From Stappia sp. BW2 (lineage in GTDB: Bacteria; Pseudomonadota; Alphaproteobacteria; Rhizobiales; Stappiaceae): a stretch of DNA of 64,000 nucleotides. The translations under genes were made by a program, and so were the position numbers. The DNA lies in NCBI RefSeq assembly GCF_008107695.1, contig NZ_VIRG01000070.1, forward strand, positions 310,001-374,000. The letters run 5' to 3'. Under the pieces are notes generated by a model. It was not told the origin of the DNA. It searched no databases and saw only the letters and a list, made by a program, of their open reading frames with translations. Of this stretch, positions 1 to 64,000 are shown piece by piece. Positions within the stretch are counted from its first letter, which is position 1, and the number at the start of each line of letters is the position of its first letter.

Positions 1-123
1 GCGGCCGAGCAGCAGCAACAGCAGCAGCTTGCGACAGGCGAAATCATGGCGCGGATCGCCCGCGACGGGGCGCCGCTTCTGCAGGCCCTGGGTGGCGAGG
101 GAGGGCTGGATGGTCTGGCGTAG
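1..123 (+). CDS. C-terminal end of an upstream phage-type gene (partial)
   Basis: Frame 1 is open from the window edge and stops at TAG 121-123, giving the last 40 residues of a protein. The tail has a run of glutamines followed by a short helix-like segment ending in GGLDGLA. The next gene starts inside it, at 110, so the two are probably translationally coupled. Its place just before a Bbp19-like gene and a scaffold-like gene suggests a phage portal or head-tail connector. That is inferred from position only, because the visible part carries no diagnostic motif. Confidence 0.5.
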   Translation, partial: AAEQQQQQQLATGEIMARIARDGAPLLQALGGEGGLDGLA

Positions 124-424
124 CCTCAAACGAGCCGCCCGGCGGCGCCGGGAGCGGGCTGGAGTGCTGGAACGGGCCTATCGGTCCGTTTTTTTGTGCC
201 CGGACGGCGAAATCGTGCTGGCGGACCTGGCCGCCGAATGCGGCATCTACCAGGCGCCGCCGGTGAACCTGGAGCCGAGGGCGGGCGGTTATCTGGACGG
301 GCGCAAGGCACTTTATGCCCGCATCCTGTCGATGATCCGCATTCCGCCGGAAGAGCACGCCGCGCTGCAGGAAGCCGCCCGGCTGGAAATGCTGCCCGAG
401 TTCGAAACTGACGAGGAATATTGA
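110..424 (+). CDS. Bbp19-like phage protein
   Basis: This is a 104-residue protein with a very basic N-terminus and a core reading YRSVFLCPDGEIVLADLAAE, followed by a GRKALYARIL helix. That pattern is typical of the small Bbp19-like phage domain found in tailed phages and prophages of Proteobacteria; its molecular role is not established. ATG 110 is preferred over an earlier in-frame start because GAGGGAGG lies just upstream, and it overlaps the end of the preceding gene by 14 bases. The stop is two bases before the next gene's ATG at 427, so this looks like a compact late-gene operon. Confidence 0.6.
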   Translation: MVWRSLKRAARRRRERAGVLERAYRSVFLCPDGEIVLADLAAECGIYQAPPVNLEPRAGGYLDGRKALYARILSMIRIPPEEHAALQEAARLEMLPEFETDEEY

Positions 425-426
425 CG

Positions 427-1338
427 ATGTACGACGCGATTGAGCCGGCAGCAGGACCGGAGGCCGGCGGGCACGACGGTTCTGGACACGATGGTATGGG
501 GCATCACCCTTCGGAGGGGGGAGGTTTCATCGACAGCCTGAGCGATGCCGACCGGGACATGGCCGCCAGCTATGGCTGGCACGATACCGCCGGCATTCTG
601 GAAGGCTATCGATCGCTGGAAGACAGACTGTCCGGGGCGCTTCAGGTTCCGGGCGAGGAGGCCGGCAGCGAGGAGCAGGCGGCCTTTTATGCCGATGTTT
701 CCAGCCGCTGGACACCGAAGGACGGCTATCGCTTCAAGATGCCCGAGGCGCTGCCGGAAAACTTTCCCTACGACCAGGCCTTTGCGCAGGAAGCCGGAGA
801 CTGGTTCAAGGAGGCGGGGCTTCACCCGGAGGCAGCGCAAAAGCTGCACGACCGGTGGGTGGGCAAGATGGCAGAGCAGTTTTCCGCCCATGAGGAAGCG
901 GCTTTTGACGCCGCGCAGAAACAGGGCCAGGCGGCCGAGGCAGCGCACCTGTCCCTGGTCAGGGAATATGGCGAACCGGACAGCGACGGCTATCAGAACG
1001 CCATTGCCAAGGCCGACCGGGCGCTGAGCACCCTGAAGACGGCCGGGGTGGACCTGACAGGATGGTTTGCGGAAAAAGGCGCCCTGACCACGGCTGGCAG
1101 CGACGGTTTGCAGCAGGTGACGGACCCCGTGGCGGTGAAGCTGCTCGCCTTCATCCACGACAGCGCCTTTGCGGAAGACGGCCTGAACGGTTTCGGCGCG
1201 AGTGGGGAGGGCGGCAACCCCTTCGAGACCGGCAATCCGGACCTCAGGCAGCAGTCGGATCTTCTGGAAAACAGCCCCTTGCGGGCACGGCAGATGATCG
1301 TCGCAGCGGGGCGGGATCCACGGTTGTTCGGGCTGTAA
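427..1338 (+). CDS. Scaffold-like phage protein with C-terminal AGRDPRLFGL tag
   Basis: The 303-residue acidic protein has a histidine/glycine-rich N-terminus, a middle segment with the W-P-DGY-F-P pattern seen in phage scaffolding or capsid-assembly proteins, and a long helical region rich in Ala, Glu and Gln. Residues 264-303 form a distinct C-terminal module starting NPF and ending AGRDPRLFGL. The same 40-residue module, ungapped, ends the glucosaminidase at 1811-2686. Start ATG 427 has GAGGAA upstream. In related phages the major capsid gene usually comes next, but it is absent here, which indicates deletion or replacement. Function is inferred from order and composition. Confidence 0.5.
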   Translation: MYDAIEPAAGPEAGGHDGSGHDGMGHHPSEGGGFIDSLSDADRDMAASYGWHDTAGILEGYRSLEDRLSGALQVPGEEAGSEEQAAFYADVSSRWTPKDGYRFKMPEALPENFPYDQAFAQEAGDWFKEAGLHPEAAQKLHDRWVGKMAEQFSAHEEAAFDAAQKQGQAAEAAHLSLVREYGEPDSDGYQNAIAKADRALSTLKTAGVDLTGWFAEKGALTTAGSDGLQQVTDPVAVKLLAFIHDSAFAEDGLNGFGASGEGGNPFETGNPDLRQQSDLLENSPLRARQMIVAAGRDPRLFGL

Positions 1339-1479
1339 CAAGCAGTCTTTTCAAGTTGCCGCGGCGGGGATGAGTGCAAATCGCGTTTGGTTCCGGTTTT
1401 CGATTGTTGATCTGGCAGATCATGTGCTTAACCCGAATGTCGGTACACGCGAAGAAAGCCAGTGGGGAGCGAAACCCTG

Positions 1480-1842
1480 TTAGTTGGTGAGTTCCTCGCA
1501 CCTGGGAATGATCCACGGTTCGCTGGATGGATCAATATCTGTAGACCAGAAGGCTAGGTCGCCGGTTTCCAGTACTTCTGCGTGTACCTGATAAACACTG
1601 ACATCGTCAGAGCCAGGCCATTTCTCGCGGCAGACAAAGGTTTTTCCCTCTAATTTTTGGCATCTTGCGCTGTGATAAGCGTGTTTTATCAAGAGTAGGT
1701 CGTCGATCATCGTGAAATCGTAAGGTATCCATTCTTCTGTGCAGAAATTTTCCTGCGCTTTTAATTCGTTCGCAGGAAGAACTACTAGTATATTTAAGGC
1801 GATAAACTTAATGAAAAATCTCGTCAACGAATTCACTCGCAA
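1480..1842 (-). CDS. Small secreted cysteine-containing protein, unknown function
   Basis: The 120-residue product starts with a basic n-region and a hydrophobic stretch ending ELKA-QE, a plausible signal peptidase I site near residue 29. The mature part has four cysteines (FCTEEW, ARCQKL, VCREKW, PRCEEL), enough for two disulfides. I do not recognise the family. It lies head to head with the glucosaminidase gene and its 5' end overlaps that gene's first codons by 32 bases, an unusual arrangement. Base composition is more AT-rich than the housekeeping genes, consistent with accessory DNA. A role in controlling the neighbouring hydrolase is possible but unsupported. Confidence 0.55.
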   Translation of the reverse strand: MRVNSLTRFFIKFIALNILVVLPANELKAQENFCTEEWIPYDFTMIDDLLLIKHAYHSARCQKLEGKTFVCREKWPGSDDVSVYQVHAEVLETGDLAFWSTDIDPSSEPWIIPRCEELTN

Positions 1843-2686
1843 TGTCTATATCGCAGCTAAAAACCTTGGGTTGCCTGATCCCCAGGCGCGCCTTGCGGCA
1901 ACACAAGCATCACTTGAGACTGCATATGGCAAATCTGTCAAGGGAAACAACTATTTCGGGATCAAGGCTGGAGCCTCTTGGAAGGGAAAAAAACAGGATT
2001 TTCGAACTTGGGAGGATGAGGGGGGAAAGAAAATCGTTCTGACAGACAGCTTTCGCAGATATGGCAGTCTACAGGAAAGCTTGCAGGACTGGGTTGAAAC
2101 GGTATCGTCGCGATGGCCTGATGCTATGTCCGCTCGCACATTTGAAGACGCGGTAAAGGGACTTCATGCAGGAGTGCCCGGCAAGGGCTATGCAACCGAC
2201 AAGCTCTATGGCCAAAAACTCAGCTATATTGAGCGAAAAATCGGAGAAACTTACGCTCCGCCGAGCGAAGGTCTTCAGAGATTTTTCCGAGAAACGGAAA
2301 AGGACGTTGATCTTCACAACATACTTATGGGGCATCGGAACGCACCAAGGTCACCGAACATTTTCGATACTCATGAAATGGCTAGTTTAAATGCTGCCGC
2401 GATACCAGTGCCGGATAGAAAACCTACTCCAGAAATGGAGGTACACCGAGAGTCCGCTTTAAATGTGACTCGGGACAGAACTGCAGGTCCGTCTCCTGCT
2501 GTTCCACGGCGAAAACCGGGTGCTGATCTCGCGGCTTCAGGACTTAGCAACGAAGAGGATTTTAATCCGTTCGATCTAAAAAATCCAAATCTCAAGTTGC
2601 AAGCAGCGCTTCTAGAAAAATCACCGGCGTTGGCAGAGCAACTGATAGTGTCCGCCGGTCGAGACCCCAGATTGTTCGGTCTCTGA
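1811..2686 (+). CDS. Glucosaminidase-family peptidoglycan hydrolase (phage-type lysin) with scaffold-type C-terminal tag
   Basis: Residues 1-150 match the FlgJ/LytG-type N-acetylglucosaminidase fold: LAATQASLETAYGKS carries the expected catalytic glutamate, followed by NNYFGIKAG, the FRRYGSLQESLQDW segment and a late Y-A-Y segment. The enzyme would cleave glycan strands in the wall. No signal peptide is visible, as in many phage lysins. A low-complexity linker (about 165-250) leads to residues 252-291, which match the last 40 residues of the scaffold-like protein upstream at 26 of 40 positions without gaps. ATG 1811 begins the conserved domain directly. Codon use is AT-richer than the upstream phage genes, so the tag match is not a recent duplication. 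Confidence 0.75.
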   Translation: MKNLVNEFTRNVYIAAKNLGLPDPQARLAATQASLETAYGKSVKGNNYFGIKAGASWKGKKQDFRTWEDEGGKKIVLTDSFRRYGSLQESLQDWVETVSSRWPDAMSARTFEDAVKGLHAGVPGKGYATDKLYGQKLSYIERKIGETYAPPSEGLQRFFRETEKDVDLHNILMGHRNAPRSPNIFDTHEMASLNAAAIPVPDRKPTPEMEVHRESALNVTRDRTAGPSPAVPRRKPGADLAASGLSNEEDFNPFDLKNPNLKLQAALLEKSPALAEQLIVSAGRDPRLFGL

Positions 2687-2823
2687 AAATACCGCCTGTT
2701 TCGGAAGAGGTTTTCGTGCCAATTTCAATTTAGGGTTGATTAGGAACAAATAATGAACATATTCTGATTGTTCAGCGTCTCGATGCCTTTCTTCGAGAGC
2801 GATGATATATAAAGGGATCCGGA

Positions 2824-3594
2824 ATGAAATTGAACACCTTTCGCTTTATCAAGGGCTTTGGGGCAATTCTGAAAGTGTCGGGGGTTGTTGCTCTGCCGTC
2901 GGTTTGCCTGGCCGCGGACGGTGCTGTCATCCCGTGGGAACAGCAACCTGAAGTTCTTCGGTCTGAAATAGAGGGCTATGTCAATTCAAGCCTCGATCCC
3001 GCAATGTTCAAGGTGCAGGTCGCGGAGGATGTCCGTGTGGTCTATCTGGGCTTTTCGCCCGAGGAAATCGAACAGAATGCGGAGCAGTTTCCAGATATTC
3101 CAGGCCACGAGGTGACACATCTTCCTTATGGTCGAGAGGATTATTATAGCACTCCCGTAAATATTGTAGATTACCAGACAAATAATACGATCACCTTGCT
3201 CAGTGTTGATTTGACAAAGGATGTCGTGCCGGGCGCTGACCTCTATAAAGGAGACATCAGAAAAGTGCTCGATCCGGATGGGGATTTTTTCCATGCGATA
3301 GGTACCTCTGTTTATCAATTGATGAGAGCTGGCGGTGTCATCGTTGAACTCGGCCCCCCGATCGAGCGTTTTCGTGATGCGGAGTTTTTCTATCGCAAAG
3401 CATTGTTGAATACGGCCTGCACGTCTCAATTCGATTACGCGTCGTTTGACGACGGTACACAGGAAAACACCATGGTTGTTTATTCCGGCGCCGAACCCGG
3501 TTCTGCCGAGCAGCTTCAGTGCCTGGAGATGCAAGCTCTGGTTTTCATGCGGCCTGCGGGACTTGCATTCGAGAGTGTATCTTCGAACGACTGA
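2824..3594 (+). CDS. Secreted hypothetical protein
   Basis: This 256-residue protein has a signal peptide of about 30 residues ending VCLA-ADG. The mature sequence has PWEQQPEVLRSEIEGYVNSS near the start and two cysteines in the C-terminal half (TACTS and LQCLEM) that could pair. It probably acts in the periplasm or outside the cell. I do not recognise the family. It stands alone between the glucosaminidase and a small orphan gene, with 137 bases before it and about 300 after it. Composition is AT-rich compared with the chromosomal core, in keeping with the surrounding island. Confidence 0.6.
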   Translation: MKLNTFRFIKGFGAILKVSGVVALPSVCLAADGAVIPWEQQPEVLRSEIEGYVNSSLDPAMFKVQVAEDVRVVYLGFSPEEIEQNAEQFPDIPGHEVTHLPYGREDYYSTPVNIVDYQTNNTITLLSVDLTKDVVPGADLYKGDIRKVLDPDGDFFHAIGTSVYQLMRAGGVIVELGPPIERFRDAEFFYRKALLNTACTSQFDYASFDDGTQENTMVVYSGAEPGSAEQLQCLEMQALVFMRPAGLAFESVSSND

Positions 3595-3828
3595 TCTTCT
3601 GCGGTTATTCACCTGATAAACCGAATTGCAGAACACTCGTCCGGGGGCCGTGTGGCCGGTTCCCGGACTGTGAAACGGCTTTGAAGTTCACGGCATGTGC
3701 CCGGTCTGACTTCCGGCTGTTCTGATGAGCAAGGCGGAACCAGCTTACTGCCGTGCCTCTGCCTTCGCGGTTGGCTTCCGAGCGAAGCGCATCGCCAAAT
3801 TCCACCCCTTTATCAGTTTCGATTTCAG

Positions 3829-3852
3829 TGTGCAGGCCTTTTGGCCTGCACA
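3829..3852. repeat. 10-bp perfect stem hairpin, TTTT loop
   Basis: The two arms TGTGCAGGCC and GGCCTGCACA pair perfectly around a TTTT loop. The structure ends 40 bases before the gene at 3893. A T-rich stretch (TGTTTT) follows it, so it could terminate transcripts from 2824-3594, or serve as an operator for the next gene. Confidence 0.5.
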
Positions 3853-3892
3853 GATGTTTTCGACGTGTCGAATTCGCTGAGGAGGCGAGACA

Positions 3893-4210
3893 ATGGAAAA
3901 CAAGGTGTCCGAGAAACAGGTCATTGAAGAACTGGATCAGATCCAGAAGCAACTTATGAAAAAATACGGCTCAGGAGGTGTTGCAAACGAAAAGCTGCAG
4001 GACGAGCTCAGAGAGTTTGGGAGTAAAGGCGATGGCTATTGGGACGCCAGAAAGATCCTCGAAGGTGCGCTTATCTACAACCGAACGCGGAGCGAGGATC
4101 CTGAAAAGCAGAAAATGGTTGATGAAATACTCGGCGAGAATTTGAAGGTTGGGCCGGCGGTATCTGGTTGTGGAACCCAAAAAGGTTGTTCATTCGCATT
4201 GAAGATCTGA
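3893..4210 (+). CDS. Small hypothetical cytoplasmic protein
   Basis: The 105-residue, charged, mostly helical product has no signal peptide or membrane segment. Its start is well supported: GAGGAGG lies nine bases before ATG 3893. The N-terminal 35 residues look coiled (KQVIEELDQIQKQLMKKY), the middle has a GDGYWDARKILEGALIYN segment, and the tail holds two cysteines (SGCGTQKGCSF). I do not recognise the family. It lies between two perfect inverted repeats and just upstream of a broken transposase, so it may have come in with mobile DNA. Confidence 0.55.
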   Translation: MENKVSEKQVIEELDQIQKQLMKKYGSGGVANEKLQDELREFGSKGDGYWDARKILEGALIYNRTRSEDPEKQKMVDEILGENLKVGPAVSGCGTQKGCSFALKI

Positions 4211-4213
4211 GAC

Positions 4214-4230
4214 TGTTTGGTGACCAAACA
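4214..4230. repeat. Odd-length perfect palindrome TGTTTGGTGACCAAACA
   Basis: Eight bases pair perfectly on each side of a central G. The site lies immediately after the stop of the small gene at 3893-4210 and 24 bases before the start of the broken IS481-like transposase. It could be a regulator site, a short terminator-like hairpin, or part of the end of the insertion sequence: it starts TGT and ends ACA, as IS481 ends do. Confidence 0.45.
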
Positions 4231-4253
4231 CAATCAGCTTCAGGAGCGATGTA

Positions 4254-4634
4254 ATGAACAACCCGGACCAGTATGCCCAGACGTGTTTTTACAGTCGAGA
4301 GCAAATCGTTGAGCGTTATCAGAACGGTGAGAAGGCGCCAGCGATTGCAGTTGCCTTCGGAATTTCTGACTGCACGGTCTAAAAGTGGCTGAAGCGGTTT
4401 CGCGAGCACGGCCTTTCCAGGCTGGACGCCCGCTCCAGCGCGCCCAGAACCTGCTCCAATTCACATATGGCCGGGTGACGGAACCTGATCGTCTTGCTGC
4501 GGCTGACGGCAGACGAGATCGCAAAAGTGCTCGAGTTTCCGCGCTCCACTGTTGCTCAGACGGGGCCAATTCACGTTTGATGCGGTGCAGCCGCTGGTAC
4601 AGCGAAATTAAACAGGGCTACGCAGGGGGCGAGT
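4254..4634 (+). pseudogene. Degenerate IS481-like transposase, N-terminal HTH remnant
   Basis: Translation from ATG 4254 gives a helix-turn-helix segment (REQIVERYQNGEKAPAIAVA, then FGISDCTV) interrupted by TAA at 4380-4382. It continues in the same frame as KWLKRFREHGLSRLDARSS. After a second stop near 4478 the homology carries on in another frame with LRLTADEIAKVLEFPRSTVA, the second HTH of IS481-type transposases. The rve catalytic domain (DDE) is missing. The gene therefore has at least one nonsense change, one frameshift and a 3' truncation. No clear terminal repeats or target duplication were found. Confidence 0.65.
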
Positions 4635-4635
4635 A

Positions 4636-4881
4636 GTGAACGAAGATCAGATGCGGGAAATCGCCCGCGAAGGTGGCAAAGAAGGCGGCCGGGAGGCTGC
4701 TCAAGAGGTGCTTAGAGCACTCGGTGTCGACATCGAACATCCGTTGGAAGCTCAGAAAGACATGCACTTTCTGCGTGATTTGCGAAAAGGAACTTCCAGT
4801 ATCAAGGGCAAAGTGATCAATACGATTGTGGGCGCATTGGCAGTTGCTGGACTTTACAAACTTCTGTCAGGAATTCGGTGA
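4636..4881 (+). CDS. Small phage-type membrane protein
   Basis: This is an 81-residue protein with a GTG start preceded by GGGGGCGAG. The N-terminal half is a charged helix (REIAREGGKEGGREAAQEVL), followed by HFLRDLRKGTSSIKGKVINT and one hydrophobic segment at about residues 62-78. Small phage proteins of this layout, with a cytoplasmic helix and a C-terminal membrane span, are common near lysis or head genes and are usually of unknown function; some are holin candidates. Its presence supports a phage origin for this island. It sits directly after the broken transposase. Confidence 0.5.
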   Translation: MNEDQMREIAREGGKEGGREAAQEVLRALGVDIEHPLEAQKDMHFLRDLRKGTSSIKGKVINTIVGALAVAGLYKLLSGIR

Positions 4882-5195
4882 GGACCTTGAAGTCACTATA
4901 AGGCGACTTTCGGTGTGATGATTGGTGCCGCCGATCAGATGGGTGATTGACCCTGATAAACGTGATACCGCGCTGGCGCAGACATTGGAGCTAGCTGCTT
5001 GAGTAAAGCCTTTGTTTGAGCCGGAATGTACCGGCAGATGAAATTGCGGAATGCAACTGCCTTCCATGGGGTTAAATTTCTAGTTGTAGTCGACTGGCGG
5101 CAAGAGTTCGCTTCTCTCAGGGAGAGAAATTGCACTTTCCTTCCCTCCAAGCCAGGCAAGCTTAGAGATAGCTGAAGTTACCGACCGCCTTCGGC

Positions 5196-5217
5196 GGCTG
5201 CACCTTCTGGTGCAGCC
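5196..5217. repeat. 9-bp stem hairpin with TTCT loop
   Basis: The arms GGCTGCACC and GGTGCAGCC pair perfectly around TTCT. A smaller hairpin (CCGCC-TTC-GGCGG, 5185-5197) abuts it. There is no T-run on either side, so it is a weak candidate for an intrinsic terminator and could be part of a small RNA or a decayed repeat. Confidence 0.4.
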
Positions 5218-5305
5218 GACTATGACGGGAAACTAATATTTATTGTTGAATTGTCCTGCCGTCCGTTCGGCGTTGCTCGTTTTCTTTGGTTTCTTGCCGT
5301 TTGGT

Positions 5306-5389
5306 TCAGATGACACCAACTACAATTGCAGCCAAAAACGCAAAGGCTGCCAGGAAGGCAATCATGTTCAGGTTCCGTACAAGGGTCAT
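5306..5389 (-). CDS. 27-residue single-span membrane peptide
   Basis: On the minus strand an ATG at 5389 is preceded by GGGAG seven bases upstream. It opens a 27-codon frame, MTLVRNLNMI followed by an unbroken Ala/Phe/Val/Leu/Ile segment to the stop at 5306-5308. The whole product is a short basic head and one transmembrane helix. It is too short for normal gene calling. The Shine-Dalgarno match and the consistent positive-inside layout support it, but there is no homology evidence available here. It stands alone, with free intergenic DNA on both sides. Confidence 0.5.
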   Translation of the reverse strand: MTLVRNLNMIAFLAAFAFLAAIVVGVI

Positions 5390-5747
5390 ATGTCCGCTCC
5401 CGATTACCTCTTTCAGACTGAGTGATACTAAGTCAGCATAATGCCGAAGCGAAGCAAAAAAGATGCTGCAGCGCAGCGGCGCTGTGCATTCCAGAGTTGT
5501 GGTTGTTGATAAATCATTAAGTAAGGCCTTGATTGGAAACGCTCACAGCCATTCGCGAAAGCCAGAACTGGTTTTGCACAGCTGTCACGATCGAGGATTG
5601 TGAATAATGGTGTGGCGGATCTCGTAGACTGTAGGGCCGCATTACAGCTGCGGGCTGTTCATCCAGTCCGCCGATGTCAACGGTAGCTTAATGTTAAGAG
5701 CAGGCTGATACAGTTTGCGCCTACGCGGTTGGCGCGTCGGAGTGTCA

Positions 5748-6893
5748 ATGATCAATCTTGCAAAACTCGCTGAACTGGCAAGGGACTCAACTGCTGCGGG
5801 GCGCAAAAGCCTTGTCAGTACGCTGACCGACCTTTTCGTGGGTTCTGGCGATGATCGCGATGAGCAGATCAGCCTGCTTTTTGGTGACATCGTTCTGAAG
5901 GTGCTGGGGCAGCTCGAAGAAGAAACCCGGATCATTCTATCCAAACGTGTTTGCAAGGAAAAAGACGCACCTCATGACCTGATGGTGAAGCTGGCTCAGG
6001 ATGGATTTCCCGTTGCTGGACCGGTTCTGGAAAACTCGCCCGCACTTACGTCCGACGATCTCGTGGCGATCGCATCCTCTGCCTCCATGGAGCATCTGGG
6101 TGCAATTGCCGTGCGTGAAACAGTCGACAAGGCAGTTACCAGTGTACTGGTCGACCGCGGAGATACGTCGGTTTTGAGCAAGGTGGCTGAAAACCAAGGT
6201 GCAGAATTTGCCGATGCGTCGTTCCTGAAACTGGTAGAGAAAGCCCGGTCGAGTGAAGCAATCCAGGCTGCATTGATCAACCGCACGGATTTGCCGGAAG
6301 AGGCCGCGCATGCCCTGTTGCCTTTCTTAACAGAAGAATTGAAAGAGAGAGTTGGTGCGCTCGGGGCCGACAGTACACTTGTTCAGCTTCTGGCTGAGCG
6401 CGCTGCCACCGAAGTGGCGGCACGTGCTCACAAGCTTGAAGATGCCCGCGAACAGTCTAATGCGTTGATCCGCGACGTGGTCAGCAAGAAAACCAAAATT
6501 GATGAAGCGGTGACCTTGTTTGCACGGTCAGACCGAACAGCGGAGCTTGGGATGTTGCTTGCGAAGGTCAGCAACTTGCCTCCTGCGGCCGTATCTCAGC
6601 TCTTGTTCAGCTCAAGTGACAAACCCTTGATTATCCTTTGCAAGGGAAACGGTGTTAGTTCCGAAGCCTACAAGGATATTTTGACGATGCGTGCCCGCCG
6701 GTTGCGCATAGGCGGGCTGGAACTGAATACCGCAATCCAGCGTTACGCAGCGCTCAGTGAAGAGGGCGCGCGCCGGTCACTTGAGATTTTGAAACAATCC
6801 GGGGCTAATTTCGGTTTGAAAACCGAAGAGCAAGAAATCGAAGTCGACGACGCAAAGTCCAAGAAGAGCATTCCCTTCGCCTCCAGTCGCTGA
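5748..6893 (+). CDS. DUF2336 domain-containing protein
   Basis: The 381-residue, nearly all-helical soluble protein opens with NLAKLAELARDSTAAGRKSL, the typical start of the alphaproteobacterial DUF2336 family, and runs in repeated helices (VLENSPALTSDDLVAIA, VLVDRGDTSVLSKVAENQG, ALINRTDLPEEAAHALLP) that resemble HEAT-type repeats. No catalytic motif is visible. Some family members are linked to cell-cycle or motility control, but function is not settled. ATG 5748 is chosen because the upstream in-frame codons do not match the family start. It converges on the LysE gene with only 11 bases between the stops. Confidence 0.8.
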   Translation: MINLAKLAELARDSTAAGRKSLVSTLTDLFVGSGDDRDEQISLLFGDIVLKVLGQLEEETRIILSKRVCKEKDAPHDLMVKLAQDGFPVAGPVLENSPALTSDDLVAIASSASMEHLGAIAVRETVDKAVTSVLVDRGDTSVLSKVAENQGAEFADASFLKLVEKARSSEAIQAALINRTDLPEEAAHALLPFLTEELKERVGALGADSTLVQLLAERAATEVAARAHKLEDAREQSNALIRDVVSKKTKIDEAVTLFARSDRTAELGMLLAKVSNLPPAAVSQLLFSSSDKPLIILCKGNGVSSEAYKDILTMRARRLRIGGLELNTAIQRYAALSEEGARRSLEILKQSGANFGLKTEEQEIEVDDAKSKKSIPFASSR

Positions 6894-6904
6894 GATTGCT
6901 TTTG

Positions 6905-7531
6905 TTAATTCGCGGATCTTTGCAAGGTCGCTGTCATGGCTGCGGCAGAAATCAAGAATGCGCCGCCAATTCTGTTTACCAGCTTCAGCAAGGATGGGTT
7001 TCTCAGTTTTTGGCCGAGAGCCGATGCCGCGTAGGCGTAAACAGCTGCGTTCAAAATACCCAAAACAACAAACGTTGTTCCCAGAAGTGCGAGTTGTGGA
7101 ACGACCGGGGCTTGCGGCGCGATAAAGTGTGGCAAGAACGCCATGAAAAAAACGATACCCTTGGGGTTCAGCGCTGTGACCACATACGCATGCCAGAATA
7201 TCTTTTGGGCAGGAACATCGGCAACCTGATGCGGCCCGAGTGCTGTCGGTCGGCTTCTCCACATCTTCAGACCAAGCCAGACGAGGTAGATCGCTCCCAC
7301 CCACTTGAGCAAACTGAAAGCGGTCGCTGACGCCGCCAGAATAGCGCCAAGACCCATTAATGAGGCAGTTGCTGCCGTTGCGTCGCCCAAGCCCACACCG
7401 AGAACACTGGCAACCGCAGACTTACGCCCTTGAGTCAGGGCGTAGCTGACAACCAGCATGATCGTAGGCCCCGGGATCGCTAGGACGATCAGGGTGGCAA
7501 CCACATACGCGGAGAAGAGTTCTAATGTCAT
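6905..7531 (-). CDS. LysE/RhtB-family amino acid exporter
   Basis: The 208-residue integral membrane protein has about six hydrophobic segments and the family signatures LAIPGPTIMLVVSYALTQGR near the N-terminus and WVGAIYLVWLGLKMWRS in the middle. Members export amino acids such as lysine, threonine or homoserine across the inner membrane; the substrate cannot be read from sequence. It is transcribed divergently from the extensin-family gene, with about 100 bases between the starts, and has no regulator beside it. Confidence 0.9.
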   Translation of the reverse strand: MTLELFSAYVVATLIVLAIPGPTIMLVVSYALTQGRKSAVASVLGVGLGDATAATASLMGLGAILAASATAFSLLKWVGAIYLVWLGLKMWRSRPTALGPHQVADVPAQKIFWHAYVVTALNPKGIVFFMAFLPHFIAPQAPVVPQLALLGTTFVVLGILNAAVYAYAASALGQKLRNPSLLKLVNRIGGAFLISAAAMTATLQRSAN

Positions 7532-7628
7532 TGGAAACCTTCAATTTTTCCCAAATGCAACCATAGACGCAGGACAGGCGTTGTTCAATATTGATGGTTT
7601 TCGATTATCGAAGAATGCGGGGCAGGAA

Positions 7629-8417
7629 ATGCAGATAAGCGTCGTGTTTGTTTCCGCAGTCTTGGTAGCGGTCTTTCTCCAGCCTCCTGACGCTTCTGCT
7701 GCCACTCCAATGCCAAAAGAAAAGCCGCTTCAGGATCTCGGTTTGAAGGGTTTTGCTGAAGGTATTGATGTGCCAGCGGCAAAGCCTGCTGATAAGACAA
7801 ACGCATCTGCGCTGGCTCCAGTTGAAGGTGGCGGAAAATCATCTCCAACAGAAACGCCTGAACTTGCATCCTGCGATATCCAAGATGCAGTGTTTGATCG
7901 ACTTGCTCCGTTGCAAGGACACTCGGGCGATGAGGGCTGCGGGATAGCAGTGCCAATAAATCTGACGGGTGTACGTAGCGCAAGTGTCGATGTAGCCTTC
8001 CCGACGAAGGCCACCTTGTCTTGCGGGTTTGTCAAGACATTCTCCGAGTGGGTAATTCAAGACGTTGTGCCGATTGCACAGGCGGAGTTTGGAAAGCCAG
8101 TGACGGAATTTTACACAGGCCCTGGGTACCAATGCCGGCGTCGAAATAATCAGCCAGACGGGAAGCTTTCGGAACATGCATTGGGCAAGGCCATTGATAT
8201 TACGGCATTTCGGTTAAGTGACGGGACCAAGATCTCAGTCGAAACGGATTGGGCAAGCAAGACCGAGAAGGGCAGCTTTTTGTCGTCCATACACAAGGCA
8301 GCCTGCCAACGCTTTACGACCGTGCTCGGCCCAGACGCAGACCCCAATCACAAGTCCCACTTTCATCTCGATATCGGGTGTCATGGCAAAAGCTGTACTT
8401 ACGTTATCTGCCAATAG
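7629..8417 (+). CDS. Extensin-family secreted protein
   Basis: The 262-residue protein has a signal peptide (about 1-25, ending ASA-AT), a proline/lysine-rich linker, and an extensin-like C-terminal domain (about 85-262). The domain contains CGIAVP, LSCGFVKTFSEW, FYTGPGYQCRRRNN, the motif SEHALGKAIDI and HFHLDIGCHGKSC. The His/Asp residues of SEHALGKAIDI and HFHLD look like a D,D-peptidase-type zinc site and suggest action on peptidoglycan in the periplasm. Six conserved-looking cysteines could form disulfides. ATG 7629 starts the signal peptide; longer in-frame extension upstream overlaps the divergent LysE region. Confidence 0.85.
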   Translation: MQISVVFVSAVLVAVFLQPPDASAATPMPKEKPLQDLGLKGFAEGIDVPAAKPADKTNASALAPVEGGGKSSPTETPELASCDIQDAVFDRLAPLQGHSGDEGCGIAVPINLTGVRSASVDVAFPTKATLSCGFVKTFSEWVIQDVVPIAQAEFGKPVTEFYTGPGYQCRRRNNQPDGKLSEHALGKAIDITAFRLSDGTKISVETDWASKTEKGSFLSSIHKAACQRFTTVLGPDADPNHKSHFHLDIGCHGKSCTYVICQ

Positions 8418-8490
8418 TCCAATCCCGACTTGCAAACCAGCTGCAAGATTGGTCCTTTCTACCCAATGAGTTCTAACGCCGGAACGACTG

Positions 8491-9711
8491 ATGGAACGAT
8501 ATAAAACAGCAATTGACGCCGCCCTGGATCTTCGTCCCGATCAACCCGTTTATTGTTTCCGCCCGGACGTGCTGAAGCATGACGCACAGCAATTTCAGTC
8601 ACTTTTCCCCGGCAAGACCGCTTATGCGGTCAAGACGAATGGAGAACCGTTTGTTCTTGAAGCACTCGCAAAGGCCGGAATCAGCTGTTTCGATGTGGCA
8701 TCACCGGCCGAATTTGCTTCAGTGAAGAAGGCTGCGCCAAAAGCAGAGATGCTTTACATGCATCCTATCAAAGCGCAGTCAGACATTCGATTGGCACTTG
8801 AAACTTACGGTATTCGAACGCTTTCACTCGACCACGAAGACGAGGTCGCGAAGATCCTGCGCATTGTTCGGGCCCTCGATATTGATCCTGGAACGATCAC
8901 GCTTTTTGTTCGTATCGCTACAAAGGGTCACGCAGCCTACGAATTGTCGAAAAAGTTTGGTGCAGCTCCCGGCCATGCGGTTGAGTTGCTGCAACGGATC
9001 AACCGCATCGGCTTCAAATGCGGTTTGTGTTTTCACGTTGGCAGCCAGATCGAAGAGCCTGAAACCTACGAACGGGCGCTGGCTTCTGCAGACTGGATCA
9101 GGTCACGTGCCGGGGTCCCCATCGTTGAACTGGATGTTGGAGGTGGATTTCCTGCCGTTTATGGCCATGACCCCCGCCGCAAGGTACCGGAGATGCCCAC
9201 GCTAGAGGAACTGATGGGGCAGTTGAAGACAGATATCGCCGATTGGCAGTTCGACGACCTTCCTCTCGTTGCCGAGCCCGGCCGCGTGATCGTTGCCCGG
9301 TCAATCTCGCTTATCGTGCGTGTGTTGCTGAAAAAAGGCCGCCGTCTCTACATCAATGACGGAATTTGGGCTTCGCTTTCCGACAGTTGGACCGGGAAGA
9401 TCACTCTGCCGGCCCGATTTATTCCCGACCCGGCTCGCAAGACGCGTGCGGGACAGCCCGACAAGATTGTACCCTTCAAGGTTTGCGGAGCAACTTGCGA
9501 CAGTGTCGATATTCTTTCCCGGCCCTTCTGGCTACCGGAAACGGTCGACACAGGAGACTGGATCGAGATCGGCCACATAGGAGCCTACAGCTTGTCACTA
9601 CGCACCCGGTTCAACGGATTTTATCCCGACAAGGTAATTGAGGTTGCTTCGCCGTTCGACTCCGGTGCAGCACCGGAAGGCTTTGCTTCAATCGAAACCA
9701 TGGCTGATTAG
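8491..9711 (+). CDS. Type III PLP-dependent decarboxylase (ornithine/lysine decarboxylase-like)
   Basis: The 406-residue enzyme is of the alanine-racemase fold. The PLP lysine is K48 in YAVKTN; HVGSQ (182-186), GGGFP (217-221) and EPGR (262-265) bind cofactor phosphate and ring. CGATCDSVD places the catalytic cysteine at C336 and the substrate aspartate next to it. These match eukaryotic-type ornithine decarboxylases, which make putrescine for polyamine synthesis. Lysine decarboxylase or a dual activity is possible, because the specificity helix cannot be resolved by eye. The gene stands alone, 73 bases after the extensin-family gene. Confidence 0.85.
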   Translation: MERYKTAIDAALDLRPDQPVYCFRPDVLKHDAQQFQSLFPGKTAYAVKTNGEPFVLEALAKAGISCFDVASPAEFASVKKAAPKAEMLYMHPIKAQSDIRLALETYGIRTLSLDHEDEVAKILRIVRALDIDPGTITLFVRIATKGHAAYELSKKFGAAPGHAVELLQRINRIGFKCGLCFHVGSQIEEPETYERALASADWIRSRAGVPIVELDVGGGFPAVYGHDPRRKVPEMPTLEELMGQLKTDIADWQFDDLPLVAEPGRVIVARSISLIVRVLLKKGRRLYINDGIWASLSDSWTGKITLPARFIPDPARKTRAGQPDKIVPFKVCGATCDSVDILSRPFWLPETVDTGDWIEIGHIGAYSLSLRTRFNGFYPDKVIEVASPFDSGAAPEGFASIETMAD

Positions 9712-9851
9712 CCAAAAAGGCTGATGTCCACCAAACGGTGCTAGCGCCTTTATCAAGGCCAGTTCCTCAAAAAAAGGCAACAAGCGGGTGACCGGTTCGG
9801 CCGGTCTGTCGTTTGTCGCCGTAAGTTCTGAAACACCACCAAGGGGTCGGC

Positions 9852-10292
9852 TTATTGGCAGAAGCGCTGTTCGCCCTGGTAGGTGGTGTAGGTGCCGGTT
9901 GATGGGTTGAACGACCGGAACTTCGAAGAACAATATTGATACCAGGCGGGGCTCCAAGGCTGGTAACCGATGCCCGTATGGACTTGACCCGGGTAGGGAG
10001 CCGGCGGGTAGTGATTCACTGGCGGCGGGCCTGCGTAGCTCGGTTGGCGGGTCGCACCCAGCAGAATGGCACCTGCGGCCAGGCCGATGACGCCAGCAGC
10101 GACGGCTGCGCCCAGATTGTCATTGTTTTTGTGTCTATTTTGATTTCGGTTATGGTGTCTGTGGCTTTGATGATGCCCACCACGGTGGTCGCGCCAGCCG
10201 TGGCGCGACCCAGCTTCTGCGGATGCAAAGGTCGGCAAAAGAAGGGCACCTGTCAGGGCGGCGGCAACGAGACGTTTGCTCATGGTCTTCAT
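9852..10292 (-). CDS. BA14K-family secreted protein
   Basis: This 146-residue protein has a signal peptide (about 1-26, FASAEA), a His/Arg/Asn-rich segment, a glycine/alanine hydrophobic segment at about 60-82, and the BA14K C-terminal motif: tryptophan-tyrosine cluster, YCSSKFRSFNPSTGTYTTYQ and a final cysteine. BA14K proteins of Brucella and relatives are immunogenic and lectin-like, but their cellular role is uncertain. It probably sits in the periplasm or cell envelope. It is divergent from the HugZ-like gene. Confidence 0.85.
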   Translation of the reverse strand: MKTMSKRLVAAALTGALLLPTFASAEAGSRHGWRDHRGGHHQSHRHHNRNQNRHKNNDNLGAAVAAGVIGLAAGAILLGATRQPSYAGPPPVNHYPPAPYPGQVHTGIGYQPWSPAWYQYCSSKFRSFNPSTGTYTTYQGEQRFCQ

Positions 10293-10475
10293 CGGTTTTC
10301 TCCAAAGGAAGGCGCCGTTTCCGAGTGGCGCCGTATCTGATGGTGAGACATTCGCATGGGAGGGCTGAACCGGTTCTGAGATGTCTGTTCATCTGACGTT
10401 CAGATTCAGTGAGGCGTGGAGAAAACATGAAATGGTAATTGGTCTGGCCGAAAGGCTTCAGAATTTGGAGGGGCT

Positions 10476-11240
10476 GTGAGCCTGGAAAAAGAAGCGAAAT
10501 CAGTTATTCGTCCGACCGATGATCAGGCCAGGAGGTTGGCGAAGGAATTAATAAGAACTGCTAGATTTGGTGCGCTGGCGGTGCTCGAAGCCGGAACGCG
10601 GCATCCAGTGGCAAGCCGCGTTGCGGTTGCGACTGACCTGGACGGTACGCCTGTCATCCTGACAAGTTCATTGTCGGGGCATACCACAGCAGTTCTTGCC
10701 GATCCTTCTTGTTCGCTGCTTTTAGGTGAACCAGGAAAAGGCGATCCGCTTGCTCATCCGAGAGTTTCTCTCTTTTGCACGGCCGCCAAGATTTCAAGAG
10801 AAAGCACCGAGCACGAGCGACTGCGAAATCGATATCTGTCTCGGCACCCGAAAGCCGAACTATACGTTGATTTTGGAGATTTTTCCTTTTTCAGACTTGA
10901 GCTCTCACGAGCAAGCCTGAACGGAGGGTTCGGCAAGGCCTTCGAGCTCGAAAAGCAGGATCTAGAAACGCCGGTCAGTGACCTTGCCGACTGGGCGTCA
11001 GTGGAGGCGGGTGCGGTTGCGCACATGAACTCGGATCATCGGGATGCTGTGAAACTTTATGCGCAGAACCTTCTGAAGGCCGAGGCAGCCAACTGGCGGC
11101 TTGCCTGCCTGGATCCCGAGGGGATCGATCTTGTGGCTGGAGACAAGGTGAGGCGTCTCTGGTTTGCGGATCGGCTTGAAGATCCTTCTGAACTTAGGCC
11201 TGCGTTAGTGGCCTTGGCTTTGCAAGCGCGCAACACCTGA
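10476..11240 (+). CDS. HugZ-like heme-utilisation/PPOX-fold protein with DUF2470 domain
   Basis: The 254-residue protein has an N-terminal split-barrel FMN-binding-like domain (about 15-150; ASRVAVATDLDGTPVILTSS, LSGHTTAVLADPSCSLLLGE) and a C-terminal DUF2470 domain with AHMNSDHRDAVKLYAQ. That arrangement is found in HugZ-type heme oxygenases and other pyridoxamine-phosphate-oxidase-like proteins. Heme degradation for iron supply is therefore likely but not proven, and no heme-uptake genes lie nearby. The GTG start at 10476 is supported by GGAGGGGC just upstream. Confidence 0.8.
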   Translation: MSLEKEAKSVIRPTDDQARRLAKELIRTARFGALAVLEAGTRHPVASRVAVATDLDGTPVILTSSLSGHTTAVLADPSCSLLLGEPGKGDPLAHPRVSLFCTAAKISRESTEHERLRNRYLSRHPKAELYVDFGDFSFFRLELSRASLNGGFGKAFELEKQDLETPVSDLADWASVEAGAVAHMNSDHRDAVKLYAQNLLKAEAANWRLACLDPEGIDLVAGDKVRRLWFADRLEDPSELRPALVALALQARNT

Positions 11241-11576
11241 CAGCAATTCGACCGGCAAGTCTCACAAGAAGCCAGGTTGCCGTTGCTTGTTGTTTCTGAC
11301 AAGGCTATCGAAAGTTCTCTTTTTCAATCTGGACGTTTGTTTTGCCAACACTCTGACCGGTCATCGATCCCGCCATGCGTTCAATTGAACGCGTCGTGAA
11401 CTTGTTCGTCCTGGCGGCGGATCGGGGCCGGTGTGGCTTGGCCATGCGCATCTGATCCTGTTCCGGTTCATTGCACACATTTCTATTTTTCCAGCCAAAC
11501 TGAGCGCCGTGAGCTGACGCTTTTCGGCCGCCCCGACTGCCTGTGAAGGACTTCCCGTGCGAGGAAGACCCGCAGA
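11241..11576. other. 336-base gap without a supported gene
   Basis: The stretch contains a perfect 16-bp palindrome GCGTTCAATTGAACGC at 11377-11392. An ATG at 11374 opens a 26-codon frame (RSIERVVNLFVLAADRGRC) that faintly resembles the first helix of IclR-type regulators and then stops. It may be a gene relic; nothing else is supported. Confidence 0.35.
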
Positions 11577-12203
11577 ATGTCATTTGTTTTAAACGTAGAA
11601 TGGATTGTTGTCCGTTCTGGAACTCCAAATATAAATCGTCCGTGCCAAAGGTGTGGAGTTGTGAAATCTTTTGGTTCGACCGGCAAATTTCGACTGAACG
11701 CAAATGGTGGCCAACTTGATGCCTGGCTGATCTATCGCTGCATAGATTGCAGCAGCAGATGGAACAGGACCCTTTTTGAGCGCCGACCTGTTGGTGACCT
11801 GCAGCCAGATCTGCTGGAGGCATTGCAGAGGAATGATCAAGGGTTGGCAGACGCTTTTGCCTGCAAACTTGCCGGGGTATCCGGAAGCTGCGCCGATACC
11901 GAGTTCGGTCTGGAGCGCCGGTTGGTGTCCGGTGTGTGTGCGCACGCTGACAAGGCGGTGCTCACGCTTCTTAACCCGGACCATGTAGAGGTGCGTCTTG
12001 ATAAGGTGCTTGCAATTGGGCTCGGTCTGTCGCGTAGCAACCTTTCAAATATGGTAACGCGAGGCGCTCTGAAGATGCCATTGAGTGCCGCAAAGGCTCT
12101 GAAGAGGCGTGTTCCCGAACAGCTTGTCTGTGAGCTCGACCGTTCTGCAGAACCTTACAAAACGGTTGGATTTGAAGGTCTGCTTGATCTCAGCCTTCCA
12201 TAA
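11577..12203 (+). CDS. DUF1062 domain-containing zinc-ribbon protein
   Basis: The 208-residue protein starts with a four-cysteine ribbon: RPCQRCG and YRCIDCSSRWN at about residues 22-62, separated by the signature FRLNANGGQLDAWLIYRC of DUF1062. The C-terminal half includes VRLDKVLAIGLGLSRSNLSNMV, which resembles the S4-type RNA-binding motif, so nucleic-acid binding is a reasonable guess. The family is uncharacterised. It is a single gene, with an unexplained gap before it and a convergent chemoreceptor downstream. Confidence 0.8.
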   Translation: MSFVLNVEWIVVRSGTPNINRPCQRCGVVKSFGSTGKFRLNANGGQLDAWLIYRCIDCSSRWNRTLFERRPVGDLQPDLLEALQRNDQGLADAFACKLAGVSGSCADTEFGLERRLVSGVCAHADKAVLTLLNPDHVEVRLDKVLAIGLGLSRSNLSNMVTRGALKMPLSAAKALKRRVPEQLVCELDRSAEPYKTVGFEGLLDLSLP

Positions 12204-12415
12204 AGCGAAAGCGATCGCAGGTGGAGATTAAGGTCTGACGGGGCGTGTGTGGCCAGTGAACAATTGGGGGAGAGTTGACCCAAGCACTGAAATGCTTCAG
12301 TCGAGTGCTGCTATCCCCCCTATATGCATATCAGGCTGCCATGCCTGCTTTGCGGAGATGGCAGCTCAGCGCTTTGGTGCTTCAATTCCAAGACCGGAAA
12401 ATGTGACGACATGGG

Positions 12416-14170
12416 TCAAGCTGCGCGCAGATGTCCCAGAAAGTCGCTCAGCCCATCTCGTATTGTCGTGATCTGGGACGAAATGTTCTGGACGCCGCTC
12501 ACAACCTCCCCAACCCTTTCGCCTGAAATCTGGGCGGCATGGTTCACCTGGGAAATGTTGACGGTAATGTCGGCGCTACCTTGCGCGACCTGATGTGCGT
12601 TTTTGGCTATTTCCGAAGTGACTGCGTTCTGTTCTTCAATCGCCGACGCAATTCCGGAAATCTGTTCCCGAATTTCCATCATGGCTTTTACCACGGTGGT
12701 AATCGCATCGGAGCAGGTGGCCGCACCCGTCTGGACACCGCTCAACTGAGACCCGATCTGATCGGTCGCCTGTCCAGTTTGAGTTGCAAGTGCCTTTACT
12801 TCAGATGCGACAACGGCAAAGCCCTTGCCTGCTTCACCAGCTCTCGCAGCTTCAATCGTTGCATTCAGGGCCAGCAAGTTCGTTTGGGCAGCAATGTCGC
12901 TGATCAACTTGAGCACGTCCGTGATCTCTTCAGCGGACGCAGACAGCTTTCCGACGGTGTCGCCAGACACTTCCGCCTGCTCGGATGTGCGAGAGGTGGA
13001 AGAATTGGCAAGCGTTATCTGTCTGCTGATTTCATGGATGGAACTTGCCAACTCCTCAGATGCAGACGCAACAGACTGAACCGAAGCCGTCGCCTGTTCA
13101 GCCGCTGCAGCGACGGTGTTGGATCTCTCGATGGTCTCGTGACTGTTTTGGGCCAATTCGTCAGCGCCGGTTGCTAGTTCCCTCAAAGCTAAAACGGCTG
13201 TATCGCAGCTGGTCATCAGCAGTTTTTCAAGCTCATCGGCTAATCGTAGCCTGGTTTCCCGGCGGTCTGCTTCTGCCTGGATTTCCTCTTCGCGCGCTTG
13301 ATCCTGCAGACGCTTCATTTCAATAGTATTTTCCCGAAACGTTTCGAACGCTCTTGCTACCCGGCCGATTTCGTCTCTTGTGTGAACGTTGACTTCCACA
13401 TCCGTGTTGCCTCTCGATAGCTCGAGAAGGCCTGTCGTGACCTGGTGCAACGGTCGGGAAATCAGAAATTTTGCGAAAAGTACCGAGCCGATTATGCAAA
13501 AGATCAAGGTCAGTGACGCGGTGATCGATATTTGCCGAAAAGCCTGTTGTTCGTGATTTTCTGCTGCACTTGCGGCGACTTGTGTAAAGCGTTCTATCTC
13601 GGTCAGCAGCGAGACCAGTTCGTGGTCCAGACGGTTTTGTTCTTTTTCCAGCTCAACGAGCAATTTGCTCGCGTCCGTCAGATTGTTCTGTTCGATCTTC
13701 TGTAAAATCGCTGCTATTTCAGCCGAGTAGGTTTGATACTCGGTATCGATACGTTTCAACTGTTCAAGGGCTTTTGAAAACTCGTCTCGTTCAATCGCGC
13801 TGGATGATTTTTCGAGCGCCAGGTTGGCGAGAGCTTCGGCTTTCAGGATTTCACCGGAAACCTGTTCGTTCAAGGCGGCCAAGGTTGATTTCAGGGCTTC
13901 TGTCGATGTCTCTTCGTCTTGAGAAGTCAGGCCGGAGACGCGCATGATGCGTTCAACGATCGCTGCCTGTTGCAGTTGATGGCTGGCAACCTGACTGATC
14001 GCTTGCGAGAGCGGAATATCCTTCTCGGCGATGTTCTGAAGTTCCTTACCGATCATTCCCATCTGAATAATCGCAACGGCAGCCACGACAAGCAAACCAA
14101 GACTGAGCAAGGCGACCAGTGCGAGAATTTTCGCAGCCACCGAGGTTGCAATGGGATTTGATGCCAGCAT
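12416..14170 (-). CDS. Methyl-accepting chemotaxis protein
   Basis: The 584-residue receptor has a transmembrane segment at about 12-34, a periplasmic four-helix-bundle sensor (about 35-210), a second membrane segment (about 212-236), a HAMP domain, a helical adaptor and the signalling domain. The hairpin tip reads [20 protein letters not shown], which binds CheW/CheA. There is no C-terminal CheR-binding pentapeptide; it ends in FLGHLRAA, the same style as the second receptor in the window. The ligand is unknown and no che genes are nearby. It is monocistronic. Confidence 0.95.
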
Positions 14171-14333
14171 GTCTCAGGAACCCGATTTTCTTGGCACTGC
14201 GGGCAGTACCTCAGTTGATGCTGGATAAGTTTAGGCGGGGCCAGGTTGAAAAAACGGTAAATTTTCTACCTGAAGGATAAAGTATTTCCCGTATAGGTAG
14301 AATTTGCAGTGTCGAATTCCTGGGGGAATAATC

Positions 14334-14364
14334 CAAAAAACGGCCGCCTCGAAAGGCGGCCGTT
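14334..14364 (-). terminator. Rho-independent terminator of the oxoprolinase gene
   Basis: Read on the minus strand, a 9-bp stem (CGGCCGCCT/AGGCGGCCG, tetraloop) is followed by a T-run (AAAAAA at 14335-14340 on the plus strand). It lies about 30 bases past the oxoprolinase stop, between that gene and the start of the chemoreceptor gene. Confidence 0.85.
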
Positions 14365-14396
14365 CTTATTCATGGAAATGATTGTGAGGTTAGGGT

Positions 14397-17300
14397 TCAG
14401 GCGTTGCCCCAGCCACCTGCTGTTGGTGTGACAACAGTGACGGCCTCTCCAGCTTCAAGCACAGTCTGATCACAACCTTCGAGCTGCTGTATTGCACCAT
14501 CCAGCCTTCGAACTTCCGTTCGGCCGAGTTCACCGTCGCTCCCTCCGGCCAGACCCTTTGGCGGAACAGTTCGGTGGGACGCAAGGATTGCGCAATCCAT
14601 CTTTTCAAGAAAGCGCAGGGTGCGTTTGGTGCCGTCTCCCGCGGACCATTTCCCCTTGCCTCCCGTTCCCTTGCGGATATGGAAGTCTTCCAGGAGAACC
14701 GGGAAACGGAACTCCAGCACTTCCGGATCAGTGAGCCGCGAGTTGGTCATATGGGTGTGGACGCCGTCCGTTCCGTTGAAGCCGGGACCGGCCGGAGAGC
14801 CGGAACAAATGGTCTCATAGTACTGATACGTGTCATTGCCGAATGTGAGGTTGTTCATGGTGCCCTGAGCATTCGCCATCGCGCCAAGAGCGGCAAAAAC
14901 TGCGTTGGTGACATGTTGCGACGTTTCCACGTTGCCTGCCACCACCGCAGCCGGATAGGACGGCCGCAACATGCAGTCGTCCGGAATGACGATGTTGATC
15001 GGCTTGAGGCAGCCGGCATTCATCGGAATGTCGCCGTCTACCATGACCCGGAAGCAGTAAAGGATTGCGGCGCGGGTTACAGGTTCCGGCGCATTGAAGT
15101 TGTTCGGCTTAACGGCGGAAGTGCCGGTAAAGTCGACCGTTGCCTCGCGCTTCGATTTGTCGACGGTGATCTTGACCTTGATCACCGAACCCTGGTCGGT
15201 CGGATACTCGTACTCGGAGTCCTTCAGAGCCTCGATTACACGGCGAACGCTTTCTTCCGCATTATCCTGAACGTGTCCCATGTAGGCCTGAACCACGTCC
15301 AGGCCGAAATGAGCGACCATCTTCCGCAGCTCCTGAATGCCTTTTTCATTTGCGGCAATCTGTGCGGACAAGTCGGCAACGTTCTGCTGCGGGTTGCGGG
15401 CAGGGTAGGGATGGTTCGTCAGCAGTTCGACCAGTTCCTGTTCGCGGAACCGGCCTTCATCGACAATCTTGAAATTGTCGAAGAGAACGCCTTCCTCGTC
15501 TACGTTGGTTGCGCGCGGTGTCATGGAGCCGGGCGCGGAGCCTCCGACATCGGCGTGGTGGCCACGAGAAGCCGACCAGAAGAGGATCTCCTTGCCGTCG
15601 TCATCAAAGACGGGCGACACCACAGTTATGTCCGGCAGGTGTGTGCCACCGTTGTAAGGAGCATTGAGCGCAAAAACATCACCCGGTTTGATCTTGCCCT
15701 TGTTGAGCTTGATGACCGTTTCAACCGAGCGGTCCATCGAACCCAGATGCACCGGCATGTGTGGAGCATTGGCAACGAGTGCGCCATCCGCATCGAACAC
15801 TGCGCAGGAGAAATCCAGACGTTCCTTGATGTTGACCGAGTAGGCTGTGTTCTGCAGGGTGACGCCCATCTGTTCCGCAATCGACATGAACAGGTTGTTG
15901 AACACTTCAAGCATGACAGGGTCAGCGTGTGTGCCGATGGCTTCTGCGCGTTTCAAAGGCACGATGCGTTTCAGAATCACGTGATCCTTTGAATTGACTT
16001 CTGCCTGCCAGCCGTCTTCGACCGCAATTGTTGCATGCGGCTCGATGATTACAGCGGGGCCGGTCACTTTCATACCCGGTTGCAGAGTTTCACGTTTGAA
16101 GATGCCTGCCTTGTGCCAGCTCCCTTCAGAGTAAATGCTGGTGGAAGTATTCGGGGTGGAGGACTCGGAAGCCAATGCCAGGTCCGGCTCGGTGAGGCCG
16201 GCGCCGCCACCGGCTGTTTCGACTTCAAGAGCTTCCACAACAACCGGCTTCTTCTCATAGGCAAAGCCGAACTGTTTCTTATGCGCATCCTCGAATGCCG
16301 CTCGCATTCCAGACACGGACCCGAGCGGTACTGGCAGCGGGGTGTCCGTGCCGTCGTAGCGGAGATGTACGGTCGCGGTTGTTTGGCGTGCCTTGGCTGA
16401 GATTGATTGTCTGTCGAGTTCGGCTTCCGTCTGGCTGGCAAGCTGATCACGCAGAGCCTGAAGCTCCGGGATGAGCTCATCTGTCAGCGTCTTGACGACG
16501 GCCTGTTGCCGGTCTGCCCGTATATCGGCCAATCCCATGCCGTATGCGGACAGGATGCCTGAGAACGGATGCAGGATGACGGTCTTCATGCCGAGACTGT
16601 CGGCAACGCGGCAGCCGGTCTGGCCGCCAGCGCCTCCAAAACACGTCAAGGCGTATTCGGTTACGTCGTATCCGCGCTGCACCGAGATCTTCTTGATGGC
16701 GTTGGCCATGTTCTCGACTGCAATTTTCAGAAAGCCGTCGGCGACGTCCTCCGGTGAGCGGCCATCACCGATACGCATGGCCAAATCTGTGAAGCGTTTT
16801 CGGACAATGTCGCCGTCGAGCGGCTGATCCTGATCCGGGCCAAAGATTTTCGGGAAGAATTCCGGTGCAAGTTTGCCCGTCATCAAGTTGGCATCGGTAA
16901 CGGTAAGCGGGCCACCGCGGCGATAGCAAGCCGGCCCCGGATTGGCACCCGCGGAATCCGGACCAACCTGAAAGCGGCCGTCCGCATAATGAAGGATCGA
17001 TCCGCCGCCGGCTGCAACCGTATGGATCATCATCATGGGCGCGCGCATGCGGACGCCGGCAACCTCCGTCTCGAAAGCGCGTTCGTAGTCGCCATCGTAG
17101 TGGCAGACGTCGGTAGACGTGCCGCCCATGTCAAAACCGATGATCTTTTCGTAACCTGCCATGCGTGAGGTTTCGACGGCGCCGACGACCCCTCCGGCCG
17201 GGCCGGACAGGATCGCGTCTTTTCCCTGGAAGAGATCTGCAGCGGTGAGACCACCGGAAGATTGCATGAACATCAGCCGAGGGCCTTCGCCCAGTTCTTC

Positions 17301-17981
17301 CTGAACCTGGTTCACATAGCGGCGCAAGATCGGGGACAAATAGGCGTCCACCACGGTGGTATCGCCCCGTCCCACCAGCTTCATCAGCGGTGATACTTCG
17401 TGGGACACGGAGATCTGCGGGAAGCCGATGTCTTCCGCAATTTTTTTCAGTAGCTGTTCGTGCGCCGGATAGGCGTATGCATGCATCAGCACGATTGCGA
17501 TAGAACGAATGCCATCATCCCATGCCGCCTGCATTTCCGTGCGGGCCTGTCCCTCATCCAGCGCGCATTCCAGTTCCCCGTCAGCACGGACGCGCTCGAC
17601 AATCTCGTGGACACTCTCGTAGAGGAGCTCAGGCTTTATGATTTCCTTGGCAAAAATGTCCGGGCGCGCCTGATAGCCGATCTCCAGGGCATCCCGAAAA
17701 CCCTTGGTAATGAACAGTGCTGTCCGCTCGCCCTTGCGCTCCAGAAGGGCGTTGGTGGCAACGGTCGTGCCCATCTTGACGGTCGCGATCTTGTCCGAGG
17801 GAATGGCATCCCCCTTTTTGACGCCAAGCAATTCCCGAATGCCCTGGATGGCGGCGTCGCGGTAAGCTTCCGGATTTTCGGAGAGCACCTTGTGTGGATG
17901 CAACGTGCCGTCAGGCGACCGGCCAACAATGTCGGTAAACGTGCCGCCACGGTCGATCCAGAAATCCCACTTGGCTGTCAT
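14397..17981 (-). CDS. 5-oxoprolinase/hydantoinase, fused HyuA-HyuB type
   Basis: The 1194-residue protein combines both halves of the family. The N-terminal part (about 1-690) is the ATP-dependent HyuA domain, with [13 protein letters not shown] at the start and [18 protein letters not shown]. The C-terminal part (about 705-1190) is HyuB, with [35 protein letters not shown] and TPTAGGWG. Enzymes of this layout hydrolyse 5-oxoproline to glutamate using ATP; hydantoins or related lactams are alternative substrates. It is a cytoplasmic enzyme. A palindrome lies 85-106 bases upstream, and a similar one precedes the TRAP uptake operon, suggesting uptake and hydrolysis of one compound. Confidence 0.9.
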
Positions 17982-18065
17982 GATCTTCCCTCTGATGCTT
18001 CCGGCTTACGGAACACGCGATTCCGCGCCGTTAATTGGCATTTTGATATCAAGTAATTTTATGCT

Positions 18066-18087
18066 GACATTTTATCGATAAAATGTC
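18066..18087. promoter_or_regulatory. Perfect 22-bp palindrome, probable operator
   Basis: The core is ACATTTTATCGATAAAATGT with one more paired base on each side. It lies between the divergent oxoprolinase gene (start 17981) and the small membrane-protein gene (start 18184). An imperfect copy precedes the TRAP operon at 19968. This is the expected place for a repressor site; the MarR-like protein at 23166 is the obvious candidate, by proximity only. Confidence 0.65.
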
Positions 18088-18183
18088 GATGAAAAAATCT
18101 GAATGGGTTGGCATTTGAACTTTTTATCGCTGCCATCATTCCCATATGTGCTGGCGATACAGAGAGAAACCAGGAAAGCGCCG

Positions 18184-18426
18184 ATGTCGGATAACGAAAG
18201 GTCAGGGGACAAGGACCCGTTCTTGTTGCGTCTGGTGGATGCAGTGGATTTTACGATCAGCGTTCTGACTGCGGACATCTGGTTTGTTGTTGTTGGCCTG
18301 CTGGTGGCGTTGCTATTTGGCGCTACGCTGTTGGGGCTCCTCTTGGAGTTTGCAATTGGCGCATTCGTGCTTGGCGTCATAGCGTTCGGTTTCTGGCTGT
18401 ATTCGGAATGGGGTCCATTCGAGTGA
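18184..18426 (+). CDS. Small two-span membrane protein, unknown function
   Basis: This 80-residue protein has two hydrophobic segments (about 30-50 and 52-74) after a charged 25-residue N-terminus, ending in SEWGPFE. ATG 18184 has AGGAAA seven bases upstream; the longer in-frame extension to 18103 has no ribosome site and crosses the operator region. It lies divergent from the oxoprolinase gene and shares the palindromic site. The stop is two bases from the end of the convergent GT39 gene. I do not recognise the family. Confidence 0.6.
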   Translation: MSDNERSGDKDPFLLRLVDAVDFTISVLTADIWFVVVGLLVALLFGATLLGLLLEFAIGAFVLGVIAFGFWLYSEWGPFE

Positions 18427-18428
18427 GA

Positions 18429-19898
18429 TTATTCAGCCTGCCTGCGTTCCAGAAGCGTTAGGCCGCTGGCACCCCACCCAAAGCGTTTCGCAGCTGGAGA
18501 GTTTTTCCTCGGACCAAAGGCTTCTTCCGCTGCGCGCATTTCCTCACCGCCGGTATGGACGATTAACAACCATCTTGCATTCTTGTTGCCTTGTCCCAGT
18601 TCATCGACTGTCTCGACTGCGGTGAAGGCGTCCGGACCGCGCAGGTAATAAGACAGGGCAGGGGCGGCAAAGCCCTTGTACAGCAGCAGATGGTCTTGCT
18701 CGCCTTTCAGCGCCCCATAATCTTTAGCAATCTGACGCCATTCCGGGCGAATTTTTTCCAATAGCGTGAATTTCAGTTCGGGATAGCTCAGCCATAGGGC
18801 GGCAGCGAGTACTGCAACCGGTGCGATGCGTGGGGCCAGGCGCTGGGCTGTTGCCGATGCCAACAGGATAACTCCCGGCCAGGCAGCTATCAGATATCGG
18901 TCGAAAAGGATCGGGTGCACAAAAATCGAATAGAGATAGGCCAGGCATGGTGGACCGGCGGCATAGGCAAAGCAGATGAGGATTGCGTTTGCGCTTTGCG
19001 GCTTGCCGAAATACCTGCCAGGCAAGGGCAAACAGGCCAGAAGACTGGCAAGGGCCAGCCCCGCCAGCATCCAGAACAAGGGCAGCGACCCGGCCAAGTT
19101 GAAGGCTATGTTGGAGAGAAATGCCGCATCCGGATAGTCAATCCAGAAGCCTTGCTCGGCCACCGACGTTGCCCGGACCGCCAGAATGATAAGCCAAGGC
19201 AGGAAAGCCCAAGTGCTTGCAGCCATTGCGATGCAAATCAGAAGTGGGGTGGACAGGACGAGACGCCCAGAACGGAACAAGCTGCGCAGAGCGAGGGCGG
19301 CGCAGACCATTCCGACAGATCCGAAGCCCAAGAGGGCGTAGATATGACTGTAAAGGAACAGGGCGCCTGACACGGCAAGCGCGATGAGCCGCCACGCAGA
19401 TGGCTTCTCCAGGGTCTTCAGAACAAAAAACAGGAAGGCGAGACCGCAAGCTGCCAGCAATGCGTACATGCGCGCTTCTGTCGAATACCAGATGTGAAAC
19501 GGTGAGACGGTCAGTAGAGCTGCTGCCAGCAGGCCGGCGGTTTTTCCTGCCAGGGCCTTGCCTGTCAGATAGATCAGCCAGACGGCCAGAATTCCCAAAA
19601 AGACTGAGGGAAGTCTTAGCGCCGTTTCGCTGTCTCCGGCGACCGGCATTGTCAGCCAAAGAATAACGTTATGCAGTGGCGGATAGTTGTCGGCTGCCAC
19701 GGTGGTCAGCAGCTCTGAAAATGTTCCCTTGGACTGGCTCCAGCTAACGGCTTCATCGTACCAGAGGCTCGTTCTGTCCAGGTTCTGAAAACGAAGCAAA
19801 GCCGCTGCTGCCAGAATGAGCGCCAAAACCAGATGATTGACTTTGTCTTCAGTCAGGAAGCGATTGTTGTGTGGCAGCGCCAAGTCAGGTTTCCTCAT
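18429..19898 (-). CDS. GT39-family (ArnT/PMT-like) membrane glycosyltransferase
   Basis: The 489-residue polytopic protein has ten or more membrane segments and a soluble C-terminal part. The first periplasmic loop contains SLWYDEAVSW, with the catalytic Asp-Glu typical of GT-C fold dolichol- or undecaprenyl-phosphate-sugar transferases, and the family segments YPPLHNVILW and LRLPSVFLG follow. Such enzymes transfer a sugar from a lipid carrier to lipid A, protein or polysaccharide in the periplasm; the acceptor is unknown. It lies between the oxoprolinase and TRAP units on the minus strand, with no other glycan genes around it. Confidence 0.8.
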   Translation of the reverse strand: MRKPDLALPHNNRFLTEDKVNHLVLALILAAAALLRFQNLDRTSLWYDEAVSWSQSKGTFSELLTTVAADNYPPLHNVILWLTMPVAGDSETALRLPSVFLGILAVWLIYLTGKALAGKTAGLLAAALLTVSPFHIWYSTEARMYALLAACGLAFLFFVLKTLEKPSAWRLIALAVSGALFLYSHIYALLGFGSVGMVCAALALRSLFRSGRLVLSTPLLICIAMAASTWAFLPWLIILAVRATSVAEQGFWIDYPDAAFLSNIAFNLAGSLPLFWMLAGLALASLLACLPLPGRYFGKPQSANAILICFAYAAGPPCLAYLYSIFVHPILFDRYLIAAWPGVILLASATAQRLAPRIAPVAVLAAALWLSYPELKFTLLEKIRPEWRQIAKDYGALKGEQDHLLLYKGFAAPALSYYLRGPDAFTAVETVDELGQGNKNARWLLIVHTGGEEMRAAEEAFGPRKNSPAAKRFGWGASGLTLLERRQAE

Positions 19899-19967
19899 TG
19901 TCTGGCCGGAACGCTAGTCAATCCTTTTGATGGAGGGAAGCTTGCAATAGGTCTTGATGGCAACAAT

Positions 19968-19989
19968 GACATTTTATCGATAAATTATT
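19968..19989. promoter_or_regulatory. Imperfect copy of the oxoprolinase palindrome upstream of the TRAP operon
   Basis: The left half GACATTTTATC is identical to the site at 18066-18087, and the right half GATAAATTATT keeps 8 of 11 bases. It lies 119-140 bases before the DctP start at 20108 and 70-91 bases before the divergent GT39 start. Sharing this motif suggests coordinated control of the oxoprolinase and TRAP units. Confidence 0.6.
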
Positions 19990-20107
19990 GATGTTGTCTC
20001 CGTTTCCGTCTAGTGTTCTCGCAGATGCGCTTTCGAAGGTGTTCAAAGAATGCACCCAGAGCAGCATCCCGACGGGCGCCAACGCCCGCTTCCAAGAGGA
20101 GAAAACC

Positions 20108-21103
20108 ATGCTGCAATCTCGTTTTCTGTCCCGTGCCGGAGTCCATCTGGCCGCTGCCGCTGCATTGAGTCTGGCAGGATTGACCGCTGTTTCCGCTGAA
20201 ACAAAGTGGGACATGCCGACGCCTTATGGCGACAGTAACTTTCACACCCAAAACATTGCTGCCTTCGCTGAAGACGTGAAGGAAAAGACGGATGGCTCGC
20301 TTGTCATCCAGGTCCATTCGGCCGGATCGCTGTTCAAGCATCCGGAAATCAAAAATGCAGTTCGCAAGGGGCTTGCGCCGATTGGCGAAGTTCTGGTCTC
20401 CCGTCTTTCCAACGAAGACGCTGTCTTTGGGGTGGATTCCGTTCCCTTCCTTGCACCGTCCTACGATCAGTCCTGGAAGCTTTACCAGGCGTCGAAGCCG
20501 GTACTTGAAGAAAAGCTCGGTGAGCAGGGCCTGCAGCTGCTTTACGCGGTGCCGTGGCCACCCCAGGGCATCTACGCGAAGACGGAAATCACCAAGGGGG
20601 ATGACCTCAAGGGGCTGAAGTTCCGTGCCTACAATGCTGCCACCGAACGTCTGGCTCAGCTGGCTGGCGCCGTGCCTACACAGGTTGAAGTGCCGGACAT
20701 TCCGACAGCCTTCTCCACCGGTCGGGTCGAGGCCATGATTACGTCGCCGTCCACCGGCGCGAATTCCAAGGCCTGGGACTTCCTGACCCACTATCACGAC
20801 ACCCAGGCCTGGTTGCCGAAGAACATGGTGTTCGTCAACAAGAGCGCCTTCGATGCCTTGAGCGATGAAGAAAAGGCAGCTGTTCTGGAGGCCGCTGAAG
20901 TTGCGGAAAAACGTGGCTGGGAAGCCTCCAAGGTGGAAACCAAGACAAAGACGCAGGTTCTTGTCGACAATGGCATCACTGTTGTGGAGCCGAGCAGCCA
21001 GCTGATCCAGGATCTTGCTGCAATTGGCGAGACAATGGCTGCCGAATGGCAGGAGGAAGCCGGAGAAACCGGCCAGGCTGTTCTCGAAGCCTACAAAAAC
21101 TAA
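20108..21103 (+). CDS. TRAP transporter substrate-binding protein (DctP family)
   Basis: The 331-residue periplasmic protein has a cleavable signal peptide (about 1-29, VSA-ET) and the DctP fold: FAEDVKEKTDGSLVIQVHSAGSL, GLKFRAYNAATERLAQLAGA with the conserved substrate-carboxylate arginine, and GRVEAMITSPSTGANSKAWDF. It would bind an organic acid and deliver it to the DctQM permease encoded next. Given the co-located oxoprolinase and shared operator motif, 5-oxoproline or a similar lactam acid is a reasonable ligand guess. ATG 20108 follows AGAGGAGA. A terminator-like hairpin separates it from dctQ. Confidence 0.92.
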   Translation: MLQSRFLSRAGVHLAAAAALSLAGLTAVSAETKWDMPTPYGDSNFHTQNIAAFAEDVKEKTDGSLVIQVHSAGSLFKHPEIKNAVRKGLAPIGEVLVSRLSNEDAVFGVDSVPFLAPSYDQSWKLYQASKPVLEEKLGEQGLQLLYAVPWPPQGIYAKTEITKGDDLKGLKFRAYNAATERLAQLAGAVPTQVEVPDIPTAFSTGRVEAMITSPSTGANSKAWDFLTHYHDTQAWLPKNMVFVNKSAFDALSDEEKAAVLEAAEVAEKRGWEASKVETKTKTQVLVDNGITVVEPSSQLIQDLAAIGETMAAEWQEEAGETGQAVLEAYKN

Positions 21104-21116
21104 AAAGCCAAAGAAG

Positions 21117-21147
21117 CGCCGGACCCAACAAGTCCGGCGTCTTTTTT
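21117..21147 (+). terminator. Intrinsic terminator/attenuator between dctP and dctQ
   Basis: An 8-bp stem CGCCGGAC/GTCCGGCG with a seven-base loop is followed by TCTTTTTTC. It lies 13 bases past the dctP stop and 33 bases before the dctQ start. Partial readthrough would give more binding protein than permease, as is common for such operons. Confidence 0.8.
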
Positions 21148-21179
21148 CAGATCAGCTGCACATCCGGTAGGGGAAACCG

Positions 21180-21737
21180 ATGCGAAAGGCTTTGAATACG
21201 CTTTATCAAGCGTCAACGGCCATGGCTGCGTGTTGTCTCGTCGTCATTGCCAGTCTCGTGGTTCTTCAGGTGTTCGGGCGTATATTCGACTGGGTTAGAA
21301 CGGTCGTCGGTCTTGAACCCCTGGGGTTACAGGTTCCATCGCTTGCGGAAATCGCAGGTTTTCTGTTGGTCGGAGCGTCCTTTCTTGCGCTTGCTGGCAC
21401 GCTGCGCAACGGCGATCACATCCGGGTGGGGATCCTGCTTCAGTTCGTGCCCAAAGTTGGGGCGCGCATCCTGAATGTCTGGGCGGTCGCGGTCGCGCTT
21501 GCTCTGGCGGCATTCTTCACCTGGAACGCCGGACAGCTTGCGCTCGACAGCTACAAATTCAACGAGACTTCCTATGGCGTCATTCGGATCCCGCTTGTCT
21601 TTCCGCAGTCGGTGATGACCTTTGGCCTGCTGGTGTTCACTATCGGTTTGCTGGATGACCTCATCATGGCGCTCACGGGCAAGGCTCCGAGCTTTGAATC
21701 GGCCGCAAAAGCCGATCCGATCGAAGGGAAAGAATAA
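21180..21737 (+). CDS. TRAP transporter small permease (DctQ family)
   Basis: The 185-residue protein has four membrane segments: about 13-35, an extended one around 57-76, 94-116 and 140-160. It shows the small-subunit pattern EIAGFLLVGASFLALAGTLRNGDHIRVGIL. It forms the inner-membrane permease with DctM. The ATG at 21180 follows GGTAGGGGAAACC. Its TAA overlaps the DctM ATG (TAATG), so the two subunits are translationally coupled. Confidence 0.93.
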   Translation: MRKALNTLYQASTAMAACCLVVIASLVVLQVFGRIFDWVRTVVGLEPLGLQVPSLAEIAGFLLVGASFLALAGTLRNGDHIRVGILLQFVPKVGARILNVWAVAVALALAAFFTWNAGQLALDSYKFNETSYGVIRIPLVFPQSVMTFGLLVFTIGLLDDLIMALTGKAPSFESAAKADPIEGKE

Positions 21738-23041
21738 TGGATCTCTCCCTGATCGCTTTCCTGCTCGGCCTTGGAATGCTGGCGGCGCTTGCGACCGGTA
21801 TCTGGGTAGCCGTTGCTCTATTTGCTGTCGCGCTTGCCGCAATGATGGTGCTTGTCTCAGCGCCTGCCGGTCCGGTTCTGGCGACGACAGTTTGGGGTGC
21901 CTCGAATTCCTGGGACCTGACGGCGCTGCCCATGTTCATCTGGATGGGCGAAATCCTGTTCCGCTCAAGATTGTCAGAAGACATGTTCGCGGGGCTTTCG
22001 CCCTGGATGGGCAATCTGCCTGGCCGGCTGCTGCATGTGAACATCCTTGGGTGCGGTATCTTTGCCGCTGTTTCGGGATCGTCTGCTGCGACCACCGCCA
22101 CCATCGGGCGTATGTCGCTGCCCGAATTGAAGCAGCGCGGGTATGACGAGCGCATGGCCATCGGCACGCTGGCGGGGTCTGGCACGCTGGGCCTGCTCAT
22201 TCCGCCATCGATTATCCTCATCGTCTATGGCGCAGCGACCGAGCAATCGATTGCCCGGCTGTTCATGGCAGGCGTTCTACCGGGGGCCATGCTGTGCGTC
22301 CTTTTCATGGGCTATGTCGCGGTCTGGGCGCTGCTGAACCGGGACAAGATGCCAGCCAAGGAGGAGGTCGTTCCGTTTCTTGAGCGACTTCTTGCAACGC
22401 GCAGGCTGTTTCCCGTCATCGGTCTGATCGCCGGTGTGATCGGATCGATCTATGCCGGCCTCGCATCGCCTACAGAGGCGGCCGCCATTGGCGTGATGCT
22501 GGCGTTGTTGTTGTCCTGGATGAGCGGAACGCTGAGCCGCAAGAGCTTCTCGGAAGCTTTGATGGGGGCGACGCGCACGTCCTGCATGATTGCGTTCATC
22601 CTGGCAGGGGCAGCGTTCCTGACCGTTGCAATGGGCTATACCGGCATCCCGCGCGAACTGGCGGCCTGGATCGGCTCGCTGAACCTGTCGCCCCATGCAC
22701 TCCTGATTGCTCTGACCCTGTTCTTCGTGGTGCTTGGCTGTTTTCTGGATGGGATTTCGGTGGTCGTTCTGACGACCTCCGTTATCCTGCCGATGGTGGA
22801 GCAGGCCGGTCTGGATCTCATCTGGTTCGGCATCTATCTGGTGCTGGTCGTGGAAATGAGCCAGATCACGCCGCCTGTCGGTTTCAACCTGTTCGTTCTG
22901 CAAGGCATGACCGGATACAACATCTTCAAGGTTGCCCGCATGGCCTTGCCGTTCTTCCTGTTGATGATCCTTGCAATCGTCTTGATTACGGCCTTCCCGG
23001 GCTTGGCTCTTTGGTTGCCGCAGACGATGTTGAGCAACTAG
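21737..23041 (+). CDS. TRAP transporter large permease (DctM family)
   Basis: The 434-residue protein has about twelve membrane segments and family signatures: GCGIFAAVSGSSAATTATIG, LAGSGTLGLLIPPSIILIVYG and LASPTEAAAIGVMLALL. It is the sodium- or proton-coupled transport subunit that works with DctQ and the DctP binding protein. A GC-rich hairpin without a T-run lies just after its stop (23049-23071), marking the end of the operon. Confidence 0.95.
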   Translation: MDLSLIAFLLGLGMLAALATGIWVAVALFAVALAAMMVLVSAPAGPVLATTVWGASNSWDLTALPMFIWMGEILFRSRLSEDMFAGLSPWMGNLPGRLLHVNILGCGIFAAVSGSSAATTATIGRMSLPELKQRGYDERMAIGTLAGSGTLGLLIPPSIILIVYGAATEQSIARLFMAGVLPGAMLCVLFMGYVAVWALLNRDKMPAKEEVVPFLERLLATRRLFPVIGLIAGVIGSIYAGLASPTEAAAIGVMLALLLSWMSGTLSRKSFSEALMGATRTSCMIAFILAGAAFLTVAMGYTGIPRELAAWIGSLNLSPHALLIALTLFFVVLGCFLDGISVVVLTTSVILPMVEQAGLDLIWFGIYLVLVVEMSQITPPVGFNLFVLQGMTGYNIFKVARMALPFFLLMILAIVLITAFPGLALWLPQTMLSN

Positions 23042-23048
23042 TGCATTT

Positions 23049-23071
23049 CGCCCCCTCATAAACAGGGGGCG
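23049..23071 (+). terminator. GC-rich hairpin after dctM
   Basis: The arms CGCCCCCT and AGGGGGCG form an 8-bp stem with a seven-base loop a few bases after the dctM stop. There is no T-run, so it may slow or protect transcripts rather than act as a strong intrinsic terminator. Confidence 0.5.
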
Positions 23072-23165
23072 GAATCACGCATACCTTTGAAACGATCAGC
23101 AAACGGTCTGCCATCCGGTTTCGGCTGGAGGACCGCTGAAACACCAACTGTGCCGGAGATAAGAT

Positions 23166-23702
23166 GTGACGGATAATCCCGACTCCAGAAGCGATGCCCC
23201 TATCGGGCCTGTTGTCTCTGCTGCGCATCTGGCCTCCGGGGCAATGCCTGCCTTGTCGGAGATCGAATTCGCGGTGACCATGATGGTCAATGCCTATCAC
23301 CGCTGGATGGTGCGCTGCATGGCTGCCAGTGGATCGCATGGGCTGGGGCCGCTGGATGTGCTCGTGCTTCATTCGGTCAATCACCGCGGCCGCGCCAAGA
23401 CACTCTCCGACATTTGCCTGGTCTTGAATATCGAAGACACGCACACGGTCACCTATGCGCTCAAGAAGCTAGAAAAGGCCGGTCTGATTGCGTCGGGTCG
23501 CCGGGGTAAGGAAAAGACCGCCGAAATTACGAAGTCCGGTGAAACCGCCTGCCTTGAGTACCGTCGTTTGCGCGAGGCTCTCCTGGTGAAGCCAATGAAG
23601 GCGCTGGGCCTCGATGAAAACGAGCTTTCCAAGCTAGCCGCGACTTTGCGCCTTGTTTCAGGCAACTACGACCAGGCCGCTCGCGCTGCTGCTGCCATGT
23701 AA
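23166..23702 (+). CDS. MarR-like winged-helix transcriptional regulator
   Basis: The 178-residue protein has a helical N-terminus, then a winged helix-turn-helix: LGPLDVLVLHSVNHRGRAKTL, DICLVLNIEDTHTVTYALKKLEKAGLI as the recognition-helix region, and ASGRRGKEKTAEITKSGETA as the wing. The GTG start follows GGAGATAA. It lies just downstream of the TRAP operon and is the best local candidate to bind the two TTTATCGATAAA palindromes, with the substrate or its product as effector. That assignment is inference. Confidence 0.8.
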   Translation: MTDNPDSRSDAPIGPVVSAAHLASGAMPALSEIEFAVTMMVNAYHRWMVRCMAASGSHGLGPLDVLVLHSVNHRGRAKTLSDICLVLNIEDTHTVTYALKKLEKAGLIASGRRGKEKTAEITKSGETACLEYRRLREALLVKPMKALGLDENELSKLAATLRLVSGNYDQAARAAAAM

Positions 23703-23734
23703 CAACGGATTTTAGAGACGAGTTGCCCGTTCAT

Positions 23735-23763
23735 TTGTTGAATATTCCAAAATTTCTTGTAGT
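23735..23763 (+). promoter_or_regulatory. Putative ars operon promoter with overlapping dyad
   Basis: TTGTTG (23735-23740) and TGTAGT (23758-23763) are separated by 17 bases. A GAATATTC palindrome at 23740-23747 lies in the spacer, where an ArsR repressor could bind. The expected start point is only one to three bases before the arsR ATG at 23772, and no Shine-Dalgarno sequence is present, so the message may be leaderless. Confidence 0.45.
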
Positions 23764-23771
23764 ATCGAATT

Positions 23772-24104
23772 ATGAAAGATCAGGACGCAGTCTCTGCATT
23801 GGGGGCCTTGGCACAGGAAGACCGTTTGGCAGCATTCCGTTTGCTGATGGCAGTCGGGCCGGGAGGTTTGCCATCCGGCTCTGTTGCCGAGCGGCTGGAC
23901 ATACAGCCGACCAGGATGTCGTTTCATCTGACGACGCTGGAGCGGGCCGGGCTGCTGACGACCCGCCGGGAGGGAAGGCATATCCTCTACGCGGTCGACT
24001 ATGACCGCATGCGGAGGCTCCTGGGCTTCTTGATGGAAGACTGCTGCGGCAACAATCCCGCTGTTTGCGGTTTTCCGGTAGCTGAATTCAAAAAACCTTC
24101 GTGA
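23772..24104 (+). CDS. arsR: ArsR-family arsenical-responsive repressor
   Basis: The 110-residue winged-helix repressor has AERLDIQPTRMSFHLTTLERAGLL as its helix-turn-helix. The usual ELCVCDL metal site is absent. Instead Cys91, Cys92 and Cys99 lie near the C-terminus (EDCCGNNPAVCG), resembling the C-terminal As(III) site known from Acidithiobacillus ferrooxidans ArsR. It heads a three-gene operon with arsC and arsH, 22 bases before arsC. The identity is well supported by the neighbours. Confidence 0.9.
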   Translation: MKDQDAVSALGALAQEDRLAAFRLLMAVGPGGLPSGSVAERLDIQPTRMSFHLTTLERAGLLTTRREGRHILYAVDYDRMRRLLGFLMEDCCGNNPAVCGFPVAEFKKPS

Positions 24105-24126
24105 CTTTGACAGGACGATATCTCAC

Positions 24127-24540
24127 ATGAGCATGACGATTTATCACAACCCGAAATGCGGCACCTCCCGCAACACGCTGGAAATGATCCGCAAATCCGG
24201 TGTCGAGCCTCAGGTTATCGAGTATCTGAAAACGCCGCCAAGCCGGGAAGAACTCGTCGATTTGATTGCGCGTATGGGGCTGCCGGTGCGCGACGTTCTT
24301 CGCCAAAAGGGAACGCCCTACGACGAACTTGGCCTCGGCGAGGACAAGTGGACGGACGACCAACTGATCGATTTCATGATGGAACATCCGATCCTGATCA
24401 ACAGGCCGATTGTCGTGTCGGAAAAAGGTGTCCGCCTGTGCCGGCCCTCCGAGAAGGTTCTTGACTTGCTGCCGCAGGACATCGGTTCTTTCACCAAGGA
24501 AGACGGCGAAGTGGTTTCCACCGGAGTTTCCGATGCCTGA
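24127..24540 (+). CDS. arsC: Arsenate reductase, glutaredoxin type
   Basis: The 137-residue enzyme has the catalytic Cys11 in [13 protein letters not shown] and downstream arginines in [20 protein letters not shown] and LCRPSEKVL that match the arsenate-binding set of the E. coli ArsC family. It reduces arsenate to arsenite using glutathione and glutaredoxin in the cytoplasm. The 3' end overlaps arsH by eight bases. No arsenite efflux gene (arsB or acr3) follows, so export must be encoded elsewhere or be absent. Confidence 0.95.
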
Positions 24541-25297
24541 CGCGACGATTTCAGGAGCAGATCTGAAGAACGTGACGGCAGCAGACTTTCGGCAAATCGA
24601 CGCAGAGCAATTGCAGGCTCCGGATGAGCTTTCCCATCCACCCAGGATATTGTTGCTCTACGGTTCGCTGCGTGAGCGGTCCTACAGCCGCTTTCTCGTT
24701 CTGGAAGCCCAAAGGCTGCTGCGAGCCTATGGGGCGGAAACCCGGATATTCGATCCTTCGGGTCTGCCACTGCCTGATGACAGTGATGCCGATCACCCAA
24801 AGGTTGCCGAACTCAGGGAGCTTTGCGCCTGGTCCGAGGGGCAGGTCTGGTGTTCGCCGGAGCGCCATGGCGCCATGACCGGTGTTCTCAAATCCCAGAT
24901 TGACTGGATCCCACTCAGTTTTGGCGCCATTCGGCCAACACAGGGCAAGACACTGGCCTTGATGCAGGTGTCGGGTGGCTCTCAGTCCTTCAACGCGGTC
25001 AACCAGATGCGTGTTCTTGGCCGCTGGATGCGGATGGTCACCATTCCCAATCAGTCATCGGTGCCCAAGGCTTACCTGGAATTCGATGATGATGGCCGGA
25101 TGAAGCCGTCTGCCTTGTACGACCGGGTGGTCGATGTCATGGAAGAGCTCGTAAAGTTTACGCTCCTGACCAGAGGCCGGTCGGACTATCTTGTCGACCG
25201 TTATTCCGAACGCAAGGCAGATAGGGAACGGCAGTCGGCGGCTCTGGAAGTTGCGGCCGGTGCGTTGGAAGAACCTGCGCGAGCCAACCAGGGCTGA
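24533..25297 (+). CDS. arsH: ArsH NADPH-dependent FMN reductase
   Basis: The 254-residue flavodoxin-like protein contains [15 protein letters not shown], which binds FMN phosphate, and [19 protein letters not shown], both diagnostic of ArsH. ArsH enzymes oxidise trivalent organoarsenicals to less toxic pentavalent forms and also reduce quinones or iron. ATG 24533 overlaps the arsC stop, indicating coupled translation. The presence of arsH beside arsC, with no pump, points toward handling organic arsenicals as much as inorganic ones. Confidence 0.95.
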
Positions 25298-25539
25298 GCG
25301 GGACGAATGGAGTAGCTTCTCAGTGCTTTTTGTCCGAAACCTGTTTGCCTTACAGAGCCCTTGAACGGGCACACAAGCGGCTGCGTGACCCCTTCTGCCA
25401 ATGCGCTTTTGGGGACAGAGGGCTGTTGATCTGGTCAAATCAACCCTGTGCCGATAAGAGTTGGCAACGCATCGATTCATGCGGTTCATGGCAAGCTGTC
25501 CGGCCTGCCTTTCCCCACCGGTCCAGCGGGAGCTGAAGA

Positions 25540-26232
25540 GTGAGTGTCTGGAACAGCCTCGGAGCAATTGTAAGTGCGATCGGCACGGGGGGCGCGCAGA
25601 TCGTCGACCGTCTGGTCCAGCTTGTACTTGCGCGTCCGGAGGGAACCAGCAGCGTTGGCTTCACAGTCGCGATGATTGCTCTGTCAGCCAAGATGGCCAA
25701 GGCGGACGGGGTGGTCACCACCGATGAAATCCTGGCTTTCCGCGAATTGTTTGATGTCCCGCCCAACGAAGAGCGCAATGTCGCCCGCCTGTTCAACCTG
25801 GCGCAGGAAGATATCGCGGGCTTTGAGGTCTACGCCAAAAAACTGGCGGATCTGTTTCCATACGACCGCAAGACACTGCTCGATATCCTCGATGGGCTTT
25901 TTCACATTGCCAAGGCAGACGGCGTCGTCCACGAAAGCGAAATAGGGTATTTGTCTCGCGTGGCAGAGGTGTTCGGGCTCGATGATCGGGAATTCTCCAG
26001 GATCCTTGCCAGGCATGTCCGCAACGACGGTAACCCTTATGAGGTCCTCGGTCTGGGGCCGGAAGCAAGCGATGCAGAGCTCAAGGCACACTATCGCCGC
26101 GAGGTTCAGGAAACGCATCCGGACCGGCTTATCGCCAGGGGCGTTCCCGAGGAGTTCGTCAGGATCGCGAACGACCGCCTGGCCACCCTGAATGATGCCT
26201 GGGCGAAGATCTGCGCGGAAAGAGGCATATGA
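25540..26232 (+). CDS. TerB-like plus DnaJ-domain protein (DjlA-like)
   Basis: The 230-residue protein has a TerB-type helical domain (about 35-150; acidic repeats AKMAKADGVVTTDEILAFRE and HIAKADGVVHESEIGYLSRV) followed by a J domain (about 165-228) with ETHPDRLIARG, so the HPD motif needed to stimulate DnaK is intact. This is the cytoplasmic part of DjlA; there is no N-terminal membrane anchor beyond a weak hydrophobic stretch at 15-30. The GTG start at 25540 is the furthest upstream plausible one. It overlaps the amidase gene by four bases (ATGA). Confidence 0.85.
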   Translation: MSVWNSLGAIVSAIGTGGAQIVDRLVQLVLARPEGTSSVGFTVAMIALSAKMAKADGVVTTDEILAFRELFDVPPNEERNVARLFNLAQEDIAGFEVYAKKLADLFPYDRKTLLDILDGLFHIAKADGVVHESEIGYLSRVAEVFGLDDREFSRILARHVRNDGNPYEVLGLGPEASDAELKAHYRREVQETHPDRLIARGVPEEFVRIANDRLATLNDAWAKICAERGI

Positions 26233-26993
26233 GTGTTGCGACTGATACCGTCGTGAAGGCCAGGGTTCACCCGTCGCCCAATCATGGGCAGAGGGCTCAA
26301 GGGACGGCCGTGGATATGGTCGTGATTCATTATACTGGTATGCCGAGCGCCGAAGCGGCCTTGCAGCGCCTGTGCGATCCCCGGTCGGAAGTTTCCGCGC
26401 ACTATGTCGTGAACGAGGACGGCAGCATCCTGCAATGCGTGCCTGAAGCGCGCAGGGCCTGGCACGCAGGCAAAAGTTTCTGGAAGGGCGCGACCGACAT
26501 CAATTCCCGCTCGATCGGCGTCGAGATCGTCAATCCCGGGCACGAACACGGTTATCAGCCGTTCCCGGACGCGCAGATCGAAGCCGTTATCGCGCTTGTC
26601 GGCGACATCTGCACCCGCCATGGTGTCCAGCCCTGGATGGTGCTGGCGCATTCGGACATCGCGCCGGCCAGAAAGGAAGACCCTGGTGAATTGTTCCCTT
26701 GGGACCGCCTCGCGGAAGCGGGGATAGGTCTTTACGTGACGCCGTTTCCTGTTGGCACAGGTCTCATGATGCAGGAAGGGGACAGCGGCCAGCCGGTCGA
26801 AGCGTTGCAAACCATGCTGGCGCTCTTTGGTTACGAACTGGACATCACCGGAGAGTTCGATTTGAAGACGCGTCAGGTGGTCACCGCTTTTCAGCGTCAT
26901 TTCCGCGCCGAGAAGGTTGATGGTGTCGCCGATCAGTCCACGATCGAAACACTCAATGCCTTGCTCCGAAAATTGCCTTCCTTGTCGGCCTGA
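26229..26993 (+). CDS. N-acetylmuramoyl-L-alanine amidase (AmiD/AmpD-like) with peptidoglycan-binding domain
   Basis: The 254-residue protein has an Amidase_2 domain (about 15-165) with zinc ligands in VIHYTGM, RAWHAGKSFW and LAHSDIAPARKEDPG, and a C-terminal peptidoglycan-binding domain (about 180-245; EGDSGQPVEALQTMLALFGY). It cleaves the bond between muramic acid and L-alanine, most likely in recycling of muropeptides. No signal peptide is visible, which favours a cytoplasmic AmpD-like role, although the wall-binding domain is more typical of envelope enzymes. It is translationally coupled to the TerB-DnaJ gene. Confidence 0.88.
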   Translation: MSVATDTVVKARVHPSPNHGQRAQGTAVDMVVIHYTGMPSAEAALQRLCDPRSEVSAHYVVNEDGSILQCVPEARRAWHAGKSFWKGATDINSRSIGVEIVNPGHEHGYQPFPDAQIEAVIALVGDICTRHGVQPWMVLAHSDIAPARKEDPGELFPWDRLAEAGIGLYVTPFPVGTGLMMQEGDSGQPVEALQTMLALFGYELDITGEFDLKTRQVVTAFQRHFRAEKVDGVADQSTIETLNALLRKLPSLSA

Positions 26994-27328
26994 TTGGGAG
27001 GGGCGGTGCCGCAATTCGAGGGGAAGCGCTTTCCGGCCACCCGACGAAACGCACAGTCGGGAGATTTGGTTCCAGTAACGCGGCATTCGTGAAGTGGCAG
27101 GGACAAGATACCGTCACAGAATTTCTTCTGATGGCCTACCGAGCGTCGAATTGCTTGCAAGTTTCTGCCACAAACTACAAGAAACACCTAAAAAACACAC
27201 TAAATAGCAGTCAAATACTGTAATGAATTGAAATAATTCGTGATCAATTAGCGCCCAATTTCGTCTCATAGCTCCGTCAATTCTCCGCCCTGATTTCAAC
27301 GCAACGAAAACCAAAAGGGCTGGACTGC
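26994..27328. other. 335-base AT-rich gap before the lytic transglycosylase gene
   Basis: No gene is visible. The segment 27170-27250 is notably AT-rich (for example AAAAAACACACTAAATAG) and probably carries the promoter of the next gene. I found no clear terminator after the amidase. Confidence 0.4.
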
Positions 27329-28006
27329 ATGTTACGGTCATTCCAAACACTCACTGGGGCGCTGTGCCTTTTCGCCTGTGCAACCACTTTTGCAGCTCCG
27401 GCTGCGATGGCAAGCGGTACGGGTTCCGGATCGGAACCCATCCTTCACATCATCGATCCGAACAAGAAGAGCGAGACCGCGGAAGCCAGGCCGTCGGTCG
27501 GCTCGGGTTCCAAGCCGATCCTGCACATCATCCAAACGGATGAGCAGGAAGCGAAAAGCAAACCTGCGAAGAAGACAAGAACTGCCAGCCTGACGCGCAA
27601 GGTGTCGCCGAAGCGGACCGCGGCTGTCAGCAACAACAAATACGCAAAGCTTATCCGCAAGGCAGCCGCCAAACATGGTGTGCCGGTCAAGATCGCCAAG
27701 GCGGTCGTTCAGTTGGAAAGCAATTTCAATCCACGTGCACGCGGCAGGGCCGGAGAAGTCGGGCTCATGCAGATCAAGCCGGCGACCGCACGCGGTATCG
27801 GTTACCGCGGGTCGACCAAGGCTCTTTATGACCCTGAAACCAATCTGGAATGGGGCATGAAATATCTTGCGGGCGCGCACAAGAAAGCGGGTGGCGACGT
27901 TTGTGGCACCATTCTGCGCTATAATGCCGGCCATTTCGCAAAGCGGATGAACCCGGTCAGCAAACGCTACTGCTCCAAGGTCAAGCGGATCATGGCCTCC
28001 AGCTAA
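27329..28006 (+). CDS. Soluble lytic transglycosylase, SLT domain
   Basis: The 225-residue secreted enzyme has a signal peptide (about 1-28, AMASG), a linker with two copies of GSGS(E/K)PILHII (about 31-41 and 57-67), a lysine-rich segment and an SLT domain (about 105-222). The catalytic glutamate is in VVQLESNFNPRARG, with AGEVGLMQIKPATARGIGY and RYNAGH following. It cuts glycan strands, forming 1,6-anhydro-muramic acid ends. It is followed by a strong terminator, so it is monocistronic. Confidence 0.92.
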   Translation: MLRSFQTLTGALCLFACATTFAAPAAMASGTGSGSEPILHIIDPNKKSETAEARPSVGSGSKPILHIIQTDEQEAKSKPAKKTRTASLTRKVSPKRTAAVSNNKYAKLIRKAAAKHGVPVKIAKAVVQLESNFNPRARGRAGEVGLMQIKPATARGIGYRGSTKALYDPETNLEWGMKYLAGAHKKAGGDVCGTILRYNAGHFAKRMNPVSKRYCSKVKRIMASS

Positions 28007-28037
28007 TAGCTGCAGGGCGGTCAGCCGTGGGCAAATC

Positions 28038-28075
28038 GAAAACCCCGCCGGGACATCCGGCGGGGTTTTCTTTTT
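28038..28075 (+). terminator. Rho-independent terminator after the lytic transglycosylase gene
   Basis: A 13-bp stem (AAAACCCCGCCGG paired with CCGGCGGGGTTTT, loop GACAT) runs into CTTTTTG. The symmetric A and T runs allow it to work in both directions, also ending the convergent PPOX gene. Confidence 0.93.
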
Positions 28076-28094
28076 GTCTCTTCGGGACGTCAGC

Positions 28095-28769
28095 TCATGC
28101 GAATTTCTTGCGGGCGGCGGACACGGAAGCCGGAAACGGTGTTTCGGCAGACACGTCCGCGGCTGACAGGGGCTGGCCCAGTGCCGATACAACAGGCACC
28201 ACGCCCGCCCAGATATCCGTTCCAAGGTCTTCCTTGTCGTCCACCGGTCCACCCGTGCGGACCTTTGTGCTCACATGATCGATGTCCAGAACAAGAACGC
28301 CGGTTGCCTTGTGTTCTTTCGGCATCATTTCCCGGCATTCCTCCCAGCGGCCGGGCAAAAGGTGATCGGTGATGGCCGCCAGGGCCTCGATCTGTTCCTG
28401 CTCGTTTTCGACATGTCTTGCCGTGCCATGCACGATCGCACAACGATAGTTCACGGAATGGTGGAAGGCCGAACGCGCGACCACCAGACCGTCCACCAGT
28501 GTCACCGTGAGGCTCATCGGTACACCTTCCGCGTTCGATTTGATGATCCGGGTGCTGCTGGCACCATGAATGTAGATCCGGTCTCCAATCCGGGCATAAG
28601 CCATCGGGATCACCATCGGCCGGTCTTCGTGAAGGAAGCCGCAATGGGCGACAAGGCCCTTGTCCAGAATGTCGTAGGCAACGGTCCTGTCATAACCGCC
28701 ACGGTTCATCTGGCGGATCTTGGCATAACCGGGCAGGTCCGTGGCTTTCCGTTTTTCCAGAGTGGACAT
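28095..28769 (-). CDS. Pyridoxamine 5'-phosphate oxidase-like FMN-binding protein
   Basis: The 224-residue protein has the split-barrel flavin fold: VAHCGFLHEDRPMVIPMAYAR, IYIHGASSTRIIKS and VNYRCAIVHGTAR match the nitroimidazole-resistance (NimA-like) branch of the PPOX superfamily. It binds FMN; the substrate is unknown. ATG 28769 begins the conserved region, and the in-frame extension beyond it would run into the divergent regulator gene. It shares an 84-base intergenic region with that MocR regulator, a very common pairing for this family. Confidence 0.85.
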   Translation of the reverse strand: MSTLEKRKATDLPGYAKIRQMNRGGYDRTVAYDILDKGLVAHCGFLHEDRPMVIPMAYARIGDRIYIHGASSTRIIKSNAEGVPMSLTVTLVDGLVVARSAFHHSVNYRCAIVHGTARHVENEQEQIEALAAITDHLLPGRWEECREMMPKEHKATGVLVLDIDHVSTKVRTGGPVDDKEDLGTDIWAGVVPVVSALGQPLSAADVSAETPFPASVSAARKKFA

Positions 28770-28853
28770 GGTCTCGTCTCCAATTGAGTGTCTGTCTTGT
28801 GCTTTGCTGTTTCTCCGATAAATTGGCTCCAAAGAAGGTCCGGTTTTTGGAAA

Positions 28854-30326
28854 ATGACAGAACCAGTTTTTCCTGAAGGCATCTTGTCTCTCAAGCGGTC
28901 GGGAGAGATTCCGCTGGCAGAGCAGATTTATCGCGGGTTTCGGGAGGCCGTACGCACCGGCCTTCTGAGGTCCGGAACCAGGCTGCCATCCACGCGGCGG
29001 CTGGCAGCATCGCTCAACGTCGGGCGAAACACCGTCAACACGGCCTATGATCTGTTGCAAGCCGAAGGCGTGATCACCGTGCGCACTGGTGCCGCCCCCC
29101 GCGTGACCGAAGGGCTCCTGCTTGAAGGCATCAGCGCGCGGCGCAAGACCGATGCAAACGGCCCTATGTTGTCCCGACGAGGGCAAACGCTGAGCGCCAA
29201 TTTGCGCGGCGAGGGGTGGGCTTATCGACAGGGGGGCTTGCAGCCTGGCGCGCCGGCGCTTGACCTATTTCCTTACGAAGAATGGGCCAGATGCTTGCGC
29301 AGGGCCGCGCGGTTGGAACGTAGCGCGGATCTCCATTATCAGAATTTCGCCGGTCTGAAGGCACTCAAGCAGCAGATTGCCCGTCACCTTGCGGCCGAAC
29401 GTGGGGTTCGGGCCGAACCGGAGCGAATCCTCATCACCAGTTCGACACAGGCCAACCTGACGATGCTCAGTCAGCTGCTTGCCGATCCAGGTGATGAAGT
29501 CTGGCTTGAGGAGCCTGGATATCTCGGAGCCCGCACTGCCTTTTCCGGCGCCGCGTTGAAGATCCGGCCCCTGCCGACCGACGGCGACGGCGCAGATGCG
29601 TCGAAGATGGACCATCTCGGCACTCCGCCAAAGCTGATCTACGTCACGCCCTCGCATCATTATCCGCTTGGCGCGCGCATGCCATTGTCGCGGCGCCTTG
29701 CGCTTCTCGATGTCGCTCGAACCTGCGGTGCGGTTATCCTGGAAGACGACTACGACAGTGAGTTCCTGTTCGAGGGGCGGCCAGTAGCTGCATTGCACGG
29801 ATTGGCGGACGAGGGGCAGGTTGTCTATCTGGGCACGTTCGCCAAGAGCCTGCTGCCGGGGTTGCGGATCGCCTATTGTGTCGTGCCGGACGTTCTTGTC
29901 GATCCGCTCACGCAGACAATGCGCAATATGGGCTGCTCCGCCAATGTTCAGGCGCAGGCTGCGCTCGCTCATTTCATGGATAGCGGAGCTTATCAGAAAC
30001 ACCTCAAACAGATCCGCCCAGTCTATCTGGAGCGGGGGACACTGCTTGCCGGAACGCTGAAGCAAAGGTTGGGAAACCGTGTTGAAGTTGCACCGCTTAC
30101 CGGCAATGTGCAGCTGACCGTGATGTTCCGCGAGCCGGTCAACGATATTGCGGTTGCGCTGGCCATGCAGGACCGGGGTTTTGCCGTTTCGCCGCTCAGT
30201 AACTGTTATCTGTCAGAGGCTGGCCGACCGGGATTGATTGTCGGCTTCGCGGGAGCGAACGCACGGCAGATCGAGGAAGGCGTCGATGCCCTTGCCAGCC
30301 TCCTCGGTGCGGATGAGGCTTTTTGA
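28854..30326 (+). CDS. MocR/PdxR-type regulator (GntR wHTH plus aminotransferase-like domain)
   Basis: The 490-residue protein has a GntR winged helix (about 12-80; LAEQIYRGFREAVRTGLLRSGTRLPSTRRLA and VGRNTVNTAYDLLQAEGVI) fused to a fold-type I aminotransferase domain (about 115-485). K331 in GTFAKSLLPGLR is the PLP lysine, and VILEDDYDSEF binds the pyridine ring. PLP is expected to be the effector, as in PdxR. ATG 28854 is chosen over an upstream in-frame ATG at 28788 because the wHTH starts soon after. It likely controls the divergent FMN protein, with a site in 28770-28853. Confidence 0.92.
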   Translation: MTEPVFPEGILSLKRSGEIPLAEQIYRGFREAVRTGLLRSGTRLPSTRRLAASLNVGRNTVNTAYDLLQAEGVITVRTGAAPRVTEGLLLEGISARRKTDANGPMLSRRGQTLSANLRGEGWAYRQGGLQPGAPALDLFPYEEWARCLRRAARLERSADLHYQNFAGLKALKQQIARHLAAERGVRAEPERILITSSTQANLTMLSQLLADPGDEVWLEEPGYLGARTAFSGAALKIRPLPTDGDGADASKMDHLGTPPKLIYVTPSHHYPLGARMPLSRRLALLDVARTCGAVILEDDYDSEFLFEGRPVAALHGLADEGQVVYLGTFAKSLLPGLRIAYCVVPDVLVDPLTQTMRNMGCSANVQAQAALAHFMDSGAYQKHLKQIRPVYLERGTLLAGTLKQRLGNRVEVAPLTGNVQLTVMFREPVNDIAVALAMQDRGFAVSPLSNCYLSEAGRPGLIVGFAGANARQIEEGVDALASLLGADEAF

Positions 30327-30641
30327 CCAGGCATGTTCAAAGCCGCATCACCGGACGGTCGCCGTGTACGAGCTCAGACACTTCTGGTGGTTTTGCGACG
30401 ATAGTTCCGATCAACCGAGATGGTGAGCTGCCTTCCCAGAAACTTCCCACCAGCAAGGGGAATCATCTGTCATGAGGTCCACGGCGTCCTGGGTTTTTGG
30501 TGCGTTTCTCGCGAAAACGTCCCCCCGGATTCTGATCCTGAGGGGACGTTAGCCGTTGGCGCTGCTCATGCAAAACGAAGCTTCTATGAGGCAGCTTTTT
30601 TGCGGAGACTGCGCCCCTTGAGAGCGCTGGCTCATGGCTAT
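30327..30641. other. 315-base gap between convergent regulator and chemoreceptor genes
   Basis: The gap contains a 9-bp-stem hairpin, AACGTCCCC at 30516-30524 with GGGGACGTT at 30542-30550. It also has a weaker AAGCT/AGCTT dyad near 30571-30605 with A/T runs that could end the minus-strand chemoreceptor transcript. No gene is supported. Confidence 0.4.
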
Positions 30642-32327
30642 TCAGGCGGCTCGAACCTTGCCCAGGAAGTCCTGCATGGCGTGGCGCAGAGTGTTTGACT
30701 GTTCCTGCAACTCTCCCACAGCCTCATCCATGGCGGAACTCAGGTTGGCAGTTTCGCTGGCTGCGGAGCTCACCTCGGAAATGGACCTCGAAACACTTTC
30801 AGTGCCCTGGGCTGCTTCGGTGACGCTGCTTGCGATTTCGGTCGTCGCCAGGTTTTGCTCTTCCGCTGCACCCGACATGGCGTGTGTATTTTCCGAAATC
30901 TTCCGGACCAGGCCGGCAACTGACTCTGTCGCTTCTGTTGAAGCATCCGCAGCCTGACGCATTTCGCTGATCTGCCGGTCGATTTCTTCGGTCGCCTTCG
31001 AGGTCTGTTCGGCTAGTGCCTTCACTTCTGATGCAACGACGGCAAACCCTTTTCCAGCCTCACCGGCGCGGGCGGCCTCGATGGTCGCATTGAGGGCGAG
31101 CAGATTGGTCTGTTCGGCAATATCGGTGATCAATTTCGTGACATCGCCGATGCGTGAAACCACGTTCTGCACTGTCGCCACGGCTTCGTTGGAACGTCCA
31201 ACTTCGCTTTCTGCTTCCTGAGCGATTTGCGAGGAAGAGCGTACCTGATCCGTGATCGCACGAATGGAGGCGGAGAGTTCCTCCGTCGCGCTGGCAACGG
31301 TGTTCACGTTTGTGGTCGCCTGTTCTGCGGCCGCGGAAACGGCCAAAGCCTGATCCGTGGTGTTGTTGGCGATTGTCGAAAGAGACCCGGCAGAACTGGT
31401 CAGGGCGTCGAGCCTCGTAATCATGCCGTCGCAGATGGCAAGAACAGTTGTTTCGAAGTCGCTGGCGACTTTTTCCATTTCCTCGCGCTTCAGTTTCTCG
31501 GCATTGATCCGTTCCACCTCGGTCTGTTCCTCAAGGTCCTTCGTGCGGATCAGGTTTTCCCGGAAGACGCCGAGGGCGCGGCCGAGGAGACCGATTTCGT
31601 CCTGTCGGTCGCCAACATCCGCCTTCATTGAGGTATCCCCGGACGACAGCTTGTCGGTTACGGTCGCAAGCCGCGAAAGCGGTGCGGAAATGGCGATGTG
31701 ATTGAGGAAGCCCATGATCATGGCAAGCACGGTCAGGATCAAGGTGCTGGCAAGCGAGACGATCTGGACCATCTGCATGGCCTGGTTCTGTGCGATAACG
31801 GATTGCTTCCGTTCCAGCCCGACATCCTGAGCAAGCTGCCGGCTTTGCTGTTGCACTGCCTTCAGGAGGTCAGCGCTTTCCGGTGTCAGGTCAATGGCAC
31901 GGGCCATGTCGACAGTTTCCGGTGTACGCATCAGTTCGATCTGGCGTGCTGCAATCTGGCTGTACCAGGTTTCCCAACTTGCTTTCAGTTCTGACAGGTG
32001 GTCTTCAAATTGCGGCACAGTCGCGTCGACACGTGTTGCGACGTCGGAAAAAACGGTTTGAATTTCGGTATTCAACTCCTGCGACCGGGTCAGGAGATCG
32101 CGGTTGCCGGTGAGCAAAAACGATTTGACCGACAAGGCCTGTGCGGCGATCTTTTCCGTGAGTTCGGCGGTGGCCGCATTGAGATCGGAAAGATTGTTGG
32201 CCGTTTTGACTTCATTCAGCGCGGAATGGGTCTTGTAGGCACTCACGCCTCCAGCCACAGCACCGATCAGTGCGAGTGCCAGGAAGCCAGCAGCGATCTT
32301 CTTGCTGACGGAGAGGTTTTTGAACAT
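30642..32327 (-). CDS. Methyl-accepting chemotaxis protein, partner of a secreted Cache-like protein
   Basis: The 561-residue receptor has membrane segments at about 10-31 and 188-210, a periplasmic helical-bundle sensor between them, a HAMP domain, a helical adaptor and a signalling tip [20 protein letters not shown]. It ends in FLGKVRAA, with no CheR-tethering pentapeptide. The gene immediately upstream in the same direction (15 bases apart) encodes a secreted Cache-like protein, so ligand sensing could be indirect, through that protein. No che genes are in the window. Confidence 0.95.
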
Positions 32328-32339
32328 GGTTTTTCCCGC

Positions 32340-32942
32340 TTAAGACCCTGTGCCCTGACGACGCATCAGTTCGGTCAGATTGAATTCCACCGTTGCTGCC
32401 CCGATGGCTTTTTTCGTTTCGGGATCGGTGATTGTCATATTGAGCTGGGCGCGCCAGATCTTGCTGTCGTCATCCCATTCCGGTTCGTCAATGAAGACTG
32501 TCTCGGGACCATTGGGAAAGGTTTTCTGGAACTTGGCTTCGTCGCCTTGCCAGTAGTCGCTCGTAATTCCGCTTTGCCCGACATTCAGACCATTGGCATC
32601 CATGACGAACATTTCGGGATAGAGGCCAAGCGATCCGGCCTGAACACGCAGAAGGTAGATCGACAGGGGGGCGGACAAGGTGGCGGAGATCAGCGGTTTG
32701 TCCGCAGCTTCACGTTCCTGTCGCCACTGCTTGTCCAGCGCATCAATTTCTGCCTGGGAAAGTGCACCGCGCAAATTGTTCTGGGCATTGATGGAAAGTG
32801 CGACGATCGGGTTGGATAACCATTCAGCGACGGCTTCCACCACCTCCGGCTGGATCAGCGCTTTCGCGTCTGGCGGTGTCTCGGCAGCGTGAGCAACAGT
32901 TGCCAGCATGAGCGCTGGCAAAAACGTGCACAGTCGACGCAT
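32340..32942 (-). CDS. Secreted single Cache (PDC)-like sensor protein
   Basis: The 200-residue protein has a signal peptide (about 1-19, AHA-AE), then about 180 residues that look like a PAS-like extracytoplasmic Cache domain. The telling part is MFVMDANGLNVGQSGITSDY, followed by WQGDEAKFQKTF, FIDEPEWDDDSK and MTITDPETKKAIGAATVEFN, which resemble the ligand-binding beta-sheet of Cache sensors in receptors and kinases. There is no second membrane segment or output domain, so this is a free periplasmic sensor. It stands directly upstream of the chemoreceptor gene, in the same operon. Confidence 0.75.
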   Translation of the reverse strand: MRRLCTFLPALMLATVAHAAETPPDAKALIQPEVVEAVAEWLSNPIVALSINAQNNLRGALSQAEIDALDKQWRQEREAADKPLISATLSAPLSIYLLRVQAGSLGLYPEMFVMDANGLNVGQSGITSDYWQGDEAKFQKTFPNGPETVFIDEPEWDDDSKIWRAQLNMTITDPETKKAIGAATVEFNLTELMRRQGTGS

Positions 32943-33316
32943 TATAGTCTCCTTGTTTGTTTTTGGTACTCTCCGTTACACCCGTTTCGTAATGCTTAAT
33001 ATTTGTCCTACAACACTGAAATGACTTTAATTTTTGTGTTTAAGGCAAGTTGATTGTAAAAAATCATATTGTCATATGTTGCAGTTTCTCTGAATATTTT
33101 CTCTCGTTACTTGATGGCGCCGACAAGTTTTCTATCGAGTGACGCTCTCTTCGAGGTGCCTGCCGATAGATCTGCAAGACGAAGCGAACGTTCTCACACG
33201 CGAGCTGTGAAGGCAGGAGCAGCTAATAGTCTTGACCGCCTGCGAAGAGAGACACGGTGGGTTGTGCCGACTGCTGGATGGTTTCCCGGGAATTCGAACG
33301 TCAGCGTATGGACTGT
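32943..33316. other. 374-base gap upstream of rnpB
   Basis: The left part is AT-rich (33000-33100) and should carry the promoter of the minus-strand Cache/chemoreceptor operon. I see no gene. The right end runs into the rnpB promoter. Confidence 0.45.
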
Positions 33317-33319
33317 CGC

Positions 33320-33348
33320 TTGACCTCGTCCGCAAAGCCTCCTAAGTC
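33320..33348 (+). promoter_or_regulatory. rnpB promoter
   Basis: TTGACC at 33320-33325 and TAAGTC at 33343-33348 are separated by exactly 17 bases. The expected start point falls at about 33353, which is also where the RNase P RNA P1 helix begins. This is a good sigma-70-type match for a strongly expressed RNA. Confidence 0.7.
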
Positions 33349-33352
33349 CCAT

Positions 33353-33776
33353 GCGCCAGTCGGCCGGACAGCCGCTGCCGCAAGTGCCGAAAGGCCGCGG
33401 GGGAGGAAAGTCCGGGCTCCATGGAAACACGGTGCCGGGTAACGCCCGGCGAGGGTGACCTTAGGGAAAGTGCCACAGAAAGCAAACCGCCCCGGCCAGA
33501 TCGAGAGATTTTTCCGGGGTAAGGGTGAAAGGGTGGGGTAAGAGCCCACCGCGCAACTGGCAACAGCGGCGGCATGGTAAACCCCACCGGGAGCAAAACC
33601 GAATAGGGACAACGCGGACCGGAGCAATCCGGTCCAGGCCAGTTTCCAGGCCAGTTGTCCGGGTTGGTTGCGATAGGCGTCTGGCAACAGACGTCACAGA
33701 TGAATGGCTGTCACGTCCGCGTCAGGTCTCGTATCTGGCCGGGCCGTACAGAACCCGGCTTACAGGCCGGCTGGCA
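33353..33776 (+). ncRNA. rnpB: RNase P RNA, bacterial class A
   Basis: The 5' end GCCAGTCGGCC pairs with the 3' end GGCCGGCTGGC to form P1. The conserved P4 strands are present: GAGGAAAGTCCGGGCTCC about 40 bases in, and ACAGAACCCGGCTTACAG about 30 bases before the 3' end. Other class A landmarks are GGGTGACCTTAGGGAAAGTG, the GCCACAGAAA segment, GGTAAACCCCACCGGGAGCA and AATAGG. The RNA is about 424 nt and is the catalytic part of tRNA 5'-end processing. The reading frames that cross this segment are not genes. Confidence 0.95.
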
Positions 33777-33790
33777 CTTACCTTCCCGTT

Positions 33791-35278
33791 TCAGCTCGCC
33801 GCATATTGGGGGGTGCTGTCGAGAAATGTTCCGTACGCATCCGCGTTGGGATAGGAGAACTGCTCAGCCAGCGGGTTTGCACGTTTTCGTCTGGTCGCTC
33901 CCATATCTGCCAGCAACTCGTCGAAATGCCGGAAGTGGAACGGGGCGGAGCACAGACCGCCGTAGACCTGGGCCGCCGGGCGTTCCTCGCGTCGCCAATG
34001 CAGCATCTGGTCGATATTGGCGCGCATTTCCGCATCGGTCGGTTGGTGTGCCAATTGGCCGTCAGCGTATCGTACCAACCAGTTGGCGATCATTTCCGCT
34101 GACAGAACGGTACAGAAGCTGGAGTTGAAGCCGACAAATCCCATATCGGGCAAGTCAGGGTTCACCGACAACCGGTAGACGCGGTATTGCCCGTCCGGCT
34201 CTATCAGTTTGTCGCGGTATTCCTGCGCCAGATAGGGAATCCCGAGTTTCCAGCCAACAGCCAGCACCGCAAGATCGCAGGGGATCGCCTCACCGGTCGA
34301 TAGAACGACCTTGCCTGTCTCATAGTGGTCGAAAGTGCCGCGGACCGGCCGTATGCTGCCTGCTTCAAATCCTTCAAACAGTCCGGGTGTCACGATCGGC
34401 AGCGAGCACGAAGCATCCTTTTCGATCGGAAGATCCGGCACCATGTCCCACTTCTTCAGTTTGAGCTGGAGCTTCAACAGGGTTTCAAGACCCCTGAAAT
34501 TTGCCCAGATCAATGGTTTGAACGCGGCGGAGACCGCTTTTGCAATGCCGGATCTGCCCCAGCCGTTGAACTGCTGTTCCTGCGCGCGCATGTAGAGCAG
34601 ACGTTTGAAGTTGATGCCGCCCACAAAGTAGGGCACGCGCCAGACCGGTTCGCGGTAAACAAGCGTCACCGACTTCGCACCGTTCCTGGCGGCGTTGACG
34701 ACAAGATCCGTCGCGGATTTCGAGCCACCCAGGACGACCACATGTTTGCCCTGTGCAAGGCTGCTGTCGGTGTAGTCGGAACTGTGCAGAACCTTGCCGC
34801 CGGCGGCTTCAAAGGCTTCCTGTCCAGGATGGGAAATGATGTTCTTGTCGGAGAACTGGCCGGTACAGATGGCGACAAAGTCGACGTCTTCGCTCCAGGT
34901 TCTGCCTGCGGCCTCAAGGGTCAATGTCCAACCGGGCTTACCGTCGGTGCGGCGGTCCATCGACAGCACATTCGTGTTCAGCCGGAACAGGCGGCCCAGC
35001 TTGTGTTTCTTTGCGTAGGCATGCAGATAGGCGTGGACCTGAGGGCCCTTCGGCCATTCAGGATACTCTTCCGGCATTGGAAGGTCGGTGAAGCGGTACA
35101 GGTCCTTGGGCGACTGGGTCTGCACATCCGGATAGGACCGGGACAGTTCCCAGACACCGCCGAAATCGTGGCTTCTCTCGAAGCCCAGTACTCGATGCCC
35201 GCGCTCGTCGAAGGCTTTCGCAGCCGCAAGCCCGCTCACGCCGCCGCCGATGACGGCGACAGTCTTGCGTTTCGTCAT
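33791..35278 (-). CDS. FMO-like flavin-dependent monooxygenase
   Basis: The 495-residue protein has an FAD-binding Rossmann motif near the N-terminus (VAVIGGGVSGLAAAKAF), a second dinucleotide site for NADPH at about 170-195 (HVVVLGGSKSATDLVVNAA), and GGKVLHSSDYTD before it, which resembles the FMO signature. C-terminal CDLAVLAVGWK matches the ATG-type motif of the family. Substrates are soft nucleophiles (N or S) or ketones; none can be named here. ATG 35278 follows AGAGG; a TTG two codons earlier is less likely. It is followed by a cupin gene upstream on the same strand. Confidence 0.85.
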   Translation of the reverse strand: MTKRKTVAVIGGGVSGLAAAKAFDERGHRVLGFERSHDFGGVWELSRSYPDVQTQSPKDLYRFTDLPMPEEYPEWPKGPQVHAYLHAYAKKHKLGRLFRLNTNVLSMDRRTDGKPGWTLTLEAAGRTWSEDVDFVAICTGQFSDKNIISHPGQEAFEAAGGKVLHSSDYTDSSLAQGKHVVVLGGSKSATDLVVNAARNGAKSVTLVYREPVWRVPYFVGGINFKRLLYMRAQEQQFNGWGRSGIAKAVSAAFKPLIWANFRGLETLLKLQLKLKKWDMVPDLPIEKDASCSLPIVTPGLFEGFEAGSIRPVRGTFDHYETGKVVLSTGEAIPCDLAVLAVGWKLGIPYLAQEYRDKLIEPDGQYRVYRLSVNPDLPDMGFVGFNSSFCTVLSAEMIANWLVRYADGQLAHQPTDAEMRANIDQMLHWRREERPAAQVYGGLCSAPFHFRHFDELLADMGATRRKRANPLAEQFSYPNADAYGTFLDSTPQYAAS

Positions 35279-35372
35279 TCTCAATGTCCTCTCGCATCAA
35301 GGGAGGCCAGCGCTTCAGCGAACGCTGGCAGTCCACCTTGTCATTTCAAAAAAATGAGCTTGCCCTATGCCT

Positions 35373-35819
35373 TCAAGCCTGATCGGGAGGCGGCAGGAAA
35401 TCGACTTCGTGCAACGCGGAAAGCCGGACCAGTTCAGCTGGATCCGTAACGCCGTCGAGAACTCCGAAAAGCTCGAAGAGTTTTCGAGAAGGGGCTACGC
35501 CGAAGACACAGGTGGCGGTCTTGCCGGACCGGTTGAAGACGCCGTGTGCCTCGCCCATCGGCATGCGAATTGTGTCGCCTGCTTTCGCCTTGTGGGCCTT
35601 TCCGCCCATTTCCACTTCCAGTTCCCCGTCCAGCATCAAGATCCATTCGTCCTGGGTCGGATGAATGTGGGGTGGGACGAAAGTGTCAGCAGGAACGACA
35701 GCGTGCCAGATGAAGGCGTTGTCGCTCAGGAGTTTTGGCGTATAGGTGTGCCCGACCACATTCCAGCTGGTATTGTCCAGTCCCGCGTCAGCTGCGGTAA
35801 TGCCTGCGCCATCTTGCAT
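35373..35819 (-). CDS. Cupin-domain protein
   Basis: The 148-residue single-domain cupin has the two metal-binding motifs: PPHIHPTQDEWILMLDGELEVEMGG (two His and a Glu) and MGEAHGVFNRSG (a further His). It binds a divalent metal and may be a small dioxygenase, isomerase or sensor. ATG 35819 is preferred to one at 35834 because AGGGGA lies seven bases before it. The gene precedes the monooxygenase gene by 94 bases on the same strand and is divergent from an AraC regulator, so a small regulated oxidation pathway is likely. Confidence 0.85.
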   Translation of the reverse strand: MQDGAGITAADAGLDNTSWNVVGHTYTPKLLSDNAFIWHAVVPADTFVPPHIHPTQDEWILMLDGELEVEMGGKAHKAKAGDTIRMPMGEAHGVFNRSGKTATCVFGVAPSRKLFELFGVLDGVTDPAELVRLSALHEVDFLPPPDQA

Positions 35820-35997
35820 GATTGTTCCCCTCATCGCTCATTTGGTGCGCTTTGGTCTTTCGACGGGAAAAGGCTACGCTCAGCTTCGCGGATTTCTTTA
35901 TCCAGAAAGCGAAAATACTTGGCTGGATGCAGTAAAATCACGCATTGCGCAGACGCTGACACTTGAACGGGTTTCGCAGCAGGGGCATGCTGTCGGG

Positions 35998-36996
35998 ATG
36001 TTGTCCCAGACAGGAAGCAAAACACCGCTGGAACGTTTCAGATGCTTCGCAACCTCTGATGTTGACGAAGCTCGGGAGATCGTTGCCCGTCATTTCTGCA
36101 ACCACCGTCTGGGCCGGTTTTCGGCCTCCGACAGCTTCGATGCCTGCCAGAACCGGGTGTCCGGACAACACCTCTCCCTCAACTATTTACGTTACGGCGC
36201 CGATGTGGCCATCGAGCCCGGAGAGCTTTCGGACTTCTACCTGGTCCAGGTTCCGATCAGCGGCGCGGCGGACGTGCGCAACGGCTGCCGGTCCATGGTT
36301 TCCACCCCGGCAGTGGCTTCCATCCTCAATCCCGACCGGCATACGGCCATGCGCTGGCATGCAGGCTGCGAACAGATCCTTCTACAGATAGAGACGGGCT
36401 TTCTGCAGGAAGTTGCCGCGAGAATGGCCGGCGTTTCCGTCGGTCAGGTTCGCTTTGAGCCCGAATTCAATCTTCTGTCGCAGGAAGGAGCAGCCTGGGC
36501 GCGACGCCTGCGCGGCATTCTGGGGGCGGTGGAAGAGGGGCGTGCCTTTCAAGGGACGGGTATCCTGGAGCAACGCCACCTGGAAGAGGCGCTTGTCGGC
36601 ACGCTTCTGGAATTCCAGCCGAACACCGTCTCGCCACTGCTTGAGCGGCAGGAGACGGGCAAGTCGCCTGCAATTCTCAAACGGGCGGTAAAGTTGATCG
36701 GCGAGCGTTTTGCCGACGACATCAGTCTTCTGGATATCAGCACCCACGCAAGAACCTCGCCCAGGAACCTTCAATTGCAGTTCCGGCAGGAGTTCGGGTG
36801 CAGCCCGTTGCAATATCTCCAGAACGTGCGCTTGAGCTACGCCCGGCACCTGTTGCTATCGGAGGGGCGAGGCCTGCCTGTGGCGGAAGTCGCCTACCGC
36901 TCGGGTCACCGGCATCTGGGCCGCTTCTCGGTTGCCTACCGGGAGCGGTTCGGTGAAACGCCTGGTGCCACGGGGCGGGCGCAAAGGTTCGGTTGA
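35998..36996 (+). CDS. AraC-family transcriptional regulator
   Basis: The 332-residue regulator has an N-terminal AraC-binding-like domain (about 10-190; SDVDEAREIVARHFCNHRL, YGADVAIEPGELSDFYLVQVPISG) and a C-terminal double helix-turn-helix (about 230-325): DISLLDISTHARTSPRNLQLQFRQEFG and LPVAEVAYRSGHRHLGRFSVAYRERFGETP. The start is uncertain: the frame is open further upstream into the cupin gene, and ATG 35998 is the first start that fits the domain. It likely regulates the divergent cupin-monooxygenase genes. Confidence 0.85.
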   Translation: MLSQTGSKTPLERFRCFATSDVDEAREIVARHFCNHRLGRFSASDSFDACQNRVSGQHLSLNYLRYGADVAIEPGELSDFYLVQVPISGAADVRNGCRSMVSTPAVASILNPDRHTAMRWHAGCEQILLQIETGFLQEVAARMAGVSVGQVRFEPEFNLLSQEGAAWARRLRGILGAVEEGRAFQGTGILEQRHLEEALVGTLLEFQPNTVSPLLERQETGKSPAILKRAVKLIGERFADDISLLDISTHARTSPRNLQLQFRQEFGCSPLQYLQNVRLSYARHLLLSEGRGLPVAEVAYRSGHRHLGRFSVAYRERFGETPGATGRAQRFG

Positions 36997-37409
36997 GGCG
37001 CCCGGCGCGGCGGCGTTTTTATTCTCCACAAGTCTTTCGAAGTGGGCAGAAATTGCCGGGTTTCCGGGCTTTCGTGCGGAAAACCTCCGTATTCCTGCGA
37101 ATCCGATTCTCCAATTGTGTCAAGGCTTCATTAAGCATGTTTGCCTTAAGGTCATTCGACGGGGTCGTGTGCGATCAAATCGAGCCGGAATCCATGAGAT
37201 TCCATTGACCGCCCATCAAATCCCATGGTATCCCATAGAAACCCAGAATGGGGAGCGCGGGCCCATGTCGCTAGGGTCTTGGACATCGGTTTAACGGCTC
37301 GGAAAGTGCTGTTTTGCAAATTGCATGTCCGGGCAGGTTGCCGGCCTTCCTCATAACTCACGGGTGAATTTTGGATTTGAGCGGGTGGGGACCCGTTTCG
37401 AGGGGATGA
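36997..37409. other. Promoter and operator region of the division/cell-wall cluster
   Basis: This 413-base non-coding segment holds the CCCA repeat array described separately at 37212-37245, and ends in AGGGGA just before the mraZ ATG. I see no small gene. Transcription of the dcw cluster must start here, because no other promoter-sized gap exists before ftsI. Confidence 0.6.
37212..37245. promoter_or_regulatory. MraZ operator: four CCCA repeats at 10-bp spacing
   Basis: CCCA begins at 37212, 37222, 37232 and 37242, exactly one helical turn apart; the central units read TCCCAT, the reverse complement of ATGGGA. Known MraZ sites in E. coli and other bacteria are TGGGA-type direct repeats with 5-bp spacers. 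Two weaker CCAT units at 37192 and 37202 continue the array, offset by one base. It lies about 165-200 bases before mraZ, as expected for autorepression of the cluster. Confidence 0.8.
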
Positions 37410-37877
37410 ATGGCCGGCTTTGTTTCTCACTTTACCAACCGGCTGGATGCCAAGGGTCGCGTGTCGATCCCGGCGCCCTTCCGTGCGGTATTGGTGAGAG
37501 ATGGTTTTGAAGGTCTTTATTGCATTGCTTCTTCACATTGCGCGGCTGTTGATGCGGGCGGAAACGAATTGCTCGATCAAATCAACAAGAGCTCGGACGG
37601 CTTTGCAAAGCTCTCTCCCGATCACGATGCTCTGGCTATTGCCTTGTTCGGCGCCAGTGAAAACCTGCGGATCGACGGGGATGGCCGTATGACCATTTCC
37701 GACACAATTCGCGAGCACACCGGAATTACTGATCAGGTCACCTTTGTCGGCATGAACTACAAGTTCCAGATCTGGGAGCCTGAAAAGTTTCGCGAGTTTC
37801 GCGCAGAGGCCCAACGGCGTGCGCTCGCGATGCTGTCGGAGCAACGCTCCGCATCCTCTCAGGGAGAGCCGGCATGA
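37410..37877 (+). CDS. mraZ: Transcriptional regulator MraZ
   Basis: The 155-residue protein has two SpoVT-AbrB-type swapped-hairpin halves: [19 protein letters not shown] near the start and [21 protein letters not shown] in the middle, each with the DxxGRxxxP/S-type signature. It forms ring-shaped oligomers that bind repeated operators and repress its own cluster. The CCCA array at 37212-37245 is the likely target. The AGGGGA ribosome site ends at the start codon region, and the stop overlaps the rsmH start (ATGA). Confidence 0.97.
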
Positions 37878-38914
37878 TGGCGGTTGGCGACAGAGACGTT
37901 GCGTCTGACGCTGGCGGACCCGAGCGCCATGTGCCGGTTCTCCTGACAGAGGTTCTGGAGTGGCTCAAGCCGCAGCCGGGTGAAGTGATTGTGGATGGCA
38001 CCTTTGGTGCCGGTGGGTATTCCCGCGCCATCCTGGAGCGTGGTGCCCGTGTGGTCGGTGTTGACCGGGATCCGGACGCGATTGCGGGCGGGCAGGAGCT
38101 TGTACGGGCTTCTGAGGGGCGGCTGATGCTCGTGCCGGGCCAGTTCGCCGACCTGGAAACGCATGCGCGTTCTTGCGGGTTCGATGGTGTCGACGGTGTG
38201 GTTCTGGACCTCGGCGTTTCCTCCATGCAACTCGATGAGGCCGAGCGCGGATTTTCATTTTTGCGCGACGGGCCGCTGGACATGCGCATGGAGCAGGCCG
38301 GGCCGTCGGCGGCTGATGTCGTCAACGAGCTGCCGGTGAAGGATCTGATCCGCGTCATCGGTCTGCTGGGCGAGGAAAAGCGGGCGACGACTGTTGCCCA
38401 TGCCATCGACAAGGCCCGCAAGGAGAAGCCTTTCACCCGGACGCTGGAGCTGGCGAACCTGATTGAAAAGGTGCTCGGCCGGTCGCCGAAGAAGGCGCAG
38501 ATTCACCCGGCGACGCGAACCTTTCAGGCGCTGCGGATCTATGTGAACGGCGAACTGCATCAGGCTGCCGAAGCGCTGGGCGCGGCTGAGCGTATCCTGA
38601 AACCGGGCGGCCGCCTGGTGCTGGTGAGTTTCCATTCTCTGGAGGACCGCATCGTCAAGCGGTTCTTTCAGGATCGGACCCGGACCCGCGGTGGCGGGTC
38701 ACGACATATGCCGGAAGAGGACGTTCCTCCGGCGACATTCGAATTGTTGACGCGCAAGGCGGTGGAAGCTGCCAGCACGGAAACGGACATTAATCCGCGG
38801 GCAAGATCCGCGAAACTTCGGGCCGGGCGGCGGACCGAAGCTGAGGCGCGAGAGCTGGACATCCATCAGGCGGGTGTTCCGCGTCTTGCAGCCTTTCATG
38901 GTCTAGGGGGCTGA
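37874..38914 (+). CDS. rsmH: 16S rRNA (cytosine(1402)-N(4))-methyltransferase
   Basis: The 346-residue enzyme (also called MraW) has the SAM-binding motif [28 protein letters not shown] and [37 protein letters not shown] and the late [16 protein letters not shown]. It methylates N4 of C1402 in the ribosomal P site. It is coupled to mraZ by a four-base overlap; a second ATG three bases on (37877) is equally possible. Confidence 0.97.
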
Positions 38915-38916
38915 AA

Positions 38917-39270
38917 ATGGTTCGAACGCTGAACATCGTGTTCATACTGGCGGTCGTGATCGGTGCGGCGACCGTCTATGACATGAAGCTCGCAGCAACG
39001 AAGTCTGCGGAGCGGGTTGCCGAGCTCAAGCGGCAAATCGACGAGGAGCGCGACTCCATTCGCCATCTGAAGGCCGAGTGGAGCCTGCTGAACAAGCCGG
39101 ACCGTCTGCAGTCCCTGGTCGAGCGCTACAATGATTATCTTCTTCTTGAACCACTTGATGTGAAGCAGATCGTGACGACGGAAGACCTTCCGGCCCGTCC
39201 CGTCATGCTGGAGCCTATCGGTGGCAGTCAGATGGGCGGCTATGCCGGCTCTTCTGCTGTGATCCGTTGA
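38917..39270 (+). CDS. ftsL: Cell division protein FtsL
   Basis: The 117-residue bitopic protein has a short cytoplasmic head, one membrane span (about 5-23) and a periplasmic coiled coil (about 28-60; KSAERVAELKRQIDEERDSIRHLKAEW). It then has the conserved LLNKPDRLQSLVERYNDYLLL segment. It forms the FtsQLB-type complex that activates FtsWI at the septum. Sequence conservation is low in this family, so position in the cluster carries much of the weight. The gap to rsmH is two bases. Confidence 0.92.
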   Translation: MVRTLNIVFILAVVIGAATVYDMKLAATKSAERVAELKRQIDEERDSIRHLKAEWSLLNKPDRLQSLVERYNDYLLLEPLDVKQIVTTEDLPARPVMLEPIGGSQMGGYAGSSAVIR

Positions 39271-39280
39271 GGGGGCGGTC

Positions 39281-40993
39281 ATGACGATGGTTAGCGAACC
39301 GGCAAGCTTCCTTCAGGTGCGGCGGGCTCATCCGCGGGCCGCTCGGGACTCAGTTTCCGCCAGCGCGGTCAAATCCCGTGTCTATGTGGCGATGCTCGCC
39401 TTTGCCTGCGTCTATGTTGCGATTGCGGGCCGGCTGGTGATGCTGGCGCAAATGGAAGAAGCGCCCTCACATGCGTGGATCTCAGCGCAGGATTCCGTCT
39501 CCGCATCCCGTCCGGATCTGGTCGACAGGAACGGCGAAATCCTGGCGACAGACATCAAGACGGCTTCGCTTTATGCCGAACCGCGCCGCATCATGGATGT
39601 GGATGAAGCGGTTGAAGGGCTGACCCGCATCCTGCCCGATCTGAACGAAGGCCTTGTGCGCCGCCGCCTGGAAAGCGGCGCCGGCTTTGTGTGGCTGAAA
39701 CGGGAAATGACGCCGCAGCAGGCGGAAAGGGTTCATAATCTCGGCTTGCCGGGGATCGGTTTCCTGTCGGAAAACCAGCGCTTCTATCCGGGTGGTCCGA
39801 CCGCAGGGCATATCGTGGGCTCCGTCAACGTCGACAACCAGGGCCTCGCGGGCATCGAGAAATACATCGATGACTCCTGGCTGCGGGATCTTCAGTCCCT
39901 GGGCTTCACATCAGACCGTACGATGGAGCCGGTCAAGCTGTCCGTCGATCTTCGCGTTCAGCATGTCGTGCGTGACGAGCTGGTGAAGGCGATGGAACGC
40001 TACAAGGCGATTGCCGCTGCCGGCATCGTGCTGGATGTAAAGACCGGCGAAGTGGTCGCCATGTCCTCCTTGCCCGACTACGACCCGAACGACCGCTCCC
40101 AGGCTCTGGAAAAGGATCGCCTCAACCGGGCGACCGGTGGTGTCTTTGAAATGGGGTCGGTCTTCAAGACCTTCACCACCGCAATGGCTCTGGATTCGGG
40201 GGCAGTTTCGATCAACGACAGCTTCGATGCGACGCGCCCGATCAGGGCTGGTGGGCGGACGATTTCGGATTTCCACGGGAAACACCGCATCCTGTCGGTG
40301 CCGGAAATCTTCATCTATTCGTCCAACATCGGTACTGCCAAAATGATGCTGGCAACCGGCATCGCGCGCCAGCAGGAATTCCTGAAGCGCTTGCATCTGA
40401 CCGAACGTCTGAAGACGGAGTTGCCCGAAAACGCGGCGCCTCTGCTGCCGCCGAAATGGAACGAGCTGGCAGCGATGACCATTTCCTTCGGTCACGGTAT
40501 TTCCGTTACGCCGATGCAGACCGCGGTTGCCGCGGCCGCACTGGTCAATGGTGGCACACTGCTGCCGCCAACCTTCCTGCCGCGCAGTCCGGAAGACGTG
40601 CAAAAGCTTGGAAAGAAAGTCGTTTCTCCGGAAACAAGCCGGATAATGCGGTATCTCTTCAGGCTGAACGTGCTCTCCGGTTCCGGCCGGCGGGCCGACG
40701 TCCCGGGGTATACGGTCGGGGGTAAGACCGGCACCGCAGAGAAGATCGAGAACGGCCGGTATGTGAGCAACAAGCGGCGCAATTCTTTCCTGTCGGCCTT
40801 CCCGATGGACGACCCACGCTATGTGGTTCTTGTCGTGGTCGACGAACCGAAACCGGAACGCAAAGGCATCGGTGCAACGGCAGGTCTCAATGCCGCGCCG
40901 ATGGTCGGGGCAATTATTCGCCGCGCCGCACCGATGCTTGGTGTCATGCCGCGTTTCAGCAAAGGGGATGAACCAATCGAGATTTCCTATTAA
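39281..40993 (+). CDS. ftsI: Septal peptidoglycan transpeptidase FtsI (PBP3)
   Basis: The 570-residue class B penicillin-binding protein has an N-terminal membrane anchor (about 32-52), a pedestal domain starting at SRPDLVDRNGEILATDI, and a transpeptidase domain with S293-V-F-K296, S347-S-N349 and K482-T-G. It cross-links septal peptidoglycan in the periplasm with FtsW. An alternative start two codons in (39287) is possible. It is followed by a 101-base gap with an inverted repeat before murE. Confidence 0.97.
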   Translation: MTMVSEPASFLQVRRAHPRAARDSVSASAVKSRVYVAMLAFACVYVAIAGRLVMLAQMEEAPSHAWISAQDSVSASRPDLVDRNGEILATDIKTASLYAEPRRIMDVDEAVEGLTRILPDLNEGLVRRRLESGAGFVWLKREMTPQQAERVHNLGLPGIGFLSENQRFYPGGPTAGHIVGSVNVDNQGLAGIEKYIDDSWLRDLQSLGFTSDRTMEPVKLSVDLRVQHVVRDELVKAMERYKAIAAAGIVLDVKTGEVVAMSSLPDYDPNDRSQALEKDRLNRATGGVFEMGSVFKTFTTAMALDSGAVSINDSFDATRPIRAGGRTISDFHGKHRILSVPEIFIYSSNIGTAKMMLATGIARQQEFLKRLHLTERLKTELPENAAPLLPPKWNELAAMTISFGHGISVTPMQTAVAAAALVNGGTLLPPTFLPRSPEDVQKLGKKVVSPETSRIMRYLFRLNVLSGSGRRADVPGYTVGGKTGTAEKIENGRYVSNKRRNSFLSAFPMDDPRYVVLVVVDEPKPERKGIGATAGLNAAPMVGAIIRRAAPMLGVMPRFSKGDEPIEISY

Positions 40994-41010
40994 GGAGACG
41001 AGTCGAACTT

Positions 41011-41049
41011 TGAAAACCGGCGGGGTCGCAGCCGAAATCCGGTTTTCTG
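41011..41049. repeat. Inverted repeat between ftsI and murE
   Basis: GAAAACCGG near 41011 and CCGGTTTTC near 41041 are reverse complements about 20 bases apart. The repeat fills the only sizeable gap within the first part of the cluster and could reduce or modulate readthrough from ftsI into murE. Confidence 0.45.
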
Positions 41050-41094
41050 AAAAAGTTCATTGAAGACGACGCACCAACCGGATGATCGGGTGAA

Positions 41095-42564
41095 ATGGAT
41101 CTTGAGTATTTAGCTGCCGGGCTGACCTTGCCCGAGGCGGCAGGGGCTCGCAAAATTACGGGGCTGACGGCTGATAGCCGCAAAGTTCAGCCGGGCTTTT
41201 TGTTCGCCGCCTTCAAAGGGGTTTCCGTCGACGGGACAAAATTCGCCCCGGACGCAGCAGCGGCCGGGGCAATTGCCATTCTGTGCGCAGAAGAGGCAGC
41301 GGCAGATGTGCGCGCGCAGGTGCCGGATACGGTCGCTGTTGTCAGCGCCTCTGAACCCCGTCAGGTCTTTGCTAAAATGGCGTCCCGTTTCTACGGAGCG
41401 CAGCCTGACACGATCGTTGCTGTTACTGGCACTGCGGGCAAGACCTCCGTCGCCCATTTCGCCCGACAGATCTTCCAGGCCGCCGGCCACCCGTCTGCAA
41501 GCCTCGGCACCTTGGGTGTGATCAAGCCGGACGGTGAAAGCTACGGCGGGCTGACGACACCGGACCCGGTGGTCTTGCACAAACAGCTGGCCGACTTGGA
41601 AGACGAAGGCGTCAATCACGCGGCGCTGGAGGCCTCGTCTCACGGTCTCGACCAGTACCGTCTGGATGGTGTGCGTCTGACAGCTGCCGCGTTCACCAAT
41701 CTCGGCCGCGATCACATGGATTATCACCCCACGATCGAGCACTACCTCAATGCCAAGCTCCGGCTGTTTGCCGAGTTGCTGCCGGCAGGTGGGACCGTGG
41801 TTCTCGATCCGGGTGAGAAATATGCGGACCGTGTCATGGCTGTCGCGCAGGAGCGTGGTCTGCCGATCTTTACCGTTGGGGAAACAGGCCGGAACCTGAC
41901 CCTGACCGGCTTGAGGCCGGTGGGGGCAGGGCAGGAGCTGACAATCCAGAGCGTGCGCGGCGAATACAAGGTGACGCTGCCCCTGATTGGCCGGTTCCAG
42001 GTGTCCAACGCTCTCATCGCTGCCGGTCTTGCTATTGCCGCTGGCATCGACACGGGAACTGCCTTGCGGGCACTTGAAAACCTCAAGGGCGCTCCGGGCC
42101 GGCTTGAACTTGCAGGCAGAACGCCGGCCGGCGCACTGGTTTTTGTCGACTACGCCCACAAGCCGGATGCTCTCGATAATGCCCTCGCGGCCCTGAAACC
42201 CTTCGCAGGTGGCAAGCTCTCCGTGGTGATCGGCGCCGGTGGCGACAGGGATCCCGGAAAGCGCGAATTGATGGGCGAGGTTGCTGCCCGGCGGGCCGAT
42301 CTGGTCATTGTCACTGACGACAACCCGCGTTCGGAAGATCCGGCCACCATTCGCAAGGCGGTCATGGGCGGCGCCCCCGGGGCCATCGAGATCGGTGACC
42401 GATATGAAGCGATCGCTGAAGGGGTTCGCCGCCTAAAGGATGGCGATATCCTGTGTGTGGCCGGAAAAGGTCACGAAACGGGCCAGATTGTTGGCGACAC
42501 AGTGATTCCCTTTTCCGATCATGAAGCCGTATTGCGCGCTATCAGCCTTGAAGGAAACAAATGA
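41095..42564 (+). CDS. murE: UDP-MurNAc-tripeptide synthetase (meso-DAP adding)
   Basis: The 489-residue Mur ligase has the ATP P-loop G112-T-A-G-K-T117, central-domain segments FTNLGRDHMDYH and the C-terminal D409-N-P-R412 motif. DNPR is the meso-diaminopimelate specificity signature, so the wall is of the Gram-negative A1-gamma type. The reaction adds meso-DAP to UDP-MurNAc-Ala-Glu in the cytoplasm. It overlaps murF by four bases. Confidence 0.97.
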   Translation: MDLEYLAAGLTLPEAAGARKITGLTADSRKVQPGFLFAAFKGVSVDGTKFAPDAAAAGAIAILCAEEAAADVRAQVPDTVAVVSASEPRQVFAKMASRFYGAQPDTIVAVTGTAGKTSVAHFARQIFQAAGHPSASLGTLGVIKPDGESYGGLTTPDPVVLHKQLADLEDEGVNHAALEASSHGLDQYRLDGVRLTAAAFTNLGRDHMDYHPTIEHYLNAKLRLFAELLPAGGTVVLDPGEKYADRVMAVAQERGLPIFTVGETGRNLTLTGLRPVGAGQELTIQSVRGEYKVTLPLIGRFQVSNALIAAGLAIAAGIDTGTALRALENLKGAPGRLELAGRTPAGALVFVDYAHKPDALDNALAALKPFAGGKLSVVIGAGGDRDPGKRELMGEVAARRADLVIVTDDNPRSEDPATIRKAVMGGAPGAIEIGDRYEAIAEGVRRLKDGDILCVAGKGHETGQIVGDTVIPFSDHEAVLRAISLEGNK

Positions 42565-43991
42565 GCGACCCGCTTTGGACCCTCGATGCTTTTGTTGAAG
42601 CTGCCGGTGGCCGCCTTCAGGGTGATGCAGGCGCTGAAATTACCGGAATATCCATCGATAGCCGGACACTGGAGCCGGGCGATGCCTTTGTCGCGATCGC
42701 GGGCGACCGTCTGGACGGACATGATTATGTCGCCGCTGCACTGGAAGCCGGTGCATCGGTGGCCTTGGTCGCCGAGGATCGCCTGTCGAAGCTGCCGGAA
42801 GACGGTCGTTATGTCGTGGTGGACGACCCGCTGGAAGCCATGCGAAAGCTTGGTGTTGCCGCACGGGCCCGCAGCAAGGCCCGTATCGTCGCGGTCACCG
42901 GTTCGGTCGGTAAGACCGGCACGAAAGAAGCGCTGCGTCTGACGCTCGCAGAGACCGGCAAGGTTCATGCGTCGGTTGCCTCGTTCAACAATCATTGGGG
43001 CGTGCCGCTGACATTGGCGCGCATGCCGGCCGATGCGGAGTTCGGTGTCTTCGAGATCGGCATGAACCACGCCGGCGAAATCTCGCCTCTGGTGAAGATG
43101 GTTCGTCCGCATGTGGCGATCATCACAACGGTTCACCCGGTGCATCTTGAATTTTTCGACAGCGTCGAACAGATCGCCAAGGCCAAGGCGGAAATTTTCG
43201 ATGGGCTGGAACCGGATGGTGTTGCCATCCTGAACAAGGACAATCTGCAGTTCGACCTGCTGAAATTCCTGGCGGTCATTGCCGGGGTTTCCAGAATTCA
43301 GACCTTTGGTGAAGACCGCTCCGCGGACAGCCATCTTCAGAAAGCCGTCTCTTACCCCGCCGGGTCGAGTGTCGACGCAAGCATTCTCGGGCAGGAAATC
43401 ACCTACAAGATCGGCGCTTCGGGCAAGCATCACGTCAAGAACAGCCTGGCGGTTCTGACCGCGGTGGTGGATCTGGGAGCGGATCTTGCGAAGGCGGGCC
43501 TTGCCCTTGATGCCATGCGCGCGCCAAAGGGGCGCGGTGAGGTGACCCGGCTGCCAATGCAGAAGGGCGAGTTCAATCTCATCGACGAAAGCTACAACGC
43601 CAATCCCGCGTCCATGAAGGCTGCGCTTGCGGTTCTGGGCGAAGCGCCGGTAACACGGCCGGGCCGCCGCATCGCCGTGATCGGCGACATGCGCGAACTG
43701 GGGAGCGATTCCGACCGTTTGCACGCCGAGCTGCTCCAGCCGATCACGGATGCCGATATCGACGCGGTCTACTGCGCCGGCCCGCACATGCATGAGCTGT
43801 GGAAGCTGTTGCCGCACGATCTGCGCGGACATTACTGCGAAGAAGCAAAAGATCTGGAAGATGTGCTTTTGAGCGAAGTCCGACCGGGTGATGTTGTTAT
43901 GATCAAGGGATCTCTTGGAACCCGGATGGGCCCGCTTGTCGAGGCTTTGAAAAAAGAATATCCGCCTGCGGACGATACCGCAGCAGCGTAA
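42561..43991 (+). CDS. murF: UDP-MurNAc-tripeptide:D-Ala-D-Ala ligase
   Basis: The 476-residue Mur ligase has its P-loop in [15 protein letters not shown], followed by [14 protein letters not shown] and the family segment [21 protein letters not shown]. It adds the D-Ala-D-Ala dipeptide to complete the pentapeptide precursor; the dipeptide is made by Ddl, encoded further on. ATG overlaps the murE stop (ATGA). The gap to mraY is ten bases. Confidence 0.97.
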
Positions 43992-44001
43992 GGGGCATTG
44001 G

Positions 44002-45087
44002 ATGTTTTATTTCTTGGGGCTATTCGCTGATCAGATTTCAGCGCTGAACGTGTTCCGATACATCACTTTCCGGACCGGCGGCGCAATCATGACAGCGCTG
44101 TTTTTCGTATTCCTGTTCGGGCCGAAAATCATTTCAAGTCTCAGGATCCGTCAAGGTCATGGTCAACCTATCCGTGCGGATGGCCCCGAAAGCCACCTCC
44201 TGAACAAAAAGGGCACGCCTACCATGGGCGGGCTGATGATCCTCTCGGGTGCCTTGGTTGCTGCGCTCCTGTGGTCGGACCTGACCAATCCGTATGTCTG
44301 GGTGGTCATCGGCGTGACCCTCGGTTTCGGCAGTATCGGCTTTTACGATGATTATCTGAAGGTCACCAAATCCTCCCACTCGGGATTTGGCGGCAAGGCC
44401 CGTCTGGGTCTGGAATTCCTGATTGCGGGAGGCGCGGCCTTTGCTGTCACACTTCTGGATACGTCCGAATATTCTGAAGCGATCACCTTTCCCTTCATCA
44501 AGGATCTGACGCTCAATCTCGGGCTTTTCTTCATCCCCTTCGCGGCCTTCGTGATGGTGGGTGCAGGCAATGCGGTCAACCTGACCGACGGCCTCGACGG
44601 CCTTGCCATCGTTCCGGTGATGATTGCCTGTGCCTCATTCGGCCTGATTGCCTACCTTTCCGGTAACGCGGTTTTTGCCAGCTATCTGCAGATCCACCAT
44701 GTTGCCGGCACCGGCGAACTTGCGGTCATTTGCGGCGCCGTGATCGGAGCCGGTCTCGGCTTCCTGTGGTTCAACGCTCCCCCAGCCGCGATCTTCATGG
44801 GCGACACCGGTTCGCTGGCGCTCGGCGGCATGATTGGCGCCATCGCTGTTGCCACCAAACACGAGATTGTTCTTGCCATCATCGGCGGCCTGTTCGTGCT
44901 GGAGGCGGTGTCCGTTATCGTGCAGGTGTTCTCCTACAAGCTGACCGGCAAGCGGGTTTTCCGCATGGCGCCGATCCATCATCATTTCGAGCTCCAGGGC
45001 TGGACGGAAAGCCAGGTTGTGATCCGTTTCTGGATCATCTCCGTCGTGCTTGCCCTCATCGGCCTAGCGACCTTGAAGCTGAGGTGA
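44002..45087 (+). CDS. mraY: Phospho-MurNAc-pentapeptide transferase
   Basis: The 361-residue polytopic enzyme has about ten membrane segments. Catalytic-site landmarks are GFYDDYLKV on a cytoplasmic loop, [26 protein letters not shown] and the loop [13 protein letters not shown]. It transfers phospho-MurNAc-pentapeptide to undecaprenyl phosphate, making lipid I. It is followed by murD after four bases. Confidence 0.97.
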
Positions 45088-45091
45088 GCGC

Positions 45092-46492
45092 ATGATCCCC
45101 GTCACCACATTCGACGGCAGAAAGGTTGCCCTCTTCGGGCTCGGCGGGTCCGGGATTGCAACGGCGCGCGCGCTGAAGGCGGGTGGGGCCGATGTGGTCT
45201 GTTTCGACGACAACGAAGCGCGGGTCGAACAGGCTGCCGCGGAAGGGCTTGCAACGCAGAACCTTCGGGATCTCGACTGGTCGGACGTTGCCGCACTGGT
45301 TCTTGCCCCCGGCGTGCCGTTGACCCACCCGGTGCCGCATTGGTCCGTGGAACTGGCGCGCGATGCGGGTGTCGAGATTATCGGTGATGTCGAACTCTTC
45401 TGCCGCGAACGCCGCAAGCAATGCCCGGCAGCACCGTTGATTGCGATCACGGGCACCAACGGCAAGTCGACAACCACAGCGCTGATCGCCCATCTGCTGA
45501 AGACCCTCGGCCGCGATGTGCAGCTTGGCGGCAATATCGGCACCCCGGTTCTGGAACTGGAGCCTCCGCAGCCAGGCCGCCATTATGTGGTCGAGTGCTC
45601 GTCCTACCAGATCGATCTGGCGCCCACCCTGGATGCGACGGTCGGCATTCACATGAACCTGTCTCCGGATCATCTCGACCGGCATGGGTCCATGGAGCAT
45701 TACGCAGCGATCAAGGAACGGCTGGTTGCCGGTGCCAAGGTGGCCGTGGTGGGTGTGGATGACCGCTTGTCCTCTGCAATTGCCGACCGGATGGAGCTTG
45801 CGCGCAAGCCGGTTTGCCGCATCGCCGGGGAAAAAGAACTCAGCAATGGCATCTATGCCCGGCACGGGCGCCTGATGGAGGCCCATGACGGCAGTCAGGT
45901 CGAAGTGGCGCTGCTCGGCGGGATCGACAGCCTCAGGGGCGACCATAACGGGCAGAATGCGGCGGCTGCATTCGCGGCGTTGCGGGCACTGGAAATTCCT
46001 GCGCCGCAGATCGCAGATGCGCTGAAGACATTTCCCGGTCTTCATCACCGAATGGAAGTGGTGTCGAAGAACGGCCGGATTCTGTTCATCAACGATTCAA
46101 AGGCCACCAACGCGGATGCGGCGGCAAGGGCACTGGCGAGTTTCGACAGGATCTACTGGATCGCCGGTGGCCGGGCCAAGACTGGCGGCATCTCCTCGCT
46201 GGACGAATATTTTCCGAAGGTCGCCAAAACCTTCCTGATCGGCGAGGCCGCCCAGGACTTTGCCAAAACGCTGGACGGGCGCGTTCCCTTTAAAATCAGC
46301 GGAACGCTGAGCCAGGCTGTGCAGGATGCGGCTGCCGAGGCGGCGGAAGATGGCGCAGAGGAAATCGCCATACTTTTGTCGCCAGCATGTGCAAGTTTTG
46401 ATCAATTCCCGAATTTTGAATTGCGGGGCGCTGCTTTTGTAGATGCGGTGCGTGCCTTGCCAAATTCCGGCAACACCCAGGAGGTCGCCTGA
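45092..46492 (+). CDS. murD: UDP-MurNAc-L-alanine:D-glutamate ligase
   Basis: The 466-residue Mur ligase has an N-terminal Rossmann-like domain ([21 protein letters not shown]), P-loop [18 protein letters not shown], the segment [20 protein letters not shown], and the C-terminal [17 protein letters not shown]. It adds D-glutamate to UDP-MurNAc-Ala. The next start (ftsW) is one base past its stop. Confidence 0.97.
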
Positions 46493-46493
46493 T

Positions 46494-47651
46494 ATGGTTT
46501 CGCGCGCTGATCGCAGCCGATTTGCGGAATGGCTCTGGACAGTGGATCACTATCTGTTAGCCGCCTTCAGCTTGCTGATGGTTGGCGGAGTGGTCCTGTC
46601 TTTTGCCGCCAGTCCTCCGGTTGCCGAGCGCATCGGTGTCGAAACCTTCTATTTCGTCAAACGTCAGGCCATGTTCCTGATCCCGGCCTTTATGATCATG
46701 CTTGCGGGGTCGCTGATGACGCCGCGCATGGTGCGGCGGGCAGCGCTCATCCTCTTCATCGTTTCGCTGGCGATGATGGTCGCCACCCTGTTCCTGGGGT
46801 TCGAAGCCAAGGGGGCACGGCGCTGGATCTATATTGCCGGTTTTTCGATACAGCCGTCTGAATTCCTGAAGCCGGCCTTCGTTGTCCTGATTGCCTTCCT
46901 GCTGTCGGAAAGCGGCCGTCGGCGCGAGGTGCCGGGGGTGCTCTTCGCCTTTGTGCTGTTTGCTGTTTGCGCCGCTCTCCTGATCGCCCAACCAGATTTC
47001 GGGCAGACCATGCTGCTCGGTCTTGTGTGGGCCGGGCTGTTCTTTCTGAACGGAATTTCCTGGCTCATCATCATGGCACTCGGCGCCATAGGGGTCGCAG
47101 GCCTTTTGGCGGCCTATGCCTTCCTGCCGCACGTGACCAACCGTGTCGACCGGTTCCTGGACCCAAGCTCCGGTGACACCTTCCAGGTGGACACGGCCAA
47201 GGATTCCTTCCTCGCCGGTGGCTGGCTCGGCCGGGGGCCGGGCGAGGGGACCGTGAAGCGGATCCTGCCCGACAGCCATACCGACTTCATCTTCGCGGTG
47301 GTCGGCGAGGAATTCGGTGTCATCGCCTGTCTGCTGCTGGTGTCCGTCTTTGCCTTCATCGTGCTGCGGGGCTTGCGCCATGCCAGCCGCGACCAGGATG
47401 CCTTCAGCCGTCTTGCAACGGCGGGTCTTACGGTGCTGTTCGGCTTGCAGGCCACAATCAATCTGGCCGTGAACCTCCATCTTATTCCGTCGAAGGGGAT
47501 GACCCTGCCATTTGTTTCCTACGGCGGCTCGTCGCTGCTGTCGTCCGCCATGACAGCCGGTGCCATTCTGGCGCTCACGCGCAGGCGGCCGCAGCCGTCG
47601 CGCGGTGACGTCGTCACGGTAAGCCGGCTTTCTCCGTCATCCCTGATGTAA
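46494..47651 (+). CDS. ftsW: SEDS-family septal peptidoglycan polymerase FtsW
   Basis: The 385-residue protein has about ten membrane segments with the SEDS signatures GARRWIYIAGFSIQPSEFLK, PDFGQTMLL, GWLGRGPGEGTVKRILPDSH, TDFIFAVVGEEFGV and LPFVSYGGSSLL. It polymerises glycan strands from lipid II and is paired with FtsI. ATG 46494 follows AGGAGGTCG, so the longer in-frame extension into murD is not used. Confidence 0.96.
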   Translation: MVSRADRSRFAEWLWTVDHYLLAAFSLLMVGGVVLSFAASPPVAERIGVETFYFVKRQAMFLIPAFMIMLAGSLMTPRMVRRAALILFIVSLAMMVATLFLGFEAKGARRWIYIAGFSIQPSEFLKPAFVVLIAFLLSESGRRREVPGVLFAFVLFAVCAALLIAQPDFGQTMLLGLVWAGLFFLNGISWLIIMALGAIGVAGLLAAYAFLPHVTNRVDRFLDPSSGDTFQVDTAKDSFLAGGWLGRGPGEGTVKRILPDSHTDFIFAVVGEEFGVIACLLLVSVFAFIVLRGLRHASRDQDAFSRLATAGLTVLFGLQATINLAVNLHLIPSKGMTLPFVSYGGSSLLSSAMTAGAILALTRRRPQPSRGDVVTVSRLSPSSLM

Positions 47652-47668
47652 GGCCAAAAGCCGAACTT

Positions 47669-48775
47669 ATGAGCAAAACTGTTTTACTGACGGCCGGCGG
47701 AACAGGCGGCCACCTCTTTCCCGCACAGGCGCTTGCCAGCGAGCTGATCCGGCGCGGCTGGACGGTGGAGCTTGCAACGGACGAACGGGCCGACAAATAC
47801 GGCACGGCCTTTCCGGCTCGCAACGTTCACATCATCGCCTCTGAGACCATTCGTGGTCGCAATCCCTTTTTGCTGGCCAAGACCGGGGTGAAACTTTTTC
47901 TGGGTACGCTGCAGGCGCGCAAGCTGATCAAGGCCTTGAAGCCGGATGTTGTGGCCGGTTTTGGCGGCTACCCGACGTTCCCTCCAATGTTTGCAGCCCG
48001 GCTCACCGGCACGCCCTCCGTTCTGCATGAAGCGAATGGCGTCATGGGGCGCGCCAACCGCCTGTTGGCAAAGGGTGTCACCGCGATTGCCACGAGCGTC
48101 CCGATTGAAGACCTCCCGGTGGACTTCAAGGCCAAGCTGACTGAAACGGGCAACCCCGTGCGAGACGCGGTGCTGGATGCAGCAGAACTGCCTTATTCGG
48201 CGCCGCTTGCAGGTGGTGAATTCAAGTTGCTGGTTTTCGGTGGCTCCCAGGGCGCCCGCTTCTTTTCCGATCTTCTGCCGCCAGCGGTGGAACACCTGCC
48301 TGCGGACATGCGCGCGAGATTGCGTATCGTGCAGCAATGCCGTCCGGAAGATATGGAACGTGTGCAGGCCGTTTACGACAGCCTGGGCGTTCAAACCGAG
48401 TGCGCGCCTTTCTTCCAGGACATGCCCCAGCGGATTGCCCAGGCGCATCTGGTGATATGCCGCTCTGGTGCATCCTCTGTCAGCGAGCTCAGCGTGCTTG
48501 GCCGGCCATCCATTCTGGTGCCGTTGCCCGGTGCGATCGACCAGGACCAGGCTGCCAATGCCAAGGTGCTTGAAAAAGCAGGTGGCGCCTGGCCGATCCG
48601 TCAGGTCGACCTGGTACCGGAGCGGCTGGCCCAGGAACTCATCCGTTTCATGAAAGCACCGGAAATGCTGGGCGACGCGGCGCAAAAGGCGCGCAGTGTT
48701 GCCAGGCCAGACGCGGTGAAAAGACTTGCCGACCTTGTCGAGCAAGTTGCAGCGAACCAAGGAGAACGGCCATGA
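47669..48775 (+). CDS. murG: UDP-GlcNAc:lipid I GlcNAc transferase
   Basis: The 368-residue GT-B enzyme has [16 protein letters not shown], the glycine-rich loop for membrane-bound acceptor, [41 protein letters not shown], and the donor-binding region [23 protein letters not shown] with [12 protein letters not shown]. It makes lipid II at the inner face of the membrane. Four bases overlap with murC. Confidence 0.97.
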
Positions 48776-50172
48776 AGATGCCGCAGGACATCGGACCGGT
48801 TCATTTTGTCGGTATCGGCGGTATCGGCATGAGCGGCATTGCCGAAGTGCTGAAAACCGTCGGCTACACCGTGCAGGGCTCGGACATGGCGGAAAACGCC
48901 AATGTTCAGCGCCTGCGTGACAACGGCATCAAGGTAACCGTTGGCCATGCCGCAGAAAACCTGGGCGATGCCGAGGTTCTGGTCGTGTCTTCTGCCATCA
49001 AGAAGGACAACCCGGAACTGATGGCGGCGCGTGAAAAGCTGATCCCGGTTGTGCGGCGGGCGGAAATGCTGGCCGAGTTGATGCGCTTCAAGCAGGCGAT
49101 TGCCGTTGGCGGCACGCACGGCAAGACCACGACCACATCGATGGTCGCTGCCCTGCTGGATGCCGGCGGGGTGGACCCGACCGTCATCAATGGCGGCATC
49201 ATCAACGCCTATGGCACCAATGCCCGCATGGGCGAGGGTGACTGGATGGTGGTTGAAGCGGACGAAAGCGACGGCACCTTCGTCAAGCTGCCTGCGGACG
49301 TTGCCATCGTCACCAACATAGACCCCGAGCACCTGGACCATTACGGCGATTTTGCCGGGGTGCGCGCCGCCTTTCGGCAATTCGTGGAAAATGTGCCCTT
49401 CTATGGCTTTGCGGTCATGTGTCTCGACCATCCCGAAGTCCAGACGATGATCGGGACCATCGAGGACCGGCGGGTTGTGACCTATGGCGCCAATCCGCAG
49501 GCCGACGTTCGCTACACGGATGTCTCGATGGATGGCGGCAAGTCGATCTTCTCCGTCACGCTTCGCGACCGAAGAAGCGGGGAGGTGATCGAGTTGAAGG
49601 ATCTGGTGCTGCCGATGCCTGGACTTCACAACGTTTCGAATGCTACGGCCGCCATCGCGGTTGCCTCGCAACTGGGCGTCGGCGCGGAAGATCTCAGGAA
49701 AGGGATCGCATCCTTTGGCGGTGTCAAGCGGCGCTTTACGCACACCGGCACGGTCGATGGTGTTCAGATATTCGATGATTACGGCCACCATCCGGTTGAA
49801 ATCAAGGCGGTGCTCCATGCCGCGCGAGAGTCGACCAACGGCAAGGTGATCGCGGTCATGCAGCCGCACCGCTACTCACGCCTGCACAGCCTGTTCGATG
49901 ATTTTTCCAACTGCTTCAACGATGCCGACGCAGTGATCATCGCGCCGGTCTATGCGGCTGGCGAACAACCGATCAAGGGTGCCGCGCATACGGATCTCGT
50001 CTCGGGTATGAAAACCCGTGGCCACAGAAACGTTCAGGCAATCGAAGGGCCGGAAGAACTGCCGGCGTTGATCAAGGAACTGGCCGAACCCGGGGACTTC
50101 GTGGTCTGCCTCGGCGCCGGCAATATCACCCAGTGGGCCTACGCGCTGCCGAAGCAGTTGGAAGAGCTTTAA
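48772..50172 (+). CDS. murC: UDP-MurNAc:L-alanine ligase
   Basis: The 466-residue Mur ligase starts with a Rossmann motif ([17 protein letters not shown]), then P-loop [44 protein letters not shown] and [14 protein letters not shown]. It adds the first amino acid, L-alanine, to UDP-MurNAc. The next gene, murB, provides UDP-MurNAc by reduction; the gap is 12 bases, with AAGGAGG. Confidence 0.97.
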
Positions 50173-50184
50173 GGAGGTCGTCTC

Positions 50185-51156
50185 ATGGCGTTTCCCGATC
50201 TGCTGGAGCAGCATCCGGAGCTTGCAGAAGGGATCCGGGGCAAGCTGACAGCCAATCAGGCACTGTCCGCAGTCACGTGGTTCCGCACTGGCGGCCCGGC
50301 GCAGTTGATGTTCCAGCCAGCGGATGAAGACGACCTTGCCGCGTTCCTCAAGAAGCTGCCCAGGGATATTCCGGTGCTGCCGGTGGGGCTCGGGTCTAAT
50401 CTTCTGATCCGTGATGGCGGGCTTGGGGGTGTTGTCATCCGCTTGAGCGCAAAGGGTTTCGGGAGCGTTGAGGATATCGGTGGCAACAGACTGAAGGCAG
50501 GCGCGGCTGTTCCGGACAAGCGTCTGGCAGAAGCAGCGGCCAAAGCCGGTCTTGGCGGCTTTGCCTTCTATACCGGTATTCCAGGCGGCCTTGGAGGCGC
50601 GCTGCGCATGAATGCGGGCGCTCATGGCACGGAAACCCGCGAGCGCATGGTCGAGCTGACGGCCATTGACCGGGACGGCAATCGCCACGTTCTGACCAAT
50701 GCGGACATGGGCTATGCCTATCGCCATTCGGATGCCTCGAAAGACCTGATTTTCACCTCCGCCGTGTTTGAGGGCGTGCCACAGGATGAGGCCTCGATCC
50801 GGCAGGAAATGGCCGACGTTGTCGCTCATCGCGAACGGGCGCAGCCGATCCGTGAAAAGACCGGAGGGTCCACCTTCAAGAACCCGCCGGGGACTTCCGC
50901 TTGGAAGGAGGTCGATGCGGCCGGGTGCCGTGGCTTGACCGTCGGCGGGGCGCAAATGTCCGAAATGCATTGCAACTTCATGATCAACACAGGCACGGCC
51001 AGCGGACACGATCTTGAGCTTCTGGGCGAAACCGTTCGCTCTCGCGTCCTGGCGCACAGCGGCATCCGGCTGGAATGGGAGATCAAACGCCTGGGAGAGT
51101 TCGGTGCCGAAGGGGCTGTTGAACCGTTTCTGGGTCAGGAAGGGGAGGCCGCCTGA
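50185..51156 (+). CDS. murB: UDP-N-acetylenolpyruvoylglucosamine reductase
   Basis: The 323-residue FAD enzyme has [31 protein letters not shown] and [18 protein letters not shown] as flavin-binding segments, and [19 protein letters not shown]. Near the C-terminus are [14 protein letters not shown], containing the serine that protonates the intermediate, and [24 protein letters not shown], typical of type I/II-like MurB in alphaproteobacteria. It reduces UDP-GlcNAc-enolpyruvate to UDP-MurNAc. The stop overlaps the ddl start by one base. Confidence 0.97.
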
Positions 51157-52082
51157 TGGCCAGCAAACACGTTGCCGTTCTGATGGGGGGCTGGGTTAAC
51201 GAACGGCCTGTCAGCCTCGCAAGCGGCACGGGCTGTGCGGACGCGCTGGAGGAAGCTGGCTATCGGGTGACCCGGGTCGATGTCGACCGCAACATCTCCG
51301 CTGTTCTCTCAAATCTGAAGCCCGATGTGGCCTTCAACGCTCTGCATGGACCCTTCGGGGAGGATGGTTGCGTTCAGGGAATTTTAGAAGTTCTTAACAT
51401 CCCGTACACACATTCCGGTGTGCTCGCTTCCAGCCTCGCAATGAACAAAGTGACGGCAAAAGCGGTGATGAATGCAGCCGGAATTCCGGTCACCGAGCAC
51501 CTTGTCGTGAACCGCCGGGAGATCACTCGCGAGCACCCGATGAAGCCGCCCTACGTGTTGAAACCCATCAACGAAGGATCGAGCTTCGGAGTGCTGATTG
51601 TCAAGGAAGATCAAGAGTTTCCACCCCAGGAACTGGGCCGGGAAGACTGGCCTTACCCCGATGTGCTGATGTGCGAAAAGTTCATTGGGGGACGGGAGCT
51701 GACCTGTGCTGTCATGGACGACACGGCTCTGGGCGTCATCGACATAGTGCCGTTAGGTCACGGTTTCTACGATTACGACGCAAAATATGCACAAGGTGGT
51801 TCAAAACACATTCTTCCTGCAAAAATTTCACCGATTGTTTACCAAACCATAGAGACACTAGCAGTTAAGGCACATCAGGCTTTGGGTTGTCGCGGTGTTT
51901 CCCGCGCCGACTTCCGATTCGATGAAAAGGAAGACGGGTCCGGAGAGCTGATTTGCCTGGAAGTAAACACGCAGCCAGGCATGACGCCGACTTCTCTTGT
52001 GCCCGAAATGGCGGCCCACAAGGGGATGAGTTTCAAGGACCTGGTCAGTTGGATGGTTGAGGACGCAAGTTGCTGTCGATAA
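51156..52082 (+). CDS. ddl: D-alanine-D-alanine ligase
   Basis: The 308-residue ATP-grasp enzyme begins [19 protein letters not shown] and contains [35 protein letters not shown] and [14 protein letters not shown]. The late part has [13 protein letters not shown] and [19 protein letters not shown], with the metal-binding Asp, Glu and Asn. It makes the D-Ala-D-Ala used by MurF. The 3' end overlaps the probable ftsQ start by 13 bases. The usual GGxSxE of the first loop is GGWVNE here, a mild variation seen in the clade. Confidence 0.95.
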
Positions 52083-52984
52083 GGCGCAAACATTACCGGG
52101 ACACGATGACCCCGCTGGAGGCCGAGCTGGCTCCGCGTGGGCGCGGTGTTTCGCGTTTGCACCGTCAGCCGGTGTGGCGTTCGGCCGGGCGCCTCGCGGA
52201 TCTGCCGCGCTGGACTGGTTCTGCTGCTGCACTGACTTTCTTAACCTTAACAATTGGTTATGGAATAGTCATAGGGGGACACGGCCGGCTTGTTTCCGAC
52301 AGTCTCCTGTCCGCTGCGGGTTTCGGGATCGAAGCCGTCAAGCTGTCTGGTCAGCGCGAGATTAACGAGTTCCAGATCCTGGAAGCCCTGGAAATTCACG
52401 AGGGCTCTTCGCTTGCACTGTTCGACGCCAACGGCGCCCGCGAACGTCTTAACGAAATGCCCTGGGTGAAGAGCGCTTCGGTGATGAAGCTCTATCCGAG
52501 CACGCTGCAGATCAACATCGAGGAGCGGGTGCCCTATGCGCTGTGGCAGCGCGGTGACCTTGTCTCCATCGTAAACGAATCAGGTGACGTGATTACTGAC
52601 GATGTGGATGGGCGCTATGCCAATCTGCTGCTTGTCGTGAATCACGGCGCTCAGCGCCGGGCGTCCGAGATCAACAAGGCGCTGGAAAAGGTTCCGTCCC
52701 TGCGCCCACGCGTGCGCGCGGCCTTCCTGATCAGTGATCGCCGCTGGGATTTGCAGCTTGAGAACGGGATTTCGATCCGCTTGCCCCAAGACAATATCGA
52801 CGCCGCATTGGCAGATCTGGTGAAAATGGATGAAGAAAGCGGGCTTTTGTCCCGGGATGTCGTTGCAATCGACATGCGTCTTGCTGACCGCGTGACCGTG
52901 CGCCTGTCCGACGAGGCTGCAGAGCAGCGCAAGGTCATGACCGGCGGCAAGGGCCGTTCAGGCAAGAAGGAGCGTGACACATGA
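52070..52984 (+). CDS. ftsQ: Cell division protein FtsQ
   Basis: The 304-residue bitopic protein has a cytoplasmic head of about 50 residues, one membrane span (about 51-72), a POTRA domain beginning [30 protein letters not shown], and the beta-domain through the C-terminus ([20 protein letters not shown]). It links FtsL/FtsB to the divisome. TTG 52070 is preferred because GAGG lies seven bases upstream; ATG 52106 is an alternative that would shorten the head by 12 residues. The stop overlaps ftsA. Confidence 0.93.
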
Positions 52985-54303
52985 GCCGCTCCAGCAACAA
53001 TCTCTACCTGCCGAAGATGCGTCCGCTGCCAACCCGCCGCGCCGTTATCATGTCGGTTCTCGACGTAGGCTCCACGAAGATTTGCTGCCTGATCGCCAAA
53101 CTGGTGCCGCAGGAAGAAAAAGCGATCCTGTCCAGCCGCTCCCACAAGGTGGAAGTGCTGGGCTATGGCTACCAGCGTTCGCGCGGTATCAAGTCCGGCG
53201 TTGTCGTCGACATGGATGCGGCCGAACAGGCCATCCGCCTGGCAGTAGACAGTGCCGAGCGCATGGCCGGGGTGACGGTGGAGTCGCTGATCTCCAACAT
53301 CAGCTGTGGCCGCCTGCAGAGCGAGATCTACAGCGCCAACGTTCCGCTGGCCGGTGACAGCGTGTCGGAAGCCGATATCCAGCGGGTGCTTTCCGCCGGA
53401 TCGAGCCACTCGGTGACCGACGGCCGGGCCGTGACCCACGCGCTCCCGATTTCCTATTCGCTGGACGGCAGCCGCGGTATCCGCGATCCGCGCGGCATGA
53501 TGGGCCACAAGCTGGGCGTTGACATGCAGGTGGTAACGGCGGAAGTCCCGCCGGTACGCAATCTGGAACTGTGTATCAACCGCGGCCACCTTCATGTGGA
53601 AACCATGGTTGCGACGCCGTTTGCCAGTGGTCTGTCCACCATCGTCGATGATGAAGCCGAGCTTGGCGTCGCCTGCATCGACATGGGCGGCGGCACGACC
53701 ACTCTGTCGGTCTTTGTCGACGGTCACATGGTGCACCTTGATGCGATTGCCGTTGGCGGCAATCACGTGACCACCGACATCGCACGCGCGTTCGCAACCC
53801 GTCTGCAGGATGCGGAGCGCCTGAAAACCCTTTATGGCTCGCCGCTGGCGTCCAGTTCGGACGACCGTGATCTGCTCACGGTGCCGCCGCTGGAAAGCGA
53901 CAGCGACCTGCCCAACCAGATCCCACGCTCGGCGTTGACCCGGGTTATCCGGCCGCGCGTGGAAGAAATCCTTGAACTCGTGAGAGATCGGCTGACGGCG
54001 TCCGGCTTTGCCGGGCGTGTCGGTAAGCAGATCGTTCTGACCGGGGGCGCAAGTCAGCTCACGGGTCTTGGAGAAGTTGCGCGTCACATCCTGGGGCGCA
54101 ACGTCCGTCTTGGCCGGCCTCTAGGCGTCGCCGGTCTTCCCGAGGCTGCCAAAGGTCCGGCATTTGCCGCCGCTGTTGGCCTCTTGATTTATCCGCAGGT
54201 CGCTCAGATCGAACAGTTCGAACACAAGAACAGACGATCAGGGTGGGGCGGGCAATCTGGTTACCTGGCCCGTGTGGGCCAATGGATCAGGGAAAGCTTC
54301 TGA
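52981..54303 (+). CDS. ftsA: Cell division protein FtsA
   Basis: The 440-residue actin-like protein has ATPase segments [34 protein letters not shown] and [17 protein letters not shown], a 1C domain in place of actin subdomain 1B (about 105-190), and a C-terminal amphipathic helix [14 protein letters not shown] that tethers the ring to the membrane. It anchors FtsZ at midcell. It overlaps ftsQ by four bases (ATGA). Confidence 0.97.
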
Positions 54304-54418
54304 CGACATGAGCCAAGAAGACGACATCCAGGAATTTGAGCTGCCAGCAATGGCAGAGGAGATTAGGGAAGAAGAGGCTACTCCCGTACCGGGGGCGCCA
54401 GTGGGTCGCGAGGATAAT

Positions 54419-56218
54419 ATGACCATCAACCTGAAGATGCCCGACATTCAGGAGCTGAAGCCGCGTATTACGGTCTTCGGCGTAGGCGGCGCGGGCGGAA
54501 ACGCCGTCAATAACATGATCACTGCAGGTCTCCAGGGTTGCGACTTCGTCGTTGCCAACACGGATGCCCAGGCACTGGCCATGAACCATTCAGACAGGCT
54601 CGTCCAGATGGGCGTGGCCGTGACTGAAGGTCTTGGTGCAGGCTCCCAGCCGGAAGTCGGCTGCGCGGCTGCCGAGGAAGTGATCGACGAAATCAACGAT
54701 CACCTGTCCGGATCGCACATGGTGTTCATCACCGCCGGCATGGGCGGCGGAACCGGCACCGGCGCTGCACCCGTTATTGCACGGGCGGCACGCGAGCAGG
54801 GTATACTGACGGTAGGTGTGGTGACCAAACCGTTCCAGTTCGAAGGCGCACGCCGTATGCGGATCGCCGATTCCGGTATCGAGGAACTGCAGCGGAGCGT
54901 CGATACACTAATCGTCATTCCGAACCAGAACCTGTTCCGGATTGCCAACGCCCAGACCACTTTCGCCGACGCATTCGCGATGGCCGACCAGGTGCTCTAT
55001 TCGGGTGTTGCCTGCATCACCGACCTGATGGTGAAGGAAGGTCTCATCAACCTGGACTTTGCCGACGTTCGTTCCGTGATGCGCGGCATGGGCAAGGCGA
55101 TGATGGGTACAGGCGAAGCCAGCGGCGAAAAGCGCGCGCAGCAGGCGGCTGAAGCTGCCATTGCCAACCCGCTCCTCGACGAGTCTTCGATGAAAGGCGC
55201 CAGAGGCCTGCTCATCTCCATCACCGGCGGCAATGACCTGACGCTGTTTGAGGTGGATGAAGCAGCTACCCGTATCCGTGAGGAAGTCGACGCCGACGCC
55301 AACATCATTCTGGGCGCGACCTTTGACGAAACGCTGGATGGTCTCATCCGCGTGTCTGTCGTTGCAACCGGCATTGACAAGGAGGAAGGCCTTGCGGCTA
55401 ACACGTTTCCCGGAACAGCAGCTCAGCCAGTAAAGGCAGAAGCTCCGGCAATGAGCCGGACGCCGGAAATCAACACCGCACGCCAGGCCGCAGCCGCTGA
55501 AAAGGCTCACGCCGAAGATGCTGCTGCCAAGGCCGTTGCCAACCTGGAACGCGAGCTGGCCATTCCGGACCCGCAGCCTGTTTCCGTTGCCAGCGACCCG
55601 GCAGTGGAAATCAAGAAGGTGCAGCCTACGGCTGGATCGCTTGCGGCCAAGCCGCAGATGCTCGACATTGAAGAAGAAACCCGGGCACCTGTTGCAGAAG
55701 ACACGCCGGTCAGCCAGCCTTACATTCCGCCGGTTGCCGCCGAGCACAACCCGACCCCGCGTATGCCGCGGGTCGAGGATTTCCCGCCGATCGCTCAGCG
55801 TGAAATCCAGGCAAGGCAGCAGACGGCACAAGTCGCTCAACCTCAGCAGCCGGCCGCACAGCAGCAGCAGCCTGCAGCTCAGCAGCGCCCGCAGCAGCCT
55901 GCTCCGGCACCGAGCTATGAAGAACATGGCGAAGACGACCGCCGCCCGATGGGGCTGCTGCGCCGTCTCGCAAGCGGCCTTGGCCGTCATCACGAAGAAG
56001 ATCAGGAGCATGACATGGCTGCCGCACCGGCCCCACGTCCGGCTCCGCAGATGCAGCCGGCCCAGCAGGCCGCTCCGCGTGCACCGCAGCAACGTCCCGC
56101 AGCCCATGGCGCTGCAGGCCAGCTCGACAACACCGGACGGGCTACGCCGAAGCCGGTGAGCGCGACTGAAGACGAGCAGTTGGAAATTCCGGCGTTTCTC
56201 CGCCGCCAGGCCAACTGA
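54419..56218 (+). CDS. ftsZ: Cell division protein FtsZ
   Basis: The 599-residue tubulin-like GTPase has [16 protein letters not shown], the G-box [15 protein letters not shown], and the T7-loop segment [15 protein letters not shown] long low-complexity linker (about 325-580, rich in Pro, Gln and Ala) follows. The conserved C-terminal peptide [12 protein letters not shown] binds FtsA and other partners. ATG 54419 is chosen because GAGG lies seven bases upstream and the family start [15 protein letters not shown] follows directly. An in-frame ATG at 54308 would add 37 acidic residues, with a weaker ribosome site. The long linker is typical of alphaproteobacteria. Confidence 0.95.
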
Positions 56219-56249
56219 TTCGAAACTAGATCATCTTCCCTGATCGTTA

Positions 56250-56280
56250 CAGCCCGGAGTTCACACTCCGGGCTGTTTCC
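56250..56280 (+). terminator. Rho-independent terminator after ftsZ
   Basis: An 11-bp stem CAGCCCGGAGT/ACTCCGGGCTG with loop TCAC is followed by TTTCCGTT. It lies 32 bases past the ftsZ stop and closes the 19-kb cluster before lpxC. Confidence 0.9.
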
Positions 56281-56474
56281 GTTACGGAACAAATTTCCTT
56301 TTTAATTCAGTGCGTTGCCGGCCTGTGAATCGTTACAAACCGTAATAAAGCTTTATTTCGCCCAAATGGGGTTCGGGACTATGTTCCCAGCCAACGCGGG
56401 ATCGTTAAAAGTCCGTGACTCGCCATGAGTAAACGAAGGGCTTGTTTCCGCTGCAAACCGGAAGGGCTGGGTTT

Positions 56475-57419
56475 ATGACCGCATATGTTGACCGACAGAC
56501 GACGCTAGACGATCAGGTGACCCTGACCGGAATCGGCGTTCATTCGGGCAAACCAGCGTCGATCACTCTTGTCCCCGCCGAAGCTGGCGTGGGGATTGTG
56601 TTCACCCGCACCGACCAGGAAAATTCAGTCGAAGTTCCGGCTCTCTGGAACAAGGTGTCCGCGACGGCGCTTTGCACCGTCCTTGGCGATCCGTCCACTG
56701 AAGGTGTGGCAACCGTCGAACATCTGATGGCTGCGCTGGTCGGCATGGGCGTCGACAACCTGATCGTGGAGATCGACGGACCGGAAATGCCTGTCATGGA
56801 TGGCAGCAGCGTTGCATTTGTCGAGGCTATCGAGCAGATCGGCCTGAAGCGCCTGGATCGGGGACGCCGGTACCTCAAGGTGAAGAAGACCGTTCGTGTC
56901 AACAATGGCACGGCATGGTGTGAGCTTCATCCTTACAACGGCACCAAATTCGACATCACCATCGACTTCGATACGCCGCTGATCGGCCGTCAGCAGTTTG
57001 AATCCGAAATCACGCCGGATGTGTTCCGTGACGAACTGTGCCGGGCGCGTACTTTCGGTTACGTGAAGGATGTGGAGCAGCTTTGGAAGATGGGCTTTGC
57101 CCTCGGCTCGTCACTGGAAAATTCCGTGGCCATTTCCGAGGACAAGGTGCTCAATCCGGAAGGCACCCGCTGGCCGGACGAGTTCGCGCGTCACAAGGCG
57201 CTCGACGCTGTTGGCGATCTGGCTTTGGCCGGTCTGCCGATCCTGGGCCTGTACCGCTCCTACAAGGGCGGTCACAAGATGAACCACGCGATCCTGGTCA
57301 AGCTTTTCGAAGATCCGAGCTCCTTCGAAATCGTCGAGTCACCGGCGTTCCGCAAGGTCGGTCAGGTCGACAAGGGCGGCATCGCAGCTGCGGCGGCTTT
57401 CGGCCCGGACGTTTCCTGA
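56475..57419 (+). CDS. lpxC: UDP-3-O-acyl-GlcNAc deacetylase
   Basis: The 314-residue zinc amidase has TLTGIGVHSGKPASITLVPA, VATVEHLMAALVGMGVDN with a zinc-ligand His, PEMPVMDGSSVAFVEAI, CRARTFGYVKDVEQL, RWPDEFARHKALDAVGDLAL with two more zinc ligands, and GHKMNHAILVKL. It commits UDP-acyl-GlcNAc to lipid A. ATG 56475 is used rather than an upstream in-frame codon. It has its own promoter region: a perfect AATAAAGCTTTATT palindrome lies at 56344-56357, and a terminator precedes it. Confidence 0.97.
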   Translation: MTAYVDRQTTLDDQVTLTGIGVHSGKPASITLVPAEAGVGIVFTRTDQENSVEVPALWNKVSATALCTVLGDPSTEGVATVEHLMAALVGMGVDNLIVEIDGPEMPVMDGSSVAFVEAIEQIGLKRLDRGRRYLKVKKTVRVNNGTAWCELHPYNGTKFDITIDFDTPLIGRQQFESEITPDVFRDELCRARTFGYVKDVEQLWKMGFALGSSLENSVAISEDKVLNPEGTRWPDEFARHKALDAVGDLALAGLPILGLYRSYKGGHKMNHAILVKLFEDPSSFEIVESPAFRKVGQVDKGGIAAAAAFGPDVS

Positions 57420-57431
57420 CGCACTTTTGAT

Positions 57432-57460
57432 CGGCCGCTTCCTGGGAGCGGCCGTTTTTA
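57432..57460 (+). terminator. Rho-independent terminator after lpxC
   Basis: An 8-bp stem CGGCCGCT/AGCGGCCG with a seven-base loop is followed by TTTTTATTT. It lies 12 bases past the lpxC stop. Confidence 0.9.
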
Positions 57461-57683
57461 TTTCGGCGGAATTCGGAAGCTAATTGCACCGGTTGCCATA
57501 AAATTGCTCAAAAAAACCGTCAGATGGCCGATGAGGACGTGACGGGGACCGGTGATTTCCGCTAAACACTCCTGTCGATAAATTTGCAAGGCTCTACGAC
57601 ATGGGCCTTAGGGGCTTTAAAGGCCCGGGAGTATAGGCGTGAACGGAATGGACACTGGTTCTGAAGTGAGCAGAGCCAAACAC

Positions 57684-58496
57684 ATGAAGACCTTCCTGAG
57701 ACTGGCCGTTCTGGCTGTGCCGCTTGCGCTTGCCGCTTGCGGTGGCAAGGACGATCTCGATGAGCTTGCACTCAACGATACGCCGCCGGAAGTTCTGTTC
57801 AACGAAGGCCTGTCCCTGCGCGCGCAAGGCAAACTGCGCGATTCGACCCAGAAGTTCGAAGAGCTCGACAAGCTTTATCCCTACTCGGAATATTCCAAGA
57901 AATCGCTGGTGAATCTGGCGTTCCTGAACTATTCGCGCGGCAAATACACGGAAACCGTAACCGCGGCGAAGCGGTTCGTGACGCTTTACCCGGGCGATGA
58001 GGATTCAGCCTACATGCTGTATCTGGCCGGTCAGGCCTATTTCCGCCAGATGCCCGATATTACCCGCGACCAGGCCGTGACCCGCAAGGCAGCCGGTGCC
58101 TTCAACGAGCTGATCCAGCGCTTCCCGGATTCGGAATATGTGCCGGATGCCGAGAGCAAACTGCGGATCGTGCACGACCAGCTTGGCGGCAAGGAAATGC
58201 AGATTGGCCGCTTCTATCTGAAGAAGCGCAACTACATTGCGGCCATCAACCGCTTCAAGACGGTGGTGGTCGATTATCAGACGACGCGCCACGTGGAAGA
58301 AGCACTGTTCCGCCTGACCGAAGCCTACTACGCGCTCGGTGTTGTCAACGAAGCGCAGACGGCTGCCGCCGTGCTTGGGCACAACTATCCTGACAGTCAG
58401 TGGTACAAGGATGCCTATTCGCTGTTGAACAAGGGCGGATATGAGCCTTCGGAAGACAGTGGTAGCTGGATCAGCCGCGCCTTCAAGAGCGTCTGA
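57684..58496 (+). CDS. bamD: Outer membrane assembly lipoprotein BamD
   Basis: The 270-residue lipoprotein has a signal peptide ending in the lipobox LALAAC (lipidated Cys at residue 19), then tetratricopeptide repeats (FNEGLSLRAQGKLRDSTQKF, FLNYSRGKYTETVTAAKRF, DSEYVPDAESKLRIVHDQL and others). It is the essential lipoprotein partner of BamA in beta-barrel insertion. ATG 57684 gives a normal-length lipoprotein signal; a GTG at 57639 preceded by GGGAG would add 15 residues and is also possible. Confidence 0.95.
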   Translation: MKTFLRLAVLAVPLALAACGGKDDLDELALNDTPPEVLFNEGLSLRAQGKLRDSTQKFEELDKLYPYSEYSKKSLVNLAFLNYSRGKYTETVTAAKRFVTLYPGDEDSAYMLYLAGQAYFRQMPDITRDQAVTRKAAGAFNELIQRFPDSEYVPDAESKLRIVHDQLGGKEMQIGRFYLKKRNYIAAINRFKTVVVDYQTTRHVEEALFRLTEAYYALGVVNEAQTAAAVLGHNYPDSQWYKDAYSLLNKGGYEPSEDSGSWISRAFKSV

Positions 58497-58618
58497 CGCC
58501 CAGATCAATCCCAAATTGGCTTCAGCCTCGCAAATGAGGTTGAAAAGGCCCAAACAGGCTCTTTCAAGACGCTTCGGTCCTCCTATATGGTGGGCCGAAC
58601 TTTAAGGAGCACCCCTGC

Positions 58619-60286
58619 ATGCTGGTCGCGCTGTCTATCCGTGACATCGTTCTGATCGACCGTCTTGACCTTGAATTTGCCACTGGAATGTCGGTTCTCA
58701 CCGGCGAGACCGGTGCCGGCAAATCCATCCTCCTCGATTCCCTGTCGCTCGCACTCGGCGCACGCGGCGATGCCGATCTTGTGCGCCACGGTGAAGCGCA
58801 GGGGCAGGTGACGGCCGTTTTCGATGTTGCGGCGGACCATCCCGTGCGAACTTTCCTGCGCGAAAATGACGTCGATGACGACGGTGACATCATCCTGCGC
58901 CGCATTCAGACATCAGACGGGCGCACAAGGGCTTTCGTCAACGATCAGCCGGTCAGTGCCGGGTTATTGCGGCAGGCGGGCGCGCTGCTGGTGGAAATTC
59001 ACGGGCAGCATGATGACCGTGCCCTGGTCGACCCTGAAAGTCACCGTGCCCTCATTGATGTCTTTGGCGGTCTGACCGCAGAGGCCGAAGCCGTCGCGCA
59101 GGCCTTTGCGACTTATCGCGCCGCTGACAAGGCGGTGAGCGATCATGAGAAACGGATCGAAGCCGCGCGGAACGAAGCCGACTTCCTGCGCGCTGCCGTC
59201 GACGAACTCTCAACCCTCAAGCCGGAAACCGGCGAAGAGGACCAACTGGCCGCGCGGCGCACAGACATGATGGCGGTCGAGAAGATCGCGGGCGATCTCA
59301 ACGAGGCCTTCGAAACCCTGAACGGCACGGCGTCACCGATCCCGGAACTTGCCAGCCTGCTGCGGCGGCTGGAACGCAAGGCCGATCAGGTGCCCAATCT
59401 GCTCGGGCTGCCTGTCCGCACGCTTTCCGAAGCCCTGGATCTTCTGGAAGAAACGCGCGGCGGGCTGGAAACCGCGCTTCGCGAGACGGAATTCGACCCC
59501 CGCGAACTGGAAGCGGTTGAAGAACGTCTGTTTGCGCTTCGCGCCGCCTCGCGCAAATACTCCGTGCCGGTTGATGAGCTGTCCGGTCTGTGTGAACGGA
59601 TGAGTGGGGATCTGGCGGATCTTGATGCCGGTGAGGACAAGCTGGCGGCGCTGGTGAGTGCTGCGGTCAAGGCCCGGACGGAATACGACAAGAAAGCAGC
59701 AAACCTTTCGGAAAAGCGCCGCAAGTCAGCCAAGGCATTGGAAAAGGCGGTTGAGACCGAGCTGCCCGACCTGAAGCTGGAACGGGCAAAATTTATTGTG
59801 GAACTGGAAAGCAATCCGGAAAGCCGCAGCCGGTCGGGCATCGATCAACTGGAATTTCATGTTCAGACCAACCCGGGTACCAAGCCGGGGCCGATGATGA
59901 AGGTGGCGTCCGGCGGGGAACTTTCCCGCTTCCTGCTGGCGCTCAAGGTCTCGCTGGCCGACAAGGGCTCGGCCCCGACGCTGGTATTCGATGAAATCGA
60001 CACAGGGGTTGGAGGAGCGGTTGCGGAGGCCATCGGCCTGCGGCTTGCGCGCCTTGCCGGCAGTGTTCAGGTTCTCACTGTCACGCATGCGCCGCAGGTG
60101 GCAGCCCGTGCCGCAGGGCATTTCCTGATCGCCAAGGAAGCGACCAGGAAGGATCGGGTCGCAACGCGCGTCCAGCGCATCGATGAAGATCACCGCAGCG
60201 AGGAAATCGCGCGCATGCTGGCCGGTAGCGTCATCACCGAAGAAGCGCGGGCGGCGGCACGCCGCCTTCTGGCCGCCGCCGAATAA
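58619..60286 (+). CDS. recN: DNA repair protein RecN
   Basis: The 555-residue SMC-like ATPase has an N-terminal Walker A region (LTGETGAGKSILLDSLSLALG), long coiled-coil arms (about 155-380), a signature motif VASGGELSRFLLALK and Walker B LVFDEIDTGVGG. It assists recombinational repair of double-strand breaks. The start has AAGGAG nine bases upstream. It converges on a small membrane-protein gene. Confidence 0.97.
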   Translation: MLVALSIRDIVLIDRLDLEFATGMSVLTGETGAGKSILLDSLSLALGARGDADLVRHGEAQGQVTAVFDVAADHPVRTFLRENDVDDDGDIILRRIQTSDGRTRAFVNDQPVSAGLLRQAGALLVEIHGQHDDRALVDPESHRALIDVFGGLTAEAEAVAQAFATYRAADKAVSDHEKRIEAARNEADFLRAAVDELSTLKPETGEEDQLAARRTDMMAVEKIAGDLNEAFETLNGTASPIPELASLLRRLERKADQVPNLLGLPVRTLSEALDLLEETRGGLETALRETEFDPRELEAVEERLFALRAASRKYSVPVDELSGLCERMSGDLADLDAGEDKLAALVSAAVKARTEYDKKAANLSEKRRKSAKALEKAVETELPDLKLERAKFIVELESNPESRSRSGIDQLEFHVQTNPGTKPGPMMKVASGGELSRFLLALKVSLADKGSAPTLVFDEIDTGVGGAVAEAIGLRLARLAGSVQVLTVTHAPQVAARAAGHFLIAKEATRKDRVATRVQRIDEDHRSEEIARMLAGSVITEEARAAARRLLAAAE

Positions 60287-60311
60287 GCGCATCGGATCGG
60301 GGGCTGCCGAC

Positions 60312-60340
60312 CAAAAAAGAGGGCAGGAGCTTTCGCTCCC
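60312..60340 (-). terminator. Terminator-like hairpin between recN and a small convergent gene
   Basis: GGAGC (60326-60330) and GCTCC (60335-60339) form a short stem. Read on the minus strand it is followed by a T-run (AAAAAA on the plus strand at 60313-60318), which would end the minus-strand gene at 60376. Confidence 0.6.
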
Positions 60341-60375
60341 ACCCAGTGGTGCTTTTGAGCTGCTAAGGGCCGGTC

Positions 60376-62911
<2,536 letters not shown>

Positions 62912-63239
62912 AGGCTCCTTCCATCAAGTTTTTCGCGGTTTTGAAGAAAAGACAGGATTTCGCCGGCTGTGAAATGACCTGAACTTCGGGCACCTGCGTT
63001 TACTGGATCCCCGCCTGCGCGGGGATGACAAAATAGCGGGCAGGGGCTTTGTTTTCATTTCGCAGGGCACCCCGCCATCCGTTGTCATCCCGGTTTGACG
63101 CGCAGCGGCAAGACCGGGATCCAGTAACCCCTAAGTTGACTGGCGCCACTAACCACCGGGTTTCCTGAAAGCTGTCTCGGCTTTGCCAAAATAGCTGCAC
63201 TAATAGCTGTCAGGGAAGAATTTCACCAAAGGCTCCGCG
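62912..63239. other. 328-base gap holding the first REPIN-like element
   Basis: The left part up to about 62998 has no feature. The rest holds the first copy of the inverted-repeat element (63000-63169), and then AAAGG just before the TTG start of the GIY-YIG gene. Confidence 0.5.
63000..63169. repeat. REPIN-like inverted-repeat element, copy 1
   Basis: The left unit (63000-63031) starts TTACTGGATCCCCG and ends GGGGATGACAA; the right unit (63082-63127) starts TTGTCATCCCGG and ends CCGGGATCCAGTAA, so the ends are reverse complements. The spacer is 50 bases. After the right unit comes CCCCT and, 30 bases on, GGGTTTCCTGAA. Copy 2 at 63606 has identical units and the same downstream segment at the same distance. 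When translated, the left unit gives the familiar IPAQAGIQ/PRRRGS artefact peptides. Confidence 0.8.
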
Positions 63240-63536
63240 TTGCATCTCAATCATCAATACTTTGTCTACATGCTTGCAAGTGGGTTAGGCGGCACGCTCT
63301 ATGTCGGTGTGACGAATGACCTGTTGGGCAGGGTTTCGCTTCACCGTGAAGGCATCGCAAGCCAGTTCACCGCGAAGTATGATGTGCACCGTCTGGTGTA
63401 TTATGAAGTTCACGAGGAAATCGAGTGGGCGATCAAGCGGGAAAAACAGCTCAAACGCTGGAATCGCGCGTGGAAGATCCGATTGATAGAAGAGCAGAAC
63501 CCGAACTGGGAGGACCTGTTTTCGAAACTGGTCTGA
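63240..63536 (+). CDS. GIY-YIG nuclease-family protein
   Basis: The 98-residue protein has the GIY-YIG fold: YFVYMLASGLGGTLYVGVTN with the two tyrosine motifs (VYM and YVG), an arginine in LLGRVSLHREG, a conserved YEVHEEIEWAIKREKQLKRW with the metal-binding glutamate, and NPNWEDL at the end. This is the short UPF0213-like/YhbQ-type form without an extra DNA-binding domain. The TTG start at 63240 has AAAGG eight bases upstream. The gene lies exactly between two copies of the same repeat element, 71 bases from one and 69 from the other, so the pair may form a mobile or self-maintaining module. Confidence 0.9.
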   Translation: MHLNHQYFVYMLASGLGGTLYVGVTNDLLGRVSLHREGIASQFTAKYDVHRLVYYEVHEEIEWAIKREKQLKRWNRAWKIRLIEEQNPNWEDLFSKLV

Positions 63537-63605
63537 ACCTCTTCCCTTCGTTTGTCGGATTTGGTCAGTTCTCCCATCGAGTGGTTAAGCACTGTAGTCT
63601 TGCGA

Positions 63606-63753
63606 TTACTGGATCCCCGCCTGCGCGGGGATGACAAGGAAGAGGCTTCATTGAGTGCCTATCTGTTGTCATCCCGGTTTGACGCGCAGCGGCAAGACCG
63701 GGATCCAGTAACCCCTGTGTTGGCCGCAGCCACGAGCCTTCGGGTTTCCTGAA
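63606..63753. repeat. REPIN-like inverted-repeat element, copy 2
   Basis: The left unit (63606-63637, 32 bases) and right unit (63666-63711, 46 bases) are identical to those of copy 1. The spacer here is 28 bases, with no resemblance to copy 1's. GGGTTTCCTGAA follows 30 bases after the right unit, as in copy 1. Both copies have the same orientation, so they form direct repeats around the GIY-YIG gene. Confidence 0.8.
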
Positions 63754-63917
63754 CTCTGTCGCCGCTGTGTCAAACCGTGGTCGCTTTACGCAGTTGCCGG
63801 GGCAAATCAGGAAAGCCCGGCTCTTGTCCCCACCAAATCGGACATTCGCGCCTCGCCAGCGCTGGTATGTTGCTATATTGTTCTCAAAACAAGCGCTTGA
63901 AACCGGACCAGTAAACC

Positions 63918-64000
63918 ATGACCGACCCGGACGGGTACGACGATTCCTTTGACGATCCTTTCCAGCCTATCGGAACGCGGGCAGAGCCCGCGCCTGCACC
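63918..64000 (+). CDS. Start of an unidentified gene (partial)
   Basis: ATG 63918 opens a frame that runs to the window edge, giving 27 acidic, proline/alanine-rich residues (DPDGYDDSFDDPFQPIG). Nothing identifies the product. No ribosome site is obvious within 12 bases upstream (GGACCAGTAAACC). Confidence 0.45.
   Translation, partial: MTDPDGYDDSFDDPFQPIGTRAEPAPA

What the first reader, a model, noticed from the sequence alone, without database searches (positions are those of the whole stretch)
1216..2686. A phage scaffold-like protein and a glucosaminidase end in the same 40-residue module
Residues 264-303 of the protein at 427-1338 and residues 252-291 of the glucosaminidase at 1811-2686 align without gaps with 26 of 40 identities, including the identical last ten residues AGRDPRLFGL. 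The DNA is diverged and differs in base composition, so this is not a recent duplication. Inference: the module is a docking or packaging tag, and the hydrolase is carried into, or assembled with, the virion or a phage-derived particle. A wall hydrolase targeted by a scaffold-type C-terminal tag would be new to me.
Basis: partly seen in the sequence, partly recalled or inferred. Interest (0 to 1): 0.8.

Follow-up and report, generated by a model that had tools for sequence, protein, structure and literature searches.

The report
Scaffold-tail tag on phage-carried toxins
A phage of a marine bacterium appears to put the tail end of its head-building protein onto a series of interchangeable wall-attacking, toxin-like proteins, several with what looks like a protecting protein, which suggests that phage heads carry a swappable protein payload into the next cell.

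Summary
The ORFs at 427-1338 and 1811-2686 share a 40-residue C-terminal tail (26/40 identities; BLASTP E 2e-14) and nothing else significant.

The first protein is a capsid scaffold (PHROG 3742). The tail is the C-terminal module of SPP1-gp11-type scaffolds: in 14 other phages opened it ends the scaffold gene just before the capsid gene, and 13 of 13 capsid proteins scanned are PHROG 247, although scaffold bodies differ. AlphaFold draws it as a helix-turn-helix.

In Roseibium prophages the scaffold-capsid interval holds zero to eight further tail copies, some only fragments. At least 12 mutually dissimilar N-terminal families carry it, including glucosaminidase and SleB-type hydrolases. An exported or membrane ORF directly precedes 13 of 26 tagged genes but 0 of 105 structural genes. 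The window's glucosaminidase has a divergent exported partner (1483-1842, minus). Both occur in the same 7 of 45 genomes, and the partner survives where the hydrolase is broken. The tail is conserved; the linker drifts.

Best reading: a scaffold-derived capsid-loading tag on a polymorphic toxin-immunity arsenal. Packaging, binding and toxicity are not shown. The window's prophage has lost capsid and tail genes, so it probably makes no particles.

The parts
1..123 (+). 3' end of the portal (head-tail connector) gene, which starts in the upstream 20 kb (L002:18417)
   Evidence: frame running off the window edge; tblastn to the L016 portal, 92.6% in L002 and 79% at window 1-87
95..424 (+). Bbp19-like phage protein
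   Evidence: Pfam PF25181 E 5.5e-15; tblastn 87% to the L016 copy
427..1338 (+). capsid scaffold protein, 303 aa
   Evidence: phrog_3742 E 8e-16; lies between Bbp19 and the major capsid gene in relatives; AlphaFold model mostly helical, mean pLDDT 67, pTM 0.32
1216..1335 (+). 40-residue C-terminal tail of the scaffold (residues 264-303)
   Evidence: shared with scaffolds of 14 other phages; predicted helices 273-282, 284-293, 298-301 after a disordered 250-261 stretch
1483..1842 (-). exported 120-aa protein, divergent from and overlapping the 5' end of the glucosaminidase gene; candidate cognate immunity protein (stop codon at 1480-1482)
   Evidence: hydrophobic N-terminus by eye; found in the same 7 of 45 genus genomes as the glucosaminidase domain; full length where the glucosaminidase is broken; pN/pS 0.19-0.39 among four copies
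1811..2686 (+). tail-tagged glucosaminidase, 291 aa
   Evidence: PF01832 residues 25-141, E 1.5e-14; PHROG endolysin families, best E 5e-27
2426..2563 (+). variable proline-rich linker between catalytic domain and tail (residues 206-251)
   Evidence: 26-28% identity over the alignable part, against 60-64% for the catalytic domain and 54-78% for the tail, versus the two diverged orthologues L078 and L073
2564..2683 (+). 40-residue scaffold-type tail of the glucosaminidase (residues 252-291)
   Evidence: pN 0.135 against L078 (catalytic domain 0.256) and 0.308 against L073 (catalytic domain 0.252), linker 0.57-0.61; predicted helices 261-270, 272-281, 286-289 in an otherwise poor model
2824..3594 (+). 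exported 256-aa protein of a family recurring in these cassettes; possible orphan or second immunity gene
   Evidence: signal-like N-terminus by eye; relatives in mapped loci with and without glucosaminidase
3893..4210 (+). 105-aa ORF resembling part of another tagged cargo family; has no tail, probably a remnant
   Evidence: tblastn 37% over 67 aa inside the L069:1675-2499 tagged protein
4636..4881 (+). 81-aa prophage gene (phrog_6420) that lies beyond the tail genes in a relative; marks the far side of the deletion
   Evidence: position in L075

Best explanation
The shared tail is the capsid-binding end of an SPP1-gp11-type scaffold, reused as a capsid-loading tag. (1) In the scaffold it contacts the inner face of the PHROG 247 capsid protein during procapsid assembly (inferred from its conservation with that capsid family and from scaffold-capsid contacts known in other phages). 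(2) Fused by a flexible linker to wall hydrolases and other effector-like domains, it lets them co-assemble into the procapsid beside the scaffold (inferred). (3) In the mature podovirus the cargo is ejected with the DNA into the recipient's envelope, where it attacks the wall or membrane (inferred). (4) Exported, lipo- or membrane proteins encoded next to the cargo protect lysogens and kin. For the window's glucosaminidase the partner is most likely the divergent 120-aa exported protein at 1483-1842: co-occurrence and orphan survival are shown, inhibition is inferred. Cassettes are exchanged mainly in one interval, scaffold to capsid gene, as in polymorphic toxin systems. In this genome the prophage has lost its capsid and tail genes, so the pair is a fossil or an orphan payload.
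For: Scaffold identity of the tail: the window tail itself gave only weak tblastn hits in phages (E 0.1 to 6), but in 4 of those 5 distinct phages it ends the gene before the capsid gene (the fifth, Acj9, was an unrelated internal match). The link is made firm by L067, found with the tail HMM at 4e-12, whose tail hits 113 phage records (best E 3e-15). I opened 10 of these and all 10 are the scaffold gene before a capsid gene, with one decoration gene between in 049ML001. Capsid proteins: 13 of 13 scanned are phrog_247, while scaffold bodies fall in phrog_172, 194, 206 and 3742. The Roseibium capsid protein matches SPP1 gp13 structures, E 2e-31. Cargo: at least 12 mutually dissimilar N-terminal families of 140 aa or more, between scaffold and capsid gene, one between capsid and the next head gene. 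Two families have a recognised wall-hydrolase domain, PF01832 and PF07486. Selection: glucosaminidase tail pN 0.135-0.31 against 0.55-0.61 in the linker. Tail tree: the cargo/scaffold label changes 4 times, shuffled mean 17.5, 0 of 500 as low. Immunity layout: hydrophobic-start ORF directly upstream of 13 of 26 cargo genes and 0 of 105 structural genes. Glucosaminidase and 120-aa protein in the same 7 of 45 genomes. The same three tail helices are predicted in both window proteins.
Against: No particle, binding or toxicity data exist. SPP1 scaffold leaves the capsid when DNA enters (PMC6316719, passages), so tagged cargo might leave too. Half of the 26 cargo genes, the glucosaminidases among them, lack an upstream exported gene; one of the 13 positives (L085) is probably a transposase piece; 'exported' rests on a simple hydrophobicity score. 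Nine of the 11 cargo families scanned with Pfam have no match above cut-off; the twelfth was scanned with NCBIfam only, without a match. Many array members are broken. On the tail tree 10 of 33 cargo tails fall among scaffolds and 24 of 52 inner branches are open. In two of three glucosaminidase pairs the tail is slightly less conserved than the catalytic domain. Multi-copy tagging was found in one genus only; in the order, class and phylum searches as few as 18-19 candidates per genome were scored. The window's prophage is defective. The 26 genes include near-duplicate loci, and relatedness inflates the co-occurrence statistics.
Confidence: 0.67

Rival explanations
1. The tagged hydrolases are virion entry enzymes. 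They are packaged by the tail, but serve local wall opening for DNA ejection, as the T7 internal transglycosylase does (recalled), and are not weapons.
For: Two cargo families have recognised wall-hydrolase domains; the phage has a tail protein of phrog_376 and a short-tail gene set by my reading.
Against: Four distinct prophages with no tagged gene in the scaffold-capsid interval have full-length portal, scaffold, capsid and 810-aa tail genes (L061/L082, L064/L084, L083, L086), which suggests, without proving viability, that cargo is not needed. Cargo types are many and interchangeable and often come with exported partners. An entry enzyme does not obviously need a kept, divergent partner gene.
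Confidence: 0.2
2. The tail is only a relic of gene capture. Sequence downstream of the scaffold is acquired by recombination with scaffold 3' ends, and the fused tail does nothing.
For: Arrays contain duplicated scaffold C-terminal fragments (L068, L069, L070); many cargo genes are broken; a few cargo tails group with scaffold tails of the same phage lineage, such as L060 and L010.
Against: Across three diverged glucosaminidases the tail keeps 54-78% identity, about the level of the catalytic domain (60-66%), while the linker drops to 26-40% of its alignable part. pN/pS of cargo tails (0.35) is close to that of scaffold tails (0.32), with saturated pS. Most cargo tails do not group with scaffold tails. 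Frame and C-terminal position are kept in 12 families.
Confidence: 0.08
3. The tagged proteins are alternative or competing scaffolds that change head size or inhibit a rival phage, as CpmB of SaPI1 does through a scaffold-like C-terminus.
For: CpmB and the 80alpha scaffold share a C-terminal capsid-binding motif (PMC5644958, passages), so use of a scaffold tail by a second protein has a precedent.
Against: Cargo includes recognised wall-hydrolase domains and exported neighbour genes, which head-size control does not need.
Confidence: 0.05

Closest known systems
Capsid targeting sequence (CTS) of T4 internal proteins
   Same: A diverse set of proteins shares only a short sequence that loads them into the scaffold core (PMC3012670, passages).
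   Different: The T4 tag is N-terminal and cleaved (recalled). Here the tag is C-terminal, homologous to the scaffold's own end, and the cargo looks like wall-directed toxins with immunity-like genes.
MuF polymorphic toxins of temperate phages
   Same: Temperate phages encoding variable toxin domains, thought to be carried in the head and injected (PMC5576092, abstract and discussion section); immunity genes beside them in a Bacteroides case (PMC11699363, abstract and one section).
   Different: MuF toxins carry a MuF domain with a C-terminal toxin. Here toxin-like domains are N-terminal and the carrier is the scaffold tail; no Mu_F match in the 11 tagged proteins scanned with Pfam.
80alpha scaffold and SaPI1 CpmB shared C-terminus
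   Same: A second protein carries the scaffold's capsid-binding C-terminus (helix and hook, RIIK motif) and binds capsid protein through it (PMC5644958, passages).
   Different: CpmB is itself a scaffold for small heads; here the second proteins are enzymes and other effector-like proteins.
P22 scaffold-fusion nanocages
   Same: Cargo fused to the P22 scaffold, whose C-terminal helix-turn-helix is at residues 268-303, is loaded into capsids (PMC9962691, passages).
   Different: Engineered; here evolution seems to have made the same kind of construct, on a different scaffold-capsid pair.

Membership tests
SPP1-gp11-type scaffold C-terminal module | lies at the C-terminus of a scaffold gene next to a PHROG 247 / SPP1 gp13-type capsid gene | tested here: met
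   Roseibium relatives, 4 of 5 phages, 10 of 10 opened of 113 records; 13 of 13 capsid proteins phrog_247; not met in the window itself, whose capsid gene is gone
SPP1-gp11-type scaffold C-terminal module | binds the capsid protein | not testable with these tools
   no complex prediction or binding assay available; contacts are known in 80alpha (PMC5644958) and P22 (PMC9962691), not for this family in what I saw
T4-type capsid targeting sequence | diverse cargo sharing only the tag | tested here: met
   12 or more mutually dissimilar N-terminal families
T4-type capsid targeting sequence | N-terminal tag | tested here: not met
   in tagged proteins of 140 aa or more the tag is C-terminal, at most 7 residues follow it
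MuF polymorphic toxins | MuF domain on the toxin protein | tested here: not met
   no Mu_F family among Pfam matches of the glucosaminidase and 10 other tagged proteins
Polymorphic toxin-immunity systems | constant delivery module with swapped effector domains | tested here: met
   (delivery itself not tested)
Polymorphic toxin-immunity systems | cognate immunity gene beside each toxin | tested here: inconclusive
   13 of 26 with an exported or membrane ORF directly upstream; identical 7-of-45 genome distribution for the glucosaminidase pair; no inhibition test
Polymorphic toxin-immunity systems | toxicity of the effector domain | not testable with these tools
   PF01832 and PF07486 hydrolase matches above cut-off; Ntox44 (E 0.04) and DUF6973 (E 3.5e-4) below cut-off

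The most novel reading that the evidence does not exclude
Roseibium podoviruses carry a modular arsenal of swappable toxin-immunity cassettes. Every toxin is loaded into the phage head by one scaffold-derived C-terminal tag and injected into the envelope of the recipient cell, so that the phage head works as a protein-delivery machine in warfare between bacteria, comparable to T6SS effector loading.
Probability: 0.5. Interest if true: 0.9.

Novelty: new variant of a known kind. Interest (0 to 1): 0.78.

Why it matters
It would be a natural counterpart of engineered scaffold-fusion cargo loading and a second solution, beside the MuF route, for putting toxins into phage heads. It makes a concrete prediction, that a 40-residue tail is enough to load foreign proteins into an SPP1-type procapsid. 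That can be tested in E. coli, and it links phage assembly with competition between bacteria. The tail is also a handle for finding unknown effector domains: nine of the 11 tagged families scanned with Pfam have no match above cut-off.

Tried and rejected
The SPP1 record is not in the collections under two accessions; Bacillus phage 049ML001, whose gene sizes and order fit the SPP1 gene table in PMC6316719, was used as a stand-in. The PDB search with the tail profile gave one short repeat hit (7bpn, labelled NF7, E 3e-7 summed over two weak stretches, not followed) and two weak tRNA-ligase hits. NCBIfam gave no usable match for 10 cargo proteins, PHROGs only weak ones apart from hydrolases. 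AlphaFold of the glucosaminidase from three sequences is poor overall (mean pLDDT 42); only its tail is used. The plasmid search gave three Enterococcus raffinosus hits, not followed. Idea tested and dropped: that the large proteins of these prophages also carry the tail; five examined do not. Recombination relic, alternative scaffold and entry-enzyme readings are given as rivals. Literature searches for scaffold-tagged toxins or Roseibium phage toxins listed no title or abstract that reports this; the hits were not opened apart from PMC6316719, and subscription papers and bioRxiv are not held.
Full report
Observation. The two ORFs and the shared tail are as described. The tail pair is 26 of 40 identical, BLASTP E 2e-14, with no other significant similarity between the proteins. 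The DNA is diverged: 62 of 105 nt identical in the 35-codon core, pS 0.81, pN 0.28. G+C of the tails is 64% and 49%. An HMM of ten tails finds only these two places in the 6.4-Mb genome.

Where it lies. The window is G000:C17:310001-374000. The 20 kb upstream (L002) hold a repressor-like ORF, terminase genes, a large 804-aa ORF preceded by tandem paralogues, and the portal gene that ends at window position 123 (names by my reading of the translations; the portal agrees with relatives by tblastn). After Bbp19 (PF25181) comes the scaffold (phrog_3742). In relatives the order is portal, Bbp19, scaffold, [cargo], capsid, [second insertion site], a 112-aa head gene, a 195-aa gene and an 810-aa tail protein (phrog_376; map). 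The window and the 40 kb before it hold no match to the capsid, 112-aa, 195-aa or 810-aa proteins, while the control L075 matches all four. The capsid protein has no match in the own genome but matches two control genomes. An 81-aa gene found beyond the tail genes in L075 follows at 4636. So this prophage is defective.

What the tail is. Searching phage records with the window tail gave 8 records of 5 phages, with weak E-values of 0.1 to 6. In 4 of the 5 the tail ends the gene directly upstream of the capsid gene; the fifth (Acj9) was an unrelated internal match. The tail HMM found a scaffold-like protein in L067 at 4e-12. Its tail, used as a second query, gave 113 records with one place each, best E 3e-15. 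I opened 10, chosen for host diversity, and all 10 are the scaffold gene before a capsid gene, with one decoration gene between them in 049ML001. All 13 capsid proteins scanned with PHROGs (Roseibium, A403, Vid5 and these ten) are phrog_247. Two more (R29Z, Pmp13) were only scanned with Pfam and match Gp13-like. Scaffold bodies belong to phrog_172, 194, 206 and 3742. The Roseibium capsid protein matches SPP1 gp13 structures, E 2e-31. In 22 genomes of other genera with a tail, a capsid gene lies in the roughly 3 kb held in 15; three (G124, G199, G359) have shorter stretches, and four (G255, G297, G434, G839) show none. So the tail tracks one capsid family across several scaffold families, as a capsid-contacting element should. 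AlphaFold draws it as a helix-turn-helix after a disordered linker (scaffold helices 273-282, 284-293, 298-301). In a poor model of the glucosaminidase the tail has the same three helices (261-270, 272-281, 286-289). P22 scaffold ends in a helix-turn-helix at residues 268-303 of 303 (PMC9962691, passages); the window scaffold is also 303 aa, with its tail at 264-303.

Who else carries it. In 45 genomes of the genus, 18 have tails, 58 places in all. By my reading, 18 of these are complete scaffolds (two in G040, none in G024) and 40 in 15 genomes are not; at least four of the 40 are duplicated scaffold ends, and others are short or broken frames. The largest array, G033:C523, has eight tail copies besides the scaffold. 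The 42 other genomes of the family have none. Order, class and phylum samples gave 22 of 397, 4 of 385 and 4 of 398 genomes, own genus included, with as few as 18-19 candidates scored per genome. Outside the genus no array was seen; three genomes had two tail places (G199 on two contigs, G359 210 bases apart, G434 in tandem in one ORF). Named relatives include Roseibium aggregatum IAM 12614, R. marinum, R. album and Labrenzia sp. THAF82. BLASTP clustering (E 1e-5, 40 aa or more) of everything before the tail gives the scaffold cluster and at least 12 other families with members of 140 aa or more. Recognised domains are Glucosaminidase and Hydrolase_2; Ntox44 and DUF6973 are below cut-off. Four distinct prophages have an empty scaffold-capsid interval (about 15 to 424 nt: L061/L082, L064/L084, L083, L086); others hold up to 12 kb of cassettes.

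Selection and origin. Between the window glucosaminidase and its L078 and L073 orthologues, identity is 60 and 64% in the catalytic domain, 28 and 26% in the alignable linker, and 78 and 54% in the tail. For L078 against L073 it is 66, 40 and 61%. pN against L078 is 0.256, 0.570 and 0.135. So the tail is constrained to about the same degree as the catalytic domain, above it in one pair and below it in two, and the linker is not. Synonymous sites are near saturation. Over all pairs of tails pN/pS is 0.35 among cargo and 0.32 among scaffolds (the cargo set there includes three scaffold fragments). On a tree of 55 tails the cargo/scaffold label changes 4 times (shuffled mean 17.5, 0 of 500 as low), though 24 of 52 inner branches are open and 10 of 33 cargo tails fall among scaffolds. 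Dissimilar cargo families share tail lineages (the window glucosaminidase tail groups with those of L065/L077, L078, L081 and L085), which fits swapping of effector domains onto one tag.

Immunity-like partners. An ORF with a hydrophobic start (simple score, no signal-peptide predictor) ends within -100 to +120 nt of the start of 13 of 26 tagged genes of 140 aa or more, against 0 of 105 structural genes. The 26 include near-duplicate loci; the L085 positive is probably a transposase piece; a lipoprotein before the L072 cargo fell below the cut-off. The glucosaminidases have no such upstream gene, but a divergent exported 120-aa ORF overlaps the start. The glucosaminidase domain occurs in 7 of 45 genomes, each time with the tail region of this prophage type (in G033 on a 4-kb contig without structural genes, in G027 at a contig end). 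The 120-aa protein occurs in exactly the same 7 (chance 1 in C(45,7), about 2e-8 by my arithmetic, if genomes were independent, which they are not). In three viral contigs (L008, L009, L010) only 40-47 residues of the glucosaminidase start remain, while the 120-aa protein is full length at 90-100% identity. Orphan immunity genes of this kind are a hallmark of toxin-immunity systems (recalled). Cargo mean G+C is 50.6%, against 58.7-65.6% for structural genes, as expected of exchanged cassettes.

Mechanism. Shown: shared tail, its scaffold identity, capsid-family association, cassette location, conservation, partner co-occurrence. Inferred: binding to the capsid protein, co-packaging, ejection, killing, protection. 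A weak point is that SPP1 scaffold leaves the capsid during packaging (PMC6316719, passages). Engineered P22 scaffold fusions can stay inside (PMC9962691, passages), so retention is possible but unproven.

Comparison. The nearest ideas are the T4 capsid targeting sequence on diverse internal proteins (PMC3012670, passages), MuF toxins (PMC5576092, abstract and discussion; PMC11699363, abstract and one section) and CpmB (PMC5644958, passages). It works like the first two but is a member of neither: the tag is C-terminal and no MuF domain was found. Searches of the held library for this combination listed no such report.

Noticed in passing
L002:11853-17872 (G000:C17:301853-307872); also the interval between capsid and 112-aa gene in L063, L065, L068, L070, L071, L073, L074, L077: A second polymorphic unit: tandem ~161-aa paralogues (MADFDDITGW...) followed by a 560-800 aa protein with variable N-terminus and a shared ~154-aa region (residues 597-750 of the 804-aa protein). 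No tail, and no Pfam or PHROG match above cut-off in those scanned; it occupies different sites in different prophages.
   Followed up: partly
L068:6122-6418, L068:8274-8528, L069:2528-2824, L070:15645-15974: Duplicated C-terminal fragments of the scaffold lie inside the cargo arrays, possible seeds for recombination or raw material for new tags.
   Followed up: no
window:4240-4620: Broken transposase-like sequence (by eye) between the cargo remnant and the 81-aa prophage gene; it may have caused the loss of capsid and tail genes.
   Followed up: no
L106:1369-1878 (minus strand): A 169-aa ORF in another genus of the order carries two tail copies in tandem, no capsid gene in the stretch held.
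   Followed up: no
L138:1135-1605, L139:1090-1605, L136:634-1608: ORFs in other genera end in a tail-like motif, with no capsid gene found within the 1.5 kb held.
   Followed up: no
linkers of tagged proteins, e.g. window:2405-2428: A PVPxxKP-like motif occurs in 12 of 26 tagged proteins and near the C-termini of two of five large second-unit proteins; meaning unknown.
   Followed up: partly
L002:10223-11703: A regulator-like gene on the minus strand and a rhodanese-like gene sit inside the prophage between terminase and portal (by eye).
   Followed up: no
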